A DNA stretch of 64,000 nt from Novisyntrophococcus fermenticellae (GTDB taxonomy: Bacteria > Bacillota > Clostridia > Lachnospirales > Lachnospiraceae): assembly GCF_018866245.1 (NCBI RefSeq), contig NZ_CP076458.1, forward strand, positions 3,038,001 to 3,102,000, given 5' to 3'. Of this stretch, positions 1 through 64,000 are shown one piece after another. Below the pieces are notes generated by a model. That model saw only the letters and a list, made by a program, of their open reading frames with translations. It was not told where the DNA came from and made no database searches. A program made the position numbers and the translations under genes. How positions within the stretch are numbered: position 1 is the stretch's first letter; each line of letters starts with the position of its first letter.

Positions 1-50
1 GACAATATTCAATTACATTTCTGTTAAAATTTGCAAATATCGACAAAAAA

Positions 51-635
51 TCAGAAAGATAAAATTCCAAGATGTTCCATAAGTATCTTAAATCCCATCA
101 AAACAAGAATGATGCCTCCACCCAGCTCCGCCTTTGATTTCAGCCTTGCTCCAAAAGCATGTCCAATATAGACCCCTGCCGTAGAACAGACCAGCGTGAT
201 TACCCCGATGAGAGACACTGCAGGTACAATAGAAACATTTAAAAATGCAAAAGTGATTCCCACAGCCAGTGCATCGATACTGGTTGCAATTGCCAGCATA
301 AGCATAGATTTTGGATTGAGCTCCATGTCCTCATCTGCAGAACAGACCCCTTCGCAGTCCTCTTTTGCGCAGGCTTCCTTTATCATGTTTGCACCAATTA
401 ATCCAAGGAGCACAAATGCAATCCAATGATCAACAGCGGAAATCTGTTCACGGAACTGAACACCCAGGATATAGCCGATTACCGGCATACCTGCCTGAAA
501 TATGCCAAACCACAGCCCTACAGTCAAAGCATTACCAAACTTAATTTTCCTAAAGCATAAGCCCTTACAGACCGCCACTGCGAATGCATCCATAGACAGA
601 CCCACTGCAAGTATAAATAATTCACCAAAACTCAT
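51..635 (-). CDS. mntP: Manganese efflux pump MntP
   Basis: Polytopic membrane protein of 194 residues that in this family (MntP/DUF204) exports Mn2+ and protects from manganese overload. The two homologous halves each carry the family motif: GLSMDAFAVA near residue 11 and ATSIDALAVG in the second half, whose acidic residues line the transport path. An open frame runs further upstream, but the start at 635 is preferred because AAGGATGG lies just ahead of it and the family begins with this MSFGE-type N-terminus; the extension has no family resemblance and runs into a hairpin. The gene is monocistronic, downstream of a symporter gene on the same strand. I looked for a yybP-ykoY manganese riboswitch in the upstream 150 bases and could not see its conserved core. 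Confidence 0.9.
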   Translation of the reverse strand: MSFGELFILAVGLSMDAFAVAVCKGLCFRKIKFGNALTVGLWFGIFQAGMPVIGYILGVQFREQISAVDHWIAFVLLGLIGANMIKEACAKEDCEGVCSADEDMELNPKSMLMLAIATSIDALAVGITFAFLNVSIVPAVSLIGVITLVCSTAGVYIGHAFGARLKSKAELGGGIILVLMGFKILMEHLGILSF

Positions 636-739
636 TCGTTCTAAACCATCCTTCCTGTTCTTCATTTGTAGATATCTGATTCTTTCTGCACGCTTTGTGC
701 CTCTTAAGAGCTGCAGTTTCCAGAAATTCTCCCACGCAC

Positions 740-788
740 AAACGAGACCTGAAAAGGCCAGAAAATGGCCTTTCAAGTCTCGTTTTTT
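740..788 (-). terminator. Hairpin terminator after the symporter gene, probably bidirectional
   Basis: Near-perfect inverted repeat: AAACGAGAC and its complement enclose a second helix ending in GGCC/GGCC around a 7-base loop. It lies between the symporter (ends 903) and mntP (starts 635). The flanking T-run is TTTTTT on the plus strand but only TTT on the minus strand, so it may work better in the plus direction. Confidence 0.6.
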
Positions 789-902
789 AAAGTGATACCA
801 GATTTACATCATTATGTTGACATCACTGCAGGAATTCTGCAAACTACTCCCTCAAAAGAATGTACTTTGTATTCTACCGAATCATTACATCTTTGTCAAG
901 CA

Positions 903-2456
903 TCAATCAGCTTTTCCGTGTATATTATCCTTCTCATCCCAAAAACTGCAATCCTCCCTGCCTATTACCTGAGAATTAAATGGAGTACCATCATTCTTCC
1001 TGAAATGTCTTGTGGCCTTAAATACACTGTTTGCACCCACATAAAGAATAGGGACATTGGCTATCACAATCAGAATATTTCCCAAATCAGAAAACGCCCA
1101 CAGGTTTCCTAATTCCAGGCCTGCAATATTACAGAGAATACCGAATGCCATAGTGAATAACGCCAATGCACGAATGACACTGATGAACCTTTTACTTTTA
1201 TTAATTCTGTTTGCAACAATTTCCGAAAAGCTCACCATACCAAGTAATGTTGTATATGCAAACAGGCAAAAACACAAAGTCACAAGAAAAGACATTACCG
1301 CATTAAATGCAGTTCCCGGAGTCAGTTCGGCCACGGATGCCGTAAACTTAGGGAGTTTATCCATCTCAGACCAGGCTGCGGAATCCGCGCCGGTCCAGCA
1401 GTGAGCCATGATCACCACGAATCCCGTCAGAGTACATATTACAATAGTATCCAAAAATACTCCAATAGATGCCACCAGCCCCTGTTCACAGGGATGCTTT
1501 GCATCTGCCGCCGCAGCCGACATGGTAATCGTACCCTGTCCGGCTTCGTTGGACATCAGTCCACGCTTTACCCCTTGTGCCAGGACTGTACCAAATACAC
1601 CTCCAAAAAAGGCTTCAGGCTTAAATGCACCACCAAATACGCTTTTAAAGAAAAAAGGAACACGATTAATATTAACCAGTATCAAAATCAAAACAGTCAG
1701 TACATAAACAACAGCCATTACCGGCACCATCTTATCCGTAATCTTTGTAATCTTCTTAATGCCGCCATATGCAATCACGGCGGTACCTACCACCACTATG
1801 AAGCTCAATACATAATAAAAAACTGACTGGGAAGCAATCGTTTTGCCTGATATAATTTCTCCCATCCGCCCAATAGAGGAAACTACATTGAAGCCCTGGG
1901 CCGGAAGACAACAAAGCGCATATAATATGTATAGTACAGATAGTGAGACGCCAATCCAGACCTTATTTCCTAACAGCTTTCTCCCGTAGAATGGGAGTCC
2001 GCCTATATATTCATCCTCTTTCTTTTCCTTGAAAATCTGAGCCAGAACAGCCTCCATATAAGCAGTGGCCATTCCAAAAAATGCAGAAACCCACATCCAG
2101 AAAAGGGCTCCCGGTCCACCAACTGCAATTGCACCTGTAACTCCGATGATATTACCTGGTCCGACGCGCATGGCAGTACTTAAAAAAAATGCCGCCAGCG
2201 GAGAGATTCCTGTATGAACTGTACGTTTGTCGGTCAGAATTTTTATTCCCTTTTTAAAGCCGGTAACTTGGATAAAACCCAGCCTGAAAGAAAAGTAAAT
2301 TCCTGATCCCACCAGTAAAATAATCGCAAATGGCAAACTCCCTAAAACAGGTATTCCTGCATACCAGTCGAAATTAGTCGGAAATTCCCATAGAAAATCT
2401 GACAATGGTCCAAAAAAAGCAAAACAATTATTGATAAACCTGATAATAGCTTCCAT
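903..2456 (-). CDS. Alanine/glycine:cation symporter (AGCS family)
   Basis: Sodium:amino-acid symporter of 517 residues, about the usual AGCS length, with around ten hydrophobic segments. The family signature is seen near residues 95-120 (STAMRVGPGNIIGV followed by GGPGALFWMW), the substrate- and Na+-binding region. Such proteins (AlsT/DagA/AgcS) import alanine or glycine with Na+ or H+. The ATG at 2456 is preceded by a strong AGGGGGG site about 12 bases upstream. The gene stands alone between a two-gene membrane-protein unit and mntP. The exact amino acid cannot be told from sequence. Confidence 0.9.
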   Translation of the reverse strand: MEAIIRFINNCFAFFGPLSDFLWEFPTNFDWYAGIPVLGSLPFAIILLVGSGIYFSFRLGFIQVTGFKKGIKILTDKRTVHTGISPLAAFFLSTAMRVGPGNIIGVTGAIAVGGPGALFWMWVSAFFGMATAYMEAVLAQIFKEKKEDEYIGGLPFYGRKLLGNKVWIGVSLSVLYILYALCCLPAQGFNVVSSIGRMGEIISGKTIASQSVFYYVLSFIVVVGTAVIAYGGIKKITKITDKMVPVMAVVYVLTVLILILVNINRVPFFFKSVFGGAFKPEAFFGGVFGTVLAQGVKRGLMSNEAGQGTITMSAAAADAKHPCEQGLVASIGVFLDTIVICTLTGFVVIMAHCWTGADSAAWSEMDKLPKFTASVAELTPGTAFNAVMSFLVTLCFCLFAYTTLLGMVSFSEIVANRINKSKRFISVIRALALFTMAFGILCNIAGLELGNLWAFSDLGNILIVIANVPILYVGANSVFKATRHFRKNDGTPFNSQVIGREDCSFWDEKDNIHGKAD

Positions 2457-2506
2457 TTCTTATTTTATCCCCCCTGATTTTATTATTTGTTAATCCCAAA
2501 ACCGTG

Positions 2507-3640
2507 CTATGGGATAATTCCCTCCTCAAATACCCAGTGCTCACCCTCCTTCGTCACCTGAGCCTTCAGTTTTGCGCTGTCGGAATAGTTTTCCGTATTG
2601 TAGAAAAAGAAAAAACGCTTCCGTACCCTTTCCGCAGTATAACTCAGTTCAATTTCCACTTGCATAGCATCCTCTTTATTCTGAACAGACGTAGTGACCC
2701 TTGTAACACTTAATGTGGATATTCCTGGGGTTTTACGCGTTGAGAATTCAGAAACTAACTCCTCATATGATTTTGGGGCTGAATTCTGCATCTTTGTATC
2801 ACTGGCAAAGAATGAACTTATTTCTTTGAAATCCTTATGGGCGGCGGCGGCAGTATAAATTCCATCAATTGCTTTCTCCGCCTGCTCACATATCTCTTTT
2901 CCTGATTTATTATTCAGCTGCAGTTCCGGTATAAACTCCAGTGCCTTCTTTTCATCTAACTCAAAAATCTTTCTATATGTGTCTTTTCCTGACTCTTCCA
3001 ACTCTATGGTGTGATATCCGCGAAACAAATAGGGGATATTATAAGTTGCCCGATCCGATACCTCAGACTCTTTCTTTAGCTCTTTTAGCACATCAACTCC
3101 ATCTATGGTAAGTCTGGCTCCCTCCGGGACAGTAATGCTTACATCTTTTATATAGAGACTTTCCGGCAACACATACCAGTTATTAAATACCTTAAGTACG
3201 CTGCTGCCTCTTTCCAAAGCTATACTTTCAATATAAGCATCTCCATCATCCTTTAGGGAGTAATTCACCTGGTACGTGGCACGGTTCCCATTATCCTGCT
3301 TCTTCCTCATCATATACGAAGTAATCTCGGGGGGTTTGATCTCTGCAGATGTCCCGTTCTCTTGATACGACATTGCGTTAACAAAAATCTGTCTGCTCAA
3401 AAAGCGGGAATCCGGAAATTTGCAGTTATCATAGACTGCATTCCAATCCTCTGCCAATTTTGCTTCGTAATACCCTCTGGCTGTCTTGGCCGGACCATAG
3501 ATATAACTTCCCGCCATGAAAAAGATCAATACCAGGAGCAGCATAACTGCCACATTCAGAAGCAGCCCACATATCCAGGGCGACAGACCTTTAAACCACA
3601 GGATTGGAGAAAGTTTCCGATGGTTCTTCTGTTCTTCCAT
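2507..3640 (-). CDS. Membrane-anchored TcaA/YvbJ-like protein
   Basis: Protein of 377 residues with a short cytoplasmic N-terminus, one membrane helix at about residues 23-45, and a large outside domain. The outside part resembles the TcaA/YvbJ group: a first segment (about 50-140) with an NTF2-like look, a beta-rich part around 150-240 containing a SxTVPEGARLTIDGVDV stretch typical of TcaA repeat domains, and a C-terminal NTF2-like domain ending near 375. Unlike YvbJ it has no N-terminal zinc ribbon. It starts 24 bases after a small membrane gene on the same strand, so the two are probably co-transcribed. A role at the cell envelope is inferred; the true function is unknown. Confidence 0.6.
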   Translation of the reverse strand: MEEQKNHRKLSPILWFKGLSPWICGLLLNVAVMLLLVLIFFMAGSYIYGPAKTARGYYEAKLAEDWNAVYDNCKFPDSRFLSRQIFVNAMSYQENGTSAEIKPPEITSYMMRKKQDNGNRATYQVNYSLKDDGDAYIESIALERGSSVLKVFNNWYVLPESLYIKDVSITVPEGARLTIDGVDVLKELKKESEVSDRATYNIPYLFRGYHTIELEESGKDTYRKIFELDEKKALEFIPELQLNNKSGKEICEQAEKAIDGIYTAAAAHKDFKEISSFFASDTKMQNSAPKSYEELVSEFSTRKTPGISTLSVTRVTTSVQNKEDAMQVEIELSYTAERVRKRFFFFYNTENYSDSAKLKAQVTKEGEHWVFEEGIIP

Positions 3641-3663
3641 CTTCAGTATTCCTTTCTTTTTTA

Positions 3664-3939
3664 TTAATGAGAAACATCAGGCCTTCCTGACGCTTTATAG
3701 GTGTCTATATTGTCATTATCCTGGCGGTATGTCTCATTCTCATCATAATACTGCTTTGAATTATCCGGGAAGTCATTAATAGTTTCTTTCACATGTTTCC
3801 CTTGCCCAGGCTGAAATAAAAACAGACAAACAATCAGGGCCAAAAGAAAACCATTTATAATCATCAACACCCCGTTTGCTGCTAATTTTAAACCAGTATT
3901 TTTCTGACTTTTTATATTTATATTCTCTCTGTTCTTCAA
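3664..3939 (-). CDS. Small single-pass membrane protein
   Basis: Unrecognised protein of 91 residues. It has a basic N-terminus, one strongly hydrophobic helix at about residues 18-43, and a hydrophilic, Asp/Asn/Tyr-rich tail outside the membrane. The start is TTG at 3939, supported by AGGAAGAGG five bases upstream. It precedes the TcaA-like gene by 23 bases, so the pair probably forms an operon and may act together at the membrane. A longer overlapping frame (to 4108) runs into the rpoC terminator and is not favoured. Confidence 0.5.
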   Translation of the reverse strand: MKNRENINIKSQKNTGLKLAANGVLMIINGFLLALIVCLFLFQPGQGKHVKETINDFPDNSKQYYDENETYRQDNDNIDTYKASGRPDVSH

Positions 3940-4063
3940 ATTTCCTCTTCCTGTTCAAATATTTTGATACCTGTGCTCTTTCAATCCTTGATATTATTTT
4001 ATATTTTTTTGCCAAAAATAGCAAGGGGCAGATTCCATTCTTTGTGCACGCCTGAATAGTATC

Positions 4064-4092
4064 AAAAAAGCGCCGATTTCCCGGCGCTTTTC
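4064..4092 (-). terminator. Terminator of the rpoBC transcript
   Basis: GCGCCGGGAAATCGGCGC followed by TTTTTT on the minus strand, six bases after the rpoC stop codon. A textbook intrinsic terminator. Confidence 0.92.
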
Positions 4093-4097
4093 GATTA

Positions 4098-7000
4098 CTA
4101 TTCATCAACTGTTACTGCTTCCTGTTCTTTTTGATCTGCTTCTGCTATTGCCACTTCCTCAGAAACCGCTTCTGTTTCCGCAGCATTATCATCGGTGTCT
4201 GATTCCTCTTCTATTAAAAGCTCTTCTTCACTAAGTGCAAGTTCTTTCAACTGCTTATCCGTATCCAGCTTTATATTGCTGTAACACTTCATACCTGTAC
4301 CTGCCGGAATCAGTTTACCAATCAAAACGTTCTCCTTCAGGCCGATCAGATTATCAATCTTACCTTTGATTGCAGCTTCCGTCAGGACTTTTGTAGTCTC
4401 CTGGAATGAGGCTGCGGAAAGGAAGGAATCTGTAGCCAGAGATGCTTTCGTAATACCCAGCATAACCTGCTTTCCATCAGCCGGTTCTTTTCCTTCTTCA
4501 AGCATCCGCTGATTTGTCTCTTCGTAATCAAGAACGTTCACCAGGGTTCCCGGCAGGAACTCCGTATCTCCATTCTCTTCAATACGAACCTTTTTCAGCA
4601 TCTGACGAACAATAACCTCAATATGCTTATCATTGATTTCAACACCCTGAAGGCGATATACGCGCTGTACCTCACGGATCATATAATCCTGTACATCACG
4701 TACCCCTTTGATTCTTAAGATATCATGAGGATTCACGCTGCCTTCTGTCAGTTCGTCACCGGCTGCCAGCGTCTGGCCATCCTGTACTTTAATTCTGGAT
4801 CCATAGGGAATCAAATAGGTTTTTGCCACACCTTCTTCATCATCCGTAACGGTAATCTCACGCTTCTTCTTGTTGTCTTTAATCACAGCCTGACCCTTGA
4901 TCTCTGTAATAATAGCAAGACCTTTTGGCTTTCTGGCTTCGAAAAGTTCCTCAACACGAGGAAGACCCTGTGTGATATCTCCACCGGCAACACCACCGGT
5001 ATGGAAGGTACGCATCGTCAGCTGTGTACCAGGCTCACCTATAGATTGGGCCGCGATGATACCGACGGACTCACCGACCTGAACGGCTTCACCGGTTGCC
5101 ATATTGGCGCCATAGCATTTCGCACAGATTCCGATATGAGACTTACAGGTTAATATTGTACGAATTTTTATTTTCTTAAATGGCTGACCTTTTTCATCAA
5201 CACCGTCTTTCATAACCCTGGCAGCTCGTCTCGGTGTGATCATATGATTTGCCTTTACAATAACATTGCCATCCTTGTCCTTGATTGTTTCGCAGGAAAA
5301 CCGTCCTGTAATACGCTCCTGAAGACTTTCGATTTCCTCCTTGCCGTCGGCAAATTCCTGCACATATATGCCTGGAATCTCATTTCCTTCGCAGCAGTCC
5401 ACTTCACGGATAATCAAATCCTGTGATACATCCACCAGACGTCTGGTCAGATAACCGGAATCGGCTGTACGCAAAGCCGTATCGGACAAACCTTTACGGG
5501 CTCCATGGGCAGACATAAAGTATTCCAATACATCCAGACCTTCACGGAAGTTAGACTTGATAGGCAGCTCAATCGTATGACCGGTCGTATCAGCCATCAA
5601 ACCACGCATTCCTGCAAGCTGTTTGATCTGCTTATCAGAACCACGGGCTCCGGAATCAGCCATCATAAAGATATTATTATATGCATCCAGTCCGGAAAGC
5701 AGTGCATGCGTCAGCTCATCATCCGTCTCCTTCCAGGTCTCAACAACTTCTTTATAACGCTCTTCATCTGTAATCAAACCACGTTTGTAGTTCCTGGTAA
5801 TCCTATCCACGGTATCCTGTGCCTGCTGAATCAGCTGAGGCTTCTGCGGCGGCACGGTCATGTCGGAAATGGATACCGTCATAGCTGCCCTGGTGGAATA
5901 CTTGTAACCTGTGGACTTAATATCATCCAATACCTCTGCAGTTTTCGTTGCTCCGTGGGTATTGATAACCTTTTCCAGAATCTGTTTCAGCTGCTTTTTC
6001 GCAACCAGAAAATCAACCTCCAGCAGCAATTCATTGCCCGGAACTGTTCTGTCAACATACCCTAAATCCTGAGGAAGAATCTCATTGAAAAGAAATCTCC
6101 CCAGTGTAGAATTAATATTCTCCTGGATTGGATTACCCTCCAGGTCTTTGCCTGCACAACGTACTGTAATACGGGTTTGTAAAGTCAGATACCCATTCTC
6201 ATAGGCCAGAATAGCTTCATTAATATTCTTAAAAGCCATTCCTTCTCCCACTGCTCCGGGTCTTTCCTGTGTCAGATAGTAGATACCAAGCACCATATCC
6301 TGTGAAGGAACAGCTACCGGACCTCCATCAGAGGGTTTTAGCAGGTTATTCGGAGACAGCAGAAGGAATCTGCACTCAGCCTGAGCTTCCACAGACAGCG
6401 GAAGGTGAACAGCCATCTGGTCACCGTCAAAGTCTGCATTGAATGCAGTACATACCAGCGGATGCAGTTTGATTGCCTTACCTTCTACCAAAATCGGTTC
6501 AAATGCCTGAATACCCAGGCGGTGCAGTGTAGGTGCACGGTTCAGCATAACCGGATGTTCTTTAATAACATCTTCCAGCACATCCCAAACTTCGGTCTGG
6601 AGCTTTTCAACCATTTTCTTCGCATTCTTGATGTTATGTGCGGTGCCATTAGCCACCAGTTCTTTCATAACAAAAGGTTTAAAAAGTTCAATTGCCATCT
6701 CTTTGGGCAGACCGCACTGGAATATCTTCAGCTCAGGTCCTACCACAATAACAGAACGCCCGGAGTAGTCCACACGTTTACCCAACAAGTTCTGACGAAA
6801 ACGGCCGGATTTACCCTTCAGCATATCAGAAAGAGATTTCAGTGCACGATTTCCGGGTCCTGTTACCGGACGGCCGCGGCGGCCATTATCAATCAATGCA
6901 TCTACGGCTTCCTGAAGCATACGTTTTTCATTCCGGACGATAATGTCAGGTGCACCCAACTCCAGCAATCTTTTCAAACGATTGTTCCGATTAATAATTC

Positions 7001-7802
7001 TTCTGTATAAATCATTTAAATCCGAAGTTGCAAATCGCCCGCCATCCAACTGTACCATGGGACGCAAATCCGGTGGAATTACCGGAACTGCGTCCATAAT
7101 CATCCATTCCGGACGATTTCCGGATTCACGGAATGCTTCAACAACCTCAAGCCTTTTTATAATACGGGCACGCTTTTGACCTGTGGATTCCTTCAGTCCT
7201 TTTTTCAGTTCTACAGATTCCTTTTCCAGATTAATGGATTCCAACAGTTCCTTGATGGATTCTGCACCCATTCCAACCCGGAACGCACTGCCGTACTCTT
7301 CTCTGGCTTCCTGATATTCTCTCTCAGTCAGCACTTGTTTGTACTGAAGTCTTGTATCACCACAGTCCAGCACAATGTAATTAGCAAAATACAGTACCTT
7401 CTCCAGTGTTCTTGGAGACAGATCCAGAATCAATCCCATACGGGACGGAATTCCCTTGAAATACCAGATATGAGATACCGGAGCCGCAAGCTCGATATGT
7501 CCCATACGCTCACGACGTACACTGGATTTCGTTACTTCGACACCGCATCGGTCACATATAACACCTTTATAACGGATTTTCTTGTATTTTCCACAATGGC
7601 ATTCCCAGTCCTTGCTCGGTCCGAAAATACGTTCGCAGAACAAACCATCTTTCTCCGGTTTGAGTGTTCTGTAGTTTATAGTCTCCGGTTTTTTCACTTC
7701 ACCATGGGACCACTCACGAATCTTTTCCGGAGAAGCCAGACCTATTTTAATCGCATCGAATGTCATCGGTTGATAGGTTTCTTTATTTACTGTTTCTGGC
7801 AT
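4098..7802 (-). CDS. rpoC: RNA polymerase subunit beta'
   Basis: Largest RNA polymerase subunit, 1234 residues, the usual size in Clostridia. Visible landmarks in order: N-terminal zinc site ([19 protein letters not shown]), the active-site Mg2+ motif NADFDGDQ, the bridge-helix/trigger-loop region ([32 protein letters not shown]), the second zinc cluster around [11 protein letters not shown], and the conserved [16 protein letters not shown]. The last 40 residues are an acidic tail. ATG at 7802 follows AAAGGAG. It lies 26 bases after rpoB and is followed at once by a terminator, so it ends the rpoBC transcript. Confidence 0.98.
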
Positions 7803-7828
7803 TTAAATACTCCTTTCACGCTTCGGAA

Positions 7829-10800
7829 CTATTCATCCAATCCTTCGTCAAGCTCCAGAAAATCATCATCTTCTTCTTCCTCTGTATCATCTTCAACGTC
7901 AACCATCTCTTCACCGGCAATCTCTTTTTTGCTGTAACCGTATGCTCCAAAGTCTTCCTCTTCCTTGTTGGAATACCGGTCACCTTCGATGATGGAACGC
8001 ATGTCTGTTTCGCCATAATCCACGGATTCCATAATTTCCACTTCCGTATTATCCTCATTCAATACTCTTACATCCAGCCCCAAAGACTGAAGCTCTTTTA
8101 AGAGCACCTTGAAGGATTCCGGAATGCCGGGTTCAGGAATATTTTCACCTTTAATAATTGCCTCATAGGTCTTTACACGGCCCACAACATCATCCGACTT
8201 CACGGTCAGGATTTCCTGTAATGTGTAGGATGCACCATATGCTTCCAATGCCCAGACCTCCATCTCTCCGAAACGCTGTCCGCCGAACTGAGCTTTACCG
8301 CCTAATGGCTGCTGTGTAACCAGAGAATATGGTCCGGTAGAACGAGCATGGATCTTGTCATCTACCAGATGATGAAGTTTCAGGTAATGCATGTGTCCAA
8401 TTGTTACAGGACTATCGAAATATTCCCCGGTACGTCCGTCGCGCAGCCTTACCTTGCCATCCCGCGACAATGGTACACCCTTCCAGAGTTTACGATGCTC
8501 CCTGTTATCGGCCAGATATTGATATACTTCCGGAAGAAGTTCTTCCTTATGCTTTGTGGAAAATTCTTCCCAGCTTAAATTCACATAATCATTGGCCAGA
8601 TCCAATGTATCCATGATGTCATCTTCGTTCGCGCCGTCAAACACCGGAGTGGCAATATTGAATCCCAATGCCTTTGCGGCCAGTGACAGATGAATTTCAA
8701 GTACCTGCCCGATATTCATACGGGAAGGCACACCTAATGGATTCAAAACAATATCCAGAGGACGTCCATTTGGTAAAAATGGCATATCTTCCACCGGAAG
8801 CACCCGGGAAACAACACCCTTGTTACCATGACGGCCTGCCATCTTATCACCTACAGAGATTTTTCTCTTCTGCGCGATGTAGATACGAACCGCCTGATTC
8901 ACGCCCGGAGAAAGCTCATCTCCGTTCTCCCGGGTAAATACCTTTGCGTCCACAACAATTCCATATTCACCATGTGGCACCTTCAAAGATGTATCACGCA
9001 CCTCTCTGGCCTTTTCACCAAAGATTGCACGAAGCAGTCTCTCTTCGGCAGTGAGTTCTGTCTCTCCCTTAGGGGTCACCTTTCCGACCAGGATATCACC
9101 GGCACGTACTTCTGCACCAATACGAATAATTCCCCGCTCATCCAGATCCTTCAATGCATCATCGCCGACTCCCGGAACATCTTTTGTAATTTCCTCCGGC
9201 CCCAGCTTGGTGTCACGTGCTTCTGCCTCATATTCCTCAATATGAACAGAGGTGTAGACATCATCCTGAACCAGCCTTTCGCTCAACAGAACGGCATCTT
9301 CGTAATTATAACCTTCCCATGTCATAAATCCGATCAATGGATTCTTGCCCAGTGCCAGTTCTCCATTATCAGTGGAAGGACCGTCTGCAATAACCTGCCC
9401 CTCTTCAACATGGTCTCCTTTAAAAACAACCGGTCTTTGATTGTAACAGTTACTCTGGTTGCTTCTCATAAACTTCGTCAGATGATATGCATCCTTCGTT
9501 CCGTCGTCATTTGCCATACGGATTTCGTTTGAAGCTGCATAACTGATGGTTCCGGCTTTTCTTGCAACAACACACACACCTGAGTCCACAGCTGTTTTCA
9601 CTTCCATACCGGTGCCTACAACCGGGGCTTCTGTTGTCAGAAGGGGAACAGCCTGCCGCTGCATGTTAGATCCCATCAGGGCACGGTTCGCATCATCGTT
9701 CTGCAAAAAGGGAATCAAAGCTGTAGCCACAGAAAACACCATCTTGGGAGATACGTCCATGTACTCAAACATCTGGCGTTCATACTCCTGCGTCTCATCT
9801 CTGTAACGGCCTGAAACATTCTTATTGACAAAATACCCGTTCTCATCCAAAGGCTCATTCGCCTGTGCAACATGATAATCATCCTCTTCGTCTGCCGTCA
9901 TATAGATGACCTCATCGATAACCCGGGGATTCATAGGGTCTGACTTATCTGTCTTTCTATAAGGTGCTTCAATAAATCCATATTGATTAATCCGTGCATA
10001 AGAAGCCAGAGAGTTGATCAGTCCAATGTTCGGTCCCTCAGGAGTCTCAATCGGGCACATTCTGCCATAGTGAGAGTAATGAACGTCACGAACCTCAAAA
10101 CCAGCACGGTCTCTGGACAAACCACCGGGTCCCAAAGCAGAAAGACGTCTTTTATGAGTCAGCTCACCAAGCGGGTTGTTCTGATCCATAAACTGTGACA
10201 GCTGAGAAGACCCGAAAAATTCTTTTACAGCCGCTGTTACAGGTTTTATATTAATCAATGACTGTGGCGAAATTCCATCGATATCCTGGGTGGTCATACG
10301 CTCACGAACCACTCGCTCCAGTCTGGACAGACCAATTCGATACTGGTTTTGAAGCAGCTCACCTACCGCACGGATACGACGATTCCCCAGATGGTCGATA
10401 TCATCATTATTGCCGAGTCCATATTCCAGATGCATATTGTAATTAATAGATGCAAAGATGTCCTCTCTGGTAATATGCTTTGGAATTAAATCATGAATCT
10501 CATGCCGGACCGCGTCTTTTATATCATCCAGCTCCGTATATTCTTCCAGGATTTTTTCCAGCACCGGATAGTAAACCTCTTCCGTCACGTGAAGCTCTTT
10601 GGGGTCTGCATCCACCCAATTCGTGATGTCCACCATCATGTTGGAAAGCACTTTTACATTCCTCTCCTCAGTCTTGATCCAGACATAAGGCACGGCTGCG
10701 TTCTGAATTTGATCGGCCAGCTCCAGAGACACCTTCGTTCCCTTCTCCGCAATGATTTCCCCAGTAGATGGGTTTACAACCGTATCTGCCAGTTCCTGAT

Positions 10801-11671
10801 GGCGAATACGGTTTCTGAGCGCCAGCTTTTTATTAAATTTATAGCGTCCCACCTTAGCCAAATCATAACGGCGCGGGTCAAAAAACATAGAATTAATAAG
10901 ACTTTCGGCGCTCTCCACTGCAAGCGGCTCGCCAGGACGTATTTTTTTATACAACTCAAGAAGACCCTCCTGATAGTTCTCAGAAGTGTCCTTTCCAAAG
11001 CTCGCCAGAATCTTTGGCTCTTCTCCAAAAAGATCCACAATTTCGGCATTCGTTCCAGCGCCAAGTGCACGAATCAAAACCGTGATAGGTACCTTCCTGG
11101 TTCTGTCCACACGAACGTAAAAGATATCGTTGGAGTCGGTTTCATACTCCAGCCATGCACCACGGTTTGGAATTACTGTACTGGAATACAGTTTCTTTCC
11201 CACTTTATCGTGGGCTATTGCATAATATATACCAGGGGAACGTACTAACTGGCTTACAATAACACGCTCTGCACCATTGATAACGAAAGTGCCTGTAGCC
11301 GTCATCAATGGAAGATCGCCCATGAATATCTCATGTTCGCTGATTTCGTCTCTTTCTTTATTATACAGCCTTACCTTCACCTTTAAAGGTGCTGCATAGG
11401 TTGCATCACGCTGTTTACACTCTTCGATGGAATACTTCACATCGTCTTCGCACAGAGTAAAATCTACGAATTCCAGGCTCAGCTTACCGCTGTAATCAGA
11501 GATTGGAGATATATCTTCAAAGACCTCTTTAAGACCTTCGTCCAAAAACCAATTATAGGAATCTTTCTGAACCTCGATCAAGTTGGGCATCTCCAAAACT
11601 TCTTTTTGTCTCTGGTAACTCATCCGCATACTTTTTCCACTAACTACGGGACGCATTCTGTTTTTCTCCAT
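7829..11671 (-). CDS. rpoB: RNA polymerase subunit beta
   Basis: Second-largest RNA polymerase subunit, 1280 residues. The rifampicin pocket ([27 protein letters not shown]) has the standard sensitive-type residues, with no classic resistance substitution visible. Further landmarks are [41 protein letters not shown] and the C-terminal [24 protein letters not shown]. The C-terminus carries a long acidic extension of about 70 residues (EEEEDDD-type), as in many Lachnospiraceae. ATG at 11671 is preceded by AAGGGGTG. It has its own promoter downstream of the rplL terminator. Confidence 0.98.
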
Positions 11672-11786
11672 TGACGTTTCACCCCTTGTGTGTTTTAATA
11701 TTTATTACAACGTTATACCTGAAAATGCTGTATTTTGTGATACAGACAAACTCCTAGGCATATCTTGCCATAATAGTGCATCTTTT

Positions 11787-11815
11787 ACAATATCACAAAT
11801 TTTCAAGCATGTCAA
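11787..11815 (-). promoter_or_regulatory. Sigma-A promoter of rpoBC
   Basis: Minus strand TTGACA (11810-11815), 17-base spacer, TATTGT (11787-11792). It lies between the rplL terminator and rpoB, giving a leader of roughly 110 bases that contains a small CTGTAT/ATACAG hairpin at 11731-11748. This makes rpoBC at least partly independent of the rplJL promoter. Confidence 0.75.
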
Positions 11816-11875
11816 CATTTTTTTACCAGTTTGGCCTAATAGCTGAACTGATGCTTTTTTCAGACAAAACAGTAA

Positions 11876-11921
11876 CAAAAAATTCCCCGGACTCACCTTC
11901 TTTGGGTGTCTTCGGGGAATT
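11876..11921 (-). terminator. Terminator/attenuator after rplL
   Basis: Minus strand hairpin with arms AATTCCCCG and CGGGGAATT and an inner GACACC/GGTGAGTC helix, followed by TTTTTT. It starts 18 bases after the rplL stop. It should cut most transcripts between rplJL and rpoBC, a common way of setting ribosomal protein above polymerase levels. Confidence 0.88.
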
Positions 11922-11938
11922 CTTCTGTACAGGTAAAC

Positions 11939-12319
11939 TTATTTAAGAGTAACCTTAGCGCCTTCTGCTTCCAGTTTTGTCTTAAGATCTTCTGCTTCTG
12001 CCTTAGCAGCTGCTTCTTTAACAACTTTCGGAGCACCGTCAACAAGTGCTTTTGCTTCTTTCAGACCAAGGCCTGTAGCCTCACGTACAACTTTAATAAC
12101 TTTAACCTTGTTAGGTCCAACTTCCGTAAGTTCTACATCAAACTCGTCTTTTTCTTCTGCTGCTGCAGCACCATCGCCTGCACCTGCTGCTGCTACCACA
12201 ACACCTGCTGCTGCAGAAACACCAAACTCTTCTTCACAAGCTTTTACTAAATCATTTAACTCTAATACAGATAACTCTTTGATCGCTTCAATAAATTCAG
12301 CGGTTGTTAACTTTGCCAT
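11939..12319 (-). CDS. rplL: 50S ribosomal protein L7/L12
   Basis: Stalk protein of 126 residues, present in multiple dimers on the large subunit and recruiting translation GTPases. The order is N-terminal dimerisation helices ([20 protein letters not shown]), an Ala/Gly-rich hinge at about 38-55, then the C-terminal domain with [25 protein letters not shown]. The second of two close ATGs (12319) is chosen: it gives the canonical MAKLT start with GGAGG at the right distance, whereas the ATG two codons earlier sits too near the binding site. It lies 49 bases after rplJ and is followed by a terminator. Confidence 0.97.
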
Positions 12320-12368
12320 TACCATTTACCTCCAGATAGTATTTTATTTTGTTTTTTACCAGCTGATT

Positions 12369-12872
12369 TTATTCAGCTGCTGCCTCGCCGCCCTTAGATT
12401 CAGCAATCTGATTAAGCACACGAGCAAAGTTTGTGATAGGTGACTGAATGCTTCCGAGCAATTTCCCAAGAAGTTCTTCTCTTGATGGAATTGCGGAAAG
12501 TGCTTCAACGCCAGCCTTATCATAGTAAGCTCCTTCAACACAACCTGCAACCAGCTCTAACTTCGGAGCTGTCTTTGCAAATTTAGCAAGCACTCTTGCC
12601 GGAGCTGTAGCATCATCCCTGGAAACCGCAATAGCGTTCGTTCCTTCCAGATCTTTACAAAGCTCTTCACAAGGAGTTCCCTTGAATGCAAAATTCATCA
12701 TTGTGTTTTTGTAAACTTTGTAAGCCACACCGGATTCTCTTAAATTTCTACGTAATTCAGTATCCTGTGCAACGGTAAGTCCGCTGTAATTAACCAGAAC
12801 TACGGATGCAGCATCGCTGATCAGATTGGAAATTTCTTCAACAACCGGCTTTTTTTGCTCTACTTTTGCCAT
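12369..12872 (-). CDS. rplJ: 50S ribosomal protein L10
   Basis: L10 anchors the L7/L12 stalk to 23S rRNA and, bound to L7/L12, represses its own mRNA. The protein has 167 residues. Visible are the N-terminal VEQKKPVVEEI, the LVNYSGLTVAQDTELR stretch, and a C-terminal helix (LLGSIQSPITNFARVLNQI) that binds L7/L12 dimers. The start at 12872 has AAGGAGGTG eight bases away; an in-frame GTG four codons upstream overlaps that site and is rejected. A typical L10 leader lies upstream. Confidence 0.97.
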   Translation of the reverse strand: MAKVEQKKPVVEEISNLISDAASVVLVNYSGLTVAQDTELRRNLRESGVAYKVYKNTMMNFAFKGTPCEELCKDLEGTNAIAVSRDDATAPARVLAKFAKTAPKLELVAGCVEGAYYDKAGVEALSAIPSREELLGKLLGSIQSPITNFARVLNQIAESKGGEAAAE

Positions 12873-12884
12873 GATTTGGTGCAC

Positions 12885-13029
12885 CTCCTTATAGAATTTG
12901 TGTACACGCTAAAAATCCTGTTCAGCCAAACTGAACAGGATTTGAAATTCTTTTCAAAAAAGAATGTTCATCCTCGGCAGGCGTTTTAACCCTTATGCCA
13001 TACGGCACCTGCTGTCTTCGGCGTGATAC
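12885..13029 (-). ncRNA. L10 leader (r-protein autoregulatory mRNA leader)
   Basis: Minus strand 5' UTR of rplJ-rplL. It contains the hallmark GAAGACAGCAGGTGC (near 13010) and its partner CGCCTGCCGAGG (near 12975), which form the kink-turn-bearing L10-L12 binding site in Firmicutes. A small ATTCTTTT/AAAAGAAT hairpin and then a terminator hairpin follow. Free L10-(L12) complex is expected to favour termination. Assignment rests on these conserved blocks and on position. Confidence 0.88.
12911..12943 (-). terminator. Attenuator hairpin in the L10 leader
   Basis: Perfect 13-bp helix AAATCCTGTTCAG / CTGAACAGGATTT with a 5-base loop and a T-run on the minus strand, between the L10-binding core and the rplJ ribosome binding site. 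Confidence 0.85.
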
Positions 13030-13035
13030 TGATGT

Positions 13036-13064
13036 ATAATAACATGTTCTTTTAGGGTTGTCAA
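13036..13064 (-). promoter_or_regulatory. Promoter of rplJ-rplL
   Basis: Consensus sigma-A promoter on the minus strand: TTGACA (13059-13064), 17 bases, TATTAT (13036-13041). The -35 box contains the TGA stop codon of the upstream patatin-like gene, so the two are tightly packed. Confidence 0.9.
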
Positions 13065-13921
13065 TCCTTTTTTTCAAGATATGTCATCAAATCATCAAAC
13101 TGCTCTGACATTCTGTCATAGCCATGTTGATAGAAAGCCATCAGCTTATCATAGTGGGTCTCTGTCCTGCTAACCGTCTTATCAAGCGGCTGAATCACAA
13201 AGAGTTTGCCTTCCTTCTGCAGTCTTTCCACCTTTTCCACGGATTGATTATAATTCAGGAATCGGGTTTTGAAAGCTTCATACAACTCCGGAGTATTTTT
13301 CATAACATGACGATAAAACCGCTTGGCTGCCTTGCTAAAGGGCTTTTTCCGATATCCGGGATTTCTGGTCAGTATTACCACATTCTTATCATTCCCATAA
13401 GAGAACATTCTCCCTAGAGGAATTGAGTCTGAAATACCGCCATCCAAATATGGGGTTCCGTCAATTGTCACCATAGGTGAGATCACCGGCATACTGCTGG
13501 AAGCTCTGCAGATATTCATGAATTTTTTCCGGTCACCCCGCTCATCCAGATATTCCGGTTTTCCGGTAAGGCAGTTTGTAACTACCCACTCTCCCAGCAT
13601 CTCTGAATTCTCATAAGTATCATAATCAAAAGGATACTTATGGTTTGGATATTCATCAAACACTTTATCCATATCAAAAAGACAGTGTTTTTTCAAAAGA
13701 ACTTCAGCTCCTATATAGCTTTCTTTTTTATCCTCGTGAATCATGCAGTCTCTGGAGCGTCCAATTTGACGGGAAATATAGTCTACCCCATTGCAGCACC
13801 CCGCAGATACCCCAATAACGTGAGAAAGCCATACATCTTTTTCCATAAGATAGTCTAAAACTCCCGCTGTGAACACGCCCCGGGTTGCTCCGCCTTCCAA
13901 AACTAATCCCGCTTGTACCAT
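13061..13921 (-). CDS. Patatin-like phospholipase (YjjU type)
   Basis: Putative serine lipid acyl hydrolase of 286 residues. The catalytic dyad is visible: GVSAG with Ser39 and YLDGG with Asp160; the oxyanion-hole motif GGATRGVF lies at 10-17. The length and the basic C-terminal part fit the bacterial patatin/YjjU group; the substrate is unknown. The start at 13921 is set by GGGAGGTG eight bases upstream, against an open frame seven codons longer. It sits between rplA and rplJ, which are normally adjacent. A terminator separates it from rplA and no room remains for a separate promoter, so it is probably expressed by read-through; its stop codon lies inside the rplJ promoter. Confidence 0.88.
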   Translation of the reverse strand: MVQAGLVLEGGATRGVFTAGVLDYLMEKDVWLSHVIGVSAGCCNGVDYISRQIGRSRDCMIHEDKKESYIGAEVLLKKHCLFDMDKVFDEYPNHKYPFDYDTYENSEMLGEWVVTNCLTGKPEYLDERGDRKKFMNICRASSSMPVISPMVTIDGTPYLDGGISDSIPLGRMFSYGNDKNVVILTRNPGYRKKPFSKAAKRFYRHVMKNTPELYEAFKTRFLNYNQSVEKVERLQKEGKLFVIQPLDKTVSRTETHYDKLMAFYQHGYDRMSEQFDDLMTYLEKKD

Positions 13922-13952
13922 AAAGACACCTCCCAGTCTCATTTTATATGCG

Positions 13953-13989
13953 AAAAACCGGCGCAGCCTATTACGCTGTACCGGTTTTT
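13953..13989 (-). terminator. Terminator after rplA
   Basis: Minus strand AAAAACCGG ... CCGGTTTTT with an inner CAGC/GCTG helix, ten bases after the rplA stop. It ends the rpmG-secE-nusG-rplK-rplA transcript or lets a fraction read into the patatin-like gene. Confidence 0.82.
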
Positions 13990-13998
13990 GTCCATTTA

Positions 13999-14691
13999 TT
14001 ATGCAAGTTTAACAGGGTTAATCCTTACGCCAGGTCCCATTGTAGGAGCGACAGTTACGCTTCTCAAATACTGACCTTTCACTGCGGAAGGTTTTGCCTT
14101 ATTAATTGCACCAATCAGCGTCTGGAAGTTGTCCGCTAACTGCTCCTCTGTAAAAGAAGCTTTTCCAATTGGCACGTGAACGATGTTTGTTTTATCAAGG
14201 CGATATTCAATTTTACCTGCTTTAATATCATTTACAGCTTTTGTAACATCCATGGTTACAGTTCCGGCCTTCGGGTTTGGCATTAAACCTTTGGGTCCAA
14301 GTACACGGCCCAAACGTCCGACAACACCCATCATATCCGGGGTAGCTACCACTACATCGAAATCCAGCCATCCATCATTCTGAATCTTCGGAAGAAGTTC
14401 TTCGGCTCCTACATACTCTGCGCCCGCTGCCAAAGCTTCATCTGCTTTAGCACCTTTTGCAAATACCAGAACGCGGACTTTTTTTCCTGTTCCGTGAGGC
14501 AGAACAACTGCTCCACGAATCTGCTGGTCAGCGTGACGTCCATCACATCCTGTACGGATATGAACTTCGATTGTTTCATCAAATTTTGCAATTGCTAATT
14601 TCTTAACCATGGATATAGCGTCTGCAGGATCGTAAAGTGTTGCACGATCAACTGCTTTCGCAGCTTCTGTATATTTCTTACCGTGTTTCAT
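13999..14691 (-). CDS. rplA: 50S ribosomal protein L1
   Basis: L1-stalk protein of 230 residues that binds 23S rRNA helices 76-78 and, in many bacteria, represses its own operon. Landmarks are the N-terminal [14 protein letters not shown], the middle domain with [17 protein letters not shown], and the C-terminal [10 protein letters not shown]. The ATG at 14691 has AGGAGG at nine bases. It follows rplK by 81 bases that contain one copy of a motif also present before rplK. Confidence 0.98.
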
Positions 14692-14707
14692 TTTCTATAA
14701 CCTCCTG

Positions 14708-14736
14708 GTGGTAATTGCGGGAATCTCCCTCCCACG
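14708..14736 (-). repeat. Leader motif copy before rplA (candidate L1 site)
   Basis: 29 bases matching 27 of 29 positions of a second copy before rplK (15219-15247). On the mRNA strand it begins CGTGGGAGGG and ends AATTACCAC, so GTGG and CCAC can pair around a G-rich internal part. It lies just before the rplA ribosome binding site. The GTGGGAG element recalls known L1 mRNA targets; regulation by L1 is inference. Confidence 0.55.
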
Positions 14737-14772
14737 TCTCTTCTTTTTCCTGGGCAAACCTTTGCTTTATGC

Positions 14773-15198
14773 TTATTCTTCTACAATGATACCCATACTT
14801 CTTGCTGTTCCGGCAATCATGCTCATAGCTGCTTCAATGGATGCTGCATTTAAGTCGGGCATCTTCATCTCTGCAATCTCACGGACTTTATCTTTAGAGA
14901 TTGTAGCAACCTTATTCTTATTCGGAACACCTGAACCAGATTTCAGGTTGCATGCTTTCTTCAGCAATACAGCTGCCGGAGGAGTTTTGGTTACAAAGCT
15001 GAAACTTCTGTCTGCATATACAGTGATTACAACAGGGATGATTACATCTCCCTTATCAGCAGTTCTGGCATTGAACTCCTTTGTAAACTGTACGATATTA
15101 ACACCATGCTGACCAAGAGCCGGTCCAACCGGGGGGGCTGGTGTAGCTTTACCAGCAGGGATCTGCAGTTTGATATATCCTGTTACTTTCTTTGCCAT
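14773..15198 (-). CDS. rplK: 50S ribosomal protein L11
   Basis: L11 of 141 residues, part of the GTPase-associated centre and needed for the stringent response. The N-terminal domain has the Pro-rich [19 protein letters not shown], and the C-terminal rRNA-binding domain carries [12 protein letters not shown]. The MAKK start at 15198 has AGGAGGTG at the right distance; an open extension of 16 residues upstream runs through the leader motif and is rejected. It lies between nusG and rplA in the conserved order. Confidence 0.98.
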
Positions 15199-15218
15199 GA
15201 TAAGGCACCTCCTATAAT

Positions 15219-15247
15219 GTGGTAATTGCGGGAATTCCCCTCCCACG
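15219..15247 (-). repeat. Leader motif copy before rplK (candidate L1 site)
   Basis: Second copy of the 29-base motif at 14708-14736, differing at two positions. On the mRNA strand it also contains the palindrome GGGGAATTCCC. It precedes the rplK ribosome binding site by about 10 bases. Confidence 0.55.
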
Positions 15248-15306
15248 AGTCCGACGGTATCATGTTACATACCGGGAATCTTTCTTTACTTCTTTGTTGC
15301 TTTTTG

Positions 15307-15834
15307 TTACAGTTTTTTAACTTCTGCGAAACTGATTTCTACCGGCGTTTCGCGGCCGAACAGCTCAACATTGATGGTGACAACCTGCTTTGCCTTGTTA
15401 ATGCTCTGGATTACTCCGGTTGTGTCTTCCCAGGCTCCGCCCGTTACTACAACTCCGTCACCTACCTCCAGATCGATGATCACATCCGCAGGCTTTCCTT
15501 CATCAGAAAGTCCCAGTGCTTCCATCTCAGTATCGGTCAGCGGCACCGGTTTGGATCCCGGTCCCACAAATCCAGTCACACCTCGCGTATTCCTTACGAC
15601 GTACCAGGTATCATCATTCATGATCATGTTTAAAAGAACATAGCCGGGAAACATTTTTCTCTGTACCTGTTTTCTGGTTCCGTTCTTGACTTCAACAACT
15701 TCTTCCATAGGAACACGTACTTCGAGAATCTGGTCCTCTAGATGTCTGTTTTCAATTGTCTTTTCGATGTTGGCCTTTACTTTGTTTTCATAGCCCGAAT
15801 AAGTATGGACTACATACCAATTTGTATTTGACAT
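15307..15834 (-). CDS. nusG: Transcription elongation/antitermination factor NusG
   Basis: NusG of 175 residues. The N-terminal NGN domain (WYVVHTYSGYE ... KMFPGYVLLNM ... VRNTRGVTGFVG) binds RNA polymerase; the C-terminal KOW domain is at about 125-172 (DGVVVTGGAWEDTTGVI). ATG at 15834 follows AAGGGTGG. It lies 16 bases after secE, in the usual secE-nusG-rplK order. Confidence 0.97.
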   Translation of the reverse strand: MSNTNWYVVHTYSGYENKVKANIEKTIENRHLEDQILEVRVPMEEVVEVKNGTRKQVQRKMFPGYVLLNMIMNDDTWYVVRNTRGVTGFVGPGSKPVPLTDTEMEALGLSDEGKPADVIIDLEVGDGVVVTGGAWEDTTGVIQSINKAKQVVTINVELFGRETPVEISFAEVKKL

Positions 15835-15850
15835 TGAACCACCCTTGTCT

Positions 15851-16054
15851 TTACTTAATAATCAAGTTTACTAATTCCAAGACAGCACTGTCCACCAGCG
15901 TAATCAGCAAGCACATGATAACAGAAATCACCACTACAGCCACAGTCTGTTTACTAAGTGCCTTCTTATCCGTCCAGACAATCTTCCTGAATTCGGACTT
16001 CAATCCTTTAAACCAGTTTTTCTTAACCTTTTTTTCCTTTACTGCCTCTGCCAT
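15851..16054 (-). CDS. secE: Preprotein translocase subunit SecE
   Basis: Small SecYEG component of 67 residues. A basic cytoplasmic region with the conserved FKGLKSEFRKIVWTDK amphipathic helix precedes one membrane helix at about 40-62. ATG at 16054 follows GAGGTGATAGG. It sits between rpmG and nusG as in most Firmicutes. Confidence 0.95.
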   Translation of the reverse strand: MAEAVKEKKVKKNWFKGLKSEFRKIVWTDKKALSKQTVAVVVISVIMCLLITLVDSAVLELVNLIIK

Positions 16055-16131
16055 CCTATCACCTCATAATTCAAGTACGCCCTGTCAGGCAGCCGCCTGC
16101 GGCGATCATACTTCATATATATAGAAGATGA

Positions 16132-16281
16132 TTACTTGGTTTCTTTGTGCATCGTGTGTTTTTTGCAGAATCTGCAATATTTCTTAGTTTCCATTCTGTC
16201 AGGGTGATTCTTTTTTTCTTTTGTCATGTTATAGTTACGTTGTTTACATTCCGTACATGCCAATGTGATATTTACGCGCAC
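16132..16281 (-). CDS. rpmG: 50S ribosomal protein L33
   Basis: L33 of 49 residues, zinc-binding (C+) form: the pairs CTEC and CRFC are retained. The start is a GTG at 16281 giving [12 protein letters not shown], with GGAGGTGG upstream; the longer open frame beginning MNEFTQ is not part of the family. It is the first gene of the rpmG-secE-nusG-rplK-rplA operon. No tRNA-Trp lies between rpmG and secE, unlike in some relatives. Confidence 0.95.
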
Positions 16282-16420
16282 GACTTCCACCTCCACTGTG
16301 TATTTGCGTTTTTGGGTGAATTCATTCACCTGCGACGGTCATCCTTCCTGCACTGTACACCAGAGATGCCGCTCTAATTTTGTGCACAAAAAAAAAGACC
16401 TACTTCCATGTCACCTGCTA

Positions 16421-16449
16421 AATATAGCATAAGACGACATGAAAGTCAA
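16421..16449 (-). promoter_or_regulatory. Promoter of the rpmG-secE-nusG-rplKA operon
   Basis: Minus strand TTGACT (16444-16449), 17 bases, TATATT (16421-16426), 20 bases past the end of nrdB. The leader of about 130 bases begins with a T9 tract and a GTGCAC palindrome. Confidence 0.85.
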
Positions 16450-16468
16450 GCCATTTGTACTTATTCTC

Positions 16469-17512
16469 TTATAGATCATCCACCAACGCACTGCTTTTTG
16501 CATACGCAGTGCTGCGTGCTTCAAAGAAATCGGTTTTAATCATGTTGGCATTGCTGAACTGGCTCACCCAGGACATGCTTTCAGGCTCCGTCTCATGCCC
16601 TTCATAAATCGGTTCAAAGCCAAGATTTGCGCAGCGCAGATTTCCCAGATATTGAATATAATCTGTCACCATGTTCTGTGTCAGCCCCTGGATATCATTT
16701 CCGATTACATAATGTCCCCAGTGGATTTCCTGCTCACAGCCTTCTCTAATCATCTCCCTGTATTCGTCCATTTTCCCGGAGGTAAAAAGCTGCGGTTCTT
16801 CCTTCTTAAGCTCCATAATAATATTCTGGAACAGGCGCAGATGCGTATTCTCATCCCGGTTGATATAGCGGATTTCCTGCACGGACCCCGGCATCCTGTT
16901 ATTTCTCCCCAGGTTATAAAAGAACATAAATCCGCTGAAAAAGTAAATCCCTTCGAGAATATAGTTTCCCATGATTGTCTTCATCATATTTTCTGGTGAC
17001 TGCTCCTCCTGGAACGCATTATATATATCTCCGATAAATGTATTCCGCTTCAAAAGATGTTCATCATTCTTCCATTCGTAAAGTACCTTGTTTCTTTGTG
17101 CCGGCTCGCAGATTGTATCCAGCATATAGCTGTAGCTCTGGCTGTGTATCGTTTCCTGAAAGGTCTGAATAGCCAGGCAAAGGTTGATTTCATTTGCCGT
17201 AATATATTCTCCCAAAGTCGGCAGATTTGCAGATTGAAGACTATCCAGAAAAATCAGGAATGACAAGATTTTATCATATGCCCTCCGCTCAGGCACCGGC
17301 AAACCCGGATATTCTTTTAAATCCATGCCCAGGTTAATCTCTTCCGGCACCCAGAAGTTGTTCATCGCCTGCCTGTACCAGTCACTGACCCACGGATATT
17401 TCATATTATTAAAGTCATTCAGGTTCGTGGTATTTCCCCTTATCATACGCCTGTTAACTACATCAATATCTCCTTGAGGATTAAACAATCGCTTCTTCTT
17501 TAGCTGCTCCAT
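16469..17512 (-). CDS. nrdB: Class I ribonucleotide reductase, small (beta) subunit
   Basis: Radical-generating subunit of aerobic ribonucleotide reductase, 347 residues. All dimetal ligands align with the E. coli R2 spacing: Asp90, Glu120, His123, Glu187, Glu221 and His224; Tyr127 sits at the radical position, so a tyrosyl-radical enzyme is expected. ATG at 17512 has AAGGAGG about 12 bases upstream. It follows nrdA by 50 bases and is clearly in its operon. No nrdI is present here, in line with a class Ia-like rather than class Ib system. Its presence in an apparent anaerobe suggests DNA synthesis under micro-oxic conditions. Confidence 0.95.
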   Translation of the reverse strand: MEQLKKKRLFNPQGDIDVVNRRMIRGNTTNLNDFNNMKYPWVSDWYRQAMNNFWVPEEINLGMDLKEYPGLPVPERRAYDKILSFLIFLDSLQSANLPTLGEYITANEINLCLAIQTFQETIHSQSYSYMLDTICEPAQRNKVLYEWKNDEHLLKRNTFIGDIYNAFQEEQSPENMMKTIMGNYILEGIYFFSGFMFFYNLGRNNRMPGSVQEIRYINRDENTHLRLFQNIIMELKKEEPQLFTSGKMDEYREMIREGCEQEIHWGHYVIGNDIQGLTQNMVTDYIQYLGNLRCANLGFEPIYEGHETEPESMSWVSQFSNANMIKTDFFEARSTAYAKSSALVDDL

Positions 17513-17562
17513 ATTCGCGCATTCCTCCTTCGTTTAAGTGTAACTATTATATCATATAACAT

Positions 17563-20094
17563 TCAGGACGAACAAACTTCACATTCATCCACTTCCAGGC
17601 TTTTTGAACGGATGTAGTAGATTGTTTTGACTTTCTCTTCCCATGCTTTAATATACAGGTTCAAAATTCCCCGAAATGTATAATTATTGGTTATATACAG
17701 GTTCATGCTCTGCGCCTGGTCGATATGTCTCTGACGGACTCCATTTGCCCTCACAGACCACATCTGGTCTATATAGTGTGCATTCTTATAATACCAGAAG
17801 GTCTCGGCGGACAAGTCCGGTGCCACTCTTGGAATTAAACCGTTTTTCTTCTCCTCCAGAAAGTAACGGTTCATGACCGGATCCAATCCTGCTGTAGTTC
17901 CGGCCAGAATGCTGGTGCTGCTTGTGGGGGCAATTGCGATAAGATATCCGTTTCTGAGTCCCTTTTCTTTCACATCCGCTTTAAGTTTCATCCACCTGTC
18001 AGAGTTATAATCCCTCTTTTCAAAATAAATACCCGTCTCCCATTCGCTGTCTTTAAAATATTCATAAGAGCCTTTTTCCTCTGCAATTTCCTTGCTGGCA
18101 GTGATAGCTGCATAATTGATGTCTTCAAACACACGGTCTGCAAATGCCAGATGCTCTTCACTCTCCCACTTGATTTTATGTTTTGCCAGCATATGATGGT
18201 ATCCGCTGACCCCTAGCCCAATCGGACGATATTTTTGATTATTAATCCTTGCATAAGGAAGCGGGAAAAAATTCAGGTCAATGACATTGTCAAGCGCTCT
18301 TACCACATTTCTCGTGATGTCCAGGATCTCCTGTGTATTCTCAACATCAATATTCCCAAGAGACAGACTTGCCAGATTACACACAACGAAATCCCCCGGC
18401 TTTGTGACCGTCACTACCACAGTTTCACCATTTACAGTTTCAATCCTTTGATCTACCGCTTCGATTGCACTCATATTCTGTGCAATTTCCGTACAGAGAT
18501 TGCTGCAGTAAATCACTCCCTTATGGCTGTTGGGATTTGCCCGGTTTACATGGTCCCTGTTAAATGTAAATGGGGTGCCTGTCTCTACCGCACTCTTAAT
18601 AATAAGGCGAATCAGCTCTTTTATGGCAATTACCCTCTTACTGATGCGGCCGTCATGTACGCATTCCATATATTTTTGTTCCCATTCTTCACCAAAGCTG
18701 TCTTCCAACGCATATCCCTTTATCGTTTGAATTTCATGAGGACACATCAGATACCAGTCTCCTTCTATATTATCTTTGGCCATTCTCCAAAAATAATCGG
18801 GATAGCAAACAGCCGGAAACACATCATGGGCCTTCATCCTGTCATCCCCGTTATTGGTGCGGAGATTTAAAAACTCGGGAAGATCCTTATGCCAGGCATC
18901 CAGGTAAACAGCCACAGCCCCTTGTCGCATGCCCAGCTGATCTACTGCAACCGCCGTATCATTGGCCAGTTTAATCCAGCGAATCACACCGCCCGCCGCC
19001 CCTTCAAATCCGCGGATACTGCTGCCGCTGGCCCGTACTTTCCCAAAATACATGCCCATTCCGCCGCCGAATTTACTTACCTTTGCAAAATTATCAATAC
19101 TTCTGTAAATTCCGTCCAGACTATCCGGCACAGTATCAATAAAACAAGAGGACAACTGCTGATAGGGCTTCCTGGCATTCGATAAGGTAGGCGTAGCCAT
19201 GGTCACCTGCAGCTTACTCAGCATATCGTAAAATTTTTTCACCCACTCATTCCTGTTATTTTTCTCCAGCATCGCCAGATGCATGGCAATTCCCAGATAC
19301 ATTTCCTGAACACCTTCTAGGGCCACGTTGGAATGTGAATGGATGACATAACGCTTAATCAGCAACTCCAATCCGGAATAATTCAATAATTCATTTCGTG
19401 AATGGTCAATATAGGTTTCAAAAAGATGAACTTCTTCTTTTGTATAATGCTTTAGAATATAGCTCCCATATAAACCTTCCTGTGTCAGATAACAGATTTT
19501 CTCATACAAATCATGAATATTCCTGTTCTCCTCTTCTTTTCTCAACTTTAATTCAAATTGGGCAAAAAGAAGCCTGCCCGCTATGAACTCCCATCTGGAC
19601 GCCTCCTGTGTTGTCAGCTCCACCGCTGCCTTAATCAATATGGATAATTTCTCATCTGTATCCATATCCGGTTTATAGAAAGCCAGAAATTTTGTTTTCA
19701 GATGTTCCAGATTATACACCTCATCTTTGAAATCTTTCTGTATTTTTTTAAGCACCTGCCCAAGCACAGGCAATTCCCTGAAATAATTCTCAATCTCATT
19801 TCTCGCGGCCCGCATCCTGCTCCTGGTTTCCCGATATAAAATATAGCTTTTTACTTCTTTATAATAATCCTCTGCCATAAGCAGCTGTTCCACCTGATCC
19901 TGAATCATCTCCACCTGTACTTCTCTTCCGGTAGATCGTATGTCCATAATCTTCTCTTTGACTTTTTCCATCAGCCGATCATATTCCTTTTCCTCTGTCT
20001 CTGTACCGACACTGAAAAAAGCAGCCTTTACTGCATGCCTGATCTTATCAATACAAAACTTCTCATAACCCCCATCTCTTTTTACAATATCCAT
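17563..20094 (-). CDS. nrdA: Class I ribonucleotide reductase, large (alpha) subunit
   Basis: Catalytic subunit that reduces ribonucleoside diphosphates, 843 residues. An N-terminal ATP-cone (about 1-95, VKRDGGYEKFCIDKI) gives dATP-controlled activity. The active-site cysteines are seen in QLSSCFIDT, in NLCTEI (with its Asn and Glu), and in VVCNLASLSL. The Tyr pair of the radical path lies near the C-terminus, and the last residues CEVCSS are the shuttle cysteines reduced by thioredoxin-like proteins. It has a promoter with NrdR-like repeats upstream and nrdB 50 bases downstream. Confidence 0.96.
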   Translation of the reverse strand: MDIVKRDGGYEKFCIDKIRHAVKAAFFSVGTETEEKEYDRLMEKVKEKIMDIRSTGREVQVEMIQDQVEQLLMAEDYYKEVKSYILYRETRSRMRAARNEIENYFRELPVLGQVLKKIQKDFKDEVYNLEHLKTKFLAFYKPDMDTDEKLSILIKAAVELTTQEASRWEFIAGRLLFAQFELKLRKEEENRNIHDLYEKICYLTQEGLYGSYILKHYTKEEVHLFETYIDHSRNELLNYSGLELLIKRYVIHSHSNVALEGVQEMYLGIAMHLAMLEKNNRNEWVKKFYDMLSKLQVTMATPTLSNARKPYQQLSSCFIDTVPDSLDGIYRSIDNFAKVSKFGGGMGMYFGKVRASGSSIRGFEGAAGGVIRWIKLANDTAVAVDQLGMRQGAVAVYLDAWHKDLPEFLNLRTNNGDDRMKAHDVFPAVCYPDYFWRMAKDNIEGDWYLMCPHEIQTIKGYALEDSFGEEWEQKYMECVHDGRISKRVIAIKELIRLIIKSAVETGTPFTFNRDHVNRANPNSHKGVIYCSNLCTEIAQNMSAIEAVDQRIETVNGETVVVTVTKPGDFVVCNLASLSLGNIDVENTQEILDITRNVVRALDNVIDLNFFPLPYARINNQKYRPIGLGVSGYHHMLAKHKIKWESEEHLAFADRVFEDINYAAITASKEIAEEKGSYEYFKDSEWETGIYFEKRDYNSDRWMKLKADVKEKGLRNGYLIAIAPTSSTSILAGTTAGLDPVMNRYFLEEKKNGLIPRVAPDLSAETFWYYKNAHYIDQMWSVRANGVRQRHIDQAQSMNLYITNNYTFRGILNLYIKAWEEKVKTIYYIRSKSLEVDECEVCSS

Positions 20095-20118
20095 TCAGTC
20101 ACCTCTCTGCTCTTCCGC

Positions 20119-20174
20119 CCTACTATATACTGTTATGTACCAATCAATATACTACAACATCTGGTTTTTCTCAA
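20119..20174 (-). promoter_or_regulatory. nrdAB promoter with paired NrdR-box-like repeats
   Basis: Minus strand TTGAGA (20169-20174), 17 bases, TATATT (20146-20151). Two similar repeats, AGTATATTG (20145-20153) and AGTATATAG (20123-20131), lie 22 bases apart, that is two helical turns; the first covers the -10 box. They resemble NrdR boxes, which repress nrd genes when dATP is high, but the spacing is shorter than the usual 31-32, so the regulator is inferred. Confidence 0.5.
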
Positions 20175-20192
20175 GACTCTTTTTCTTTATTT

Positions 20193-20209
20193 TATACTGT
20201 TTTAGTATA
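20193..20209. promoter_or_regulatory. 17-bp perfect palindrome between nrdA and the clpC operon
   Basis: TATACT-GTTTT-AGTATA in the divergent region. It lies 16 bases upstream of the -35 box of the MarR/clpC operon and 19 bases upstream of that of nrdA. A regulator site is likely; which protein binds is unknown. The TATACT half also occurs within the two repeats near the nrdA -10 box and in the palindrome before sdaAB. Confidence 0.45.
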
Positions 20210-20224
20210 TTTTTTAAAAACCTA

Positions 20225-20252
20225 TTGACTTTATAAGTTTAAGTAGTATAAT
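20225..20252 (+). promoter_or_regulatory. Promoter of the MarR/McsA-like/ClpC operon
   Basis: TTGACT (20225-20230), 16 bases, TATAAT (20247-20252); the start codon follows about 50 bases later. No CtsR heptad operator (GGTCAAA repeats) is visible around it. Confidence 0.8.
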
Positions 20253-20301
20253 GATTTCAAGCAAAATAGTTAAGTTCTTAATTAATAAGGAGGTGAACAA
20301 A

Positions 20302-20760
20302 ATGGGGAGTTCCTTAAAGGATAGCTTCATAAGTGCGTCCTTTCGGTTTAAAAAAGTAGATGCCTGCTATCCCTCAGCTTGCCGCATCCCCTTAAGCGAA
20401 TGGGTAGTTATGGATAAGATTACGAATGGATGCATCTGCACCAGCAGCAGGCTGAATGTATCCGAGATTCAGACCTGTATGCATCTGTCCAGGCCGGCTA
20501 TCTCACAGATACTGAATTCACTGGAGAAAAAAGGATACATCATCCGTGATATAGATTTGAATGACCGGCGGAAAATCTACGTAACCGCAACCCCCAGGGG
20601 AAGCGAGGTTCTAAAAAGAACAAGAACTTCCTATGAACAGGTACTGCAGGAAGTCGTAACCCGATTTGGCGAAGATGAGATGTTTAGACTGATAGAATCT
20701 CTGAACCGTCTTGTAGATATATATGAACGGATCGATCAGGAAAGGAGTGATTTTAGATGA
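20302..20760 (+). CDS. MarR-family regulator heading the clpC operon
   Basis: Winged-helix regulator of 152 residues. The recognition region LSRPAISQILNSLEKKGYI (about 72-90) and wing with DRRKIYV are classic MarR. Two cysteine clusters stand out: DACYPSAC near residues 25-32 and GCIC near 48-51; the second is kept in the paralog at 23708, which hints at thiol or metal sensing. ATG at 20302 has AAGGAGGTG at seven bases; an open frame 17 codons longer lacks a site. It takes the position that ctsR holds in other Firmicutes and overlaps the next gene by four bases (ATGA), so it probably controls its own operon. Confidence 0.85.
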   Translation: MGSSLKDSFISASFRFKKVDACYPSACRIPLSEWVVMDKITNGCICTSSRLNVSEIQTCMHLSRPAISQILNSLEKKGYIIRDIDLNDRRKIYVTATPRGSEVLKRTRTSYEQVLQEVVTRFGEDEMFRLIESLNRLVDIYERIDQERSDFR

Positions 20761-21137
20761 AATGCCAACACTGCCATGAACATGAAGCTACTTTAAGCTT
20801 TGTCGTTAACTGGATGGGAATAGAACAAGAGGTGCACATCTGCGAATCGTGTGCCGAAAAATGGAGACAACAATACATGACTGCTGCTCAGCAGCATAAT
20901 GCCTGGAACCAGATGGGTGGAAACGCCTGGCTGTATATGCAAAAGCCGGAAAAAGCAAGGGATTTGGGCACAAGCCCCTTCCTGCACGCCACAAGTAATG
21001 ACCTTCAAAAAAGGCGCCGTCTTATCTCTCTTAAATACAAGCTGAAACAGGCCATACTTACAGAGCAATACGAAGAAGCCGCCCGGATCAGAGATGAGAT
21101 AAAGAAAGAAGAAACGGAGGTGGTCACCTATGAGTAA
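20757..21137 (+). CDS. McsA-like zinc-finger/UVR-domain protein
   Basis: Protein of 126 residues with two CxxC pairs (Cys3/Cys6 and Cys29/Cys32) that would hold a zinc ion, a variable middle, and a C-terminal UVR motif at about 92-118 (LKQAILTEQYEEAARIRDEI). This is the layout of McsA, the activator of the arginine kinase McsB and partner of ClpC. Here no mcsB follows: the next gene, clpC, overlaps by eight bases. The middle is shorter than in B. subtilis McsA, which has more CxxC pairs. It may act directly on ClpC as an adaptor; this is inference. Confidence 0.82.
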   Translation: MKCQHCHEHEATLSFVVNWMGIEQEVHICESCAEKWRQQYMTAAQQHNAWNQMGGNAWLYMQKPEKARDLGTSPFLHATSNDLQKRRRLISLKYKLKQAILTEQYEEAARIRDEIKKEETEVVTYE

Positions 21138-23592
21138 CAAGCGTTCATTTGAAGAAAAGACTAAAGTGATACTTCGGAGAGCCATGACCTTAGCCAATGA
21201 CATGGAACATGGTTTTGCAGGTACTGAACATATATTGCTTGCCCTCAGTGAAGATAAAGGCAGCTGTTCTGCACAGGCTTTGCTGCAGGCAGGATTTGAT
21301 GATGTATTGATTGCGGATTTAATAAATACCTATGACGAAGATGCGGCAAAGGCCTCAAGAGGTTTTGTCCTGAAATTAAGTGAGGAAGCAGAGCGGATTC
21401 TGGAATCAGCCGGGGAGCAGTCAGAGAAACTGCAGCATACGGCTACAGAACCTGAACATCTATTGCTGGCAATCCTCCTTGAGAAGAATTGTGCCGCTAA
21501 CCAACTGCTGACATCCGCAGGTGCCGACAGTGACAAGATGATAAAGGCTCTCATGGATACCATGGGCACCTGCTGGCCCCGCACTATGACAGAAGCACCG
21601 GACAAAGAAAGCGGTAAAACGCAGACATTGGATCAATTCAGTGTCGATCTTACCGCTGCTGCATCGTCCGGAAAGTTTGATCCGGTCATCGGACGGGAAA
21701 AGGAAGTCCGCAGAGTGGTTCAGATTCTCTCCCGAAGGACAAAGAATAACCCTGTACTCATCGGCGAACCCGGGGTTGGGAAGACAGCTATCGCCGAAGG
21801 ACTGGCCGAAAGAATAGCCGAAGGTCTTGTTCCTAAAAATCTGCTGGGCAAAAGAATTCTGTCATTGGATCTAAGCAAGATGGTTTCCGGAACCAAATAC
21901 CGTGGTGATTTTGAAGCGCGTATCAAGTCCTATCTGGATGAAGCGAAGGCAGCCGGAAATGTCATCATTTTCATAGATGAGCTGCACACCTTAATTGGTG
22001 CCGGTGCATCAGAGGGATCCATGGATGCAGCGAATACTCTGAAACCGGCCCTTGGCAGAGGTGAAATCCAGGTCATCGGCTCTACCACGTTAAATGAATA
22101 CAAAAAACACATTGAAAAAGATGCCGCACTTGAACGCAGATTCCAGCCTGTAATGGTAAATGAGCCGTCCAAGGAAGATACCGTTTTAATCTTAAAGGGA
22201 ATCCGTGAAAAGTACGAACAATTTCATGAGCTGAAAATCAGTGATGCGGCAATTGAAGCCGCAGTGGAGATGTCTGAACGTTATATCCAGGACCGATATC
22301 TTCCTGATAAGGCCATCGATCTGATTGACGAGGCTGCTGCCAGTGTAAAGACTGACCGTATGACGATGCCTCCTCATCTGAAAAAACTGGAATCAGAAAT
22401 CCATTCCCTGCAAAGTCAGAAGCAGCAGGCAGTGGATACCCAGAACTTTGAAGAAGCGGCAGCAATCAGGGACCGCCAGAAAAATCTAAAAAATCAGCTG
22501 GAGTTCCAAAAGGAGTTATGGAGCGGCTCCAGATGCCATGAAATAGGCACCGAAGATATTGCCGCTGTTGTCTCCTCATGGACAGGAGTTCCTGTCACAA
22601 TGTTGACAGAAGATGAGAGCCGGCGTCTGATGAAGCTGGAAAGTACGCTCCACAACCGCGTAATCGGGCAGGATGAAGCCGTCAACGCTGTTGCAAAAGC
22701 TATTCGCCGCAGCAGAACAGGAATCCGTTCACCACAGCGCCCAATCGGAACTTTCCTCTTTCTGGGACCCACCGGAGTTGGTAAGACAGAGCTTTCCAAG
22801 GCATTGGCCGAGGTTATGTTTCAGGATGAACACGCCATTATCCGGATCGACATGTCCGAATATATGGAGAAGCATACTGTTTCCAAGTTAATTGGTTCTC
22901 CTCCGGGTTATGTGGGCTATGAGGAAGGCGGACAGCTTACAGAACGTGTAAGGCGCAGGCCATACAGCATTGTTCTGTTTGATGAGATTGAAAAAGCCCA
23001 TCCCGATGTCTGGAATGCACTTCTTCAGATTATGGATGACGGAAGGCTCACGGATGGTCAGGGAAGAACGGTAAGTTTTAAAAATACCATAATCATTATG
23101 ACCTCTAACGTAGGTGCCAGAGATCTTGCCGTCAGAAAAACACTGGGATTTTCCTCTTCAGAAGAGGCGGCTCAGGTTCAATCCGCAGATGATATGAAAT
23201 CACGTATCACTGAAGAACTAAAAAACACCTTCAACCCGGAATTTCTGAACCGTCTGGACGACACCATCATCTTTCATCAGTTGGATAAAGAACATATTCA
23301 TGCCATTACACGCAAGATGTTGGAAGACTTAAAGAAGCGTTCTGCGGAACTGGGATTCGCATTGAAGGCAGATGATAAGGCCATCGAAATCCTGTCACAA
23401 CGTGGATTTAACCCGGTATATGGAGCACGTCCTCTTCAACGTGTCATCCAGTCTACCCTGGAAGATGCCATTGCGGAGAAGATGTTGGATAGCACGCTCT
23501 CTGATGGTGATACCCTGCTTGTAACCGGAAAAGATGAGGAAATTAAAGTCAGGGTGCAAAAGCGCAGGGTCAGGACCCCAGCTACTGTCTAA
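21130..23592 (+). CDS. clpC: ATP-dependent Clp protease ATPase ClpC
   Basis: HSP100 unfoldase of 820 residues that feeds substrates to ClpP. Order: double Clp-N repeats (about 5-145), first AAA+ domain with Walker A GEPGVGKT (212-219), a middle domain with a UVR-like helix (QNFEEAAAIRDRQ) that marks ClpC rather than ClpB, and a second AAA+ domain with GPTGVGKT (546-553) and the C-terminal D2-small domain. ATG at 21130 follows CGGAGGTGG inside the 3' end of the McsA-like gene. Expected to be induced by protein damage through the MarR-like first gene. Confidence 0.96.
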   Translation: MSNKRSFEEKTKVILRRAMTLANDMEHGFAGTEHILLALSEDKGSCSAQALLQAGFDDVLIADLINTYDEDAAKASRGFVLKLSEEAERILESAGEQSEKLQHTATEPEHLLLAILLEKNCAANQLLTSAGADSDKMIKALMDTMGTCWPRTMTEAPDKESGKTQTLDQFSVDLTAAASSGKFDPVIGREKEVRRVVQILSRRTKNNPVLIGEPGVGKTAIAEGLAERIAEGLVPKNLLGKRILSLDLSKMVSGTKYRGDFEARIKSYLDEAKAAGNVIIFIDELHTLIGAGASEGSMDAANTLKPALGRGEIQVIGSTTLNEYKKHIEKDAALERRFQPVMVNEPSKEDTVLILKGIREKYEQFHELKISDAAIEAAVEMSERYIQDRYLPDKAIDLIDEAAASVKTDRMTMPPHLKKLESEIHSLQSQKQQAVDTQNFEEAAAIRDRQKNLKNQLEFQKELWSGSRCHEIGTEDIAAVVSSWTGVPVTMLTEDESRRLMKLESTLHNRVIGQDEAVNAVAKAIRRSRTGIRSPQRPIGTFLFLGPTGVGKTELSKALAEVMFQDEHAIIRIDMSEYMEKHTVSKLIGSPPGYVGYEEGGQLTERVRRRPYSIVLFDEIEKAHPDVWNALLQIMDDGRLTDGQGRTVSFKNTIIIMTSNVGARDLAVRKTLGFSSSEEAAQVQSADDMKSRITEELKNTFNPEFLNRLDDTIIFHQLDKEHIHAITRKMLEDLKKRSAELGFALKADDKAIEILSQRGFNPVYGARPLQRVIQSTLEDAIAEKMLDSTLSDGDTLLVTGKDEEIKVRVQKRRVRTPATV

Positions 23593-23623
23593 GGTATCAC
23601 GGGGCTGAAATACCTTTTGCCCC
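23593..23623 (+). other. Possible H-type pseudoknot right after clpC
   Basis: GGTAT (23593-23597) can pair with ATACC (23610-23614) while GGGGC (23601-23605) pairs with GCCCC (23619-23623). The order of the four strands is that of an H-type pseudoknot with loops of 3-4 bases. It begins on the base after the stop codon. It may be chance or a 3' stabiliser. Confidence 0.3.
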
Positions 23624-23658
23624 TATATCATTAATGAATTAAAACAAGTTTCACAGGC

Positions 23659-23709
23659 AAAAGGATTGGCCATCCCCAAGTCTTCTTTCGGGAATGCCCA
23701 ATCCTTTTT
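23659..23709. terminator. Bidirectional terminator between clpC and the second MarR gene
   Basis: AAAAGGATTGG(C) and CCAATCCTTTTT flank an inner CATCCC/GGGAATG helix; A-run on one side, T-run on the other. The two genes converge here. Confidence 0.85.
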
Positions 23710-24160
23710 AACAATGATACTCATCCTTAAGCTGCTGGAAAACCCTGGTCAGCTCATCTAATTGATTTATGAGCAGAAAAATATTCTCTTCACCAAATCT
23801 GCTGAACAGCTCACTAAGCATCTCATCATAAAGGTTCATAGATTCCAGCAATGCCCGGTCCCCTGCCGGTGTGGTCATCACCGATATTTTTCTGCGATCC
23901 TGGGCATTTATTTCTCTTACTATATAACCCTTTTTTTCAAGCGAATTCAATATCTGGGATACTGCCGGCTTCGTAATATGGAGATTCTCCTGGATTCTGG
24001 AAACATTAAAATCCCGCTCAGAACAGGAACATCCTTTTGAAATAATCTCCAGAATCATAAGCTCATTCATCTGAACCTCACACTCTATAGGAAAAGACGC
24101 GCTCGTTCTCTTAAAACGCATCAACGTACCAAAAAACTGTCTTTTTAATGAGCTATCCAT
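23708..24160 (-). CDS. MarR-family regulator, paralog of the clpC-operon regulator
   Basis: Regulator of 150 residues, clearly paralogous to the protein at 20302: it shares SSLK at the N-terminus, the helix PAVSQILNSLEKKGYIVR, DRRKI in the wing and the RFGE segment near the end. It also keeps a cysteine cluster (GCSC, near residues 43-46) at the same place as GCIC. It is transcribed divergently from the desulfoferrodoxin/ferritin/AhpC cluster, which makes it the first candidate for the factor that binds the shared 18-bp palindromes there. A redox- or metal-sensing role is inferred from the cysteines and neighbours. Confidence 0.83.
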   Translation of the reverse strand: MDSSLKRQFFGTLMRFKRTSASFPIECEVQMNELMILEIISKGCSCSERDFNVSRIQENLHITKPAVSQILNSLEKKGYIVREINAQDRRKISVMTTPAGDRALLESMNLYDEMLSELFSRFGEENIFLLINQLDELTRVFQQLKDEYHC

Positions 24161-24194
24161 CCTACCCTGTCACCTCTGCCATTTACTGATTCCC

Positions 24195-24223
24195 ATTGTA
24201 ACACAGCTTTAATAAAACATCAA
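24195..24223 (-). promoter_or_regulatory. Promoter of the second MarR gene
   Basis: Minus strand TTGATG (24218-24223), 17 bases, TACAAT (24195-24200), 35 bases from the start codon. Confidence 0.7.
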
Positions 24224-24348
24224 CAAACCATACTTTTTCAAGTTGAATAACCCAGATAAATAGTACATGCAATTTATTTAAATTTACACTATTCACTTTT
24301 AAATTCTACAATTTTTTCAAATGTTTTCTAAAACTCAACAGGAAAGTA

Positions 24349-24380
24349 TTGTATTTTAATACTACATTAGATATAATGTA
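24349..24380 (+). promoter_or_regulatory. Promoter and operator of the oxidative-stress cluster
   Basis: TTGTAT (24349-24354), 17 bases, TATAAT (24372-24377). An 18-bp perfect inverted repeat, TACATTA-GATA-TAATGTA (24363-24380), covers the -10 box, so a bound repressor would block it. The core TTAGATATAA recurs, with the same 7-4-7 design, in the ahpC promoter palindrome. The remaining part of this long gap (24224-24348) shows nothing I can name. Confidence 0.72.
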
Positions 24381-24383
24381 ACT

Positions 24384-24590
24384 TATCGGAAGGAAAACAA
24401 GCGGCTCCGAAGGAGACATTTGTTTTTACCCGATAAGTTAACGAAAAACCGCAGGTTTTGAGTTTATTACACGAAGGAACGCAGTTCCGATAGGGCAATC
24501 TATCGGAAGGAAAACAAGCGGCTCCGAAGGAGACATTTGTTTTCACCCGATAAGTTAACGAAAAACCGCAGGTTTTGAGTTTATTACACG
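24384..24590 (+). repeat. Tandem 90-nt structured leader element, two copies
   Basis: Two copies, 24384-24473 and 24501-24590, identical at 89 of 90 positions and 117 bases apart. Copy 1 starts at the expected transcription start. Each copy folds as a long hairpin (TATCGG/CCGATA, AAAACAA/TTGTTTT, then CTCC-GAA-GGAG) followed by AAAACC-GCA-GGTTTT. The 27-base spacer holds GGAAC-GCA-GTTCC and CCGATAG, which can pair with CTATCGG at 24500-24506, competing with the internal pairing of copy 2. All three loops are C-GNA-G triloops. The leader ends 18 bases before the desulfoferrodoxin start. Family and function are unknown to me. Confidence 0.8.
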
Positions 24591-24608
24591 GTATAGGGAG
24601 GAAATATC

Positions 24609-25001
24609 ATGAAGCACGAACCAGAATTTTATCTTTGCAAACGTTGTGGTAATATTGTAGCATTAGTTCATAAAGGTGGCGGCACATTAGTCTGTTGTGG
24701 TGAAGAGATGACAAAGTTAGAAGCTAATACAACAGATGCCGCAACAGAAAAACACGTACCGGTTATAGAAGTAAATGGTAACGAGGTTACAGTCAAAGTT
24801 GGATCCGTACCTCATCCTATGACAGATGAGCATTATATCACCTGGATATGTATCCAGACAGAGAAGGGAATCCAACGCAAGGATCTTACTCCGAATGATC
24901 AGCCAACCGCTACCTTTGTTCTTACCGATGACGATAAACTGATTAACGCTTTTGAATATTGTAATCTGCATGGACTATGGAAGGCAGAATACAAAGACTG
25001 A
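24609..25001 (+). CDS. dfx: Desulfoferrodoxin (superoxide reductase, 2Fe type)
   Basis: Reduces superoxide to peroxide without making oxygen; 130 residues. The N-terminal desulforedoxin centre has Cys10, Cys13, Cys29 and Cys30. The catalytic iron centre has the exact family set: Glu47-Lys48 (the lid), His49, His69, His75, Cys118 and His121. It begins after GGGAGG and leads a cluster with ferritin, AhpC and an AhpF-like reductase: superoxide to peroxide, peroxide to water, with iron kept safe in ferritin. Confidence 0.96.
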   Translation: MKHEPEFYLCKRCGNIVALVHKGGGTLVCCGEEMTKLEANTTDAATEKHVPVIEVNGNEVTVKVGSVPHPMTDEHYITWICIQTEKGIQRKDLTPNDQPTATFVLTDDDKLINAFEYCNLHGLWKAEYKD

Positions 25002-25019
25002 CAGGAGGAATATTTAAAC

Positions 25020-25532
25020 ATGATTGAAAAAGATGTAGTAGCACTTTTGATGAAACAGGTGAACAAAGAATTTTATTCCGCATACTTATATCTTGATATC
25101 GCAAATTACTACGCGGATCAGGGACTGGACGGATTTGAAAACTGGTTTACGATACAGGCGCAGGAAGAGCGGGATCACGCTTTATTGATGCGTCAGTACC
25201 TGCTTAATAATGCGGAACCTGTTACATTAACAGAGATTGCAGCACCGGACAACCATTTTGAAACTTATAGGGATCCGCTGGCTGCTGTGCTGAAACATGA
25301 ACAATACATCACCGCATCCATTAACGAGATATATAAAACAGCTTCCGGTCATCACGATTACCGTACCTTGCAGTTTCTTGACTGGTTTGTTAAGGAGCAA
25401 GGGGAAGAGGAAAAGAATGCAGATGATAATCTGAAAAAATATGATTTGTTTGCAGGCGATTCCAAGGGATTATTTATGCTGGACAACGAGCTGAAAACCC
25501 GTGTATATGCTGCTCCGTCTCTCGTTCTATAG
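25020..25532 (+). CDS. ftnA: Ferritin
   Basis: Iron-storage protein of 170 residues with four-helix ferritin pattern. The ferroxidase region shows KEFYSAYLYLD near residue 15 and the EERDHALL motif near 50, typical of bacterial non-haem ferritin. It starts 18 bases after dfx with AGGAGG upstream and is followed by a terminator. Storing Fe2+ limits Fenton chemistry and fits the surrounding peroxide and superoxide enzymes. Confidence 0.95.
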   Translation: MIEKDVVALLMKQVNKEFYSAYLYLDIANYYADQGLDGFENWFTIQAQEERDHALLMRQYLLNNAEPVTLTEIAAPDNHFETYRDPLAAVLKHEQYITASINEIYKTASGHHDYRTLQFLDWFVKEQGEEEKNADDNLKKYDLFAGDSKGLFMLDNELKTRVYAAPSLVL

Positions 25533-25546
25533 AGATAATTTACAGT

Positions 25547-25588
25547 TCGGTCAAAGTGGGATAAGCTTTCCCATTTTGGCCGATTTCT
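25547..25588 (+). terminator. Terminator after ferritin
   Basis: CGGTCAAAGTGGGA pairs with TCCCATTTTGGCCG around a short loop, followed by ATTTCTTATTCTT. It ends the dfx-ftnA transcript. Confidence 0.75.
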
Positions 25589-25640
25589 TATTCTTCAGAT
25601 TTATTCCTGCGAAATACAATAATAATTACCATTATCACTC

Positions 25641-25696
25641 TTGCTTTTTTTCTTTGCCTATGTTATTATATTTATGGGTTAGTTATATCTAACTAA
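25641..25696 (+). promoter_or_regulatory. ahpC promoter with 18-bp operator
   Basis: TTGCTT (25641-25646), 17 bases, TATTAT (25664-25669). A perfect palindrome TTAGTTA-TATC-TAACTAA (25679-25696) covers roughly +4 to +21. Read on the other strand its core is TTAGATATAA, as in the dfx operator, with the same arm and centre lengths. Confidence 0.7.
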
Positions 25697-25753
25697 TGTA
25701 AGAATATAAAATGCATAGCAGTTTACAAGCGTCACCATAAGGAGGTAATATTT

Positions 25754-26317
25754 ATGTCTTTAATAGGTAAGGAAATCAGTGATTTTAAGGTTCAGGCTTA
25801 TGTCAATAAAGATTTTAAAGAGGTAACAAAGGCGGATGTGCTTGGGAAATGGTCTGTGTTCTTTTTCTATCCGGCCGATTTTACATTTGTATGCCCGACA
25901 GAATTAGAGGATCTGCAGAATAAATATGAGGACTTTAAAAAGGCCGGATGTGAAATATACTCTGTATCCTGTGATACGCACTTTGTTCATAAAGCGTGGC
26001 ATGATGCTTCAAAAACAATTCAAAAGATTGAATACCCTATGTTGGCTGATCCTACCGGAGTGCTTGCAAGAGCCTTTGATGTAATGATCGAAGAGGATGG
26101 GCAGGCCGAAAGAGGTGATTTTATTGTCAATCCGGAAGGAAAGATTGTTGCCTACGAGGTTATTGCCGGTAATGTAGGGCGTAACGCAAATGAACTTTTC
26201 CGAAGATTACAGGCTTCACAGTTTGTTGCAGAGCATGGCGATGAGGTTTGCCCTGCAAAGTGGGAACCAGGTGCCAAAACATTAAAACCGAGTCTTGATT
26301 TGGTTGGATTGATTTAA
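25754..26317 (+). CDS. ahpC: Peroxiredoxin AhpC
   Basis: Typical 2-Cys peroxiredoxin of 187 residues that reduces H2O2 and organic peroxides. Peroxidatic Cys47 lies in FTFVCPTE and resolving Cys166 in DEVCPAKW, as in AhpC proper. AAGGAGG precedes the ATG. It has its own promoter and is followed by a hairpin terminator and then by its probable reductase. Confidence 0.97.
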   Translation: MSLIGKEISDFKVQAYVNKDFKEVTKADVLGKWSVFFFYPADFTFVCPTELEDLQNKYEDFKKAGCEIYSVSCDTHFVHKAWHDASKTIQKIEYPMLADPTGVLARAFDVMIEEDGQAERGDFIVNPEGKIVAYEVIAGNVGRNANELFRRLQASQFVAEHGDEVCPAKWEPGAKTLKPSLDLVGLI

Positions 26318-26329
26318 TAACCATTTATG

Positions 26330-26385
26330 AAAAGCCTGATTAAGAACCGGATAACCCGATTCTCAAATCAGGCTTTTCTTCTTTT
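26330..26385 (+). terminator. Hairpin between ahpC and its reductase gene
   Basis: Perfect 12-bp outer helix AAAAGCCTGATT / AATCAGGCTTTT with an inner GAACCGG/CCCGATTC helix, then TTCTTCTTTTATTG. It should stop part of the ahpC transcripts and so keep AhpC above the reductase. It lies inside what an ORF finder would call the N-terminus of the next gene. Confidence 0.82.
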
Positions 26386-26410
26386 ATTGTTCAAAACAGG
26401 AGGTCACAAT

Positions 26411-28081
26411 TTGAAGCCATTATATGATGTAATTATAGTAGGCGGCGGACCGGCCGGATTAAGTGCTGCCATCTATCTGGGAAGGGCAAAATACCGGGTG
26501 CTCGTCATAGAAAAGGAAAAAATCGGCGGACAGATAACCATTACCTCAGATGTAGTAAATTATCCAGGAATTCTCCAGACCAGCGGGGAAGAACTGACGG
26601 AACAGATGAAAAAACAGGCATTGCATTTTGGCGCAGAGTTTTTAATCGGAACTGTAGATAATCTGAATTTTTCTAAGGATATTAAGGTTGTGAGTACAGA
26701 CCGCGGGTCATTTACAGCTTTCGGGGTCGTTTTGGCAACAGGTGCCAGTCCACGTAAAATTGGATTCATCGGCGAAGAAGAATATACGGGGAAAGGTGTT
26801 GCCTATTGCGCCACCTGTGATGGTGAATTTTTCACCGGACTGCCTGTCTTCGTGATAGGCGGTGGATTTGCAGCTGCAGAAGAGGCCGTTTTTCTCACAA
26901 AATATGCCAAAAAGGTCACTGTCATTGTCCGTGAGGAGTATTTCACCTGTGCCGAAAGCATCGCCCAGGATGTCATGGAAAACGAGCAGATAGAAGTCTT
27001 CTTCCAGACAGAATTGCTGGAGGTGTCTGGTGAACATAATCTGCAAAAAGCCCTTTTCCGCGATAATGCTGCGGGAACAACTTACGAATATATCGCGGAG
27101 ACTAGAGATGGTTTTGGAGTTTTTGTTTTTGCCGGATATGTACCGGCCTCTTCTCTCTTTGCAGGAAAAGTGGATCTGACTGAGACCGGCTATCTCATCA
27201 CGGATAAAAACCAGAAGACGAGTGTATCTGGTGTATATGGTGCCGGCGATATTTGTCTTAAGGATTTAAGACAGGTAGTCACAGCTGTCTCTGATGGTGC
27301 AACAGCCGCCACCTCTCTGGAGAAATATATCACTGCATTATGCAAAAAATTGCATTTGGACAGAGTCGGTATTGAAAATCTTCCGATAGATAAGGAGCCC
27401 TCAAAAAAGGTTTCAAAAAATTCAAGCCAGAAACCCGAAGCAGTTTCTACCGATACATTTATTGACAGTGCCATGAAGGATCAACTGATCCCGATTTTTA
27501 ACAAATTTGAAAGGTCTCTTCTTCTGAAAGGCTACGTGGATAATACATCTATCTCTTCAGAGGTGGAAAGTTTCCTTAAGGAATTGGCTGAGATAACTCC
27601 TAAGATTCAATATAAAATCATTAAAAAAGACCAGGATACTGCTGCTTTTGAACATCACGATGTAGCATATCCCTCCATCGCTTTATATGATGAGCAGGAA
27701 CAGTATCTGGGCGTACAATTCCATGGAGTACCCGGCGGGCACGAATTTAATTCCTTTATTGTAACGCTTTATAATGCTGCCGGACCCGGACAGCCTGTTG
27801 ACCCTGATTTATTGGCTGGAATTAAAGCTTTAAATCATCCTATCCATATTAAGGCTGTGGTATCACTCTCCTGCACCATGTGTCCCGAAGTAGTCATGTC
27901 GGCATCCCGGATTGCACTGGAAAATGACAAGGTTAAATTGGATATCTTTGATATGGCTCATTTTCCCGAAATTCGGGACAAATATCAGATAAAGAGCGTA
28001 CCTTGCATGATTTTTAACGATAAAGACGTACACTTCGGAAAAAAGAATATCGCTCAGATGTTGGAGCTGCTTCAATCATAA
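26411..28081 (+). CDS. AhpF-like reductase: thioredoxin reductase fused to a C-terminal thioredoxin-fold domain
   Basis: Flavoprotein of 556 residues, probably the electron donor for AhpC. Residues 1-310 are thioredoxin-reductase-like: FAD site GGGPAG near 11, redox pair Cys133/Cys136 in YCATCDGEF, and a second dinucleotide site GGGFAAAEE. After a Lys/Ser linker, residues about 375-556 form an AhpF N-terminal-like double thioredoxin fold with Cys488/Cys491 (CTMC). The domain order is thus reversed relative to E. coli AhpF. The HRR motif that binds NADPH phosphate is absent (IVREEYF instead), so NADH or another donor is possible. The start is TTG at 26411, seven bases from AGGAGG; the longer frame runs through a terminator. 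Confidence 0.88.
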   Translation: MKPLYDVIIVGGGPAGLSAAIYLGRAKYRVLVIEKEKIGGQITITSDVVNYPGILQTSGEELTEQMKKQALHFGAEFLIGTVDNLNFSKDIKVVSTDRGSFTAFGVVLATGASPRKIGFIGEEEYTGKGVAYCATCDGEFFTGLPVFVIGGGFAAAEEAVFLTKYAKKVTVIVREEYFTCAESIAQDVMENEQIEVFFQTELLEVSGEHNLQKALFRDNAAGTTYEYIAETRDGFGVFVFAGYVPASSLFAGKVDLTETGYLITDKNQKTSVSGVYGAGDICLKDLRQVVTAVSDGATAATSLEKYITALCKKLHLDRVGIENLPIDKEPSKKVSKNSSQKPEAVSTDTFIDSAMKDQLIPIFNKFERSLLLKGYVDNTSISSEVESFLKELAEITPKIQYKIIKKDQDTAAFEHHDVAYPSIALYDEQEQYLGVQFHGVPGGHEFNSFIVTLYNAAGPGQPVDPDLLAGIKALNHPIHIKAVVSLSCTMCPEVVMSASRIALENDKVKLDIFDMAHFPEIRDKYQIKSVPCMIFNDKDVHFGKKNIAQMLELLQS

Positions 28082-28101
28082 CTATATCTCAATTGATGAT
28101 C

Positions 28102-28149
28102 GTCCCGATATATTGTTCTTTATGAAAGAATGACATATTGGGACTTTTC
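28102..28149 (+). terminator. Terminator after the AhpF-like gene
   Basis: GTCCC-ATAT-TTCTTT pairs with AAAGAA-ATAT-GGGAC, followed by TTTTCT. Confidence 0.82.
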
Positions 28150-28224
28150 TATGCATTTTATTGGTGTTATGATATAAGTTGAACTATTTGTACAAGCAAG
28201 AATTAAACAGAAAGGATTGATCTT

Positions 28225-29787
28225 TTGAATAAAGATGATATTGCTATTGTTTTTAAAAGCCTGAACATGGCACATGTAAAAACGCTATTGAAAAGCTTTC
28301 TCGTAGGAGCTCTGTCCGGAATTGTGATTACTTTTTACCGGTTGATACTGACGAAAGCAGAACTTTTCGCATCCGCATTTTATGTTTATATCCGAATGCA
28401 CCTTTATCTGATACCATTCGCATTTATCCTTCTGGCTGCTGCCGGATTTTTTATTGGTCTTCTTAAGGGAAAATATCATATGATTGGCGGAAGTGGTATC
28501 CCACAGGTAAAGGGACTGATTATGGGATATTTTAAGCAAAACTGGTTTGGAACACTCCTTGCCAAATTTATCGGTGGCACAGTTTCTGTCTGTGCCGGTC
28601 TTTCTCTTGGAAGAGAAGGTCCGTCCATCCAGTTAGGTGCATGTGTTGCGCAAGGGGTAGGAAACAAACTCTCTGGTTCTCCCACAGAAAAAAAGATTCT
28701 GATTGCCAGTGGAGCAAGCGCCGGTCTTGCAGCAGCATTTAACGCTCCTTTAGCAGGTACAATGTTTGTTTTGGAAGAAATCTTCAAATACTACTCTCCC
28801 ATTATACTTCTTTCTACCATGATGTCTGCCATGGTAGCAGATTTTATCTCCAAAATTATATTTGGATTGGATTCGGTTTTCAATTTTGAGATTACTGACC
28901 GGTTCCCCCTTCAGGAATATTGGATTCTGATTCTCATTGGTATTGTGATGGGATTGTTTGGCGTGTTCTATAACTTCTTTCTAAAGAAAATACAGGCATT
29001 TTATTCCCGGATAAACTTCTTTGATGGAAAGGGAAAGCTTGTACTTCCATTCCTGGCAGCGGGCGTGCTTGGTCTGGTGTTTCCCATCGTACTGGGGGGA
29101 GGTCACAGTATCATGGCATTGCTATCGCCGAAATCTGCTGTATCATTTCTGGTTCTTGTGTTGACGATAAAGTTTCTTTTCTCCATGTTCAGCTTTGGGT
29201 CCGGTGCACCCGGCGGAATCTTTTTTCCTTTGCTTGTCATGGGTGCTCTGGCCGGAGCCATATTGGGGAACCTATCCATAAACCTTTTAAGTATTGACCG
29301 GAATCTGTTTCAAAATTTCCTGGTATTGTCCATGGTTGGGCTTTTCACCTCAATTGTAAGAGCTCCTATCACCGGAATTGTCCTGCTGTTGGAGATGACC
29401 GGCTCGTTCAGTAACCTCCTTTCTATGTTCGTTGTTGCTGTAACATCCTATCTTGTTGCCGAGGTTCTGAAAAGTCTGCCTATCTACGATTATTTATTGG
29501 AGAATATGCTGCAGGATAAAACGATCGAAACATATGAAGAAGGCACTGACGATGAGGTACTGATTAAACTCATAGTACACCATGGTTCCCATGGTGCAGG
29601 TAAATACGTGAAGGATATCCACCTTCCGAAAGGTTGTCTGCTGATAGGCATCAAAAGAGGCAAGAGAGATCTTATTCCAAATGGAGATACCTTAATCTTG
29701 CCGAATGATACTTTAATTTTACTGGTGCATGCATATGCTGAGGCAGATATCCGACAGCAAATGGAGGAAATGATGGAACGTTATTAA
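28225..29787 (+). CDS. ClC-type chloride/proton antiporter with RCK-C (TrkA-C) domain
   Basis: Membrane protein of 520 residues. ClC signatures are clear: GSGIP (89-93), GREGP with the gating Glu131, and FVLEEIF where Glu185 matches the proton glutamate of the E. coli antiporter, so an antiporter rather than a channel is predicted. About residues 440-518 form a TrkA-C/RCK-C ligand-binding domain in place of CBS domains. The start is TTG at 28225 with AAAGGA upstream. It stands alone after the oxidative-stress cluster; acid or ion homeostasis is the likely role. Confidence 0.92.
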   Translation: MNKDDIAIVFKSLNMAHVKTLLKSFLVGALSGIVITFYRLILTKAELFASAFYVYIRMHLYLIPFAFILLAAAGFFIGLLKGKYHMIGGSGIPQVKGLIMGYFKQNWFGTLLAKFIGGTVSVCAGLSLGREGPSIQLGACVAQGVGNKLSGSPTEKKILIASGASAGLAAAFNAPLAGTMFVLEEIFKYYSPIILLSTMMSAMVADFISKIIFGLDSVFNFEITDRFPLQEYWILILIGIVMGLFGVFYNFFLKKIQAFYSRINFFDGKGKLVLPFLAAGVLGLVFPIVLGGGHSIMALLSPKSAVSFLVLVLTIKFLFSMFSFGSGAPGGIFFPLLVMGALAGAILGNLSINLLSIDRNLFQNFLVLSMVGLFTSIVRAPITGIVLLLEMTGSFSNLLSMFVVAVTSYLVAEVLKSLPIYDYLLENMLQDKTIETYEEGTDDEVLIKLIVHHGSHGAGKYVKDIHLPKGCLLIGIKRGKRDLIPNGDTLILPNDTLILLVHAYAEADIRQQMEEMMERY

Positions 29788-29870
29788 AACAAAATTTCAT
29801 TTAAATTAATCGTTTTATAACTCATTTGAATATTTTAAAAATATCTCTTTTCTTATCATTTTCTTTATGT

Positions 29871-29876
29871 TATAAT
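29871..29876 (+). promoter_or_regulatory. -10 box of the heptad-repeat gene
   Basis: TATAAT about 45 bases before the start codon; no convincing -35 box, only T-rich sequence. Confidence 0.35.
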
Positions 29877-29921
29877 ACGGGTACCCAGGGAGCAGAGTGC
29901 AAAAACGGAGGATGAGAAAAT

Positions 29922-30623
29922 ATGTCAGATACCGAAATGATTCTAAAGGCTATAGCCGAACTTAGCGACAAGGTTTCATCACATGACAAGAGATTTGATT
30001 TAATCGATCAGCGCTTTGATTTAGTCGATCAGCGCTTTGAGGCAATCGACCAGCGCTTTGAGGCAATCGACCAGCGCTTTGAGGCAATCGACCAGCGCTT
30101 TGATTTAGTCGATCAGCGCTTTGATTTAGTCGATCAGCGCTTTGAGGCAATCGACCAGCGCTTTGAGGCAATCGACCAGCGCTTTGAGGCAATCGACCAG
30201 CGCTTTGAGGCAATCGACCAGCGCTTTGAGGCAATCGACCAGCGCTTTGAGGCAATCGACAGCAGACTTGATTCAATGGACAGCAGGTTTGATTCGATGG
30301 ATAACAGACTTGATTCAATGGACATCAGACTTGATTCGATGGATAACAGGCTTGATTCAATGGACAGCAGGTTCGATTCGATGGATAACAGAGTCTCATC
30401 CATCGAATCAAATCTCACCAAAAAAATTGATCACATTCAGCTGACCCTTGATAATGTTACCAATAGGAATATTCAAATTATTGCCGAAGGGCATTTGAAC
30501 CTGAGCAGGCGTTTGGACGAAGTATTGAAAGTGGAATCGGAAAGAGAAATGCTTCATCTTCGCGTTAACATCATGGGACAAGAACTAAAGGATTTAAAGG
30601 AAAAAGTAGATTCCATAGCCTAG
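29922..30623 (+). CDS. Heptad-repeat coiled-coil protein
   Basis: Unrecognised cytoplasmic protein of 233 residues. Residues 23-162 are twenty consecutive 7-residue repeats: mostly QRFEAID or QRFDLVD, then SRLDSMD-type, with hydrophobics at fixed positions, so a long regular coiled coil is certain. The N-terminus (1-22) and the C-terminal 70 residues (TLDNVTNRNIQIIAEGHLNL, then a second predicted helix) are unique sequence and resemble short tails seen in similar Clostridial repeat proteins. No signal peptide or membrane segment. It lies alone between a ClC gene and a strong terminator. A scaffolding role is possible, but function is unknown. Confidence 0.75.
   Translation: MSDTEMILKAIAELSDKVSSHDKRFDLIDQRFDLVDQRFEAIDQRFEAIDQRFEAIDQRFDLVDQRFDLVDQRFEAIDQRFEAIDQRFEAIDQRFEAIDQRFEAIDQRFEAIDSRLDSMDSRFDSMDNRLDSMDIRLDSMDNRLDSMDSRFDSMDNRVSSIESNLTKKIDHIQLTLDNVTNRNIQIIAEGHLNLSRRLDEVLKVESEREMLHLRVNIMGQELKDLKEKVDSIA
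29988..30407 (+). repeat. 21-bp tandem repeat array inside the coiled-coil gene
   Basis: Twenty units of 21 bases. The first thirteen are near-identical (CAGCGCTTTGAGGCAATCGA plus C, with a GATTTAGT variant), the last seven have diverged (SRLDSMD type). Because the unit is a multiple of three, several other frames stay open through it, producing false ORFs on both strands. Confidence 0.95.
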
Positions 30624-30736
30624 TTTAGACGACATTAAATAACTTGAAAGGTATTTATGATCGGCTATACTAGTCCTCTGTAAGGTGGCATCATAATATC
30701 GGGGAGATTTCACTTTTATCAGAATCTGATTTTCAG

Positions 30737-30778
30737 GAAGCACCCGGAGGTCAATGTTACCTCCGGGTGCTTCTTTTA
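30737..30778. terminator. Strong bidirectional terminator
   Basis: GAAGCACCCGGAGGT and ACCTCCGGGTGCTTC form a perfect 15-bp helix with a 7-base loop, then TTTTA. It lies between the converging coiled-coil gene and sdaAA. Confidence 0.9.
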
Positions 30779-30785
30779 CATATTT

Positions 30786-31654
30786 TTAATATTCCATTAT
30801 CTTCTTTTTCCATTTCAATCCTGTTTCCGTAGCCGCCAGGCCGCCCATCGATGTTTCTTTTATTGCAGACGGCATGGAGATGCCAATCTGATACATGGCG
30901 CTAATCACTTCATCCCATGGGATTCTGCTCTCTACACCTGCAAGCGCCATCTCAGCTGCCGTAAGGGCATTGGATGCTCCTGCTGCATTTCTCTTTACAC
31001 AAGGGACTTCTACCAGTCCCGCAACAGGATCACAAGACAGACCAAGCATATTTTTCAATGCAATTGCCATGGCATGAGCTGCCTGGCGTGGCGTCCCTCC
31101 TGCCATCTCTGTGATTGCAGCTGCCGCCATAGCGCTGGCTGATCCCACCTCGGCCTGACATCCTCCGGCAGCACCCGAAATGCTAGCATTATTGGCAATC
31201 ACAAAGCCGAATGCTCCCGCTGTAAACAGGTGGTTAATGACGACCTCATCCGAAAAGCCGAGTCTTTCCTGAATGGCCAGCATCACTCCAGGCAAAACAC
31301 CGCAGGAGCCTGCTGTCGGAGTGGCACAGATCACTCCCATAGAGGCGTTGACTTCATTCGTCGCTACTGCATAGCAGAGAGCACTCAAAAACGTCTCATC
31401 CGTCAAAGTTTTACCACGCTTCCTATATTCATAAAGCTTCTTTGCATCCATTCCCGTCATGCCGGATTTGGAAACAACGCCCTTTATCCCTTACGGACGC
31501 CTTCTTTCATGACCTGAAAATCTTTTCTCATAATTTCCAGAATCTCTTCCTTTGATTTTTCAGATTCCTCTATCTCCTGGTCAATCATAATTTCATATAT
31601 CTTTTTATCCGATTCCTCTGCCTGTGCGACCAGTTCCGCAATATTTCTGAACAT
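30786..31654 (-). pseudogene. sdaAA: L-serine dehydratase alpha subunit, frameshifted
   Basis: Iron-sulfur L-serine deaminase alpha chain (serine to pyruvate and ammonia). Translation from ATG at 31654, with a GAGG site, gives the normal N-terminus MFRNIAELVAQAEES for 56 codons and meets TAA at 31484-31486. The family then continues in another frame (KGVVSKSGMTGMDAKK) down to 30786. Adding one base at 31487-31490, after AAGGG, restores one continuous protein of about 290 residues. The iron-sulfur cysteines (GGCQAE, LSCDP, VPCVKRN) and the C-terminal part are intact. It is therefore a single-base deletion, a sequencing error, or less likely a programmed frameshift. The intact sdaAB lies just upstream. 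Confidence 0.88.
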
Positions 31655-31680
31655 TTTTCATACCTCTTTATTCCTGCAAA

Positions 31681-32343
31681 TCAAACATTCAGAACTATGA
31701 TTTTCTGAACATTCTTACCTTTTGAAATTTCCTCAAGTACCTCGTCATTCACCTTCTGGTCCGTCTCTATCACCATCAATGCCATATTGCCTTTTTCCAG
31801 TCTGGAAACCTCCATATGCCCAATATTAATTCTGTGTTCCGTCAGAATGGTTGCAACGGTTGCAACGGTTCCATAAGCATCTTTATGCAGGATAAGAAGT
31901 GCAGGACTTTCTCCGGTCAGCTTCAGCGCAAAGCCGTTTAACTCTGTAATCTGAATGGCGCCGCCTCCCACAGAAACACCAATAAGTTCCATGGAATCAT
32001 CCCCTGCTTTCAAATTCAATTTCACTGTATTGGGATAGTCTACCAAGGCTTCCTCGACAAAGAATGTGAGCTTTATCCCTTTCTCAGCTGCAATAGCTAT
32101 GGAGTTTTTCACCCTGGCATCATCCGTCGAAAATCCAAGAAGACCTCCAACTACTGCCACATCCGTTGCATGTCCTTTATATGTTTTCGCAAATGATCCA
32201 TAAAAATGAATTTCCGCTTCTTTGGGTTCTTTCCCAAAAATCTGTCTGGCCACCTCACCAATCCGGACAGCACCTGCTGTATGAGAACTGGAGGGTCCTA
32301 CCATAACAGGACCAATAATATCAAAAACACTTCTGTATTTCAT
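31681..32343 (-). CDS. sdaAB: L-serine dehydratase beta subunit
   Basis: Beta chain of the two-subunit, iron-sulfur serine deaminase of anaerobes, 220 residues. Residues 1-140 carry the family motif MVGPSSSHTAGAVRIG near the N-terminus. The C-terminal 75 residues form an ACT domain (TVATVATILTEHRINIGHMEVSR), often an amino-acid sensor. ATG at 32343 has AAGGAGG close by. It precedes sdaAA by 26 bases and shares its transcript. Confidence 0.95.
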   Translation of the reverse strand: MKYRSVFDIIGPVMVGPSSSHTAGAVRIGEVARQIFGKEPKEAEIHFYGSFAKTYKGHATDVAVVGGLLGFSTDDARVKNSIAIAAEKGIKLTFFVEEALVDYPNTVKLNLKAGDDSMELIGVSVGGGAIQITELNGFALKLTGESPALLILHKDAYGTVATVATILTEHRINIGHMEVSRLEKGNMALMVIETDQKVNDEVLEEISKGKNVQKIIVLNV

Positions 32344-32384
32344 AAACCCTCCTTAGGAGCCACTTGTTCGGCGCACCTGCAATA

Positions 32385-32406
32385 ATTATACTATACTTAG
32401 TATAAT
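32385..32406. promoter_or_regulatory. 22-bp palindrome in the sdaAB promoter region
   Basis: Perfect 9-bp arms ATTATACTA and TAGTATAAT around TACT, 42 bases upstream of sdaAB. A TATAAT in it can serve as -10 box on the minus strand, so a bound protein would block transcription. It contains TATACT and AGTATA six bases apart, close to the 17-bp palindrome at 20193. Confidence 0.55.
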
Positions 32407-32430
32407 TAAATCTACTTATTTTATCCAAAT

Positions 32431-32483
32431 AAAAAGAGTCCGGCCCGTGCAGACTTACCTGCAAAAGGATGGACTCTTTTTTT
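32431..32483 (-). terminator. Terminator of sugar cluster 1
   Basis: AAAAAGAGTCC and GGACTCTTTTT arms separated by a GC-rich loop region, at the end of the second binding-protein gene. Confidence 0.8.
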
Positions 32484-33708
32484 ATTGAATTGCCTGTGCT
32501 CTGCTGCAAAATTCATCCAGCGTTATTTCATCTGTCACATACTTTTGAAACAGAGTTCCCATCTCTTCGATATCCTCCATCGGCCTGGAAGATAAGGGTC
32601 TGGCCTTCAGTTTCAGTTCCTTAACATAGCTTCTCCATACATCCATGTCCGGAATATCCAGATCTTCATTTTCGATAATATCCAGCCTGGCGGGAAGATG
32701 TTTCATGGCTTTTGCATAGGCAATGCTTCCCTCTTTTCCTGCCGCATAGGCCAGAAACTTCTCCGCTGCTTCTTTATGCACAGATGCCTTGTTCAACACA
32801 TACTGCCAGGTGGCCACGTTTGTGGCATTCACACTAAATAATGGTAGTGGAATTACATGAATCTTGTCCTCATTATAGACTCCGGCTTTCGCAAAAGTCT
32901 TCATAACTCCACTATACATAAATATGGCTGCGTATTTACCATCTATAAATTTCTGCTCCATCTGTTCATACTGATCCAGTAGAACGTCCTCGGGTATCTC
33001 TCCGTTCTCTATCATGTCATGGAGAAACTGGAGTGCCTGCCTGGTGCCAGCGTCTGACCAGTCCCCATAACTTCCGCCGAACATATTGATAAACTGGGAA
33101 ATCTCATTATACACATAGGTAGTCTCCCAGGAACCTCCGTATCCGTAAACACCGGGTTCATAATTCGCTTCTAAGAGCTGCTCAAATTCTTTCTGATTAC
33201 GTACGTTCTCTACTCCTGCACTTTTCAGAATCTCGTCATTAACCCAGAGCACCATCATATCCATAGCAAACGGTACAGAATAAATCTGTCCGTCCACCAT
33301 GGATATTTCCCGTATATAATTTTGGGGATAGCAATTTAAAACATGCTCAGGCATCACATTACTGCCCAACGGCTCCAGATAGCCTTTATGTTTAAATTCG
33401 CTGATCATTTCATCATTGACAGAAATAATGTCAACACTGGAATCCCCGGAGGACAGTATAGTGGATATCTTTGCCTGCCGATTATAGGGATTCGCAGGGG
33501 GAAGAATCAGATTGATTTTAATCTGCAGTTTTTCTTCTGCATCCTTTATAAACTGCCGGAACTCTGCTTTATCAGCATGAATATGCAGCAAGGTAATTTC
33601 ATCCTGGTATTCCTTTTTTAATTTCTGCTGCGGCTGAACTTCCTTTTTGCCGCACCCCGTCAGGAGTAAACTGATACCTAATAAAATCCCCAATAATTTC
33701 TTTTTCAC
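32482..33708 (-). CDS. Sugar ABC transporter binding lipoprotein (second copy in cluster 1)
   Basis: Extracellular solute-binding protein family 1, 408 residues. N-terminal lipoprotein signal MKKKLLGILLGISLLLTGC, with Cys19 to be lipid-modified. It is paralogous to the protein at 36749: both share YGYGGSWE, NMFGG, QFLHDM, DKYEQM-type blocks and a DEITxDEFC ending. The start is GTG at 33708 behind AAAGGGGTG. It is the last gene of the five-gene cluster, 11 bases after the GH172 gene. It may bind a related sugar or feed the same permease with a different specificity. Confidence 0.9.
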   Translation of the reverse strand: MKKKLLGILLGISLLLTGCGKKEVQPQQKLKKEYQDEITLLHIHADKAEFRQFIKDAEEKLQIKINLILPPANPYNRQAKISTILSSGDSSVDIISVNDEMISEFKHKGYLEPLGSNVMPEHVLNCYPQNYIREISMVDGQIYSVPFAMDMMVLWVNDEILKSAGVENVRNQKEFEQLLEANYEPGVYGYGGSWETTYVYNEISQFINMFGGSYGDWSDAGTRQALQFLHDMIENGEIPEDVLLDQYEQMEQKFIDGKYAAIFMYSGVMKTFAKAGVYNEDKIHVIPLPLFSVNATNVATWQYVLNKASVHKEAAEKFLAYAAGKEGSIAYAKAMKHLPARLDIIENEDLDIPDMDVWRSYVKELKLKARPLSSRPMEDIEEMGTLFQKYVTDEITLDEFCSRAQAIQ

Positions 33709-33719
33709 GACTCACCCCT

Positions 33720-34829
33720 TTATCTGGGCCATCTGTCTTCTTTCTCAGGAAGCGGTGGAAAAGCCTGATGTGGCAATGACTGATACCAATAAGCAACACT
33801 TGCAACATCATCCTGGCGTTCAAAAAGTCCTCTGTACCCCACACCGATCTGCTGAATTGTTACCTTAAGTTCTTCTTCAAAGCAGATGGGATCCTGTATA
33901 TGCCAGCGATAAAATCCACGCATCGGCATACAGTCATCATTATGATACAGGTTATGGATTGTTTCATCATGACTGGAATAATAAGGATATCCAAGATACG
34001 GCGTGCAGTAGTTCTGCTCCACTGTCTTTCCATCCACCTGCTTTGCAAAGCTCCAGGAGCCTCCAAAATAATCTTCTGTTCCCGTGCCGCATATTGTTGG
34101 ATATTCTTCATCTCCATCCAGATAAAACTTCACTTCACCTTCGCCCCACCAATAGCGTTCCAAAGTTGTCAGTGCCATATATGTGCCTACATAGTGACCT
34201 TTTCCCTTGACCTGATCCAAAATCACATAATCCTTCTGCAGCTCGGTAAGTTTTTTCCTTCTCCACTGTGCATGGAAGTAAGTGATATCCTCCGGAAGTT
34301 CCTCATGCAGGGCATAATCAACCTGATAAAAAAATGCAGGAATAGCATTTGCATGCTGATTCTCCAGAGTAATCCGGGCTTTCTTCCGAAAAGGCATCTG
34401 AAAATAGCTGTTCAGTCCACGGCTTGGTACTACCACAATTGGGAGAGAGTTCACGTCACACTCTCTGCCAAAGCCACAGCAGAAGAAGTCACCTAAAGGA
34501 CTCTCTACAGAAGGTTCTTCTTCGTCATCCCAATACATACGGATTACCAGATCACGCAAAACAAAACAATCTGCCTCTGTGGTCTTATCTGTTACTGTAA
34601 TCCAGATATGATTGATAACGCCCGGTCCTTCCATCTCAGCCAGTGTCACCGTCTCCCCACTTTGGATATCCTTAAGGCAGGGGCTCCCTTTTCTGGATGG
34701 TCCCAGATGGCTGGCGGCCATTCCGCCTCTTCCTTTTTCGCCTCTTGGATTTTCTGCATTGATTGATCTGCTCTTTACATGTTTTGCCATGGGCAGAGAG
34801 CTTAAGCTTCCTCCATATAAATCATACAT
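33720..34829 (-). CDS. Glycoside hydrolase family 172 enzyme (DUF2961)
   Basis: Predicted cytoplasmic glycosidase of 369 residues without signal peptide. GH172 members are hexameric or trimeric enzymes acting on alpha-D-fructofuranosides, difructose dianhydrides or D-arabinofuranosides. Visible family features are the N-terminal SRSINAENPRGEKGRGG (residues about 19-35), GPGVINHIWIT, and GTGTEDYF with the presumed catalytic Glu252. Start at 34829 follows AAGGTGAAAG; an open frame of 52 more codons runs into a palindromic repeat and lacks family resemblance. Lying between MalG-type permease and binding protein genes, it probably cleaves the imported oligosaccharide. Confidence 0.88.
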   Translation of the reverse strand: MYDLYGGSLSSLPMAKHVKSRSINAENPRGEKGRGGMAASHLGPSRKGSPCLKDIQSGETVTLAEMEGPGVINHIWITVTDKTTEADCFVLRDLVIRMYWDDEEEPSVESPLGDFFCCGFGRECDVNSLPIVVVPSRGLNSYFQMPFRKKARITLENQHANAIPAFFYQVDYALHEELPEDITYFHAQWRRKKLTELQKDYVILDQVKGKGHYVGTYMALTTLERYWWGEGEVKFYLDGDEEYPTICGTGTEDYFGGSWSFAKQVDGKTVEQNYCTPYLGYPYYSSHDETIHNLYHNDDCMPMRGFYRWHIQDPICFEEELKVTIQQIGVGYRGLFERQDDVASVAYWYQSLPHQAFPPLPEKEDRWPR

Positions 34830-34863
34830 AACTTTCACCTTGCCTTTCAAATAAAATGATGTA

Positions 34864-34928
34864 AGGGTCAAAAAGCCTTTTGACCCTATGATACTACGGA
34901 TTGCTCCGCACTTTGGCCCTGGTATCAT
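34864..34928 (-). repeat. Palindromic repeat element, short copy
   Basis: Minus strand ATGATACCA ... TAGTATCAT (34888-34928), followed by a perfect 10-bp hairpin AGGGTCAAAA/TTTTGACCCT (34864-34887). The 41-base part matches the two ends of the 101-base element at 38174-38274, as if its middle was deleted. It sits between the MalG gene and GH172 and may also trim or stabilise the mRNA. Confidence 0.7.
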
Positions 34929-34935
34929 AAAGTAA

Positions 34936-35790
34936 TTAGGCCTTGACACCACCTGCCATGATACCATCCATAATCTGCTTTTCAAAAACGGCTACGAAGA
35001 TAATAATGGGTAATAGAATAATCCATCCCATAGCACTTACCAGATCCCACGGCACACCATACATGTTATCCCGCAGAGGAAGCTGGACAATTGCAACCGA
35101 AAGCACCTGTATTCCATTTGAATAGTACAATGGTGTAAAGAAGTTATTCAGACAGGTGATAAAATTAATAATACACACGGTTGCAATTGCCGGCTTCATC
35201 AAGGGCAGCACTACCTGAAATAACCTTTGCGTGAAGGTAGCGCCATCAATGGAAGCGGCTTCTTCCAGAGAGATTGGTATTTCTCCGGCAAAGTTTCTTA
35301 AAATCAAAACTGTAAACGGTATTACAGCGCTGATGTAAAGAATGATTAATCCGGGGTAAGTATCGTATAAGCCTACTTTCTGCATAAATTCATATAATGG
35401 TCTTGCAGTGACCACCTCAGGAATCAGCATCGTTGCAATTATAAAGGCAAACGCAATTGAAATCCCCTTTGATTGAAATCTGGAAAATGCATAGGCAGCC
35501 ATGGAGCATATGACAGTACTTATGAGCAGCGTAATACCTACAATAAGTATTGTATTTCCTATTTTAGCAAAAAGCCCGACATTTTCAATAAGAAATTTAT
35601 AACTATCCAGGGTTGGGTTGTCCGGTAAATAATCGATGGGCATTTTAAATAATTCTCCCGGAGGTGTAATAGAGGATATAAAAATCCAGTACACGGGAAA
35701 AAGTATCAGAAATGCTACCACTGCAAAGAGAATCCACCTCCCGGCAGTCACACAGCCTCTATAAACCCTGTATTTTTTCGAGTCATTCAT
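34936..35790 (-). CDS. Sugar ABC transporter permease, MalG type (cluster 1)
   Basis: Inner-membrane permease of 284 residues with six predicted helices and the EAA motif EEAASIDGATFTQRLFQVVLPLMKPA near residues 183-209, which docks the ATPase. ATG at 35790 has AGGAGG ten bases upstream. It is 14 bases after the MalF-type gene. No ATPase gene is present; such CUT1 systems in Firmicutes usually borrow a shared MsmX-like ATPase. Confidence 0.94.
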   Translation of the reverse strand: MNDSKKYRVYRGCVTAGRWILFAVVAFLILFPVYWIFISSITPPGELFKMPIDYLPDNPTLDSYKFLIENVGLFAKIGNTILIVGITLLISTVICSMAAYAFSRFQSKGISIAFAFIIATMLIPEVVTARPLYEFMQKVGLYDTYPGLIILYISAVIPFTVLILRNFAGEIPISLEEAASIDGATFTQRLFQVVLPLMKPAIATVCIINFITCLNNFFTPLYYSNGIQVLSVAIVQLPLRDNMYGVPWDLVSAMGWIILLPIIIFVAVFEKQIMDGIMAGGVKA

Positions 35791-35804
35791 CCCAGGTTTC
35801 CCTC

Positions 35805-36683
35805 CTAACTTTCTATTTTGTTCATAACCCTTATGTTAAACCAGCTGAACAATGCCATGACAGCGAACAGCATAACCGCCAGAGTAGACGCATAGCCGAC
35901 ATTTAAGTTCGTAAAAGCCTCCATGGTGATACGGTAAGCTATCAGCGACGTATCTTCTCCAGGCCCGCCTGAGGTCATCGCATACACCAGGTCAAAAGTA
36001 GTCAGCCTCCACAAAGTAAATGGAATACACAATGTAATTACATTCTTTGTAATAAGCGGCAGTGTAATCCGAAAGAAGCTCTGTACTCCATTTGCTCCGT
36101 CCACCTTTGCCGCTTCATAGATGTCACCGGATATAAACTGAAGTCCGGACAATACCAGTATGGCAAAGAAAGGAAGGTCTTTCCAGAGATCCATAATGAT
36201 TACGGCAGCTCTTGCTGAACCGGTATTAATCAGCCAGTTAAATTGGAAATCTGATACAAAACGCCGAATCAGGTCATTTATCAGCCCATAGTCATTATTA
36301 AATCCCCATTTCGCAGCCATGCCCACTACAACAGCAGGCATTGCCCATGGAATCAGGACAATTGTCCGAAGGAAGCGGCGTCCCTTGAATTTCATATTCA
36401 GAATCAGTGCCAGGCAGACACCCAGAACGATATGAAATACCATGGAAACCACCACGAAAAGCAGGGTAAAGCTTATGGATGTGATAATCTTCTGATCTTT
36501 AAATACATTTACATAATTGCTTAATCCCACAAATTCATGAACACCGGACAAAACCTTGATATCAAATAAACTGTTTTTAAAAGTTGCAAAAATAGGATAT
36601 AGTGTAGTGAATCCGCGAATCAATACAACCGGAAGAATCAGAATCCAGGGAATCCATTTCATGGATTTTTTGCTTATAGTCAC
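35805..36683 (-). CDS. Sugar ABC transporter permease, MalF type (cluster 1)
   Basis: Permease of 292 residues, six predicted helices, with EAA motif YEAAKVDGANGVQSFFRITLP near residues 185-205. The start is GTG at 36683, with AAAGGAGG upstream; a longer open frame passes through a hairpin and is rejected. It pairs with the MalG-type permease that follows. Confidence 0.93.
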   Translation of the reverse strand: MTISKKSMKWIPWILILPVVLIRGFTTLYPIFATFKNSLFDIKVLSGVHEFVGLSNYVNVFKDQKIITSISFTLLFVVVSMVFHIVLGVCLALILNMKFKGRRFLRTIVLIPWAMPAVVVGMAAKWGFNNDYGLINDLIRRFVSDFQFNWLINTGSARAAVIIMDLWKDLPFFAILVLSGLQFISGDIYEAAKVDGANGVQSFFRITLPLITKNVITLCIPFTLWRLTTFDLVYAMTSGGPGEDTSLIAYRITMEAFTNLNVGYASTLAVMLFAVMALFSWFNIRVMNKIES

Positions 36684-36707
36684 GAAAACGCCTCCTTTTT
36701 TAATAAG

Positions 36708-36745
36708 ATACGACACCGCAGGAAATGATTTACTGCGGTGTCGTA
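36708..36745 (-). terminator. Intergenic hairpin after the first binding-protein gene
   Basis: 14-bp helix ATACGACACCGCAG / CTGCGGTGTCGTAT without a good T-run, between the binding-protein stop and the MalF start. Probably a partial terminator or 3' stabiliser that raises binding-protein mRNA over permease mRNA. Confidence 0.7.
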
Positions 36746-36748
36746 TGA

Positions 36749-38017
36749 TCATTTGCTGTACTTGTCCACCATTTCCTGTGCCTTCGTGCAGAACTCATCC
36801 ACCGTAATCTCATCTTTCATACAGGATTGGAAGATTGTTCCTATGTCTGAGATAAATTCCATAGTCTGAGGAAGCATCGGACGTCCCTTTACATTGCATT
36901 CTGCTGCATATCTGCTGTACATCTCCTTTGCAGGATCTGTATCCGGAACTATTTTTTCTGCCACATCAGCACGTGCCGGATAGCGGTCAAAGGCTTTATA
37001 GGATGCCTCCATTCCGCCTTCATCTGCCATGTACTTTAGGAATTTAAGTGCGGCATCTTTATTCTTAGAAGATTTACTGAGTACATAACTCCAGGAATCT
37101 GTAAAGATGGCTCTCTCACCTTTTCCGCTGAAATCTGGTACCATTGCCATGTGAACCTTATCCGCTCCCAGCATACCTGCCTTCTCATAATCGGTTCCGA
37201 GTCCCCACATAAACCAGCTTCCATACTTTCCATCATTTATCTTAGGATTCATCTGCTCATACTTGTCTGCAATCTGGTCGATTGGAGTGTTTCCATCCGC
37301 AACCATATCATGCAGGAACTGGATTGCTTCCTTGTTCGCCGGGTTTGTCCAGTCAAAATAATCCCCTCCGAACATATTAACAAACTGTGCGATTTCATTA
37401 AAGGAATATGTCTTTTCCCAGGAACCCCCATATCCATACCTTCCGTTACCTGAAACAGCCTTCATATATTTCATGAAGTCTTCTTTTGTATCAATGGTTG
37501 TGATGCCAACCTCATCCATGATCTGCTGATTCACCCAGAATGCCAGATAGCCGGAATATCCCGGAACACCTACTATATTTCCGCTTTTATCCGTAATCAT
37601 ATCCTCCAGATACCCTTGAGGGAATTGTCCCCGGATATCCTCTGTCATAACTGTGTCATTTAATCCTTCCAGCCATCCGGAATTCTTAAAAGAGGCACTC
37701 ATCTCATCATTGATTTCGATTACATCCACGCTGGTATCACCTGTGGACAGCACTGTCGTAATTTTCTGCTGACGGGTATCGGAATCTGTGGGCGCTGCGA
37801 TCACATGAATCTTTAATCCTGTGGCATCCTCCACATTCTTCAGCCACTCGTCGAAATCCGGGTCTGTGGTGTTGATGCTATAAAGGGTCATATCATAATC
37901 GCCTTTTGCACTCCCTCCTCCGCTTGATGCATTATCCTTTGATCCTCCGCCGCATCCGGCCAGTAATCCGGCAGCCATAACTGCACTAAGCATTACACTG
38001 ACAATTTTCTTCTTCAT
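36749..38017 (-). CDS. Sugar ABC transporter binding lipoprotein (first copy in cluster 1)
   Basis: Extracellular solute-binding protein family 1, 422 residues. Lipoprotein signal MKKKIVSVMLSAVMAAGLLAGC with Cys22, then a Gly/Ser-rich linker. First gene of the operon; ATG at 38017 follows AAAGGAAG. Divergent from the two-component genes at 38311, which probably sense the same sugar. Ligand unknown; GH172 nearby suggests fructo- or arabino-furanosyl oligosaccharides. Confidence 0.93.
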   Translation of the reverse strand: MKKKIVSVMLSAVMAAGLLAGCGGGSKDNASSGGGSAKGDYDMTLYSINTTDPDFDEWLKNVEDATGLKIHVIAAPTDSDTRQQKITTVLSTGDTSVDVIEINDEMSASFKNSGWLEGLNDTVMTEDIRGQFPQGYLEDMITDKSGNIVGVPGYSGYLAFWVNQQIMDEVGITTIDTKEDFMKYMKAVSGNGRYGYGGSWEKTYSFNEIAQFVNMFGGDYFDWTNPANKEAIQFLHDMVADGNTPIDQIADKYEQMNPKINDGKYGSWFMWGLGTDYEKAGMLGADKVHMAMVPDFSGKGERAIFTDSWSYVLSKSSKNKDAALKFLKYMADEGGMEASYKAFDRYPARADVAEKIVPDTDPAKEMYSRYAAECNVKGRPMLPQTMEFISDIGTIFQSCMKDEITVDEFCTKAQEMVDKYSK

Positions 38018-38143
38018 CTGTCTTCCTTTCCGGCAATATGGTAATTGCCATTCCCCTGTTTCCTTGTTTTGATTAGAGTAACAAATTTTTATTTTTTACA
38101 AAATACAATATATTTCGATTCATTTATATTATTTTTATCCCCG

Positions 38144-38172
38144 TTGAAATAAATTATTCCTATGGATATAAT
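38144..38172 (+). promoter_or_regulatory. Promoter of the cluster 1 two-component genes
   Basis: TTGAAA (38144-38149), 17 bases, TATAAT (38167-38172). The start would fall within the palindromic repeat element, so the leader RNA of about 130 bases carries that hairpin. Confidence 0.65.
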
Positions 38173-38173
38173 T

Positions 38174-38274
38174 ATGATACCAGGGTCAAAAGATTCTGCG
38201 TTTCATGCTGGCATGAAAAAGCACGGCTTTAGGATTGTGGAAGCACTTTTGTGCGGAGCAATCCGTGGTATCAT
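38174..38274 (+). repeat. Palindromic repeat element, long copy (MITE-like)
   Basis: 101 bases with terminal inverted repeats ATGATACCA and TGGTATCAT and internal CATGC/GCATG and GCAC...GTGC pairs. Its two ends match the 41-base copy at 34888-34928 in opposite orientation. No transposase or clear target duplication is seen. It forms most of the leader of the histidine kinase gene. Confidence 0.7.
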
Positions 38275-38310
38275 AGAGACAAAATCTCTTTTGAGGAAAG
38301 GCACTAAATT

Positions 38311-40119
38311 ATGAAAAAAAGAATAGAGAACATAAAAATCATATGCTCACAGTTTCAGACAAAATTAATGCTGGCATTTTTCCTGTGCACACTGCTTCCT
38401 CTTGCTGTTATCGCATGTATTTTTTATCATATAACCTATCGGATTGCGGCGGATAAAATCATGAGCTCTACGATTTTGGCCGATGATCAGCTGAATATGC
38501 AGTTCAACGAGCGAATTGGACAGGCAGAAAATGTAGCCGATTCCATTCAATATGACATGTATTCCCTCACCCGGACAGGGGAAAGTATTACAGAAGCCCT
38601 GTCTGTTTTTAATAATGCGAGAAATGATGTGTCCTTATTTAAAACTACTTTTGATTTTTATCATATCTATGTTTTTCTGCCTGATACAAAATTGGGGGCA
38701 AAAGAAGGCTTATATTTCTTACCCCTTTCCGAAATATCGCAATTTGGGCTGCCCGGGAACTGGCAGGAGAATCCCGGAACAGACTCTATCTGGTTTTATC
38801 AGACAGACGTAGAGCTCCCCTTTATCCTGTCGGAAGCGTATTCCACCAAAGACCTTATTACATGCTGCAGGATTCTCCATAATCAGGCAAATAACAGCCT
38901 GGAATATGGTTATTTTATATTTTTAAACCCGGATGAATTTTCCGGCTCACTTTCCAATGCATTTTCCGGCACGGCCATCACCAGTTACCTGGTATCAGAG
39001 ACAGGGCAGATTTTAGCCCATACAGATTCTACCCTCTCCGGTACGCATCTGCCGGAAGATAAAATGTCGCTTTTAGAGGCTCAAGGAAGTATAAGGTTTG
39101 AATCAGATGGGATTAATTACCACGCGGTTCAACTGAATAACGGATGGTACCATATTACGGAAATTCCCGAAAATTATATAAAAGAAAACACCCGTATTTT
39201 ACTGCGGACAATTATAGTTACCCTGGTTATCGCTCTTCCGCTCACCATACTTACAATTATTACGATGTCCGGAAATCTGACCCGAAGATTACGGAAGCTT
39301 TCCCTTGCGATGAAGGATTTCAGTTTAAGTAATCCATTGGATCTGTCCTCCTATGATTTGCTTCCTTCTTCCAAAAACCAAACTTCTTATGACGAGATTG
39401 ATAAATTAATTATAACCTTTGATAAGATGCAGACTTCCATTAACCAAAACATGCATTCCATCCTGGAACTGTCACTCTCAGAGGAAAAGCTGAGATACCA
39501 ACTTTTACAGTCCCAGATTAACCCACACTTCCTGTATAATATCCTGGGCTCCATAAAAACCTGCCAGACAATTGGAAGGCTGGATACTGCCAATCAGATG
39601 ATTACGGATCTGACTCAATTTTACAGGCTTACACTTAGAAAAACCGGGGATCTGATTTCTATAAGAGATGAACTGGAAATAGCCCGTCTTTATCTGGAAA
39701 TGGAAAAGCTTTGTCACGATGACACACTTACCTGGGAAATCCATGCGGAGGATGGGATTGAAAACTACAGGATGTGCCGCTTTACACTGCAGCCTTTTTT
39801 GGAAAACAGCATCCTGCACGGTATCTCCCGGATAACTCCCAGGGTACATCTCAAGCTGTTTGTCTGTTATGGTGAAGATACGGTCATCATTACCATCCAA
39901 GATGACGGGATAGGAATCTCACCCCGGCAATTGGATGAGCTGCGAACGGTTCTGGAAGAAAAAACCGTAGATTATGACAAGCATTTTGGAATCGGGAACG
40001 TCAACCGGAGAATATCCAGCCCTTCTTTCGGACATGGTTCCATTCAGATTGAAAGCCGGGTCGGTGAAGGCACAAAAATCACCATTATTTTTGCTCAAAT
40101 GGAGGAAGAAAACGCATGA
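38311..40119 (+). CDS. Sensor histidine kinase, YesM/LytS type (cluster 1)
   Basis: Membrane sensor of 602 residues: helix at about 17-43, extracellular sensing domain (45-295), second helix (about 298-322), HAMP linker, then a His_kinase/HATPase pair. The phospho-acceptor is His406 in QINPHFLYN; the ATP-binding part shows PFLENSILHG and DDGIGI with the GIGNVNRR box. AGGAAAGG precedes the ATG. It overlaps the response regulator by four bases and is divergent from the sugar ABC operon it presumably controls. Confidence 0.94.
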   Translation: MKKRIENIKIICSQFQTKLMLAFFLCTLLPLAVIACIFYHITYRIAADKIMSSTILADDQLNMQFNERIGQAENVADSIQYDMYSLTRTGESITEALSVFNNARNDVSLFKTTFDFYHIYVFLPDTKLGAKEGLYFLPLSEISQFGLPGNWQENPGTDSIWFYQTDVELPFILSEAYSTKDLITCCRILHNQANNSLEYGYFIFLNPDEFSGSLSNAFSGTAITSYLVSETGQILAHTDSTLSGTHLPEDKMSLLEAQGSIRFESDGINYHAVQLNNGWYHITEIPENYIKENTRILLRTIIVTLVIALPLTILTIITMSGNLTRRLRKLSLAMKDFSLSNPLDLSSYDLLPSSKNQTSYDEIDKLIITFDKMQTSINQNMHSILELSLSEEKLRYQLLQSQINPHFLYNILGSIKTCQTIGRLDTANQMITDLTQFYRLTLRKTGDLISIRDELEIARLYLEMEKLCHDDTLTWEIHAEDGIENYRMCRFTLQPFLENSILHGISRITPRVHLKLFVCYGEDTVIITIQDDGIGISPRQLDELRTVLEEKTVDYDKHFGIGNVNRRISSPSFGHGSIQIESRVGEGTKITIIFAQMEEENA

Positions 40120-41717
40120 AAAAAGTCATGATTGTAGACGACAATTTCATTTCAACAGAAGGAATTGCCAAAAACATTGACTGGAAAAGCATGGATGCTG
40201 AAATCATACACATAGAAAACAGCGGGAATGCCGCTATAGCATCCATGAAACAGACTCCCGTAGACTTGATTATATCTGATATAGAGATGCCCGATCTGGA
40301 CGGCATCTCTATGAGCAGTCTGGCACTTTCCATCAACCCTCAGGTCAAAATCATATTAATCAGTGCCTATGATAAATTTGAATATGCCAGACGTGCAATC
40401 CGTCTGGGTGTCTGTGATTATATAGAAAAACCTCTGGACTACACATATCTGGCCCAAAAGGTGGAAAACGCACTTCATACGATCGACAGAGAACGCCATA
40501 ATCTGGAGCTTATCAGCCAGAGCCGTCCTCTTATGACAGAAAAATTCTTTATAGACCTTTTACATTACACCGGAAAAGAGGCTCAGATTTATCTTGGGAA
40601 ATACCCGGTATATCTCAACCTGAATCTGGATTATGACTATTTCAACACGATAAAGATTGAGATAAAAAATGCACTTGACATGGAGGAGGAGCTTGGAATT
40701 ACTCAATATCAGATGGAGCTGCTCCGTATCATGGACTTGCTCCGTGAAAAATACGGGATTTTTGATCAGCTGTACTTTGTAAAAGAATTTAATGGGATTA
40801 TCTGTATTCTGGCCCAGAATACAAACAGCCCCAATCACTTTCTCCAATCCACCCACAAAGTGATAGCATCTTTGCTTGAGGAATATCCCGATAATCTCTT
40901 AAAGCTGAATGTGGGAATCGGCAGTATCGTAAAGAGTATCTGGGACTTGCACATCTCATATGAGAATGCAGCTCATGCTTTGAAATACCACTTTTTCTTC
41001 CCTCACAAGAACATATTTGACGCAAAGGAGGCACTTGGACAGGAATTCAGCCTGCTCTCTTTTTCCGATTCGAGTGAAGAAGAATTTATCCGGCTGCTTT
41101 GTAAGAAGGATCTTCCGTCCATAGAAAACTGGCTTCAGGTCTTTTTCCTGGAACAAACGCAAAGATATCCCGCAAAAAACATAATGTTTATCCGAATATA
41201 TTCTCTGCTTGGAAGAATTTTAAGGTTTTTATATGAGTTGAACATTGACACCTCCGATCTGGAGGCAGAAATCATCTCTGTATACAACCAGTTTGATTAT
41301 TTTCAGACTTATGAACAATTCTACGAATGGATGAACCGATTATGTATCCATGTCTGTGACAAGCTGGATACTTCGCTGCAGACCTATCACAATCAGGTGT
41401 GCGAACTGGCCTATAACTTTATACTTGACAATTTTGAGGACAATACACTCAGTCTGGGCGATATAGCACAACATGTAAATGTAAGCCCCGCTTATTTGAG
41501 TTCTCTGTATAAGAAGGTCCGGGGTAAAAGTATCGGTGATACGATTACCTCACATCGTGTTGAAAAGGCCTGTAAATATCTTATCAGTTCAAATCTATCC
41601 TTAAAGGAGATCAGTGTCCGGTGCGGCTATGCCAACCAGTACTACTTCAGTAACAGTTTCAAGAAGAAGCTGGGAATATCGCCTTCTGCATACAGAGAAC
41701 AGCACGGCGGAGACTGA
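40116..41717 (+). CDS. Response regulator, YesN/AraC type (cluster 1)
   Basis: Cytoplasmic regulator of 533 residues. Receiver domain 1-125 with phosphorylated Asp55 (SDIEMPD), Ser in LISAYD and Lys in EKPLD. A long middle region (about 130-425) follows, then a C-terminal AraC double helix-turn-helix (about 430-530, SLGDIAQHVNVSPAYLSSLYKK and CGYANQYYFSNSFKKKLG). Start ATG lies inside the kinase stop (ATGA). It likely activates the divergent ABC/GH172 operon. Confidence 0.94.
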   Translation: MKKVMIVDDNFISTEGIAKNIDWKSMDAEIIHIENSGNAAIASMKQTPVDLIISDIEMPDLDGISMSSLALSINPQVKIILISAYDKFEYARRAIRLGVCDYIEKPLDYTYLAQKVENALHTIDRERHNLELISQSRPLMTEKFFIDLLHYTGKEAQIYLGKYPVYLNLNLDYDYFNTIKIEIKNALDMEEELGITQYQMELLRIMDLLREKYGIFDQLYFVKEFNGIICILAQNTNSPNHFLQSTHKVIASLLEEYPDNLLKLNVGIGSIVKSIWDLHISYENAAHALKYHFFFPHKNIFDAKEALGQEFSLLSFSDSSEEEFIRLLCKKDLPSIENWLQVFFLEQTQRYPAKNIMFIRIYSLLGRILRFLYELNIDTSDLEAEIISVYNQFDYFQTYEQFYEWMNRLCIHVCDKLDTSLQTYHNQVCELAYNFILDNFEDNTLSLGDIAQHVNVSPAYLSSLYKKVRGKSIGDTITSHRVEKACKYLISSNLSLKEISVRCGYANQYYFSNSFKKKLGISPSAYREQHGGD

Positions 41718-41736
41718 CAGAACAGTTTCCGCGTAG

Positions 41737-42954
41737 TTATCTGTATTGCTTTTTTTGCAAAGTATAGATTGATTTATCCATATTAAAAACATACCCGGCT
41801 GCGCAGACAAAAAAGAAATATGGTATATAGTCATATCCAAATACTTCACCGCCAATAAATACCGGTGCAAAGAAAGTATTGGTAGCGCTTCCAAACATAC
41901 TCACATATCCAAGTGCAGCCGCTACTTCAACCGGCAGATGAAATATTCCTGCCAGCACAACCCCGAGACTTGCACCGATGGCAAAGAGAGGTGTCACTTC
42001 ACCACCCTGAAATCCGGCTGACAAAGTGATCACAGTAAACAGAAATTTCAGCAGCCAGTCATAGGGGAAAACCTGCCCTCCCTGAAAGCTGTTCCCGATC
42101 AGATTTGTCCCCAGACCCGAATATCTTCCTTTATGCGCCAGAAGTAATAAAATACTTAAAATTACTCCGGTGGCTGCTATCCGAAGCAGCGGATTCTTCA
42201 TCTTTTGCGAAAGAAACGATTTTGTCCATTTCAATATCCATGAAAAAGCTCCTCCCAGCATACCGAAAATCATACCCAGTACAATCAGCTTTAATATCAT
42301 ACCTGCACGAAAATCAAGTTTTGCGGTCAGGGCAAATGTGAACTTCTCCAGTCCCAGCAGCTTAGAAACCGTACTTGCTGTAAAGGCTGCGGTAACAGCC
42401 GGCAGCAATGCCTGATACTCCAATCTTCCCGCGACAAGTACTTCCATGGAAAAAAACACAGCTGCAATCGGTGTCTCAAACAGACCTGCAAAGCCCGCTG
42501 CCATACCGGTTACCAGAAAAATATTTGATTTGTTCTTTACAGGCAGCCTGCTGCCCACCCAATGGGAAAAGGCCGCCCCTATCTGTACCGCTACCCCCTC
42601 TCTTCCGGCACTTCCTCCGAACAGGTGGGTCAGCCATGTACCTGATATAATAAAAGGAATAAGCCGAAAGGGAATTACTTCCTCATCACCATGTCCCACG
42701 GCAAATATAAGATTCATGCCTCCACTGCTTTTGCCTCCGAACTTCCTATTACAAAAGACAATTATAATGCCCGCCAAGGCCAGAAATGGAAGCAGATAAA
42801 GCGGATACTGATTTCTGAAATCCGTTATTTTTAACAATATCCTGCCAAATACCGTATCTATCAGACCCACAACAGCTCCTATGGGGATTCCTATAATCCC
42901 TATGATTATCAAACCCTTGTACGTATCATATACTTTGCGAATTCTTCTTTTCAT
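41737..42954 (-). CDS. ClC-family fluoride/proton antiporter (CLC-F-like)
   Basis: ClC protein of 405 residues, shorter than the chloride type and without a cytosolic domain. The anion-site loop normally reading GSGIP is here GGMNLI, placing Met80 where chloride ClCs have Ser, and GREGVAVQ (Glu119) replaces GREGP. Both are marks of the CLC-F branch, which exports fluoride. It overlaps ogt by four bases and ends an operon of HD hydrolase, Ogt and this gene. No fluoride riboswitch is visible, since the upstream region is coding. Confidence 0.85.
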   Translation of the reverse strand: MKRRIRKVYDTYKGLIIIGIIGIPIGAVVGLIDTVFGRILLKITDFRNQYPLYLLPFLALAGIIIVFCNRKFGGKSSGGMNLIFAVGHGDEEVIPFRLIPFIISGTWLTHLFGGSAGREGVAVQIGAAFSHWVGSRLPVKNKSNIFLVTGMAAGFAGLFETPIAAVFFSMEVLVAGRLEYQALLPAVTAAFTASTVSKLLGLEKFTFALTAKLDFRAGMILKLIVLGMIFGMLGGAFSWILKWTKSFLSQKMKNPLLRIAATGVILSILLLLAHKGRYSGLGTNLIGNSFQGGQVFPYDWLLKFLFTVITLSAGFQGGEVTPLFAIGASLGVVLAGIFHLPVEVAAALGYVSMFGSATNTFFAPVFIGGEVFGYDYIPYFFFVCAAGYVFNMDKSIYTLQKKQYR

Positions 42955-43481
42955 TCTTCCTTAAATGCTGATGGTTTACCCATGTACGCACCCTCATGCT
43001 CCAACAGTTTCTTTTTATTAGAAAGTCCACCGGCGTATCCTGTCAGACTTCCATCAGAACCCACCACACGGTGGCAGGGAATTATAATGGAAATTGGATT
43101 GTGTCCGACAGCACCGCCCACCGCCTGTGCAGACATACTCTTTTTATTCATCCGGGCTGCCATCTTCTTTGCAATTTCACCATAGGTAGTAATCTCACCA
43201 TAAGGTATCTCACATAAGATATTCCATACAGCTTTACGGAAATCACTTCCGATTGGTGCCAGCGGCAAATCAGATATAGCCGGCTTCCCGCCTGCAAAAT
43301 ATCGGTCTAACCAATTTCGGGAATCCTTTAATACGGGTAAGTTGTCCTTTTCAGCTGTCTCCTCTCCCAGGTTATCTGCAAAATACTTTTGACCTTCCAT
43401 CCATACCCCAACAAGGTGATCTCCATCACCTGCAAGCATAAGGGGCCCAAGCGGTGATTGATAATGCGTTGTAAAATACAT
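42951..43481 (-). CDS. ogt: Methylated-DNA-protein-cysteine S-methyltransferase
   Basis: Suicide DNA-repair protein of 176 residues that removes methyl groups from O6-methylguanine. The active-site motif is IPCHRVV with Cys136, and the helix-turn-helix part is PYGEITTYGEIAKKM. Nine bases after the HD-domain gene, with AAGGAGG; overlaps the ClC gene. Total length matches Ogt proteins. Confidence 0.96.
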   Translation of the reverse strand: MYFTTHYQSPLGPLMLAGDGDHLVGVWMEGQKYFADNLGEETAEKDNLPVLKDSRNWLDRYFAGGKPAISDLPLAPIGSDFRKAVWNILCEIPYGEITTYGEIAKKMAARMNKKSMSAQAVGGAVGHNPISIIIPCHRVVGSDGSLTGYAGGLSNKKKLLEHEGAYMGKPSAFKEE

Positions 43482-43490
43482 CTTTCCTCC

Positions 43491-44015
43491 TTATTCCACT
43501 TCCGCGTTTTCATATGCTTCATCAGAAACAAGATACATCTGACGGCAAAGCTTTCTCCCTGCCTTGGTTTTGAATATTTTATTATAGACTGTCTGCATGG
43601 TTGCTTTATCACTTTGATTTTCGTATAAATTCACCAGAAAATCAGCCTCCACCAATATCTGATAATCCATTCCCTCCATGTTTGTGTATGTATGATGATG
43701 CGCTACCAGATAGCTTACACGTTCAACGATATCCTTCTCATATCCCGCTTTCTGCAAAAGCCTTTCCGCGTAAGGAGGTCCTTCCTGTTCCTGAAGCTTC
43801 CCATTGCAGGTTCCATGTTTTTCCATGGAAACCTTGATTCCTATATCGTGTACAATTGCTCCTGCCTCTAAAATCTCCATTAATCGAGGGGATATATTTT
43901 CCATACTGCCAATTAACTTTGCAAAATTATAGACTTTCAGAAAATGATGAACCAGTTCAGGTTCACCTGCATCAAATTGAATCATTTCCAAAATCAAATT
44001 CTCTGTTTTTTCCAT
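43491..44015 (-). CDS. HD-domain phosphohydrolase
   Basis: Small HD-superfamily protein of 174 residues. Metal ligands are seen as His21 region (HHFLKVYNFAK), His-Asp in AIVHDIGIK, the VAHHHTY pair and a later Asp in LVEADFLVN. The substrate (nucleotide or other phosphate) is not evident. First gene of the HD-ogt-ClC operon; start follows GGGAGGAGGAG. Confidence 0.85.
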   Translation of the reverse strand: MEKTENLILEMIQFDAGEPELVHHFLKVYNFAKLIGSMENISPRLMEILEAGAIVHDIGIKVSMEKHGTCNGKLQEQEGPPYAERLLQKAGYEKDIVERVSYLVAHHHTYTNMEGMDYQILVEADFLVNLYENQSDKATMQTVYNKIFKTKAGRKLCRQMYLVSDEAYENAEVE

Positions 44016-44062
44016 GTACCGCTCCTCCTCCCATATTCTTTCGCTGTTAATAATTATCCATT

Positions 44063-44091
44063 ATTCTACCATTCCCTATACGAAATAACAA
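44063..44091 (-). promoter_or_regulatory. Promoter of the HD-ogt-ClC operon
   Basis: Minus strand TTGTTA (44086-44091), 17 bases, TAGAAT (44063-44068), 48 bases before the start codon. Confidence 0.65.
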
Positions 44092-44113
44092 TATTTATTT
44101 ATAATCATTCCTT

Positions 44114-44692
44114 CTATTGGTAAAACCCCCCTATTCCCTGAAACAGCAGTTTGGATATCAGGAGTGCCAGTTCTTCCGGTTCATCCACACACCCCTTATT
44201 CAGCCATATTTTCATAATACTGATAATCCCGGATATCTCAAATATCTGCAAATATTCATATGCGCTTCCCTCTAAGCGCTCTTCCTCTGCAATTTCCTCC
44301 ATGGTCTTTTCATTTGCCAGAGACTCCAGACCCTTTTGAAAGTTGCTGCTGTTGCTCTCACTTAAGAGAACCCGAAACAAAGAACGGTTATTTTTTGCAA
44401 AGTCAAGTACCTGTACCAGTGTAGGAACCGCAACTTTATTTTTTTCTATGATAAAGTGCTTATTCATAATATACGTCTGAATATGGGATAAAGTCTCCTT
44501 TTGTATCTGATTCAATAAATCATAGGGATTCAGGTAGTGGGCATAGAAGGTACTTCTGTTGATATCAGCAGATTCACAGATCATCTTTACCGTTACTTTT
44601 GAAATCGGATAGTCCTGCATCAATTCTAAAAAGCTCTCCTTTATCATTCGCCTGGTCATCTGCACTCTGCGGTCTCCCTTTTTTACCATCAT
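44114..44692 (-). CDS. TetR-family transcriptional regulator
   Basis: Regulator of 192 residues. The N-terminal helix-turn-helix is seen at about 10-55 (TRRMIKESFLELMQDYPISK, then VKMICESADINRSTFYAHY). The C-terminal ligand-binding half resembles the DUF/TetR_C group often next to YhgE/FtsX-like membrane proteins. ATG at 44692 has GGGAGG at nine bases. It is divergent from the giant FtsX-like permease and probably represses it through the palindrome between them. Confidence 0.88.
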   Translation of the reverse strand: MMVKKGDRRVQMTRRMIKESFLELMQDYPISKVTVKMICESADINRSTFYAHYLNPYDLLNQIQKETLSHIQTYIMNKHFIIEKNKVAVPTLVQVLDFAKNNRSLFRVLLSESNSSNFQKGLESLANEKTMEEIAEEERLEGSAYEYLQIFEISGIISIMKIWLNKGCVDEPEELALLISKLLFQGIGGFYQ

Positions 44693-44786
44693 TCGCAAAT
44701 TCCTCCCTCACCGTGTTCTTGAAGATAGATAGGCAACAGATACCCTGTCTGTGTTGTATTACTGCCATATCTATATAATTTATTGG

Positions 44787-44865
44787 TTGCGTTCTTTACT
44801 ATGAATTAGTATAATTTATTCTATCGCAAAAAACAACAGTCTGTATGATTATTATACATGTGTTG
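44787..44865. promoter_or_regulatory. Divergent overlapping promoters and TetR-type operator
   Basis: Plus strand TTGCGT (44787-44792), 17 bases, TATAAT (44810-44815) for the permease. Minus strand TTGTTT (44831-44836), 17 bases, TATACT (44808-44813) for the TetR gene; the -10 boxes overlap. An imperfect palindrome at 44834-44865 (CAACA ... TGTATGAT-T-ATTATACA ... TGTTG) covers the minus-strand -35 box and lies just after the plus-strand start. Confidence 0.6.
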
Positions 44866-44898
44866 TAAATCTAAAATAAATTTAACATGGTGATATAA

Positions 44899-47800
44899 TT
44901 GAAGAAATCGTATAATAAAGACATCTGGTGTTCTATAAAAAAAAGTAAAAAAAGATTTTTGTCTCTCCTGACCATTACCGTATTAGGGGTCACTGTCCTG
45001 ACCGGAATCTATGCTGCCTGCCAGGACTTATATTACTCTGCCGACCGTTTCTATGATGAACAGAATTTATATGATATCCGTATCTTGTCCACACTGGGCC
45101 TGACACAGGAGGATGTGGACGCACTGGCGGACATAAGCAGTGTTGAAAAGGTGGAGGGCTCCTATAGTGAGACCGTCTATACGGATGTAAAGGATATTCA
45201 GGCCACAGCTGCAGTGACGACCCTTAGTCCAAAGAAACTCAATCTTCCTTATACATCCGCCGGTACATTACCCACCAATTCGGGAGAGGTTGCAGTAACT
45301 CAGCGGTATCTGGATGATACGAAAAAAAAGTTGGGTGATACCTTGTACATCGAAGAGAAAAAAAAGGATTCTTCAGAAAATGACCTGGAGGACGATGAGG
45401 AAACGCCTTCTTTTTCCACTGACACTTATAAGATAACTGCTGTTGTTGTGGATCCTATGGATATCAGCAATAACGAAGCCACAGCCTTCCGTTCCTCCGC
45501 TTCTGTAACAGATTATGCCTTTTATATTACGCCTTCGGATGTGAACAGCGGCATCTATACCAGTGTCTATCTTTCGATCGCTGGCTTAAAGCCACTGGAC
45601 AGTTATTCAGAGGAATATCGCAGGGAAGTGGATCGTGTTTCCCAAAACATAGAGTCCAAAATTAAAGAGCAGCGGGAAAAGGCGCGCTATAACAGTATTA
45701 CCCGGGAATCCAGGGATGAGATTGCGGAAAAAGAAGCCGAGATGAATCAAAAATTCTCAGATGCCGAGCAGGAATTTACGGACGGACGTAAGAAAATTGA
45801 AGATGCAAAAGAAGAATTAACAGCCGGAGAAGATGAACTTGCAGAAAAAGAAGCAGAAGCATCAAAGAAAATCGCAGATGCACGCAAGGAAATAAAAGAT
45901 AACAAAGCACAGTTAAATGCCTCTGAAAAGGAATTGGCAGATGGAGAAGCTGCTTTGAAAAAGGCGGAGCAAGAATTAGAGACCCAATCTGCAGCATTAG
46001 AAGAAAGTAAAAAGACTCTGGCTCAAAAACGTTTGGAAACCGAAGCACAGTTGCATGCGGCAGAACAGACCCTGAAGGATCAGCAGGTACCGCTCGATCA
46101 ATCTCAGTCCGTGTTGGCGGGCAGTATTTCAGAATTGCAACAGGCTCTGGGAGAACGTTGGCCCGCGAAAGAATGGAACACGCTGGTAGATGCCTCATGT
46201 ACAAAGGCCTTGGCGCAGATGAAGAGCAGCCCTGATCAATCGGTTTCACCGGAAGCAATCGCGGCAGAAACAGCTGCTGAGCAACAAGCCCTGGCCATCG
46301 CAATCATGCAGACATCCGCAGCAAACCCGGAAGAGCTTAGTCAGAGGAGCATCCAGGCTGCAATCAATTTGGGAATTTTAAATGCCTCCCGGCAGTTACT
46401 TGAGACAGGGAAAAATGAATTTCAGTCAAAGAAGGCTGATGCATTGGCTCAGCTGGCAGATGCTGAGAGCCAGCTTTCCTCCGGTGAAGCCAAACTGGAA
46501 GCCGGCAGAAAGCAGCTGGAAGATTCACGTTCGGAAATAGAAAGTGGAAAAGCAAAAATTTCCGCCGGAAGAAAACAGCTCTCAGAAGGAGAAGCAAAAT
46601 TAAATAAAGAGGAGGCGAATGCCAAAGCAGAGATTGCATCTGCGCGAAAGAAGCTGAGCGACGGCAGGCAGGAACTCCAGGATAATGAAGCAAACCTGTC
46701 TGAAAATGAGGAAACCTATCAAAAGGAAAAGACAGAGGCCGAACAAAAAATAAAGGATGCCTACGACAAGTTAGATGACCTGGAGATGACAACCTGGTTC
46801 ATTCAGGATCGTACCGACCTCGCCAGCTATACAAGTCTGGAAAGCGATTTGTCTTCCATTGAATCCATTGGAAAAGCATTTCCGGTATTGTTTTTGATTG
46901 TGGCATTTCTCACCAGTCTCACGACCATGACCCGGATGATTGAAGAAGAGCGGGGGCTAATCGGTGCTTATAAGGCTTTGGGATACTCAAGCGGTGCTAT
47001 TTACAAAAAATATCTGGTCTATGCAGTTTCGGCCTGTATTCTGGGGGGACTTATCGGTGATTTATTTGGTTTTATAGCACTGCCCAAGATTATACTTGTG
47101 ATACTCCAAAGTCTCTATGTTCTGCCGAATGTATATTTGAGATTTGACTGGCTCTATGGAATCGGCGGAATCGGATTATTCCTGATTGGTATTGCGGGTG
47201 CCACAATACTTGCATGCAAAAATGAACTGCGGCAGATGCCCGCATCACTTATGCGTCCTAAGTCCCCCGCAAAGGGAACCAGGGTCTTGCTTGAAAGAAT
47301 TCCATTTATCTGGAATCGCTTAAGATTCTTGAATAAAGTCACTGTCCGTAATCTGTTTCGTTATAAGAAGCGGTTCTTCATGACTATCTTTGGAATTATG
47401 GGCTGTACAGCCCTGGTTCTTGCCGGATTTGCAATCAAGGATTCTGTAACCGACCTGCTGCCAAAGCAATATTCCAAAATCTATCAGTATGATCTGATGA
47501 CTGTTGTTAATCCCGAAGATAATGGAGCTTTCCTGGATTTGGTGAAAGAGGATAAGAATATAGCAGACTATCTGAACCTGCTGATAGACAGCATGAATGT
47601 ATATAATGAAAAGGGGCATTCTGAAAGCGCACAGGTAATGATAATTCCCGGAAAAGATTCTCTGGAAGGCTACATTAATACTGAAAATACGCAAGGGAAG
47701 AGAACACCTGTTGATGCTTCAGGCATTTACCTTACACGAAATGCTGCCGAACTGCTGGGCGTAAAGAAAGGCGATACCGTGTCTTTACAAAACAGTGCGC

Positions 47801-48447
47801 TTAAACAAGGGGAATTCAAAGTAGCGGATATTATGGAGAATTATCTGGGTAATAATGTCTTTATAAATAAAGATTTATATCAATCTGTTTTTAGCGGTTA
47901 TGAACCAAATGCCATCCTGGCTCATCTTACCGCGGAGTGTAAGGACCCTGTATCCTACGCCGAAGATCTTCTGAGTAATGATATGGTACTGTCATCTGTC
48001 AGTAAACAGGGGTTAAAAGATTCTTTCTCCGACAATTTCCAGCTGATCAATGCAGTCGTTTATATTCTCATCATACTTGCCGCCGGGCTCGCCTTCGTGG
48101 TACTGTTCACTCTGTCCAATACAAATATCTCAGAACGTATGAGAGAACTGGCCACTACAAAAGTCCTGGGTTTTTATGACAAAGAGGTACATTCCTACGT
48201 GAATAAAGAAACCCTGATATTAACCATAATCGGAATTGTTGTCGGACTGCCTTTGGGGCGTTTTCTCAGTGGTCTGCTCACAGGTGCACTGAAAATGCCT
48301 TCCATCTATTTTGCAACACACGTAAATCCGGTCAGCTATCTATATGCTGTAGTGATATCGTTTTTCTTCGCTCTAATGGTCAACCTTATGACCAACCGGA
48401 CACTCGATCATATCGACATGATTGATGCCCTGAAAAGTGTGGAATAA
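44899..48447 (+). CDS. Very large FtsX-type ABC permease with extracellular coiled coil
   Basis: Membrane protein of 1182 residues. Helix at about 19-42, extracellular domain (45-245), then a long Glu/Lys/Ala-rich coiled coil at about 247-627 with repeated blocks such as ADGEAALKKAEQEL and SAGRKQLSEGEAKL. Next comes an FtsX domain with three helices (about 655-765; MIEEERGLIGAYKALGY is typical), a helix near 830, a second extracellular domain, and a C-terminal FtsX domain (about 1055-1175; ERMRELATTKVLGF). TTG start, weak GGTGA site. No ABC ATPase gene adjoins. The layout suggests a MacB-like mechanotransmitter reaching through the cell wall. Substrate unknown. Confidence 0.88.
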   Translation: MKKSYNKDIWCSIKKSKKRFLSLLTITVLGVTVLTGIYAACQDLYYSADRFYDEQNLYDIRILSTLGLTQEDVDALADISSVEKVEGSYSETVYTDVKDIQATAAVTTLSPKKLNLPYTSAGTLPTNSGEVAVTQRYLDDTKKKLGDTLYIEEKKKDSSENDLEDDEETPSFSTDTYKITAVVVDPMDISNNEATAFRSSASVTDYAFYITPSDVNSGIYTSVYLSIAGLKPLDSYSEEYRREVDRVSQNIESKIKEQREKARYNSITRESRDEIAEKEAEMNQKFSDAEQEFTDGRKKIEDAKEELTAGEDELAEKEAEASKKIADARKEIKDNKAQLNASEKELADGEAALKKAEQELETQSAALEESKKTLAQKRLETEAQLHAAEQTLKDQQVPLDQSQSVLAGSISELQQALGERWPAKEWNTLVDASCTKALAQMKSSPDQSVSPEAIAAETAAEQQALAIAIMQTSAANPEELSQRSIQAAINLGILNASRQLLETGKNEFQSKKADALAQLADAESQLSSGEAKLEAGRKQLEDSRSEIESGKAKISAGRKQLSEGEAKLNKEEANAKAEIASARKKLSDGRQELQDNEANLSENEETYQKEKTEAEQKIKDAYDKLDDLEMTTWFIQDRTDLASYTSLESDLSSIESIGKAFPVLFLIVAFLTSLTTMTRMIEEERGLIGAYKALGYSSGAIYKKYLVYAVSACILGGLIGDLFGFIALPKIILVILQSLYVLPNVYLRFDWLYGIGGIGLFLIGIAGATILACKNELRQMPASLMRPKSPAKGTRVLLERIPFIWNRLRFLNKVTVRNLFRYKKRFFMTIFGIMGCTALVLAGFAIKDSVTDLLPKQYSKIYQYDLMTVVNPEDNGAFLDLVKEDKNIADYLNLLIDSMNVYNEKGHSESAQVMIIPGKDSLEGYINTENTQGKRTPVDASGIYLTRNAAELLGVKKGDTVSLQNSALKQGEFKVADIMENYLGNNVFINKDLYQSVFSGYEPNAILAHLTAECKDPVSYAEDLLSNDMVLSSVSKQGLKDSFSDNFQLINAVVYILIILAAGLAFVVLFTLSNTNISERMRELATTKVLGFYDKEVHSYVNKETLILTIIGIVVGLPLGRFLSGLLTGALKMPSIYFATHVNPVSYLYAVVISFFFALMVNLMTNRTLDHIDMIDALKSVE

Positions 48448-48460
48448 GTAAATAAACACC

Positions 48461-48517
48461 TCCACTGCAAAAGTGCTGCATACAATCCCTGGATTGCGGC
48501 AGCACTTTTGCAGTGGA
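48461..48517. repeat. 57-nt palindromic repeat, copy 1
   Basis: TCCACTGCAAAAGTGCTGC pairs with GCAGCACTTTTGCAGTGGA around an ATCC/GGAT helix. Near-identical to 56652-56710. It lies between the converging permease and GH2 genes and can act as a bidirectional terminator. Confidence 0.85.
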
Positions 48518-48529
48518 TTCTTACATAAT

Positions 48530-50698
48530 TCAGGCCCAATACAGGCGCATTCCAAGTTCATGGCTCATCCGCTCCGGGTGACCTGCTACCCGGGGAGAGA
48601 GCTGGAATATATTCTGATAAAAATTTCTTGCAATGCAAACTCCCTTTTTATCCATTAACTTTAAGGATACATTCCAGTTCTTTTTCCCCGGATTTTTTAT
48701 GTTCAGCTTTTCCGCCTCTAAAACACTGTCTGGCCGGCACTCTATCTGTTTTTTTCCTTTCCGGATAATCTCTCCTGTCTCTCCATCGGTAATCACCCAC
48801 TGAACCATACAGGTTCCGAAGCTCTCTTCCGAATCATTGACAACGTAAATTCCATCCAGTTGTTCCTTATACTTCATAAAGATTCCAAGGGGCATATTGC
48901 TCTCCAAAATTGCCTGAAGACCCTTTTTGGGTATTCCCCACCAATCGTAAATCCCATAGAAGCTCTGCGGGCATAGGTCAATAAACATAAACTGAACATA
49001 CCCGGAGCATGGATGGTATTTCTGTATTCGGTAATGCTCCGTATAATATTTCAATAATTTATATTGATAATCCTGAATCTTTGGTATATCAGTTTCCAGA
49101 CCTTTTAACCGCGCATATACCTTTGGGTTCTTTTTCAGGCTTTCCGTACCTGCAGGTGCATCAAAGCCATACTCTGTATTAAGCTTTTCTGTCGTTCCGT
49201 ATATATCCCCATATTCACCTCTAGATAACGACCCCAGGTAATTATGGCTGTCCCCACTGAATATATCTGCCTCGCAAAAAGACCCTTTGATCATCGGTCT
49301 GTCCGGATCCATTGCCCGTATCTCTTCATACATTCTAGGTCCCGGGTTTTCCTCCATGAATCTCTGCCTTGTCTTCCCATCCGGATCCACACACCCCGGC
49401 TCATTCATACCAATCCAGCATAGAATCGAAGGATGATGCATCAACAGCCTGATATTATCTTCGTAAATTTTTATGAATTTCTCTGCCCACGCATCCGTAG
49501 ACGGATGTGTCCAGTTATATTCTGAATCCTGAATTACGGCAATTCCAAGTTCATCGCATAACCGGTAAAAAACTTTCTGCTCCGTATGTACGTGAACTCT
49601 TACAAGATTGAACCCTGCCGCTTTTATATTTAGCAAATCCCTCCAATACCTGTCTTTTGACATCGCCGAAATATAATTGTCCGGAAAATAGGACGTACCT
49701 CGGATAAAAAAGGGCTTTCGATTGAGATAAAAGATTGTTTTCTCATCTGTTCGCTCCAGTTCTACACTTCGAAATGCAATAGAGACCTCTTTTCCGGTAA
49801 CTTTTTCTCCTTCTGCTTCCAGAAGAATTTCCACTTGGTACATCCATGCACCTCCATGATCCCACGTGTTCCAGAGGTTTATATTTTCTGCCTTTGCTGT
49901 CTGTTCCAGATTCATCTTCTCCTTATCTGCTGTAAACTGTAAGGTCTCCTCTCCGGAGATCATTCCATTATCCTTGTCTTTTATATACAGTTTCAGCTTA
50001 TACTTTCGTCCCAAAACCAGGTTTTCAACCGTTACCTTACTTTTAACCAGGACCTCTTTCTTATCCAGATCCAATCCATAGGTAATCTGGGGTTCTTCCA
50101 CAATGCACGCTTCATCTGTCAGCTTTAACTCCACCGTTCCATAAATGCCGACAGGATTGACATCTCTTTGAATAAATGTATCAGAATGCTCGTATGTCCC
50201 CTTCACCATTCTTCTCCGGACAAGTATGGTTCTGTTTGTTTCATCCCCACACTCTACTTCTTCATCCCACGGTGAACTGACTTTTACAGTCAGAACATTT
50301 GTTTCGTAAAACTTTAACTTATCTTGAACCTCAAAAGTAAATGGGGCTGAATACCCCTCATGATCCCCCAAATATTCCCCGTTCAGCCAGACCTTGCAAT
50401 AATAATCCACATTAGAAAACTTAAGGTATGCCTTTTTTATATGCTCACCGCTGACTTTAAACTCCTTTTTATACCACCACGGAGCCTGATTAAAGTATCT
50501 GAGTTCCCGTCCAAAGTAAGGATTCTGCGCAAAGATTAACTGAAGGTGTTTTAATTCGCCCAGTTCCTCCCATTCGGACATCTGAGACATTGTATCTGTA
50601 AAAGCTTCCTTCTCCTTGTACAACCCCAGCTTCTCTCCGGTATCATGTACATCCTGCAGTACATTCCAGTTTTTATTCAACATTATAACCTGTTCCAT
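48530..50698 (-). CDS. Glycoside hydrolase family 2 (beta-galactosidase/glucuronidase-like)
   Basis: Intracellular exo-glycosidase of 722 residues without signal peptide. Order: jelly-roll sugar-binding domain (about 60-190, with NVDYYCKVWLNGEYLGDHEG), Ig-like domain (190-310), TIM barrel from about 315. Catalytic residues: acid/base Glu433 in GMNEPG and nucleophile Glu509 in LNTEYGF. The start at 50698 is favoured, as the ATG two codons upstream (50704) is only three bases from AAGGGAG. Last gene of the cluster 2 ABC operon, 20 bases after the permease. Exact sugar cannot be told. Confidence 0.92.
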   Translation of the reverse strand: MEQVIMLNKNWNVLQDVHDTGEKLGLYKEKEAFTDTMSQMSEWEELGELKHLQLIFAQNPYFGRELRYFNQAPWWYKKEFKVSGEHIKKAYLKFSNVDYYCKVWLNGEYLGDHEGYSAPFTFEVQDKLKFYETNVLTVKVSSPWDEEVECGDETNRTILVRRRMVKGTYEHSDTFIQRDVNPVGIYGTVELKLTDEACIVEEPQITYGLDLDKKEVLVKSKVTVENLVLGRKYKLKLYIKDKDNGMISGEETLQFTADKEKMNLEQTAKAENINLWNTWDHGGAWMYQVEILLEAEGEKVTGKEVSIAFRSVELERTDEKTIFYLNRKPFFIRGTSYFPDNYISAMSKDRYWRDLLNIKAAGFNLVRVHVHTEQKVFYRLCDELGIAVIQDSEYNWTHPSTDAWAEKFIKIYEDNIRLLMHHPSILCWIGMNEPGCVDPDGKTRQRFMEENPGPRMYEEIRAMDPDRPMIKGSFCEADIFSGDSHNYLGSLSRGEYGDIYGTTEKLNTEYGFDAPAGTESLKKNPKVYARLKGLETDIPKIQDYQYKLLKYYTEHYRIQKYHPCSGYVQFMFIDLCPQSFYGIYDWWGIPKKGLQAILESNMPLGIFMKYKEQLDGIYVVNDSEESFGTCMVQWVITDGETGEIIRKGKKQIECRPDSVLEAEKLNIKNPGKKNWNVSLKLMDKKGVCIARNFYQNIFQLSPRVAGHPERMSHELGMRLYWA

Positions 50699-50718
50699 AA
50701 TCATATGCTCCCTTCTTA

Positions 50719-51561
50719 TCAGCTTTTTACCGCACCGGCGGCCATACCTTCTATAATATTTTTATTTAATATAAAATACACAATTAATGTGGGAAGAATA
50801 GAAATTACAATTGCAGCAAAAGTACTTCCCCAATCCACTCTTCCGAATTGCCCGACAAAATCATTTAGGCCGATGGGAAGCGTCTTCATATCCGAAGAAG
50901 ATATAAATGTGTTTGCATAGGTAAATTCATTCCATACGAAAACAAAATTATAGGTCAGCACCGTCATTGTCGTATTTTTCGCCATCGGAACAACAATCCT
51001 CAAAAACACAGTTCCCATGCCCGCACCATCCATAATTGCAGCTTCCAGAAGTGAATCCGGAAGGAACTTAAAAAATCCCGTATACAGATAGATACACATC
51101 GGAAGTCCGAATCCTACTTGTGGAATAATTAATGCCCAATATGTATTTCTAAGTCCGATCATATTGTAAATCTGAAACATCGGAATCAGGCATGCAAATA
51201 CCGGAATCATCATACCAAAAAGAAAAAATCCTAATAATGTGCCTGCATACTTTACTTTTACCTTGCTGATAACAAATGCCACCGGGCATCCCAATATTAC
51301 AATTCCGGTTAATGTGCAGACGGCTACCACTACGCTGTTCAGAAAATACCTGGGAATATTTGATATGGTCAACGCACTAATGTAATTACCAAGATAAAAG
51401 CTTGACGGAATCGAATACTGTGCTGTATATGTCATCTCCTCCGGTGTCTTTAAGCTGGAGCAGACTACCCAGAAGATGGGATATATCTGTATAACAACCA
51501 CAATAACGATAAGAATATAAAAAATACTTTTTAATATAAAATGTTTTTTTGTATGTTTCAC
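50719..51561 (-). CDS. Sugar ABC transporter permease, MalG type (cluster 2)
   Basis: Permease of 280 residues, six helices, with EAA motif LEAAIMDGAGMGTVFLRIVVP near 179-199. Its ATG overlaps the MalF-type stop by four bases (ATGA), so translation is coupled. Ends with the usual IIEGMAAGAVKS. Confidence 0.94.
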   Translation of the reverse strand: MKHTKKHFILKSIFYILIVIVVVIQIYPIFWVVCSSLKTPEEMTYTAQYSIPSSFYLGNYISALTISNIPRYFLNSVVVAVCTLTGIVILGCPVAFVISKVKVKYAGTLLGFFLFGMMIPVFACLIPMFQIYNMIGLRNTYWALIIPQVGFGLPMCIYLYTGFFKFLPDSLLEAAIMDGAGMGTVFLRIVVPMAKNTTMTVLTYNFVFVWNEFTYANTFISSSDMKTLPIGLNDFVGQFGRVDWGSTFAAIVISILPTLIVYFILNKNIIEGMAAGAVKS

Positions 51562-52433
51562 TCCCCTGCTTCATCTCCTTTCGCAGATCCCAACAGCTTA
51601 TTAATCAATCCCACAGCCACCAGGCATTCTATTACAAGAAAGACCGCCAGAGTACTGCCATATCCGAAATCCGCTGAGTTGAAGGCTGTCTTGTACATAT
51701 AGGTCGCCACCATTTCTGTGGATTTTGACTTGTTATCCAATATATAGAACACATCAAATGTCTTTAAACAGCCATTTATGAGCATCACGATTACAATAGA
51801 AAAGATGTTCTTTATGAGCGGAAGCTTGATATAACGATATTGCTGAATCAGATTACATCCGTCTATAATAGAGGCTTCTAATACATCCTTTGATATAGAA
51901 ACAAATGCCGAATAAAATATAATCATATACAGGCCACAGTACTTATATCCGTCAATCAATGTAATCGTATATAAAGCAGTATTACTGTTTGCCAAAAGCG
52001 CAATCTGTTCCAGTCCCATCTTTTCCAGAATGAAGCATACCAATCCCTGAGGCTGTACGGACAACATTTTCGAAAAAATCTGACAGATTGCCATCGATGA
52101 AATGATACATGGTACAAAATATATCACCCGGAGAAGATTACATCCCCTAGTGATATGGGAAAGCAGTATTGCCAGCAAAAGTCCGACAAGAAGCTGATAT
52201 ATACTTCCCATTAAAACAAATTTCAGATTATTTGCCACAGCCCCCTGAAACGTATGGTCGAAAAACATTCTTATATAATTATCCAAACCCACAAATTTCA
52301 TATCTGATATTCCGTTCCACGAAAAGAAACTGTATCCTACAGACCATATGATGGGAATAATTACTGTTAAAAAATAAATCAGAAATGCAGGGAATACAAA
52401 ATAAAGTGGCTGTATTTTATTTTTAGGTTTCAT
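51558..52433 (-). CDS. Sugar ABC transporter permease, MalF type (cluster 2)
   Basis: Permease of 291 residues, six helices, EAA motif LEASIIDGCNLIQQYRYIKLP near 181-201. ATG at 52433 follows AGAGG. It lies 78 bases after the binding-protein gene with a hairpin between. Confidence 0.94.
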   Translation of the reverse strand: MKPKNKIQPLYFVFPAFLIYFLTVIIPIIWSVGYSFFSWNGISDMKFVGLDNYIRMFFDHTFQGAVANNLKFVLMGSIYQLLVGLLLAILLSHITRGCNLLRVIYFVPCIISSMAICQIFSKMLSVQPQGLVCFILEKMGLEQIALLANSNTALYTITLIDGYKYCGLYMIIFYSAFVSISKDVLEASIIDGCNLIQQYRYIKLPLIKNIFSIVIVMLINGCLKTFDVFYILDNKSKSTEMVATYMYKTAFNSADFGYGSTLAVFLVIECLVAVGLINKLLGSAKGDEAGE

Positions 52434-52451
52434 ATCTACCTCTTTTCTTTC

Positions 52452-52481
52452 GCGGACCCGGCATACCGGATCCGCTTTTTT
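52452..52481. terminator. Hairpin between binding-protein and permease genes (cluster 2)
   Basis: GCGGACCCGG and CCGGATCCGC around CATA. The TTTTTT run is on the plus-strand side, so on the operon strand it is more a stabilising hairpin than a terminator. Confidence 0.6.
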
Positions 52482-52511
52482 ACCTGTTAAATGGTCAGCC
52501 TTGTCAAAACA

Positions 52512-53846
52512 TCATTGGATATCAAAATAGTCTCCCGCATACTGTGCCACGGCCTCGTCCATTCTTTTACAGAATTCCTCCGGCGTTGACTCTTCCATTC
52601 CAAGTGAAGCCAGCTCTTTTCTAAAGACCTCATTGGTGGATGGATCCAGCCGTACATCCCAACATTGTGCAAAGGTTCCACAATTCTCCAGATCCTTTAA
52701 AATCTGCTGTGTCAGCTCCGGTAAATTTTCCGAATCACTGGGCATCATAGAAGGTATCACATTGAATTCATACATGGCGGTATCTGCAAAATTATCCCAT
52801 ATATACTTGACGAAGTCTTTCATCTCTGCAGTCATGGAGTCTTTCAATATAGCTGTCCCTATTCCGCAATTTGCATAATAGTCGTTCTCTGTGGTTGTGT
52901 CTCCTTCTCCATTGACAGGCAGCTTAAACATCGAGATATCATCTTTTAACACCATATCTTCATCCGTCAAATCAGGTGTGTCCCAGCTTCCCGTGTAAAG
53001 CATTGCAGCTCCCTTATTAAGGAACAGATCCATCTGTGCAGTTGCGTCTGAATTCGTCCATCCCTCGCTAAAATACCTTGCAATCTTCTGCGCATATTCC
53101 GCAGTTGCAATTCCTGTCTCTGAATTAAATTTTTCCTTTCCCATTCGTGCATTATCTATAAAGTCATTTCCTTCTAAACGAAACGCCTTAAAAGCCGGGT
53201 AACGCATAATCATATCATAATTACCTGCAGATATTGGCGTTATACTTGCTTTCTGCAGCTTATCACATACTTCCAGCAGCTCATCCAATGTTTTGGGAGT
53301 TTCTGCAATACCTGCATCCGCAAACATATCCTTATGGTACCAGAAATACTCCACATTTCCCTGCCAGGTCATAAGATAGTTGCTTCCATCGCTTAGCCGT
53401 GGGTAGTCCAGTGCAATATCAAAGAATTTATCCTTAATTCCCAATTCTCCATACAAGTCATCGACACTATAAATCAAATCCTTTTTGCAAAGTCCTTCAA
53501 AAAAGGCTTCCGGATCCGCATCAAACCAATCCGGTAATTCATTGCTGGATGCCAGAATCTTTATCTTCTGGAGATAGGTTTCCCTGTCTGCGATAGACTC
53601 TACATTAAATGCAAACCCAGGATGCTCTTCCCCATAATCCTCTGCCAGTTTCTTGAGCGTCTTCAATGTCCCATCTGTCTCACTTCTGGCACTTATGTAG
53701 TTGATCACAAGGGGTGCACCGCCACTTTCAGAACTTGACTCCTTCTGCTTTTCCTCCGTACTCCCACCGGATGTATTTCCGCATCCTGCCATTGATGCAA
53801 AAAGTACCATAGCCAGACTCACTGCCGTCAGATTTTTCCACTTCAT
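52512..53846 (-). CDS. Sugar ABC transporter binding lipoprotein (cluster 2)
   Basis: Family 1 solute-binding protein of 444 residues. Lipoprotein signal MKWKNLTAVSLAMVLFASMAGC (Cys22) and a Ser/Gly/Glu linker. Only distantly like the cluster 1 pair. ATG at 53846 follows GAAGGAGG. First gene of the binding protein-MalF-MalG-GH2 operon, divergent from the second two-component system. Confidence 0.94.
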   Translation of the reverse strand: MKWKNLTAVSLAMVLFASMAGCGNTSGGSTEEKQKESSSESGGAPLVINYISARSETDGTLKTLKKLAEDYGEEHPGFAFNVESIADRETYLQKIKILASSNELPDWFDADPEAFFEGLCKKDLIYSVDDLYGELGIKDKFFDIALDYPRLSDGSNYLMTWQGNVEYFWYHKDMFADAGIAETPKTLDELLEVCDKLQKASITPISAGNYDMIMRYPAFKAFRLEGNDFIDNARMGKEKFNSETGIATAEYAQKIARYFSEGWTNSDATAQMDLFLNKGAAMLYTGSWDTPDLTDEDMVLKDDISMFKLPVNGEGDTTTENDYYANCGIGTAILKDSMTAEMKDFVKYIWDNFADTAMYEFNVIPSMMPSDSENLPELTQQILKDLENCGTFAQCWDVRLDPSTNEVFRKELASLGMEESTPEEFCKRMDEAVAQYAGDYFDIQ

Positions 53847-53970
53847 AACTGATCCTCCTTCAATTTAGATCTTGTCTTTATTTATAGCATGATTATATAA
53901 AAATATTTATATAAATTATATGGAAATTCTTTGGATGAGTTGGAAGATTTTCTTATTATAAATAGATTTA

Positions 53971-53999
53971 TTGAGATATCTTTGTATATGTCATATAAT
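53971..53999 (+). promoter_or_regulatory. Promoter of the cluster 2 two-component genes
   Basis: TTGAGA (53971-53976), 17 bases, TATAAT (53994-53999), 45 bases before the kinase start codon. Confidence 0.75.
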
Positions 54000-54043
54000 A
54001 CTGACAAGAAAAAACAACAATTTTTAAGAAAGAGGTCATTTAC

Positions 54044-55828
54044 ATGAAAAAGAAAGCCAATCTATTTTTGCGACTTTTTTCCAGTTTTACTTTGAAAAAC
54101 CGTCTATTAATTACTTATCTGTGCCTGAGCAGCGTTATTCTTCTCATAACAGCATTTTCTTTTTATAATACCTCTAAAAAAGTACTGATAAAGCACGCGA
54201 CCGCTACAAGCGAGCAGCAGCTTTCAATTATTACAAATAATCTGCGCGAAAAAATAGGACATATCACTGACTATGCGATTACCCTGTCCATTAACAGTGA
54301 AATAGCAGAGACCTTGAAACAGAATCCCACGGTTCCTGTAAACGCACTGGACCGGTTTTTAACAAACTCTGCGCTTACAAAACAGGCGCAAAGAATTATT
54401 GGTTTACATAAAAACATCTACCAATGGGATATCCTGGATACGCAAGACCATTGGTTCCACAGCAGTACAGCCATTACAGATGAACTGGATACTTATTTTT
54501 CCGGGGACCTTTTGGATTCCCTGAAGAGTGACCCTGAATTTCATTTTCTTGGGCCTGTGATGATTGAGTCACAGCCTATGTTCATTGCATTAAAGCCGAT
54601 AACAGACATAGATACTACCAAATACCTCGGAACTGTTGTACTGTTAATAAAGGAAAGCAATGTTTCTTCTGCTTTTCGTGATTTGCCGGACAGCGAAGCA
54701 AAATATTTTTATATCATTGATTCCTCCGGTCAGATTCTCTCTTCCACTGACTCCGATGGAATTTTCCAGAATTTTTTCGAATATATGGGGATTCCGTCAA
54801 AGGGATTGTCTGCTCTGAAATCCTCCAATACAGCCAGGGCAAAAGTCAGGGGTGAAGATACACTTTTCATAAAGAAAAGCTATCCCGGCATGGACTGGAG
54901 TGTAGTCAATATGATTCCTGTAAAAAACATGAATCTTGAACATGGCGTAATCCTTCAGCAGATTATCCTGATTTGTCTTTTACTTTTTTTCTTATCTCTG
55001 CTCTTTTCAATTTTGTGTACAAGAACGGTTACCGCACCCATCCAGAAGCTGGCCAGCAAGATGCAGTCTGCCTCGCAGGGTAATCTTAATATTACGGCAA
55101 ATTATCATTCCAGGGATGAAATCTCCGTCCTTTATGAGCAATTTAATATTATGATGAGAAAAATACACACTCTATTAGAAAATATTTATGCGGAACAAAA
55201 TGCAAAGCAGGAAATGGAGATAAAGCTTCTTCAGTCGCAAATCAATCCCCATTTTCTCTATAATACTTTAAATATGATAAAATCACTGATTGAATTACAG
55301 ATGCCTGATATGGCAATTAAAGCCCTGTCTTCAATGTCCGGATTTTATAGAAATTCACTCAGCAGGGGGGAGTTCATCATTTCATTAAAACAGGAGTTGG
55401 AACTGACAAAGCAATATCTTTACCTGGAAAGCCTCCGCTTTATGGAATATGCTGATTATAAAATTCTCATAGAAACCGACTACCCCTTGGATAACGTAAG
55501 GATACCGAAGCTAACTTTGCAGCCCTTGATTGAAAATATATTTGTACACGCATTTTCGGGGACCTTCTGTCATATCATCGTTACAGTTCATATAAGTGAA
55601 GAGAATATACATATCGTGGTAAAGGATAATGGATCTGGAATTACACCCGAGAAGCTTATGCACATAAGGCAATCGCTGGACAGCCGACAGCTATCGGAAA
55701 CATCTTTTGGGCTACTCAGTATTCATCAGCGGATTCGTCTGTTATATGGACCTCCCTATGGGTTAATGATCGAAAGTGAAAAGTATTCCCATACCACTGT
55801 TACAATCACACTGCCGAAAGGAGCGTAA
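54044..55828 (+). CDS. Sensor histidine kinase, YesM type (cluster 2)
   Basis: Sensor of 594 residues: helix at about 21-41, extracellular dCache-like domain (45-300), helix at about 305-328, HAMP (about 330-380), His_kinase with His403 in QINPHFLYN, and HATPase with PLIENIFVHAF and DNGSGI. AGAAAGAGG upstream. Followed five bases later by the response regulator. It probably senses the sugar taken up by cluster 2. Confidence 0.94.
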   Translation: MKKKANLFLRLFSSFTLKNRLLITYLCLSSVILLITAFSFYNTSKKVLIKHATATSEQQLSIITNNLREKIGHITDYAITLSINSEIAETLKQNPTVPVNALDRFLTNSALTKQAQRIIGLHKNIYQWDILDTQDHWFHSSTAITDELDTYFSGDLLDSLKSDPEFHFLGPVMIESQPMFIALKPITDIDTTKYLGTVVLLIKESNVSSAFRDLPDSEAKYFYIIDSSGQILSSTDSDGIFQNFFEYMGIPSKGLSALKSSNTARAKVRGEDTLFIKKSYPGMDWSVVNMIPVKNMNLEHGVILQQIILICLLLFFLSLLFSILCTRTVTAPIQKLASKMQSASQGNLNITANYHSRDEISVLYEQFNIMMRKIHTLLENIYAEQNAKQEMEIKLLQSQINPHFLYNTLNMIKSLIELQMPDMAIKALSSMSGFYRNSLSRGEFIISLKQELELTKQYLYLESLRFMEYADYKILIETDYPLDNVRIPKLTLQPLIENIFVHAFSGTFCHIIVTVHISEENIHIVVKDNGSGITPEKLMHIRQSLDSRQLSETSFGLLSIHQRIRLLYGPPYGLMIESEKYSHTTVTITLPKGA

Positions 55829-55832
55829 ACGA

Positions 55833-56633
55833 ATGAAGTCACTGGTAATTATAGATGATGAATTCTTTTTTAGGAAATCTATGTATGCTTATATGGAAAA
55901 GCAGGATGGCTATAAAATTATTGGAGAAGCGAATAACGGAGTTAGCGGAACGGATGTGATACAGGAATTAAGGCCTGATATCGCTCTGGTAGATATCTCC
56001 ATGCCGATTATGGATGGCCTGAAAATGATAAAGGGATTGTATGGGCGTACAAATACGCATTTTATCTTATTAACCGGATATGGTGAGTTTGAATATGCCA
56101 AGCAGGCAATTACGCTCGGTGTACATGATTATCTTCTGAAGCCCCTGGATTCCCGTGAATTAATGGATTCATTAGAAAAACTAACCAAAGAGATTGACAC
56201 TGAGCAGCAAAAACAGTATGTAAAATCCGAAGAGGATCTTAAGAACCTGGTCCTTGACACCTACAGTGAAGCATTGAAAAATCTGAATGAAAATAAAGCC
56301 ACCCGTGGAAGCAAGATGATCCAGCATGCTAAAAACTATATTTCCAGGCATTACATGGAGCCCGAATTACAGTTAAAGACGATCGCCTCTGCTCTATATG
56401 TGAGCCCCCAATATCTATGCAGTGCTTTTAGTCAGGAGATACATATTACACTTGGAACTTACATCAATCATTACAGGATGCAAAAAGCCAAAGAACTTCT
56501 GCTCTCCGACTCTCCCTCTATACAAAATACAGCCCTGTTATGCGGCTTTACGGATGCCGGCTACTTTAGCAAATGCTTTAAAAAATATTATGGAATATCT
56601 CCAAAGAAATTCTTACTGTTGAAGGAGGATTAA
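55833..56633 (+). CDS. Response regulator, AraC type (cluster 2)
   Basis: Regulator of 266 residues: receiver 1-120 with Asp54 (VDISMP), Thr in LLTGYG and Lys in LKPLD; AraC double helix-turn-helix at about 165-262 (KTIASALYVSPQYLCSAFSQ, CGFTDAGYFSKCFKKYYG). It lacks the 300-residue middle part of the cluster 1 regulator. ATG at 55833 follows AAAGGAG; an overlapping longer frame into the kinase gene is not favoured. Confidence 0.93.
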   Translation: MKSLVIIDDEFFFRKSMYAYMEKQDGYKIIGEANNGVSGTDVIQELRPDIALVDISMPIMDGLKMIKGLYGRTNTHFILLTGYGEFEYAKQAITLGVHDYLLKPLDSRELMDSLEKLTKEIDTEQQKQYVKSEEDLKNLVLDTYSEALKNLNENKATRGSKMIQHAKNYISRHYMEPELQLKTIASALYVSPQYLCSAFSQEIHITLGTYINHYRMQKAKELLLSDSPSIQNTALLCGFTDAGYFSKCFKKYYGISPKKFLLLKED

Positions 56634-56651
56634 AGCGCATCATAGAACGAT

Positions 56652-56710
56652 ATCCACTGTAAAAGTGCTGCATGCAATCTCTTAATTGCGGCAGCACTTT
56701 TACAGTGGAT
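56652..56710. repeat. 57-nt palindromic repeat, copy 2
   Basis: ATCCACTGTAAAAGTGCTGC pairs with its complement ending ACAGTGGAT; compensating changes against copy 1 at 48461 (GCAAAA/TTTTGC to GTAAAA/TTTTAC) keep the helix. Lies between the converging regulator and GH127 remnant. Confidence 0.85.
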
Positions 56711-56801
56711 TATATAAGCATCGTAATCATAGCAACTTTTGTCATCCTGTACAAGCCTCAGATACGGTTATATTTTTCTCCACGGCAAACCCTTGATTTT
56801 C

Positions 56802-57866
56802 TTACATAATGTTCCAATACGTATGGGTATCCGGGGGATGTTCCCCCTCTGTTCTCCCATCATCTTTTAAAATATCCATTCTTTTCACATGCCTTCCCAC
56901 CTCAGCAACCGCTTCTCCAAGGTTCTCTTTATCGGTCTTTTCTTGGCAGATAAACCTAGTGAGCGGAAAATAGATTCCATATCGCTGTTTATAAATTTCA
57001 TAATAGGGTACAAAAGTAAGTTTCTCCTTTGTGCCTGTCAAGGTCGCTGCCCACAGATATTCATCCTGCTCCTGCCAGGTCCACTTTGCTGCAATATTTT
57101 CGAGCCATCGTTCCGGATCTTCAGCTACTGTCAAGTGCTGTACTGTCTCCTCATCCCTGGTGGCTGCCCGTACCAGGATACCGTCCGGACGGTCTTCCCA
57201 TAGCCTGCGCTCCCCTAAGAGAGCTCCCATAACATAGGGACCATAGGTAAATGCTATATAATGCCTATTATCCTCGGTACCATGCGCCTCAAAAGTCTGT
57301 GGAAAATAGAAATCCAGGCAATCGCCAGCCTTAACAAATGCTTGAAGTGTATAGGTGCCTTCATGATTGCTGACCTCCTGCTCCTGTCCGTTCAGGCGAA
57401 AAGTAATCCGATCCTTCGTGTGCACTGACGCTGCCAGGGCATAGGCCGGAAGGCGGAAACTTAATTTCAGAAACTCCGGCTTCTTTTCTGACTTATCTTT
57501 CTTCTGTTCCCGGTCGGTAATTTCATCTGCCCGAATACTGCCTTTTCCCGATTTCCGGTCAAAAGACATACGAAGCTCCAAATTATATGCAGGCAAATAT
57601 AAGATATTATTGAAATACTGACTGACGAGCAGATGATTATCCCTTTGGTAATAGAAACCATCAGCCAGCTTTGTGAAACTCTCAACTCCTGTCCCGGTAC
57701 AACACCAGAAGTTATCGTAGGGACGATTGTAAATTTTATTATAACCGGCCCCCATCGGCTGAAAGTACATCATCATGCCGGTATCCGGATTTTGCGAGGC
57801 CAGAGTGTTCCCAAGCTCGGTATGCCAAAGCCATAGCCGAGAGATAATGTCCAAAGAAATGGCCAC
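56802..57866 (-). pseudogene. GH127-type beta-L-arabinofuranosidase, 5'-truncated
   Basis: C-terminal fragment of about 350 residues of a DUF1680/GH127 family enzyme, which is normally 580-650 long. Family blocks are clear: LASQNPDTGMMMYFQPMGAG (about 22-41) and the cysteine nucleophile/zinc region NFWCCTGTGVE (Cys55, Cys56). The N-terminal half of the barrel is missing, and the sequence upstream of residue 15 no longer looks like the family. No ribosome binding site fits the first GTG at 57866. Directly beyond lies a truncated AraC gene facing away, so one deletion probably removed both 5' halves and the promoters. Presumably non-functional. Confidence 0.8.
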
Positions 57867-57917
57867 GGAAGTTTATATCATCACTTCTCTCCCATCCATC
57901 ATACCCCGCTTTAGTGG

Positions 57918-58298
57918 GTGGCCGCCTATGATTATGAACGATACCGAAGCAGTGAAATGCCCCGGATTTTGATTGAAATAACAGAATATATTCGTCTTCA
58001 CTACAATGAACCCCTTACTGTTGACTTTCTGGCCAGGCGATTCAACTATTCTTCTACCTATTTAACAAAGCTTTTTAAGCGCTACACGGGTTATTCTCTC
58101 CTTAACTATATAAATCGAACGAGAATTGCCATCGCTAAAAACCTGCTTTGCAGTACCTCTCATTCACTTAGCATTATTGCAGGCAACTGCGGTTTTTCCA
58201 GCGATAAATACTTTATGCGTATCTTTAAGCAATTTGAAGGAACCACTCCTTCCCAGTACCGCAGGAGTATTTCGCAACGTAAAATCGTTACACAGTAA
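57918..58298 (+). pseudogene. AraC-family regulator, C-terminal fragment
   Basis: About 126 codons containing only the AraC DNA-binding part: TVDFLARRFNYSSTYLTKLFKRYTG and CGFSSDKYFMRIFKQFEGTTPSQYR. Full-length sugar-binding AraC proteins have some 160 more residues before this. A TAG stop lies two codons upstream of the first GTG and no good ribosome binding site is seen. It borders the truncated GH127 gene head to head. It may be inert or, if expressed, an isolated DNA-binding domain. Confidence 0.72.
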
Positions 58299-58336
58299 GT
58301 GTATGGTTATACAATACACTTTTCATAACATAAGTA

Positions 58337-58365
58337 CTGACACGAATACATATTTTTGTTATAAT
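58337..58365 (+). promoter_or_regulatory. Promoter of the TVP38-type gene
   Basis: CTGACA (58337-58342), 17 bases, TATAAT (58360-58365), 55 bases before the start codon. Confidence 0.7.
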
Positions 58366-58420
58366 CGACTTATACTTACTTCAATGTTATGTAAGAGAAG
58401 CGTTAAAGGAGATGTTATGA

Positions 58421-59074
58421 ATGCGCTGGCTTTATTCACACCGTAAACAATTAACCGTTATTTTAATTTTGCTGGTTACCTTATTATTATTTCCGAGACT
58501 TCGCACCATAACGGTTGACGACATTATCAATTACACACCCGCCTCACCGTTTTGGGCCGCACTTTCTTTTATTGGACTCTATTGCCTCCGGCCTGTTCTC
58601 ATGGCAATTCCCAACTTAGTGATCTGCATCGCCATCGGAATCCTTTTTCCCCCGATTCAGGGTATTCTCATAAGCCTGATTGGGATTTTTTGTGAGACAA
58701 CAATCAGCTACTTTCTTGGCTGGAAATTAGGTGACAAAGAAGTGACAAAGTTAGTAGAGAAGAATGAAAAAGTCCGCAAATTTCTTTCCTCTAATCAGAA
58801 TAACGATACGGCTACCTGTTTTCTGGCTCGAATTACCCCATTGCCTATCGGGCTGACCAGCATGTTTTTTGGAGCCGCAGGAATGCCCTGGAGCAAATAT
58901 GTCTTTGCCTCAGTCCTTGGTCTGGCGCCGAAGATGATTCCCTATGTACTTGCGGGAAGCGCAATTGATAACCCTATTTCAATAGAATTTTTATTACCAT
59001 TTGGCATCAGTTTTCTGATTACTCTGGCAGTTTTTATTATTTATCGGAAGGTGACAAGTGCCGGAGTGAATTAA
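58421..59074 (+). CDS. TVP38/TMEM64 (VTT/DedA-like) membrane protein
   Basis: Polytopic membrane protein of 217 residues with a basic N-terminus and about five to six hydrophobic segments. The VTT-domain core is recognised around ISLIGIFCETTISYFLGWKLG and RITPLPIGLTSMFFGAAGMPW, with the conserved re-entrant loop arginine. Such proteins are linked to phospholipid scrambling or undecaprenyl-phosphate transport; the precise role here is unknown. AAAGGAG precedes the ATG at nine bases. Single-gene unit with its own promoter and terminator. Confidence 0.85.
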   Translation: MRWLYSHRKQLTVILILLVTLLLFPRLRTITVDDIINYTPASPFWAALSFIGLYCLRPVLMAIPNLVICIAIGILFPPIQGILISLIGIFCETTISYFLGWKLGDKEVTKLVEKNEKVRKFLSSNQNNDTATCFLARITPLPIGLTSMFFGAAGMPWSKYVFASVLGLAPKMIPYVLAGSAIDNPISIEFLLPFGISFLITLAVFIIYRKVTSAGVN

Positions 59075-59106
59075 TCGGGCATCTGCAGGAAATGTCTGAG
59101 AGATGC

Positions 59107-59141
59107 AAAAAAGACACATCTGATTTTGATGTGCCTTTTTT
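59107..59141. terminator. Bidirectional terminator
   Basis: AAAAAAGACACATC and GATGTGCCTTTTTT around TGATTTT, between the converging TVP38-type and Hsp20 genes. Confidence 0.88.
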
Positions 59142-59169
59142 GTGCTTATATCTATATAAAGAAGGGCCG

Positions 59170-59628
59170 TTATCCTTCGATGGCAATATATTTATTCGCC
59201 TCAATCTGTTTTTTATCCGGTTTTGGTATATCCAGTTTCAGGATACCATGTTTAAAGGATGCCTGAATATCTTCCTGCCTCAGTTCCTTTCCAACGTAAA
59301 AGCTTCTCTGGCAGGCCCCTGCGTATCTCTCGCGATGGATGTACTTTCCACTGTTTTTATCTTCTTTGTCCTCATCAAGTCCTTTGGATGCGCGTATGCT
59401 CAAATAGCCATTTTCCAAAGATACCTGAATTTCATCCTTCTTAAATCCCGGCAGATCCATGACCAGCTTGTAGCCGGTTTCTGTCTCTTTAACATCTGTA
59501 TTCATCATATTCTTTGCATGATGTCCATAGAGCTTTTTCTCAACCCTTCTGAAGTCTTTGTCATCGAACCATGGATCATTAAAGAAATCCTCAAATAAAT
59601 CTCTTCCAAATACACCAGGTGCTAACAT
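59170..59628 (-). CDS. Small heat-shock protein Hsp20 (second gene)
   Basis: ATP-independent holdase of 152 residues. The alpha-crystallin domain runs from about 42 to 142: DVKETETGYKLVMDLPGFKKDEI, then YAGACQRSFYV, and the GILKLDIPK motif. Short C-terminal tail with IAI. It follows the paralogous hsp20 by 14 bases, with GGAGGAAG upstream, and shares its HrcA-controlled promoter. Confidence 0.94.
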   Translation of the reverse strand: MLAPGVFGRDLFEDFFNDPWFDDKDFRRVEKKLYGHHAKNMMNTDVKETETGYKLVMDLPGFKKDEIQVSLENGYLSIRASKGLDEDKEDKNSGKYIHRERYAGACQRSFYVGKELRQEDIQASFKHGILKLDIPKPDKKQIEANKYIAIEG

Positions 59629-59642
59629 AAAATCTTCCTCCT

Positions 59643-60059
59643 CTATCCTTCAATCGAAATGTATTGTCTCTGTTCCACTTCCGGATTCGTATCTCTCTTC
59701 GGAACCAGCAGTTTCAATGTTCCGTCTTCAAATCTGGCTTTGACATCTTCCTGTGTCACTGCATCACCGACATAGAATCTTCTGCTTGCGCTGCCGGAAT
59801 ATCTTTCACGGCGGATGTAGTTACCTTCCTCGTCTTTCTCATCTTTACTGGAGTTCGATGAAGCATTAATTGTAAGATATCCGTCTTTCAGTTCTGCATG
59901 AATGTCTTCCTTCTTAACTCCTGGCAGATCCATCGTAATTTCATAACCGTTTTCTTTTTCTTCCACATCTGTTCTCATCAGATTATTTGTCCAACGGTTT
60001 CCGAAAGACCCCATGAAATCATCAAAAACATTTTCTCCAAAAATACTAGGCATCAACAT
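59643..60059 (-). CDS. Small heat-shock protein Hsp20 (first gene)
   Basis: Hsp20 of 138 residues, paralogous to the next gene; alpha-crystallin domain from about 28 to 128 (DVEEKENGYEITMDLPGVKKEDI, RRFYVGD, GTLKLLVPK). The N-terminal arm MLMPSIFGENVFDDF matches the downstream copy. Ribosome binding site GGAGAG. Promoter and CIRCE lie about 120 bases upstream. Confidence 0.94.
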   Translation of the reverse strand: MLMPSIFGENVFDDFMGSFGNRWTNNLMRTDVEEKENGYEITMDLPGVKKEDIHAELKDGYLTINASSNSSKDEKDEEGNYIRRERYSGSASRRFYVGDAVTQEDVKARFEDGTLKLLVPKRDTNPEVEQRQYISIEG

Positions 60060-60180
60060 AAATCATCTCTCCTTTCAAATACTTTCTATAATAAATGATG
60101 TCCATTTGTTACCCAGAACATTCAGGAATCTGTTTGTCTATACTTATCTTTTTTCTTTCCTGTTCCTTTGTTCTATATAT

Positions 60181-60222
60181 GTTATAACACTAAAATTAGC
60201 ACTCGTCAAGAGCGAGTGCTAA
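60181..60222 (-). promoter_or_regulatory. hsp20 promoter with CIRCE (HrcA operator)
   Basis: Perfect CIRCE inverted repeat TTAGCACTC-N9-GAGTGCTAA at 60196-60222. On the minus strand TTGACG (60204-60209), 17 bases, TATAAC (60181-60186). The -35 box lies inside the CIRCE, so bound HrcA blocks RNA polymerase until heat shock. CIRCE usually serves groESL and dnaK; its use for hsp20 is less common. Confidence 0.95.
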
Positions 60223-60272
60223 TAAATTTTGTGAACTTTTTGTGAAATTTTTTCTATGTCTTATTATATGCC

Positions 60273-61484
60273 TTACAGCACTTCCACAGATGCTCTGATA
60301 ATCTCATATGCTTTATCGCACTCTTCTTCCGTTACAATCAACGGAGGCACCATACGTATAATATGCCCGCCAATCGCCGTAATCAGGAGTTTGCGTTCCA
60401 GACAAGCGTGCTTCACCTCGGGTCCGCTGACGGTCTCGTCAAATTCCACCCCTACAAGCAGTCCCTGATGCCTTACCTCCTTTACATGAGGCAGCTGTGA
60501 AAGCTTTTCGCAAAAGTAATCCCCCATCTCTTTTGCATGCTCCGCACAATTGAGCCTCAGTAATTCATCAATCTCTGCGAGCGCTGCCGCACAGGAGACC
60601 GGATTACCGCCAAATGTGCTCCCATGAGAGCCAATGGTAAACGCTTTTGCCACATCTTTCGTTGCACAGATGGCTCCGATTGGCATTCCTCCCCCGAGTG
60701 CTTTTGCCATAGAAACAATGTCCGGTTTAATCTTATAGTTCATGTAACTCATAACAGCCCCGGTTCTACACCATCCCGTCTGCACCTCATCCAGCAGCAG
60801 CAAAAGTCCCTTTTCATCACAGAGTGCCCGCAGCCCTGTCAGGAACTCCGGTGAGGCTGGGTGAACGCCGCCTTCCCCTTGCACCGGCTCGACCAAAATG
60901 GCGATTGTATTCTCATTTACTGCCTCAGCAAAGGAGGACAGATTATTAAATTCTGCATAGGAAAAACCCGGTGTCATGTCGCCAAATCCCATCTGGCAGG
61001 CACTTTCCGGCTGACCCGTTGCGCTCATTGCTCCAAATGTTCTCCCATGAAAGGACATTTTAGCCGTAACAATATTGTATTTGTGTGGTCCATACTTTTC
61101 GACACCATACTTTCTCGCCATCTTAATCATCGCTTCATTTGCCTCTGCTCCGGAGCTTTGGAAAAAAACTTTATCCATACCTATAGTGGTACAAATTTTC
61201 TCTGCCAGGAGGGCCTGTGGAATTGTGTATGGATAATTGAAGGTATGCATGATATCCGCACACTGCCCACAGACTGCCTCCACCACTTTATCATTGCAAT
61301 TTCCCGCACTGTTTACCGCAATGCCCGCATAAAAGTCCAGATACGCTGTACCATCCGGTGTGTACAGATACATACCCTTCGCCGTCTCTGCAATAAAATC
61401 CATTCGCTCATACGTTTCAATCATATATGTTTTTACTTTTAATTTAATCTCTTCCTCTGTCAGTCCCGTATCCTTTAATTTCAT
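60273..61484 (-). CDS. Class III aminotransferase (acetylornithine/ornithine type)
   Basis: PLP enzyme of 403 residues, ArgD/OAT/GABA-transaminase family. Features: SSGAEANEAMIKMARKYG, the ILVEPVQGEGGV block, LLLDEVQTGWCRTG, and the PLP lysine in SMAKALGGGMPIG. ATG at 61484 overlaps the upstream stop by four bases. It ends a five-gene operon with an amino-acid ABC importer, so it probably degrades or makes the imported basic amino acid or a related omega-amino acid rather than serving arginine synthesis. Exact substrate is open. Confidence 0.85.
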   Translation of the reverse strand: MKLKDTGLTEEEIKLKVKTYMIETYERMDFIAETAKGMYLYTPDGTAYLDFYAGIAVNSAGNCNDKVVEAVCGQCADIMHTFNYPYTIPQALLAEKICTTIGMDKVFFQSSGAEANEAMIKMARKYGVEKYGPHKYNIVTAKMSFHGRTFGAMSATGQPESACQMGFGDMTPGFSYAEFNNLSSFAEAVNENTIAILVEPVQGEGGVHPASPEFLTGLRALCDEKGLLLLLDEVQTGWCRTGAVMSYMNYKIKPDIVSMAKALGGGMPIGAICATKDVAKAFTIGSHGSTFGGNPVSCAAALAEIDELLRLNCAEHAKEMGDYFCEKLSQLPHVKEVRHQGLLVGVEFDETVSGPEVKHACLERKLLITAIGGHIIRMVPPLIVTEEECDKAYEIIRASVEVL

Positions 61485-62140
61485 ATCAATTCCTCTCTTT
61501 CATCGTGAAAATTATATAAGCCCTTAATTTCCAGATAGTTCCGGATCAGGGTAACGCATTCCTCCACTCCGACTCTTTCACTGTTTAAGGTCATGTCATA
61601 ATTAACCGGATTCGTCCAATAATTTCCTCCTGTATAATAGGCATAATAATCCGCACGATAACGGTCTGTATGCTCAATGGTCGCATGCGCAGTTTCTTTC
61701 GTTACACCCATATGCTCCATGGTACGTCTCACACAAAAATCTCTGGGTGCTTCTATATAAATACTGACCACATTACTTTTTTCCCGTAATATCCAGTCGG
61801 CACATTTCCCCACAATTATGCAAGACTCTGTTTCTGCAAGATCCTCTATGATTTTCTTCTGATATCCAAACAATGTATCATCCGATACAAATGCCTCATT
61901 TCTGCTGATATAGTGCCTGGCCTTTGGCAGTCCACGCATAAAGCTTGAAAACCCGCCCTTTGATCTGACTTTTTCATTTACCTCCTCAAAAATGCCTTCA
62001 TCCAGACCGCTCAGTTGAGAAGCCAGCGTCAGAATACGGTTTTCGTAACAATGAATACCCAGGCTTTTTGCCAGCTTTGCAGCGATTTCTTTTCCCCCGG
62101 TGCCAAACCCTCTGGCAAATGTCACAACATAATTTCCCAT
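61481..62140 (-). CDS. Cytidylate kinase-like protein
   Basis: Protein of 219 residues of the Cytidylate_kin2/AAA_26 group, common in Clostridia. A phosphate-binding loop-like stretch is near the N-terminus (FARGFGTGGKEIAAKLAKSLG), followed by CVIVGKCADWIL and RRTMEHMGVTKETA, which resemble the lid region. The substrate is not known, and it is not the housekeeping Cmk. It sits inside an amino-acid transporter operon, 16 bases after the ATPase gene and overlapping the aminotransferase gene. Confidence 0.8.
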   Translation of the reverse strand: MGNYVVTFARGFGTGGKEIAAKLAKSLGIHCYENRILTLASQLSGLDEGIFEEVNEKVRSKGGFSSFMRGLPKARHYISRNEAFVSDDTLFGYQKKIIEDLAETESCIIVGKCADWILREKSNVVSIYIEAPRDFCVRRTMEHMGVTKETAHATIEHTDRYRADYYAYYTGGNYWTNPVNYDMTLNSERVGVEECVTLIRNYLEIKGLYNFHDEREELI

Positions 62141-62156
62141 CTGATTTTCTTCCCTC

Positions 62157-62900
62157 CTATCCTGCGATAAATCTGCTTAAAAATTCTCTGGTTCTTGGAT
62201 TCTTTGGATTTTGAAACAGCCGTTCAGGCATATCATCCTCCACAATATAGCCTTTATCCATGAAGATGGTTCTTGTAGATACATCTCTGGCAAATCCCAT
62301 CTCATGGGTTACGATAATCATGGTCAGACCGGTCTTTGCCAGTTCCTTCATGACATGCAACACCTCTCCTACCATCTCCGGATCCAGTGCACTGGTGGGT
62401 TCATCAAACAACAGTACTTCCGGATTCATACAAAGTGCTCTTGCAATTGCGACGCGCTGTTTTTGCCCACCGGAAAGCTGTGATGGCCTGGCATGAATAA
62501 AAGGGGCCATACCCACTGCTTTTAAGTTTGCAATTGCACGGTCAAATGCCTCCGTCTTGGAAAGATGCAATACTTTACGTGTTCCCGACATACAATTATC
62601 AAGAACTGTCATGTTATCAAAAAGATTAAAGGACTGGAATACCATGCCCACCTTTGAACGATATACATTCACTTCTTTTTGAATGTCCCGGACTTCTTTT
62701 TCATGATAGAGGATTTTACCTTTTGTCTGATGTTCCAATCTGTTAATGCAGCGCAGCAAAGTAGATTTACCAGAGCCAGAGGATCCTACGATGCAGATTA
62801 CTTCCCCTTGCCGGACAAAAAAATCAATTTTCCGCAGTACCTCATGGTCACCGAAGGATTTACTCAGCGCTTCAACAGAGATGATTTTTTCTCCATCCAT
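62157..62900 (-). CDS. Polar amino-acid ABC transporter ATPase (GlnQ type)
   Basis: ATPase of 247 residues: Walker [10 protein letters not shown], signature [15 protein letters not shown], Walker [15 protein letters not shown], and the switch His in [10 protein letters not shown]. Highly typical of the polar amino-acid (PAAT) family. Starts 12 bases after the permease gene with AGGAGG. Confidence 0.95.
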
Positions 62901-62912
62901 AACATTTTCCTC

Positions 62913-63683
62913 CTATTCATTATCCATATATTCCACTGCCAAAACGTAGTCCTTTTTTCCATTCATTTTCTTCTCCAGCAAAAGGAACATGCGGTTGAAG
63001 ATAAAACACAACACAAAGTAAATGAGTGCGATTACCAGATATGATTCAAAATACTTATAGTAATTTCCACCGGCTGTCTTGGCCATCATAAACAGCTCCG
63101 ATACTCCGATTACATTCAGTACAGATGTCATTTTTAAGTTTGTCAGAAAAGTATTTACCATTTCGGGAATGATGTTACGAAAAGCCTGTGGCAAAACCAC
63201 CTGAAACATGGCCCCAATCGGTGACATACCCAAGGCAAGTGCCCCTTCCCGCTGCCCTCCGTCAATAGACTTGATTCCGGCACGCACCGTCTCTGACATA
63301 TAGGCGCCAGTATTAAGTACAGTAACTAAAACTCCGGCTGCCGGAGAACTGATTTCAACACCAGACTGCCGCAGGCCATAATAGATAATCATTCCCTGCA
63401 CAATCATCGGTGTACCGCGGAAAATTTCCACATACAACAGCGATATTACTTTCAAAATCCGGACTAGAATTCTTTTTACAGGACTCCCTTCCCGGCTGAC
63501 TCTGATATCCTCTATAATTCCGACAAGGTATCCCAGTAAAAACCCCAGAGCGGTTCCAATGACGGCCACATATAAAGTCATTACCGTTCCTTGTACGAAC
63601 AGACTCTTATATTTCCCCGCCAGAAAAATCATCCATTCCAGAGCATTTGTCGGATCTGATGCCAAAAGAAACTTATTTCCCAT
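62913..63683 (-). CDS. Polar amino-acid ABC transporter permease
   Basis: His/Glu/Gln/Arg-type permease of 256 residues. Family blocks: EIFRGTPMIVQG, the EAA-like stretch SIDGGQREGALALGMSPIGAMFQVVLPQA, and N-terminal LFVQGTVMTLYVAVIGT. The start at 63683 fits GGAAGGAGG seven bases upstream; the alternative six codons earlier overlaps that site. Eighteen bases after the binding-protein gene. Confidence 0.93.
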   Translation of the reverse strand: MGNKFLLASDPTNALEWMIFLAGKYKSLFVQGTVMTLYVAVIGTALGFLLGYLVGIIEDIRVSREGSPVKRILVRILKVISLLYVEIFRGTPMIVQGMIIYYGLRQSGVEISSPAAGVLVTVLNTGAYMSETVRAGIKSIDGGQREGALALGMSPIGAMFQVVLPQAFRNIIPEMVNTFLTNLKMTSVLNVIGVSELFMMAKTAGGNYYKYFESYLVIALIYFVLCFIFNRMFLLLEKKMNGKKDYVLAVEYMDNE

Positions 63684-63701
63684 GGATGCTCCTCCTTCCA
63701 T

Positions 63702-64000
63702 TTAGTTGGCTGCTGGCTGTAGTTTGATTGCTTCATTCATCATTTCATTCATTTTCTCTTTATCCGTCCAGGAAATACTATCCATTGCTCCCTGAATTTT
63801 GTCTCTCAGATCCGTATCTTCTTTCCGGGTCGCAATACATACATCCGTGGAGCCTGTCGGATCTTCAATCGTATCATCAGCGTCCAGTGAAAGCAGCTTG
63901 AGATCCTTATTTGTCATCGCCGCAGATTCAGAAGTCGGAAGATCGATTACGCAGGCATCGGCTACGCCATTGGATACTGCCATAAAGCATTCTGCTGTCG
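63702..64000 (-). CDS. Polar amino-acid ABC binding protein, C-terminal part (cut by window end)
   Basis: The last 98 or so residues of a family 3 solute-binding protein; the frame stays open to the window edge (TAECFMAVSNGVADACVIDL ...). TAE(C/Y)xMAV and the later SSTDVCIATRK-like region (residues in STDVCIATRK) are typical of the second lobe. First known gene of the operon with permease, ATPase, cytidylate-kinase-like protein and aminotransferase. Confidence 0.88.
   Translation of the reverse strand, partial: TAECFMAVSNGVADACVIDLPTSESAAMTNKDLKLLSLDADDTIEDPTGSTDVCIATRKEDTDLRDKIQGAMDSISWTDKEKMNEMMNEAIKLQPAAN

Follow-up and report, generated by a model that had tools for sequence, protein, structure and literature searches.

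How the leader of an oxidative-stress operon came to hold two nearly identical hairpin copies is the question raised by a 64,000-nucleotide stretch of the Novisyntrophococcus fermenticellae genome (contig NZ_CP076458.1, positions 3,038,001 to 3,102,000; here, the window). The operon opens with genes for desulfoferrodoxin (dfx) and ferritin (ftn), and Pfam bears out the oxidative-stress identity given to it in an earlier note made from the sequence alone. That note had read the copies as a tandem, riboswitch-like leader of redox genes, with a dispersed structured repeat that had landed there as the fallback. Here, the dfx-ftn leader looks like a member of a promoter-docked DNA hairpin family and not like a redox riboswitch, and it looks more like mobile DNA than like a gene-specific RNA switch. 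In full, we propose that the dfx leader copies belong to a dispersed, noncoding DNA hairpin repeat of Lachnospiraceae that is handled as single-stranded DNA and docked at exposed nontemplate DNA near the -10 box, a reading to which we give an even chance of being right.

The leader is filled by two direct copies (24373-24473 and 24490-24590), which are 94% identical over 101 nt, and BLAST aligns copy 2 to copy 1 at 99% identity over 90 nt, in agreement with the near-identical tandem units described before. Each copy contains a main hairpin (H1) and a second hairpin (H2), and a third type (H3) lies in the spacer (Table 1). The C-GAA-G and C-GCA-G loops are present in both copies in sequence and in the predicted fold, and the GGAAC-GCA-GTTCC spacer hairpin and the alternative pairing of CCGATAG with CTATCGG were likewise confirmed. 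The claim that the repeat begins at the transcription start held only in part: the repeat fills the leader, but the left edge of its main inverted repeat, 24379, precedes the expected start near 24384 by about 5 nt, so that the left arm would be transcribed only in part. The host promoter TTGTAT-17-TATAAT is absent from the output of a promoter consensus scan, and the sequence upstream of its -10 box lies outside the repeat. Folded as RNA, copy 1 (24378-24474), copy 2 (24495-24592), and the whole leader gave z scores of -5.1, -3.4, and -5.5, respectively, with 0 of 200 shuffles folding equally well in each case; H2 alone (24442-24480) folded no better than shuffles (z, +0.3). Folded as DNA, the top strand of the window copy reached -19.3 kcal/mol and the bottom strand -17.0 kcal/mol. 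ACGA/GAGT-like bases flanking H2 were seen again by eye in other subfamilies, and a copy-junction hairpin occurs at other loci too, for example, TTACAC-GAA-GTGTAA in the array before a DUF1858 gene of the same genome (L039). One scan for terminator-like sites found none inside the dfx leader. Beyond the ferritin gene lie genes for a peroxiredoxin and a thioredoxin-reductase-like protein. We note that a MarR-family regulator (Pfam MarR; 23708-24160, minus strand) is encoded divergently from the operon, that an open reading frame at 20251-20760 (plus strand) resembles it, and that a 233-amino-acid open reading frame at 29922-30623 (plus strand) consists mostly of short tandem repeats (IDQRFEA/DLVDQRFD, then LDSMD) and is coiled-coil-like by eye.

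Table 1. Layout of the dfx-ftn promoter, leader, and operon in window coordinates
Feature	Position	Strand	Detail or basis
Sigma-A-type host promoter	TTGTAT 24349-24354, 17-nt spacer, TATAAT 24372-24377	+	Read from sequence
Copy 1 H1	24379-24440	+	Folds, covariation, within-genome arm matches
Copy 1 H1 left arm	24379-24389	+	TAACTTATCGG; begins 1 nt past the -10 box
Copy 1 H1 core	24398-24422	+	CAAGC-hairpin-CATTTG, GAA triloop
Copy 1 H1 right arm	24430-24440	+	
Copy 1 H2	24441-24463	+	ACGA - AAAACC-GCA-GGTTTT - GAGT; sequence, fold; weak alone
Spacer	24464-24499	+	Holds H3-type hairpin GGAAC-GCA-GTTCC, 24476-24488
Alternative pairing	CCGATAG 24487-24493 with CTATCGG 24500-24506 of copy 2	+	Sequence, fold
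Copy 2 H1	24500-24557	+	Left arm shortened: CTATCGG 24500-24506
Copy 2 H1 core	24515-24539	+	
Copy 2 H1 right arm	24547-24557	+	
Copy 2 H2	24558-24580	+	Sequence, fold
Copy 2 end and ribosome-binding region	24581-24608	+	AGGGAGG 24595-24601; directly 5' of dfx
dfx, desulfoferrodoxin	24609-25001	+	Pfam PF01880, PF06397
Ferritin gene	25020-25532	+	Pfam PF00210
Intrinsic terminator-like hairpin 3' of ferritin gene	25547-25583		Terminator scan: 1 found, shuffles expect 1.7

The same element occurs elsewhere in the genome. BLAST and a covariance model built from 11 copies (R1) found 10 copies in four arrays: 2 before dfx, about 3.75 before the DUF1858 gene, 3 before a folC-like gene, and 1 plus a partial copy before a response regulator gene. 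Units are more alike within an array than between arrays, and the differences between arrays carry compensatory changes. Across 10 distinct sequences, 93.4% of cells were paired and nine pairs had changed on both sides, giving a covariation score of 0.219 versus 0.096 in shuffles, a score that 0 of 500 shuffles reached. The signal was destroyed by sliding the pairing partners, and the number of further pair types was unexceptional (122 of 500 shuffles). A structured, covarying element had been predicted, and both properties were found: the fold is far beyond shuffles and paired changes separate the arrays. What the earlier note held to speak against it was scattered homologs without covariation; the homologs are scattered, but the covariation is strong. 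By eye, several downstream copies of arrays lack the outer left arm.

How far the family extends was asked in several collections. At an E value of 0.001 or below, R1 matched 30 of 200 Lachnospiraceae genomes (one per genus, the window's genome included), with at least 22 matches each in G116, G173, and G206, 20 in G199, and 19 in G141; these counts may include opposite-strand readings of a copy, as in the window's genome, where 11 matches stand for 10 copies. In its own genus, four of six genomes matched, and class-wide, 3 of 291 did, all of them Lachnospiraceae. A core-pattern scan of GTDB species genomes returned at least 120 stretches, and among the 80 matches listed, nearly all came from Lachnospiraceae or from broader Clostridia/Bacillota bins. 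A match on a Hahella contig (L291) was discarded as it did not match the family model and looks like chance. Carriage by phages was also set aside, a viral collection having yielded one core-pattern stretch, at a contig edge. The fallback of the earlier note, a dispersed structured repeat, is supported.

The element was said to match no known RNA class, and a covariance-model search agreed. Rfam at its gathering threshold gave no element match in the window or in 18 related loci, and at a relaxed threshold the dfx element drew only a snoRNA (E value, 8.8). The sole gathering match in the window was a ribosomal protein L10 leader (RF00557; 12901-13039, minus strand; 74.9 bits). Moreover, open-licence PMC text yielded no description of the hairpin family, and this repeated DNA hairpin family of Lachnospiraceae, mostly gut bacteria, is apparently undescribed.

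The genes that follow the element are diverse. Forty downstream genes were drawn at random from 121, and 29 of the 40 were scanned; NCBIfam supplied names for 18 of the 29 proteins, each name being that of the best model, sometimes under that model's curated cutoff. The 18 functions all differ: ispE, FtsK-like, acetyl-CoA acetyltransferase, HPr, MATE, metH, NAD diphosphatase, malic enzyme, fabF, iolC, murE, truA, glycosyltransferase, peptidylprolyl isomerase, pdaA-like, mreB, LL-DAP aminotransferase, and trpE. Two arrays lie directly 5' of single tRNA genes (L107 and L151), and one core lies between two tRNAs (L332); tRNA-Asn and tRNA-Ala are among the genes that the element precedes. With 18 different functions and tRNAs downstream, no association with genes of one pathway was seen. 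In addition, congener G003 has a dfx gene without the element. Upstream of a second dfx in G003 (L199) there is a different, longer tandem repeat of very roughly 200 nt containing GGGTCAAAAGGTCC, to which a sequence in G005 (L047) is similar by eye. Two arrays of G173 (L104 and L108) are directly followed by a further repeat that they share (AAACTCAATTTTACTAAGTTCG...), which gives the impression that families of repeats become nested at common sites.

Most arrays of the hairpin repeat lie immediately next to one of three features: a -10 box, a stop codon, or a terminator. We sorted 167 arrays by context, having dropped L122 and L136, whose core lacks CAAGC. In class A (116/167), a -10-like hexamer lies 12 to 24 nt before the core, and in 92 it is exactly TATAAT; the class is defined by a five-of-six match to the -10 box, so the hexamer content is partly by construction, and the -35, the TGn, and the spacing are independent. 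The upstream profile of these 116 arrays shows TTG at 17-nt spacing and a TGn, with low information elsewhere, and is a sigma-A promoter. A similar extended TG is reported for the promoter of Clostridium phytofermentans (PMC5171806). In class B (14/167), the stop codon of the upstream gene supplies the first bases of the arm. In class C (23/167), a T-run precedes the core, with a terminator-like hairpin by eye in 18 and a doubtful one in L255, L294, L339, L340, and L341. At L324, the element is closely preceded by a T-box match (5252-5521), and a terminator-like hairpin separates the two. Class D comprises 5/167 arrays that read ATTATACC before the core, and 9/167 fall outside classes A to D. 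The class D arrays (L236, L253, L302, L311, and L313) hold the core between ATTATACC on the left and GTATAATG on the right. Class D is a compact element with two -10-like boxes that possibly carries its own divergent promoters, and six class A members with TATTAT, reading TATTATACC, probably belong to it.

The promoter association was also seen against controls. Among contig first copies, those with fewer than 120 nt to the left or 150 nt to the right of the core were left out, which reduced 123 loci to 105, and to 104 after removal of duplicates. At these core-only loci, a -10-like hexamer ends 15 to 21 nt before CAAGC in 65/104. Over 5 to 60 nt, such a hexamer was found in 69/104; the controls gave 28 (interval moved another 55 nt upstream), 35.7 (shuffled bases), and 10 (right side, reverse strand). 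The best -35 match of at least 4/6 lay at 16 to 18 nt in 25/67 cases, compared with 32/201 at control spacings. As for orientation, 99 of the 109 called right-hand genes of class A are co-oriented with the element, as is the next gene in 12 of the 14 class B arrays. The hairpin repeat is multicopy, tandem-amplified, structured, and mostly co-oriented with the next gene. We note that in two genera, a groEL-like ATGATG-TAA or ATGATG-type stop is the exact point at which elements begin (L202 in G002 and L122 in G119); the stop of this gene, named by eye from its Gly-Met-rich end, may be a recurrent insertion site.

Whether the main stem is kept as RNA or as DNA can be read from its outermost pairs. 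In bacteria, the usual distance from the -10 box to the transcription start is about 7 nt, and the bases at +2 to +6 past the box are therefore not expected in the transcript. Arms were aligned in 115 class A elements (L051, which lacks the core end, was dropped), and only Watson-Crick pairs were counted. Positions +2 to +6 were paired in 103, 104, 108, 108, and 112 of the 115 elements (90 to 97%), compared with means of 75.2, 64.2, 72.3, 73.8, and 64.6 when arms were swapped, a control that ignores kinship between elements. In the 91 elements with an exact TATAAT, the counts were 80, 81, 87, 88, and 90, compared with 63.8, 49.4, 57.4, 60.4, and 50.3 for swapped arms. All four Watson-Crick pair types occur at each of these positions, in the 115 elements and also in the 91, and the -10 box itself shows no clear pairing excess. 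Moreover, of 42 elements in six genomes, 40 had the exact reverse complement of +2 to +6 in the right arm, and 13 different sequences were represented. Covariation is therefore not confined to transcribed RNA, for a start placed by promoter spacing. Since bases outside the expected transcript are nonetheless paired, the stem is constrained, or copied, as DNA. These alignments indicate that, given a normal transcription start, the main stem is maintained as DNA and not only as RNA.

The loops were considered next to the stem. Loops selected as RNA would be expected to favor GNRA. The contig pattern demanded C-GNA-G and CAAGC..CATTTG, which fixes the core loops and the core G.T pair by construction in contig loci; for this reason, loops were counted again with the core excluded, and the figure for the G.T pair comes solely from the model-found alignment A3. 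Outside the core, 81 of 97 triloops were GNA, 63 closed by C-G, compared with 2 of 9 in shuffled sequence, and the 52 tetraloops included 12 GNRA, 15 GNYA, and 11 C-GNAB-G. Whole elements gave 91 GNA among 118 triloops and 62 tetraloops with 13 GNRA and 15 GNYA; the core hairpins of the model-found set gave GNA in 17 of 21 triloops. The title of a 2002 paper by Nakano reportedly names d(cGNNAg) and d(cGNABg). Extraordinary stability in DNA is attributed to GNA/GNNA mini-hairpins (PMC4686876). In A3, 105 of 106 rows retain the core G.T pair, which gives the two strands different shapes. Elsewhere in H1, outside that invariant pair, A3 holds 33 G.T and 13 A.C, an excess that leans to RNA and is not decisive, the alignment having been fitted to an RNA model. 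Stem mismatches of any kind are very rare.

Related genomes bear on how the sites were filled. The orthologous DUF1858 promoters of congener G004 (L217) and the window's genome (L039) both end in AAAAGGTATTATAATG, and the element follows directly in L039 only, which suggests that the host -10 box came first and the element second; there may be a faint relic further downstream in G004. G032 and G230, of one genus and 87.6% alike upstream, share ..CCGATGATGTAA with the stop codon kept, after which G032 has the element and G230 a different sequence. Their alignment reaches the left side only, the right junction having diverged, and no target duplication is readable from that side; the upstream sequences of G206 and G229 gave no alignment. 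The left boundary of the element is sharp and the right end is variable. Of 58 arrays with a followable core repeat, 24 stop no more than 8 nt from the ..CATTTG that closes the hairpin module and the others are scattered, in a count from which the method censors short overlaps. Array periods are mostly 90 to 130 nt. The right ends suggest a basic form of H1-H2-H3-half-H1, which could grow by recombination between two like cores.

A search for a mobilizing enzyme of the hairpin repeat found none. The Y1 transposase family PF01797 had 0 matches in the window's genome (G000) at an E value of 1e-5, and it was present in 14 of 30 element-positive genomes and in 98 of 170 others (the same 200-genome draw being assumed). 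An association with Y1 transposases, which are not enriched in element-positive genomes, is thus not supported. The core motif was absent beside Y1 transposase genes at 30 loci, and no autonomous version of the element was seen among 322 loci, where three core pairs lay 300 to 4,500 nt apart, one of them being two known arrays of L147.

How, then, might the repeat spread? We infer mobility, an enzyme behind it, its cleavage sites, and a role of the transcription bubble. The nontemplate strand, which carries the GNA loops, would fold as single-stranded DNA. A hairpin-specific single-strand nuclease or transposase of the REP/IS200-605 working type would cut it and insert it 3' of a short ..TG-type site. 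Insertion would be preferred where the strand is exposed, for instance in an open promoter melted at its -10/discriminator region or in a paused elongation bubble. Recombination of the left-end hairpin core with the right-end half-copy might afterwards generate the tandem units. That the element serves as a gene's leader would simply follow from its insertion there, and an effect on dfx expression, if any, would be secondary. More specifically, and only tentatively, the repeat might represent a class of structure-recognized single-stranded DNA hairpins whose mobility is targeted by the transcription machinery (open promoter complexes and attenuator terminators), with a palindrome in the discriminator of housekeeping genes that is amplified in the leader and moved by a non-PF01797 enzyme.

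Other explanations account for parts of these data. The element could be a cis-acting RNA leader whose transcribed H1-H2-H3 part stabilizes the mRNA 5' end or binds a general RNA-binding protein in many transcripts, with tandem copies adding to the effect. Most elements do stand at the start of an untranslated leader and face a co-oriented gene (99/109 in class A and 12/14 in class B), the RNA fold is strong, a G.U is conserved, and some class C elements follow attenuators, such as the T-box at L324. We nevertheless find this explanation unlikely, as covariation is no weaker in the outer-stem pairs that precede the expected start than in the inner ones, two arrays are flanked by a promoter and a tRNA gene and one is flanked by tRNAs on both sides, the tetraloops lack a GNRA preference, and no regulon emerges. 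Nor does a ligand-responsive tandem riboswitch specific to the dfx-ftn operon, as first suggested, retain more than the slightest credence. The tandem, structured leader and the alternative pairing at the copy junction would suit such a switch, but the same element precedes unrelated genes in the same genome and tRNAs elsewhere, is absent before dfx of congener G003, lacks an Rfam match, and has no terminator-like site in the leader in one scan. A redox-operon riboswitch was rejected on dispersal and gene content.

The remaining alternatives act on DNA. Perhaps the palindrome is a promoter module in which negative supercoiling extrudes H1, or nascent RNA pairs with the nontemplate strand, and open-complex formation is altered as a result, making the promoter sensitive to supercoiling or R-loops. 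A palindrome that begins 1 to 2 nt past the -10 box and includes the discriminator, arms that are free in sequence yet strictly paired, and loop types stable in DNA are all consistent with a module of this kind. We consider it improbable because the stop-codon and T-run classes (14/167 and 23/167) are left unexplained and because downstream array copies lie away from the promoter, several by eye without the outer left arm. Alternatively, the covariation may be unselected, if intrastrand template switching during replication corrects imperfect palindromes and makes an inert repeat look paired. Such correction would act alike on transcribed and untranscribed pairs and would keep stem mismatches very rare, both as observed; free correction should also erase the core G.T, yet 105 of the 106 A3 rows retain it, and docking is left unexplained. 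Template switching thus seems to us a poor prospect. A mobile DNA hairpin repeat docked at exposed nontemplate DNA remains the reading we prefer.

About 100 loci carry the repeat right after a -10 box, with a DNA palindrome that pairs the untranscribed discriminator with the transcribed leader. If the preferred reading is right, they connect transcription bubbles with the transposition of single-stranded DNA in a way that can be tested. It would seem from the family that a hairpin repeat has remodeled the promoters and leaders of numerous genes in these bacteria, and Lachnospiraceae leaders of such a kind could be misread as riboswitches by covariation scans. Like tandem riboswitches and Rfam leaders, the repeat forms a tandem structured 5' leader; unlike them, it has no Rfam match and no coherence among its genes.

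To our knowledge, a start right after the -10 box combined with a discriminator-leader palindrome is not a pattern of REP, BOX, ERIC, or Correia repeats. BOX elements of pneumococci are comparable in architecture, being intergenic repeats whose tandem inner modules vary in number and which are predicted to form stem-loops, and one lies upstream of a trp cluster with a T-box (PMC3049150). The comparison is by description and across host families, and a start at the -10 box is not part of the BOX description cited here. DDE-type MITEs have terminal inverted repeats and a target-site duplication; what is seen here is a hairpin inside the repeat and a right end that varies. REP, REPIN, and BIME sequences, which go with TnpA-REP (RAYT), are characterized as short intergenic palindromes of 20 to 50 nt with strand-specific features and a conserved stem mismatch, in tandem clusters, most often with GTAG and with CT or CA cleavage, and bound as folded single-stranded DNA (PMC8266576). 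The hairpin repeat shares with REP an imperfect palindrome, a conserved mismatch, strand asymmetry, and a multicopy intergenic distribution. It differs in its mostly 90- to 130-nt periods, its two or three hairpins in head-to-tail arrays, its docking after -10 boxes, and its arms, which vary from copy to copy; by eye, GTAA/GTAG is often at the 5' end here, but it is paired into the stem and is not universal. REP/RAYT and IS200/IS605 elements have a cognate Y1 transposase, PF01797 is absent from the window's genome, and we therefore do not file the repeat under REP/RAYT. With nonautonomous, palindrome-associated, MITE-like elements of the IS200/IS605 type it has in common subterminal hairpins, a single-strand logic, and insertion beside a short site, although no transposase was found for it and its ends and target are putative. 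In IS608, a guide model accounts for site pairing, and by analogy the terminal TTTG could be recognized through guide-like pairing with the 5'-foot CAAG. Ultimately, by these likenesses, the hairpin repeat would appear to work most like REP/REPIN sequences and the ends of IS200/IS605 elements.
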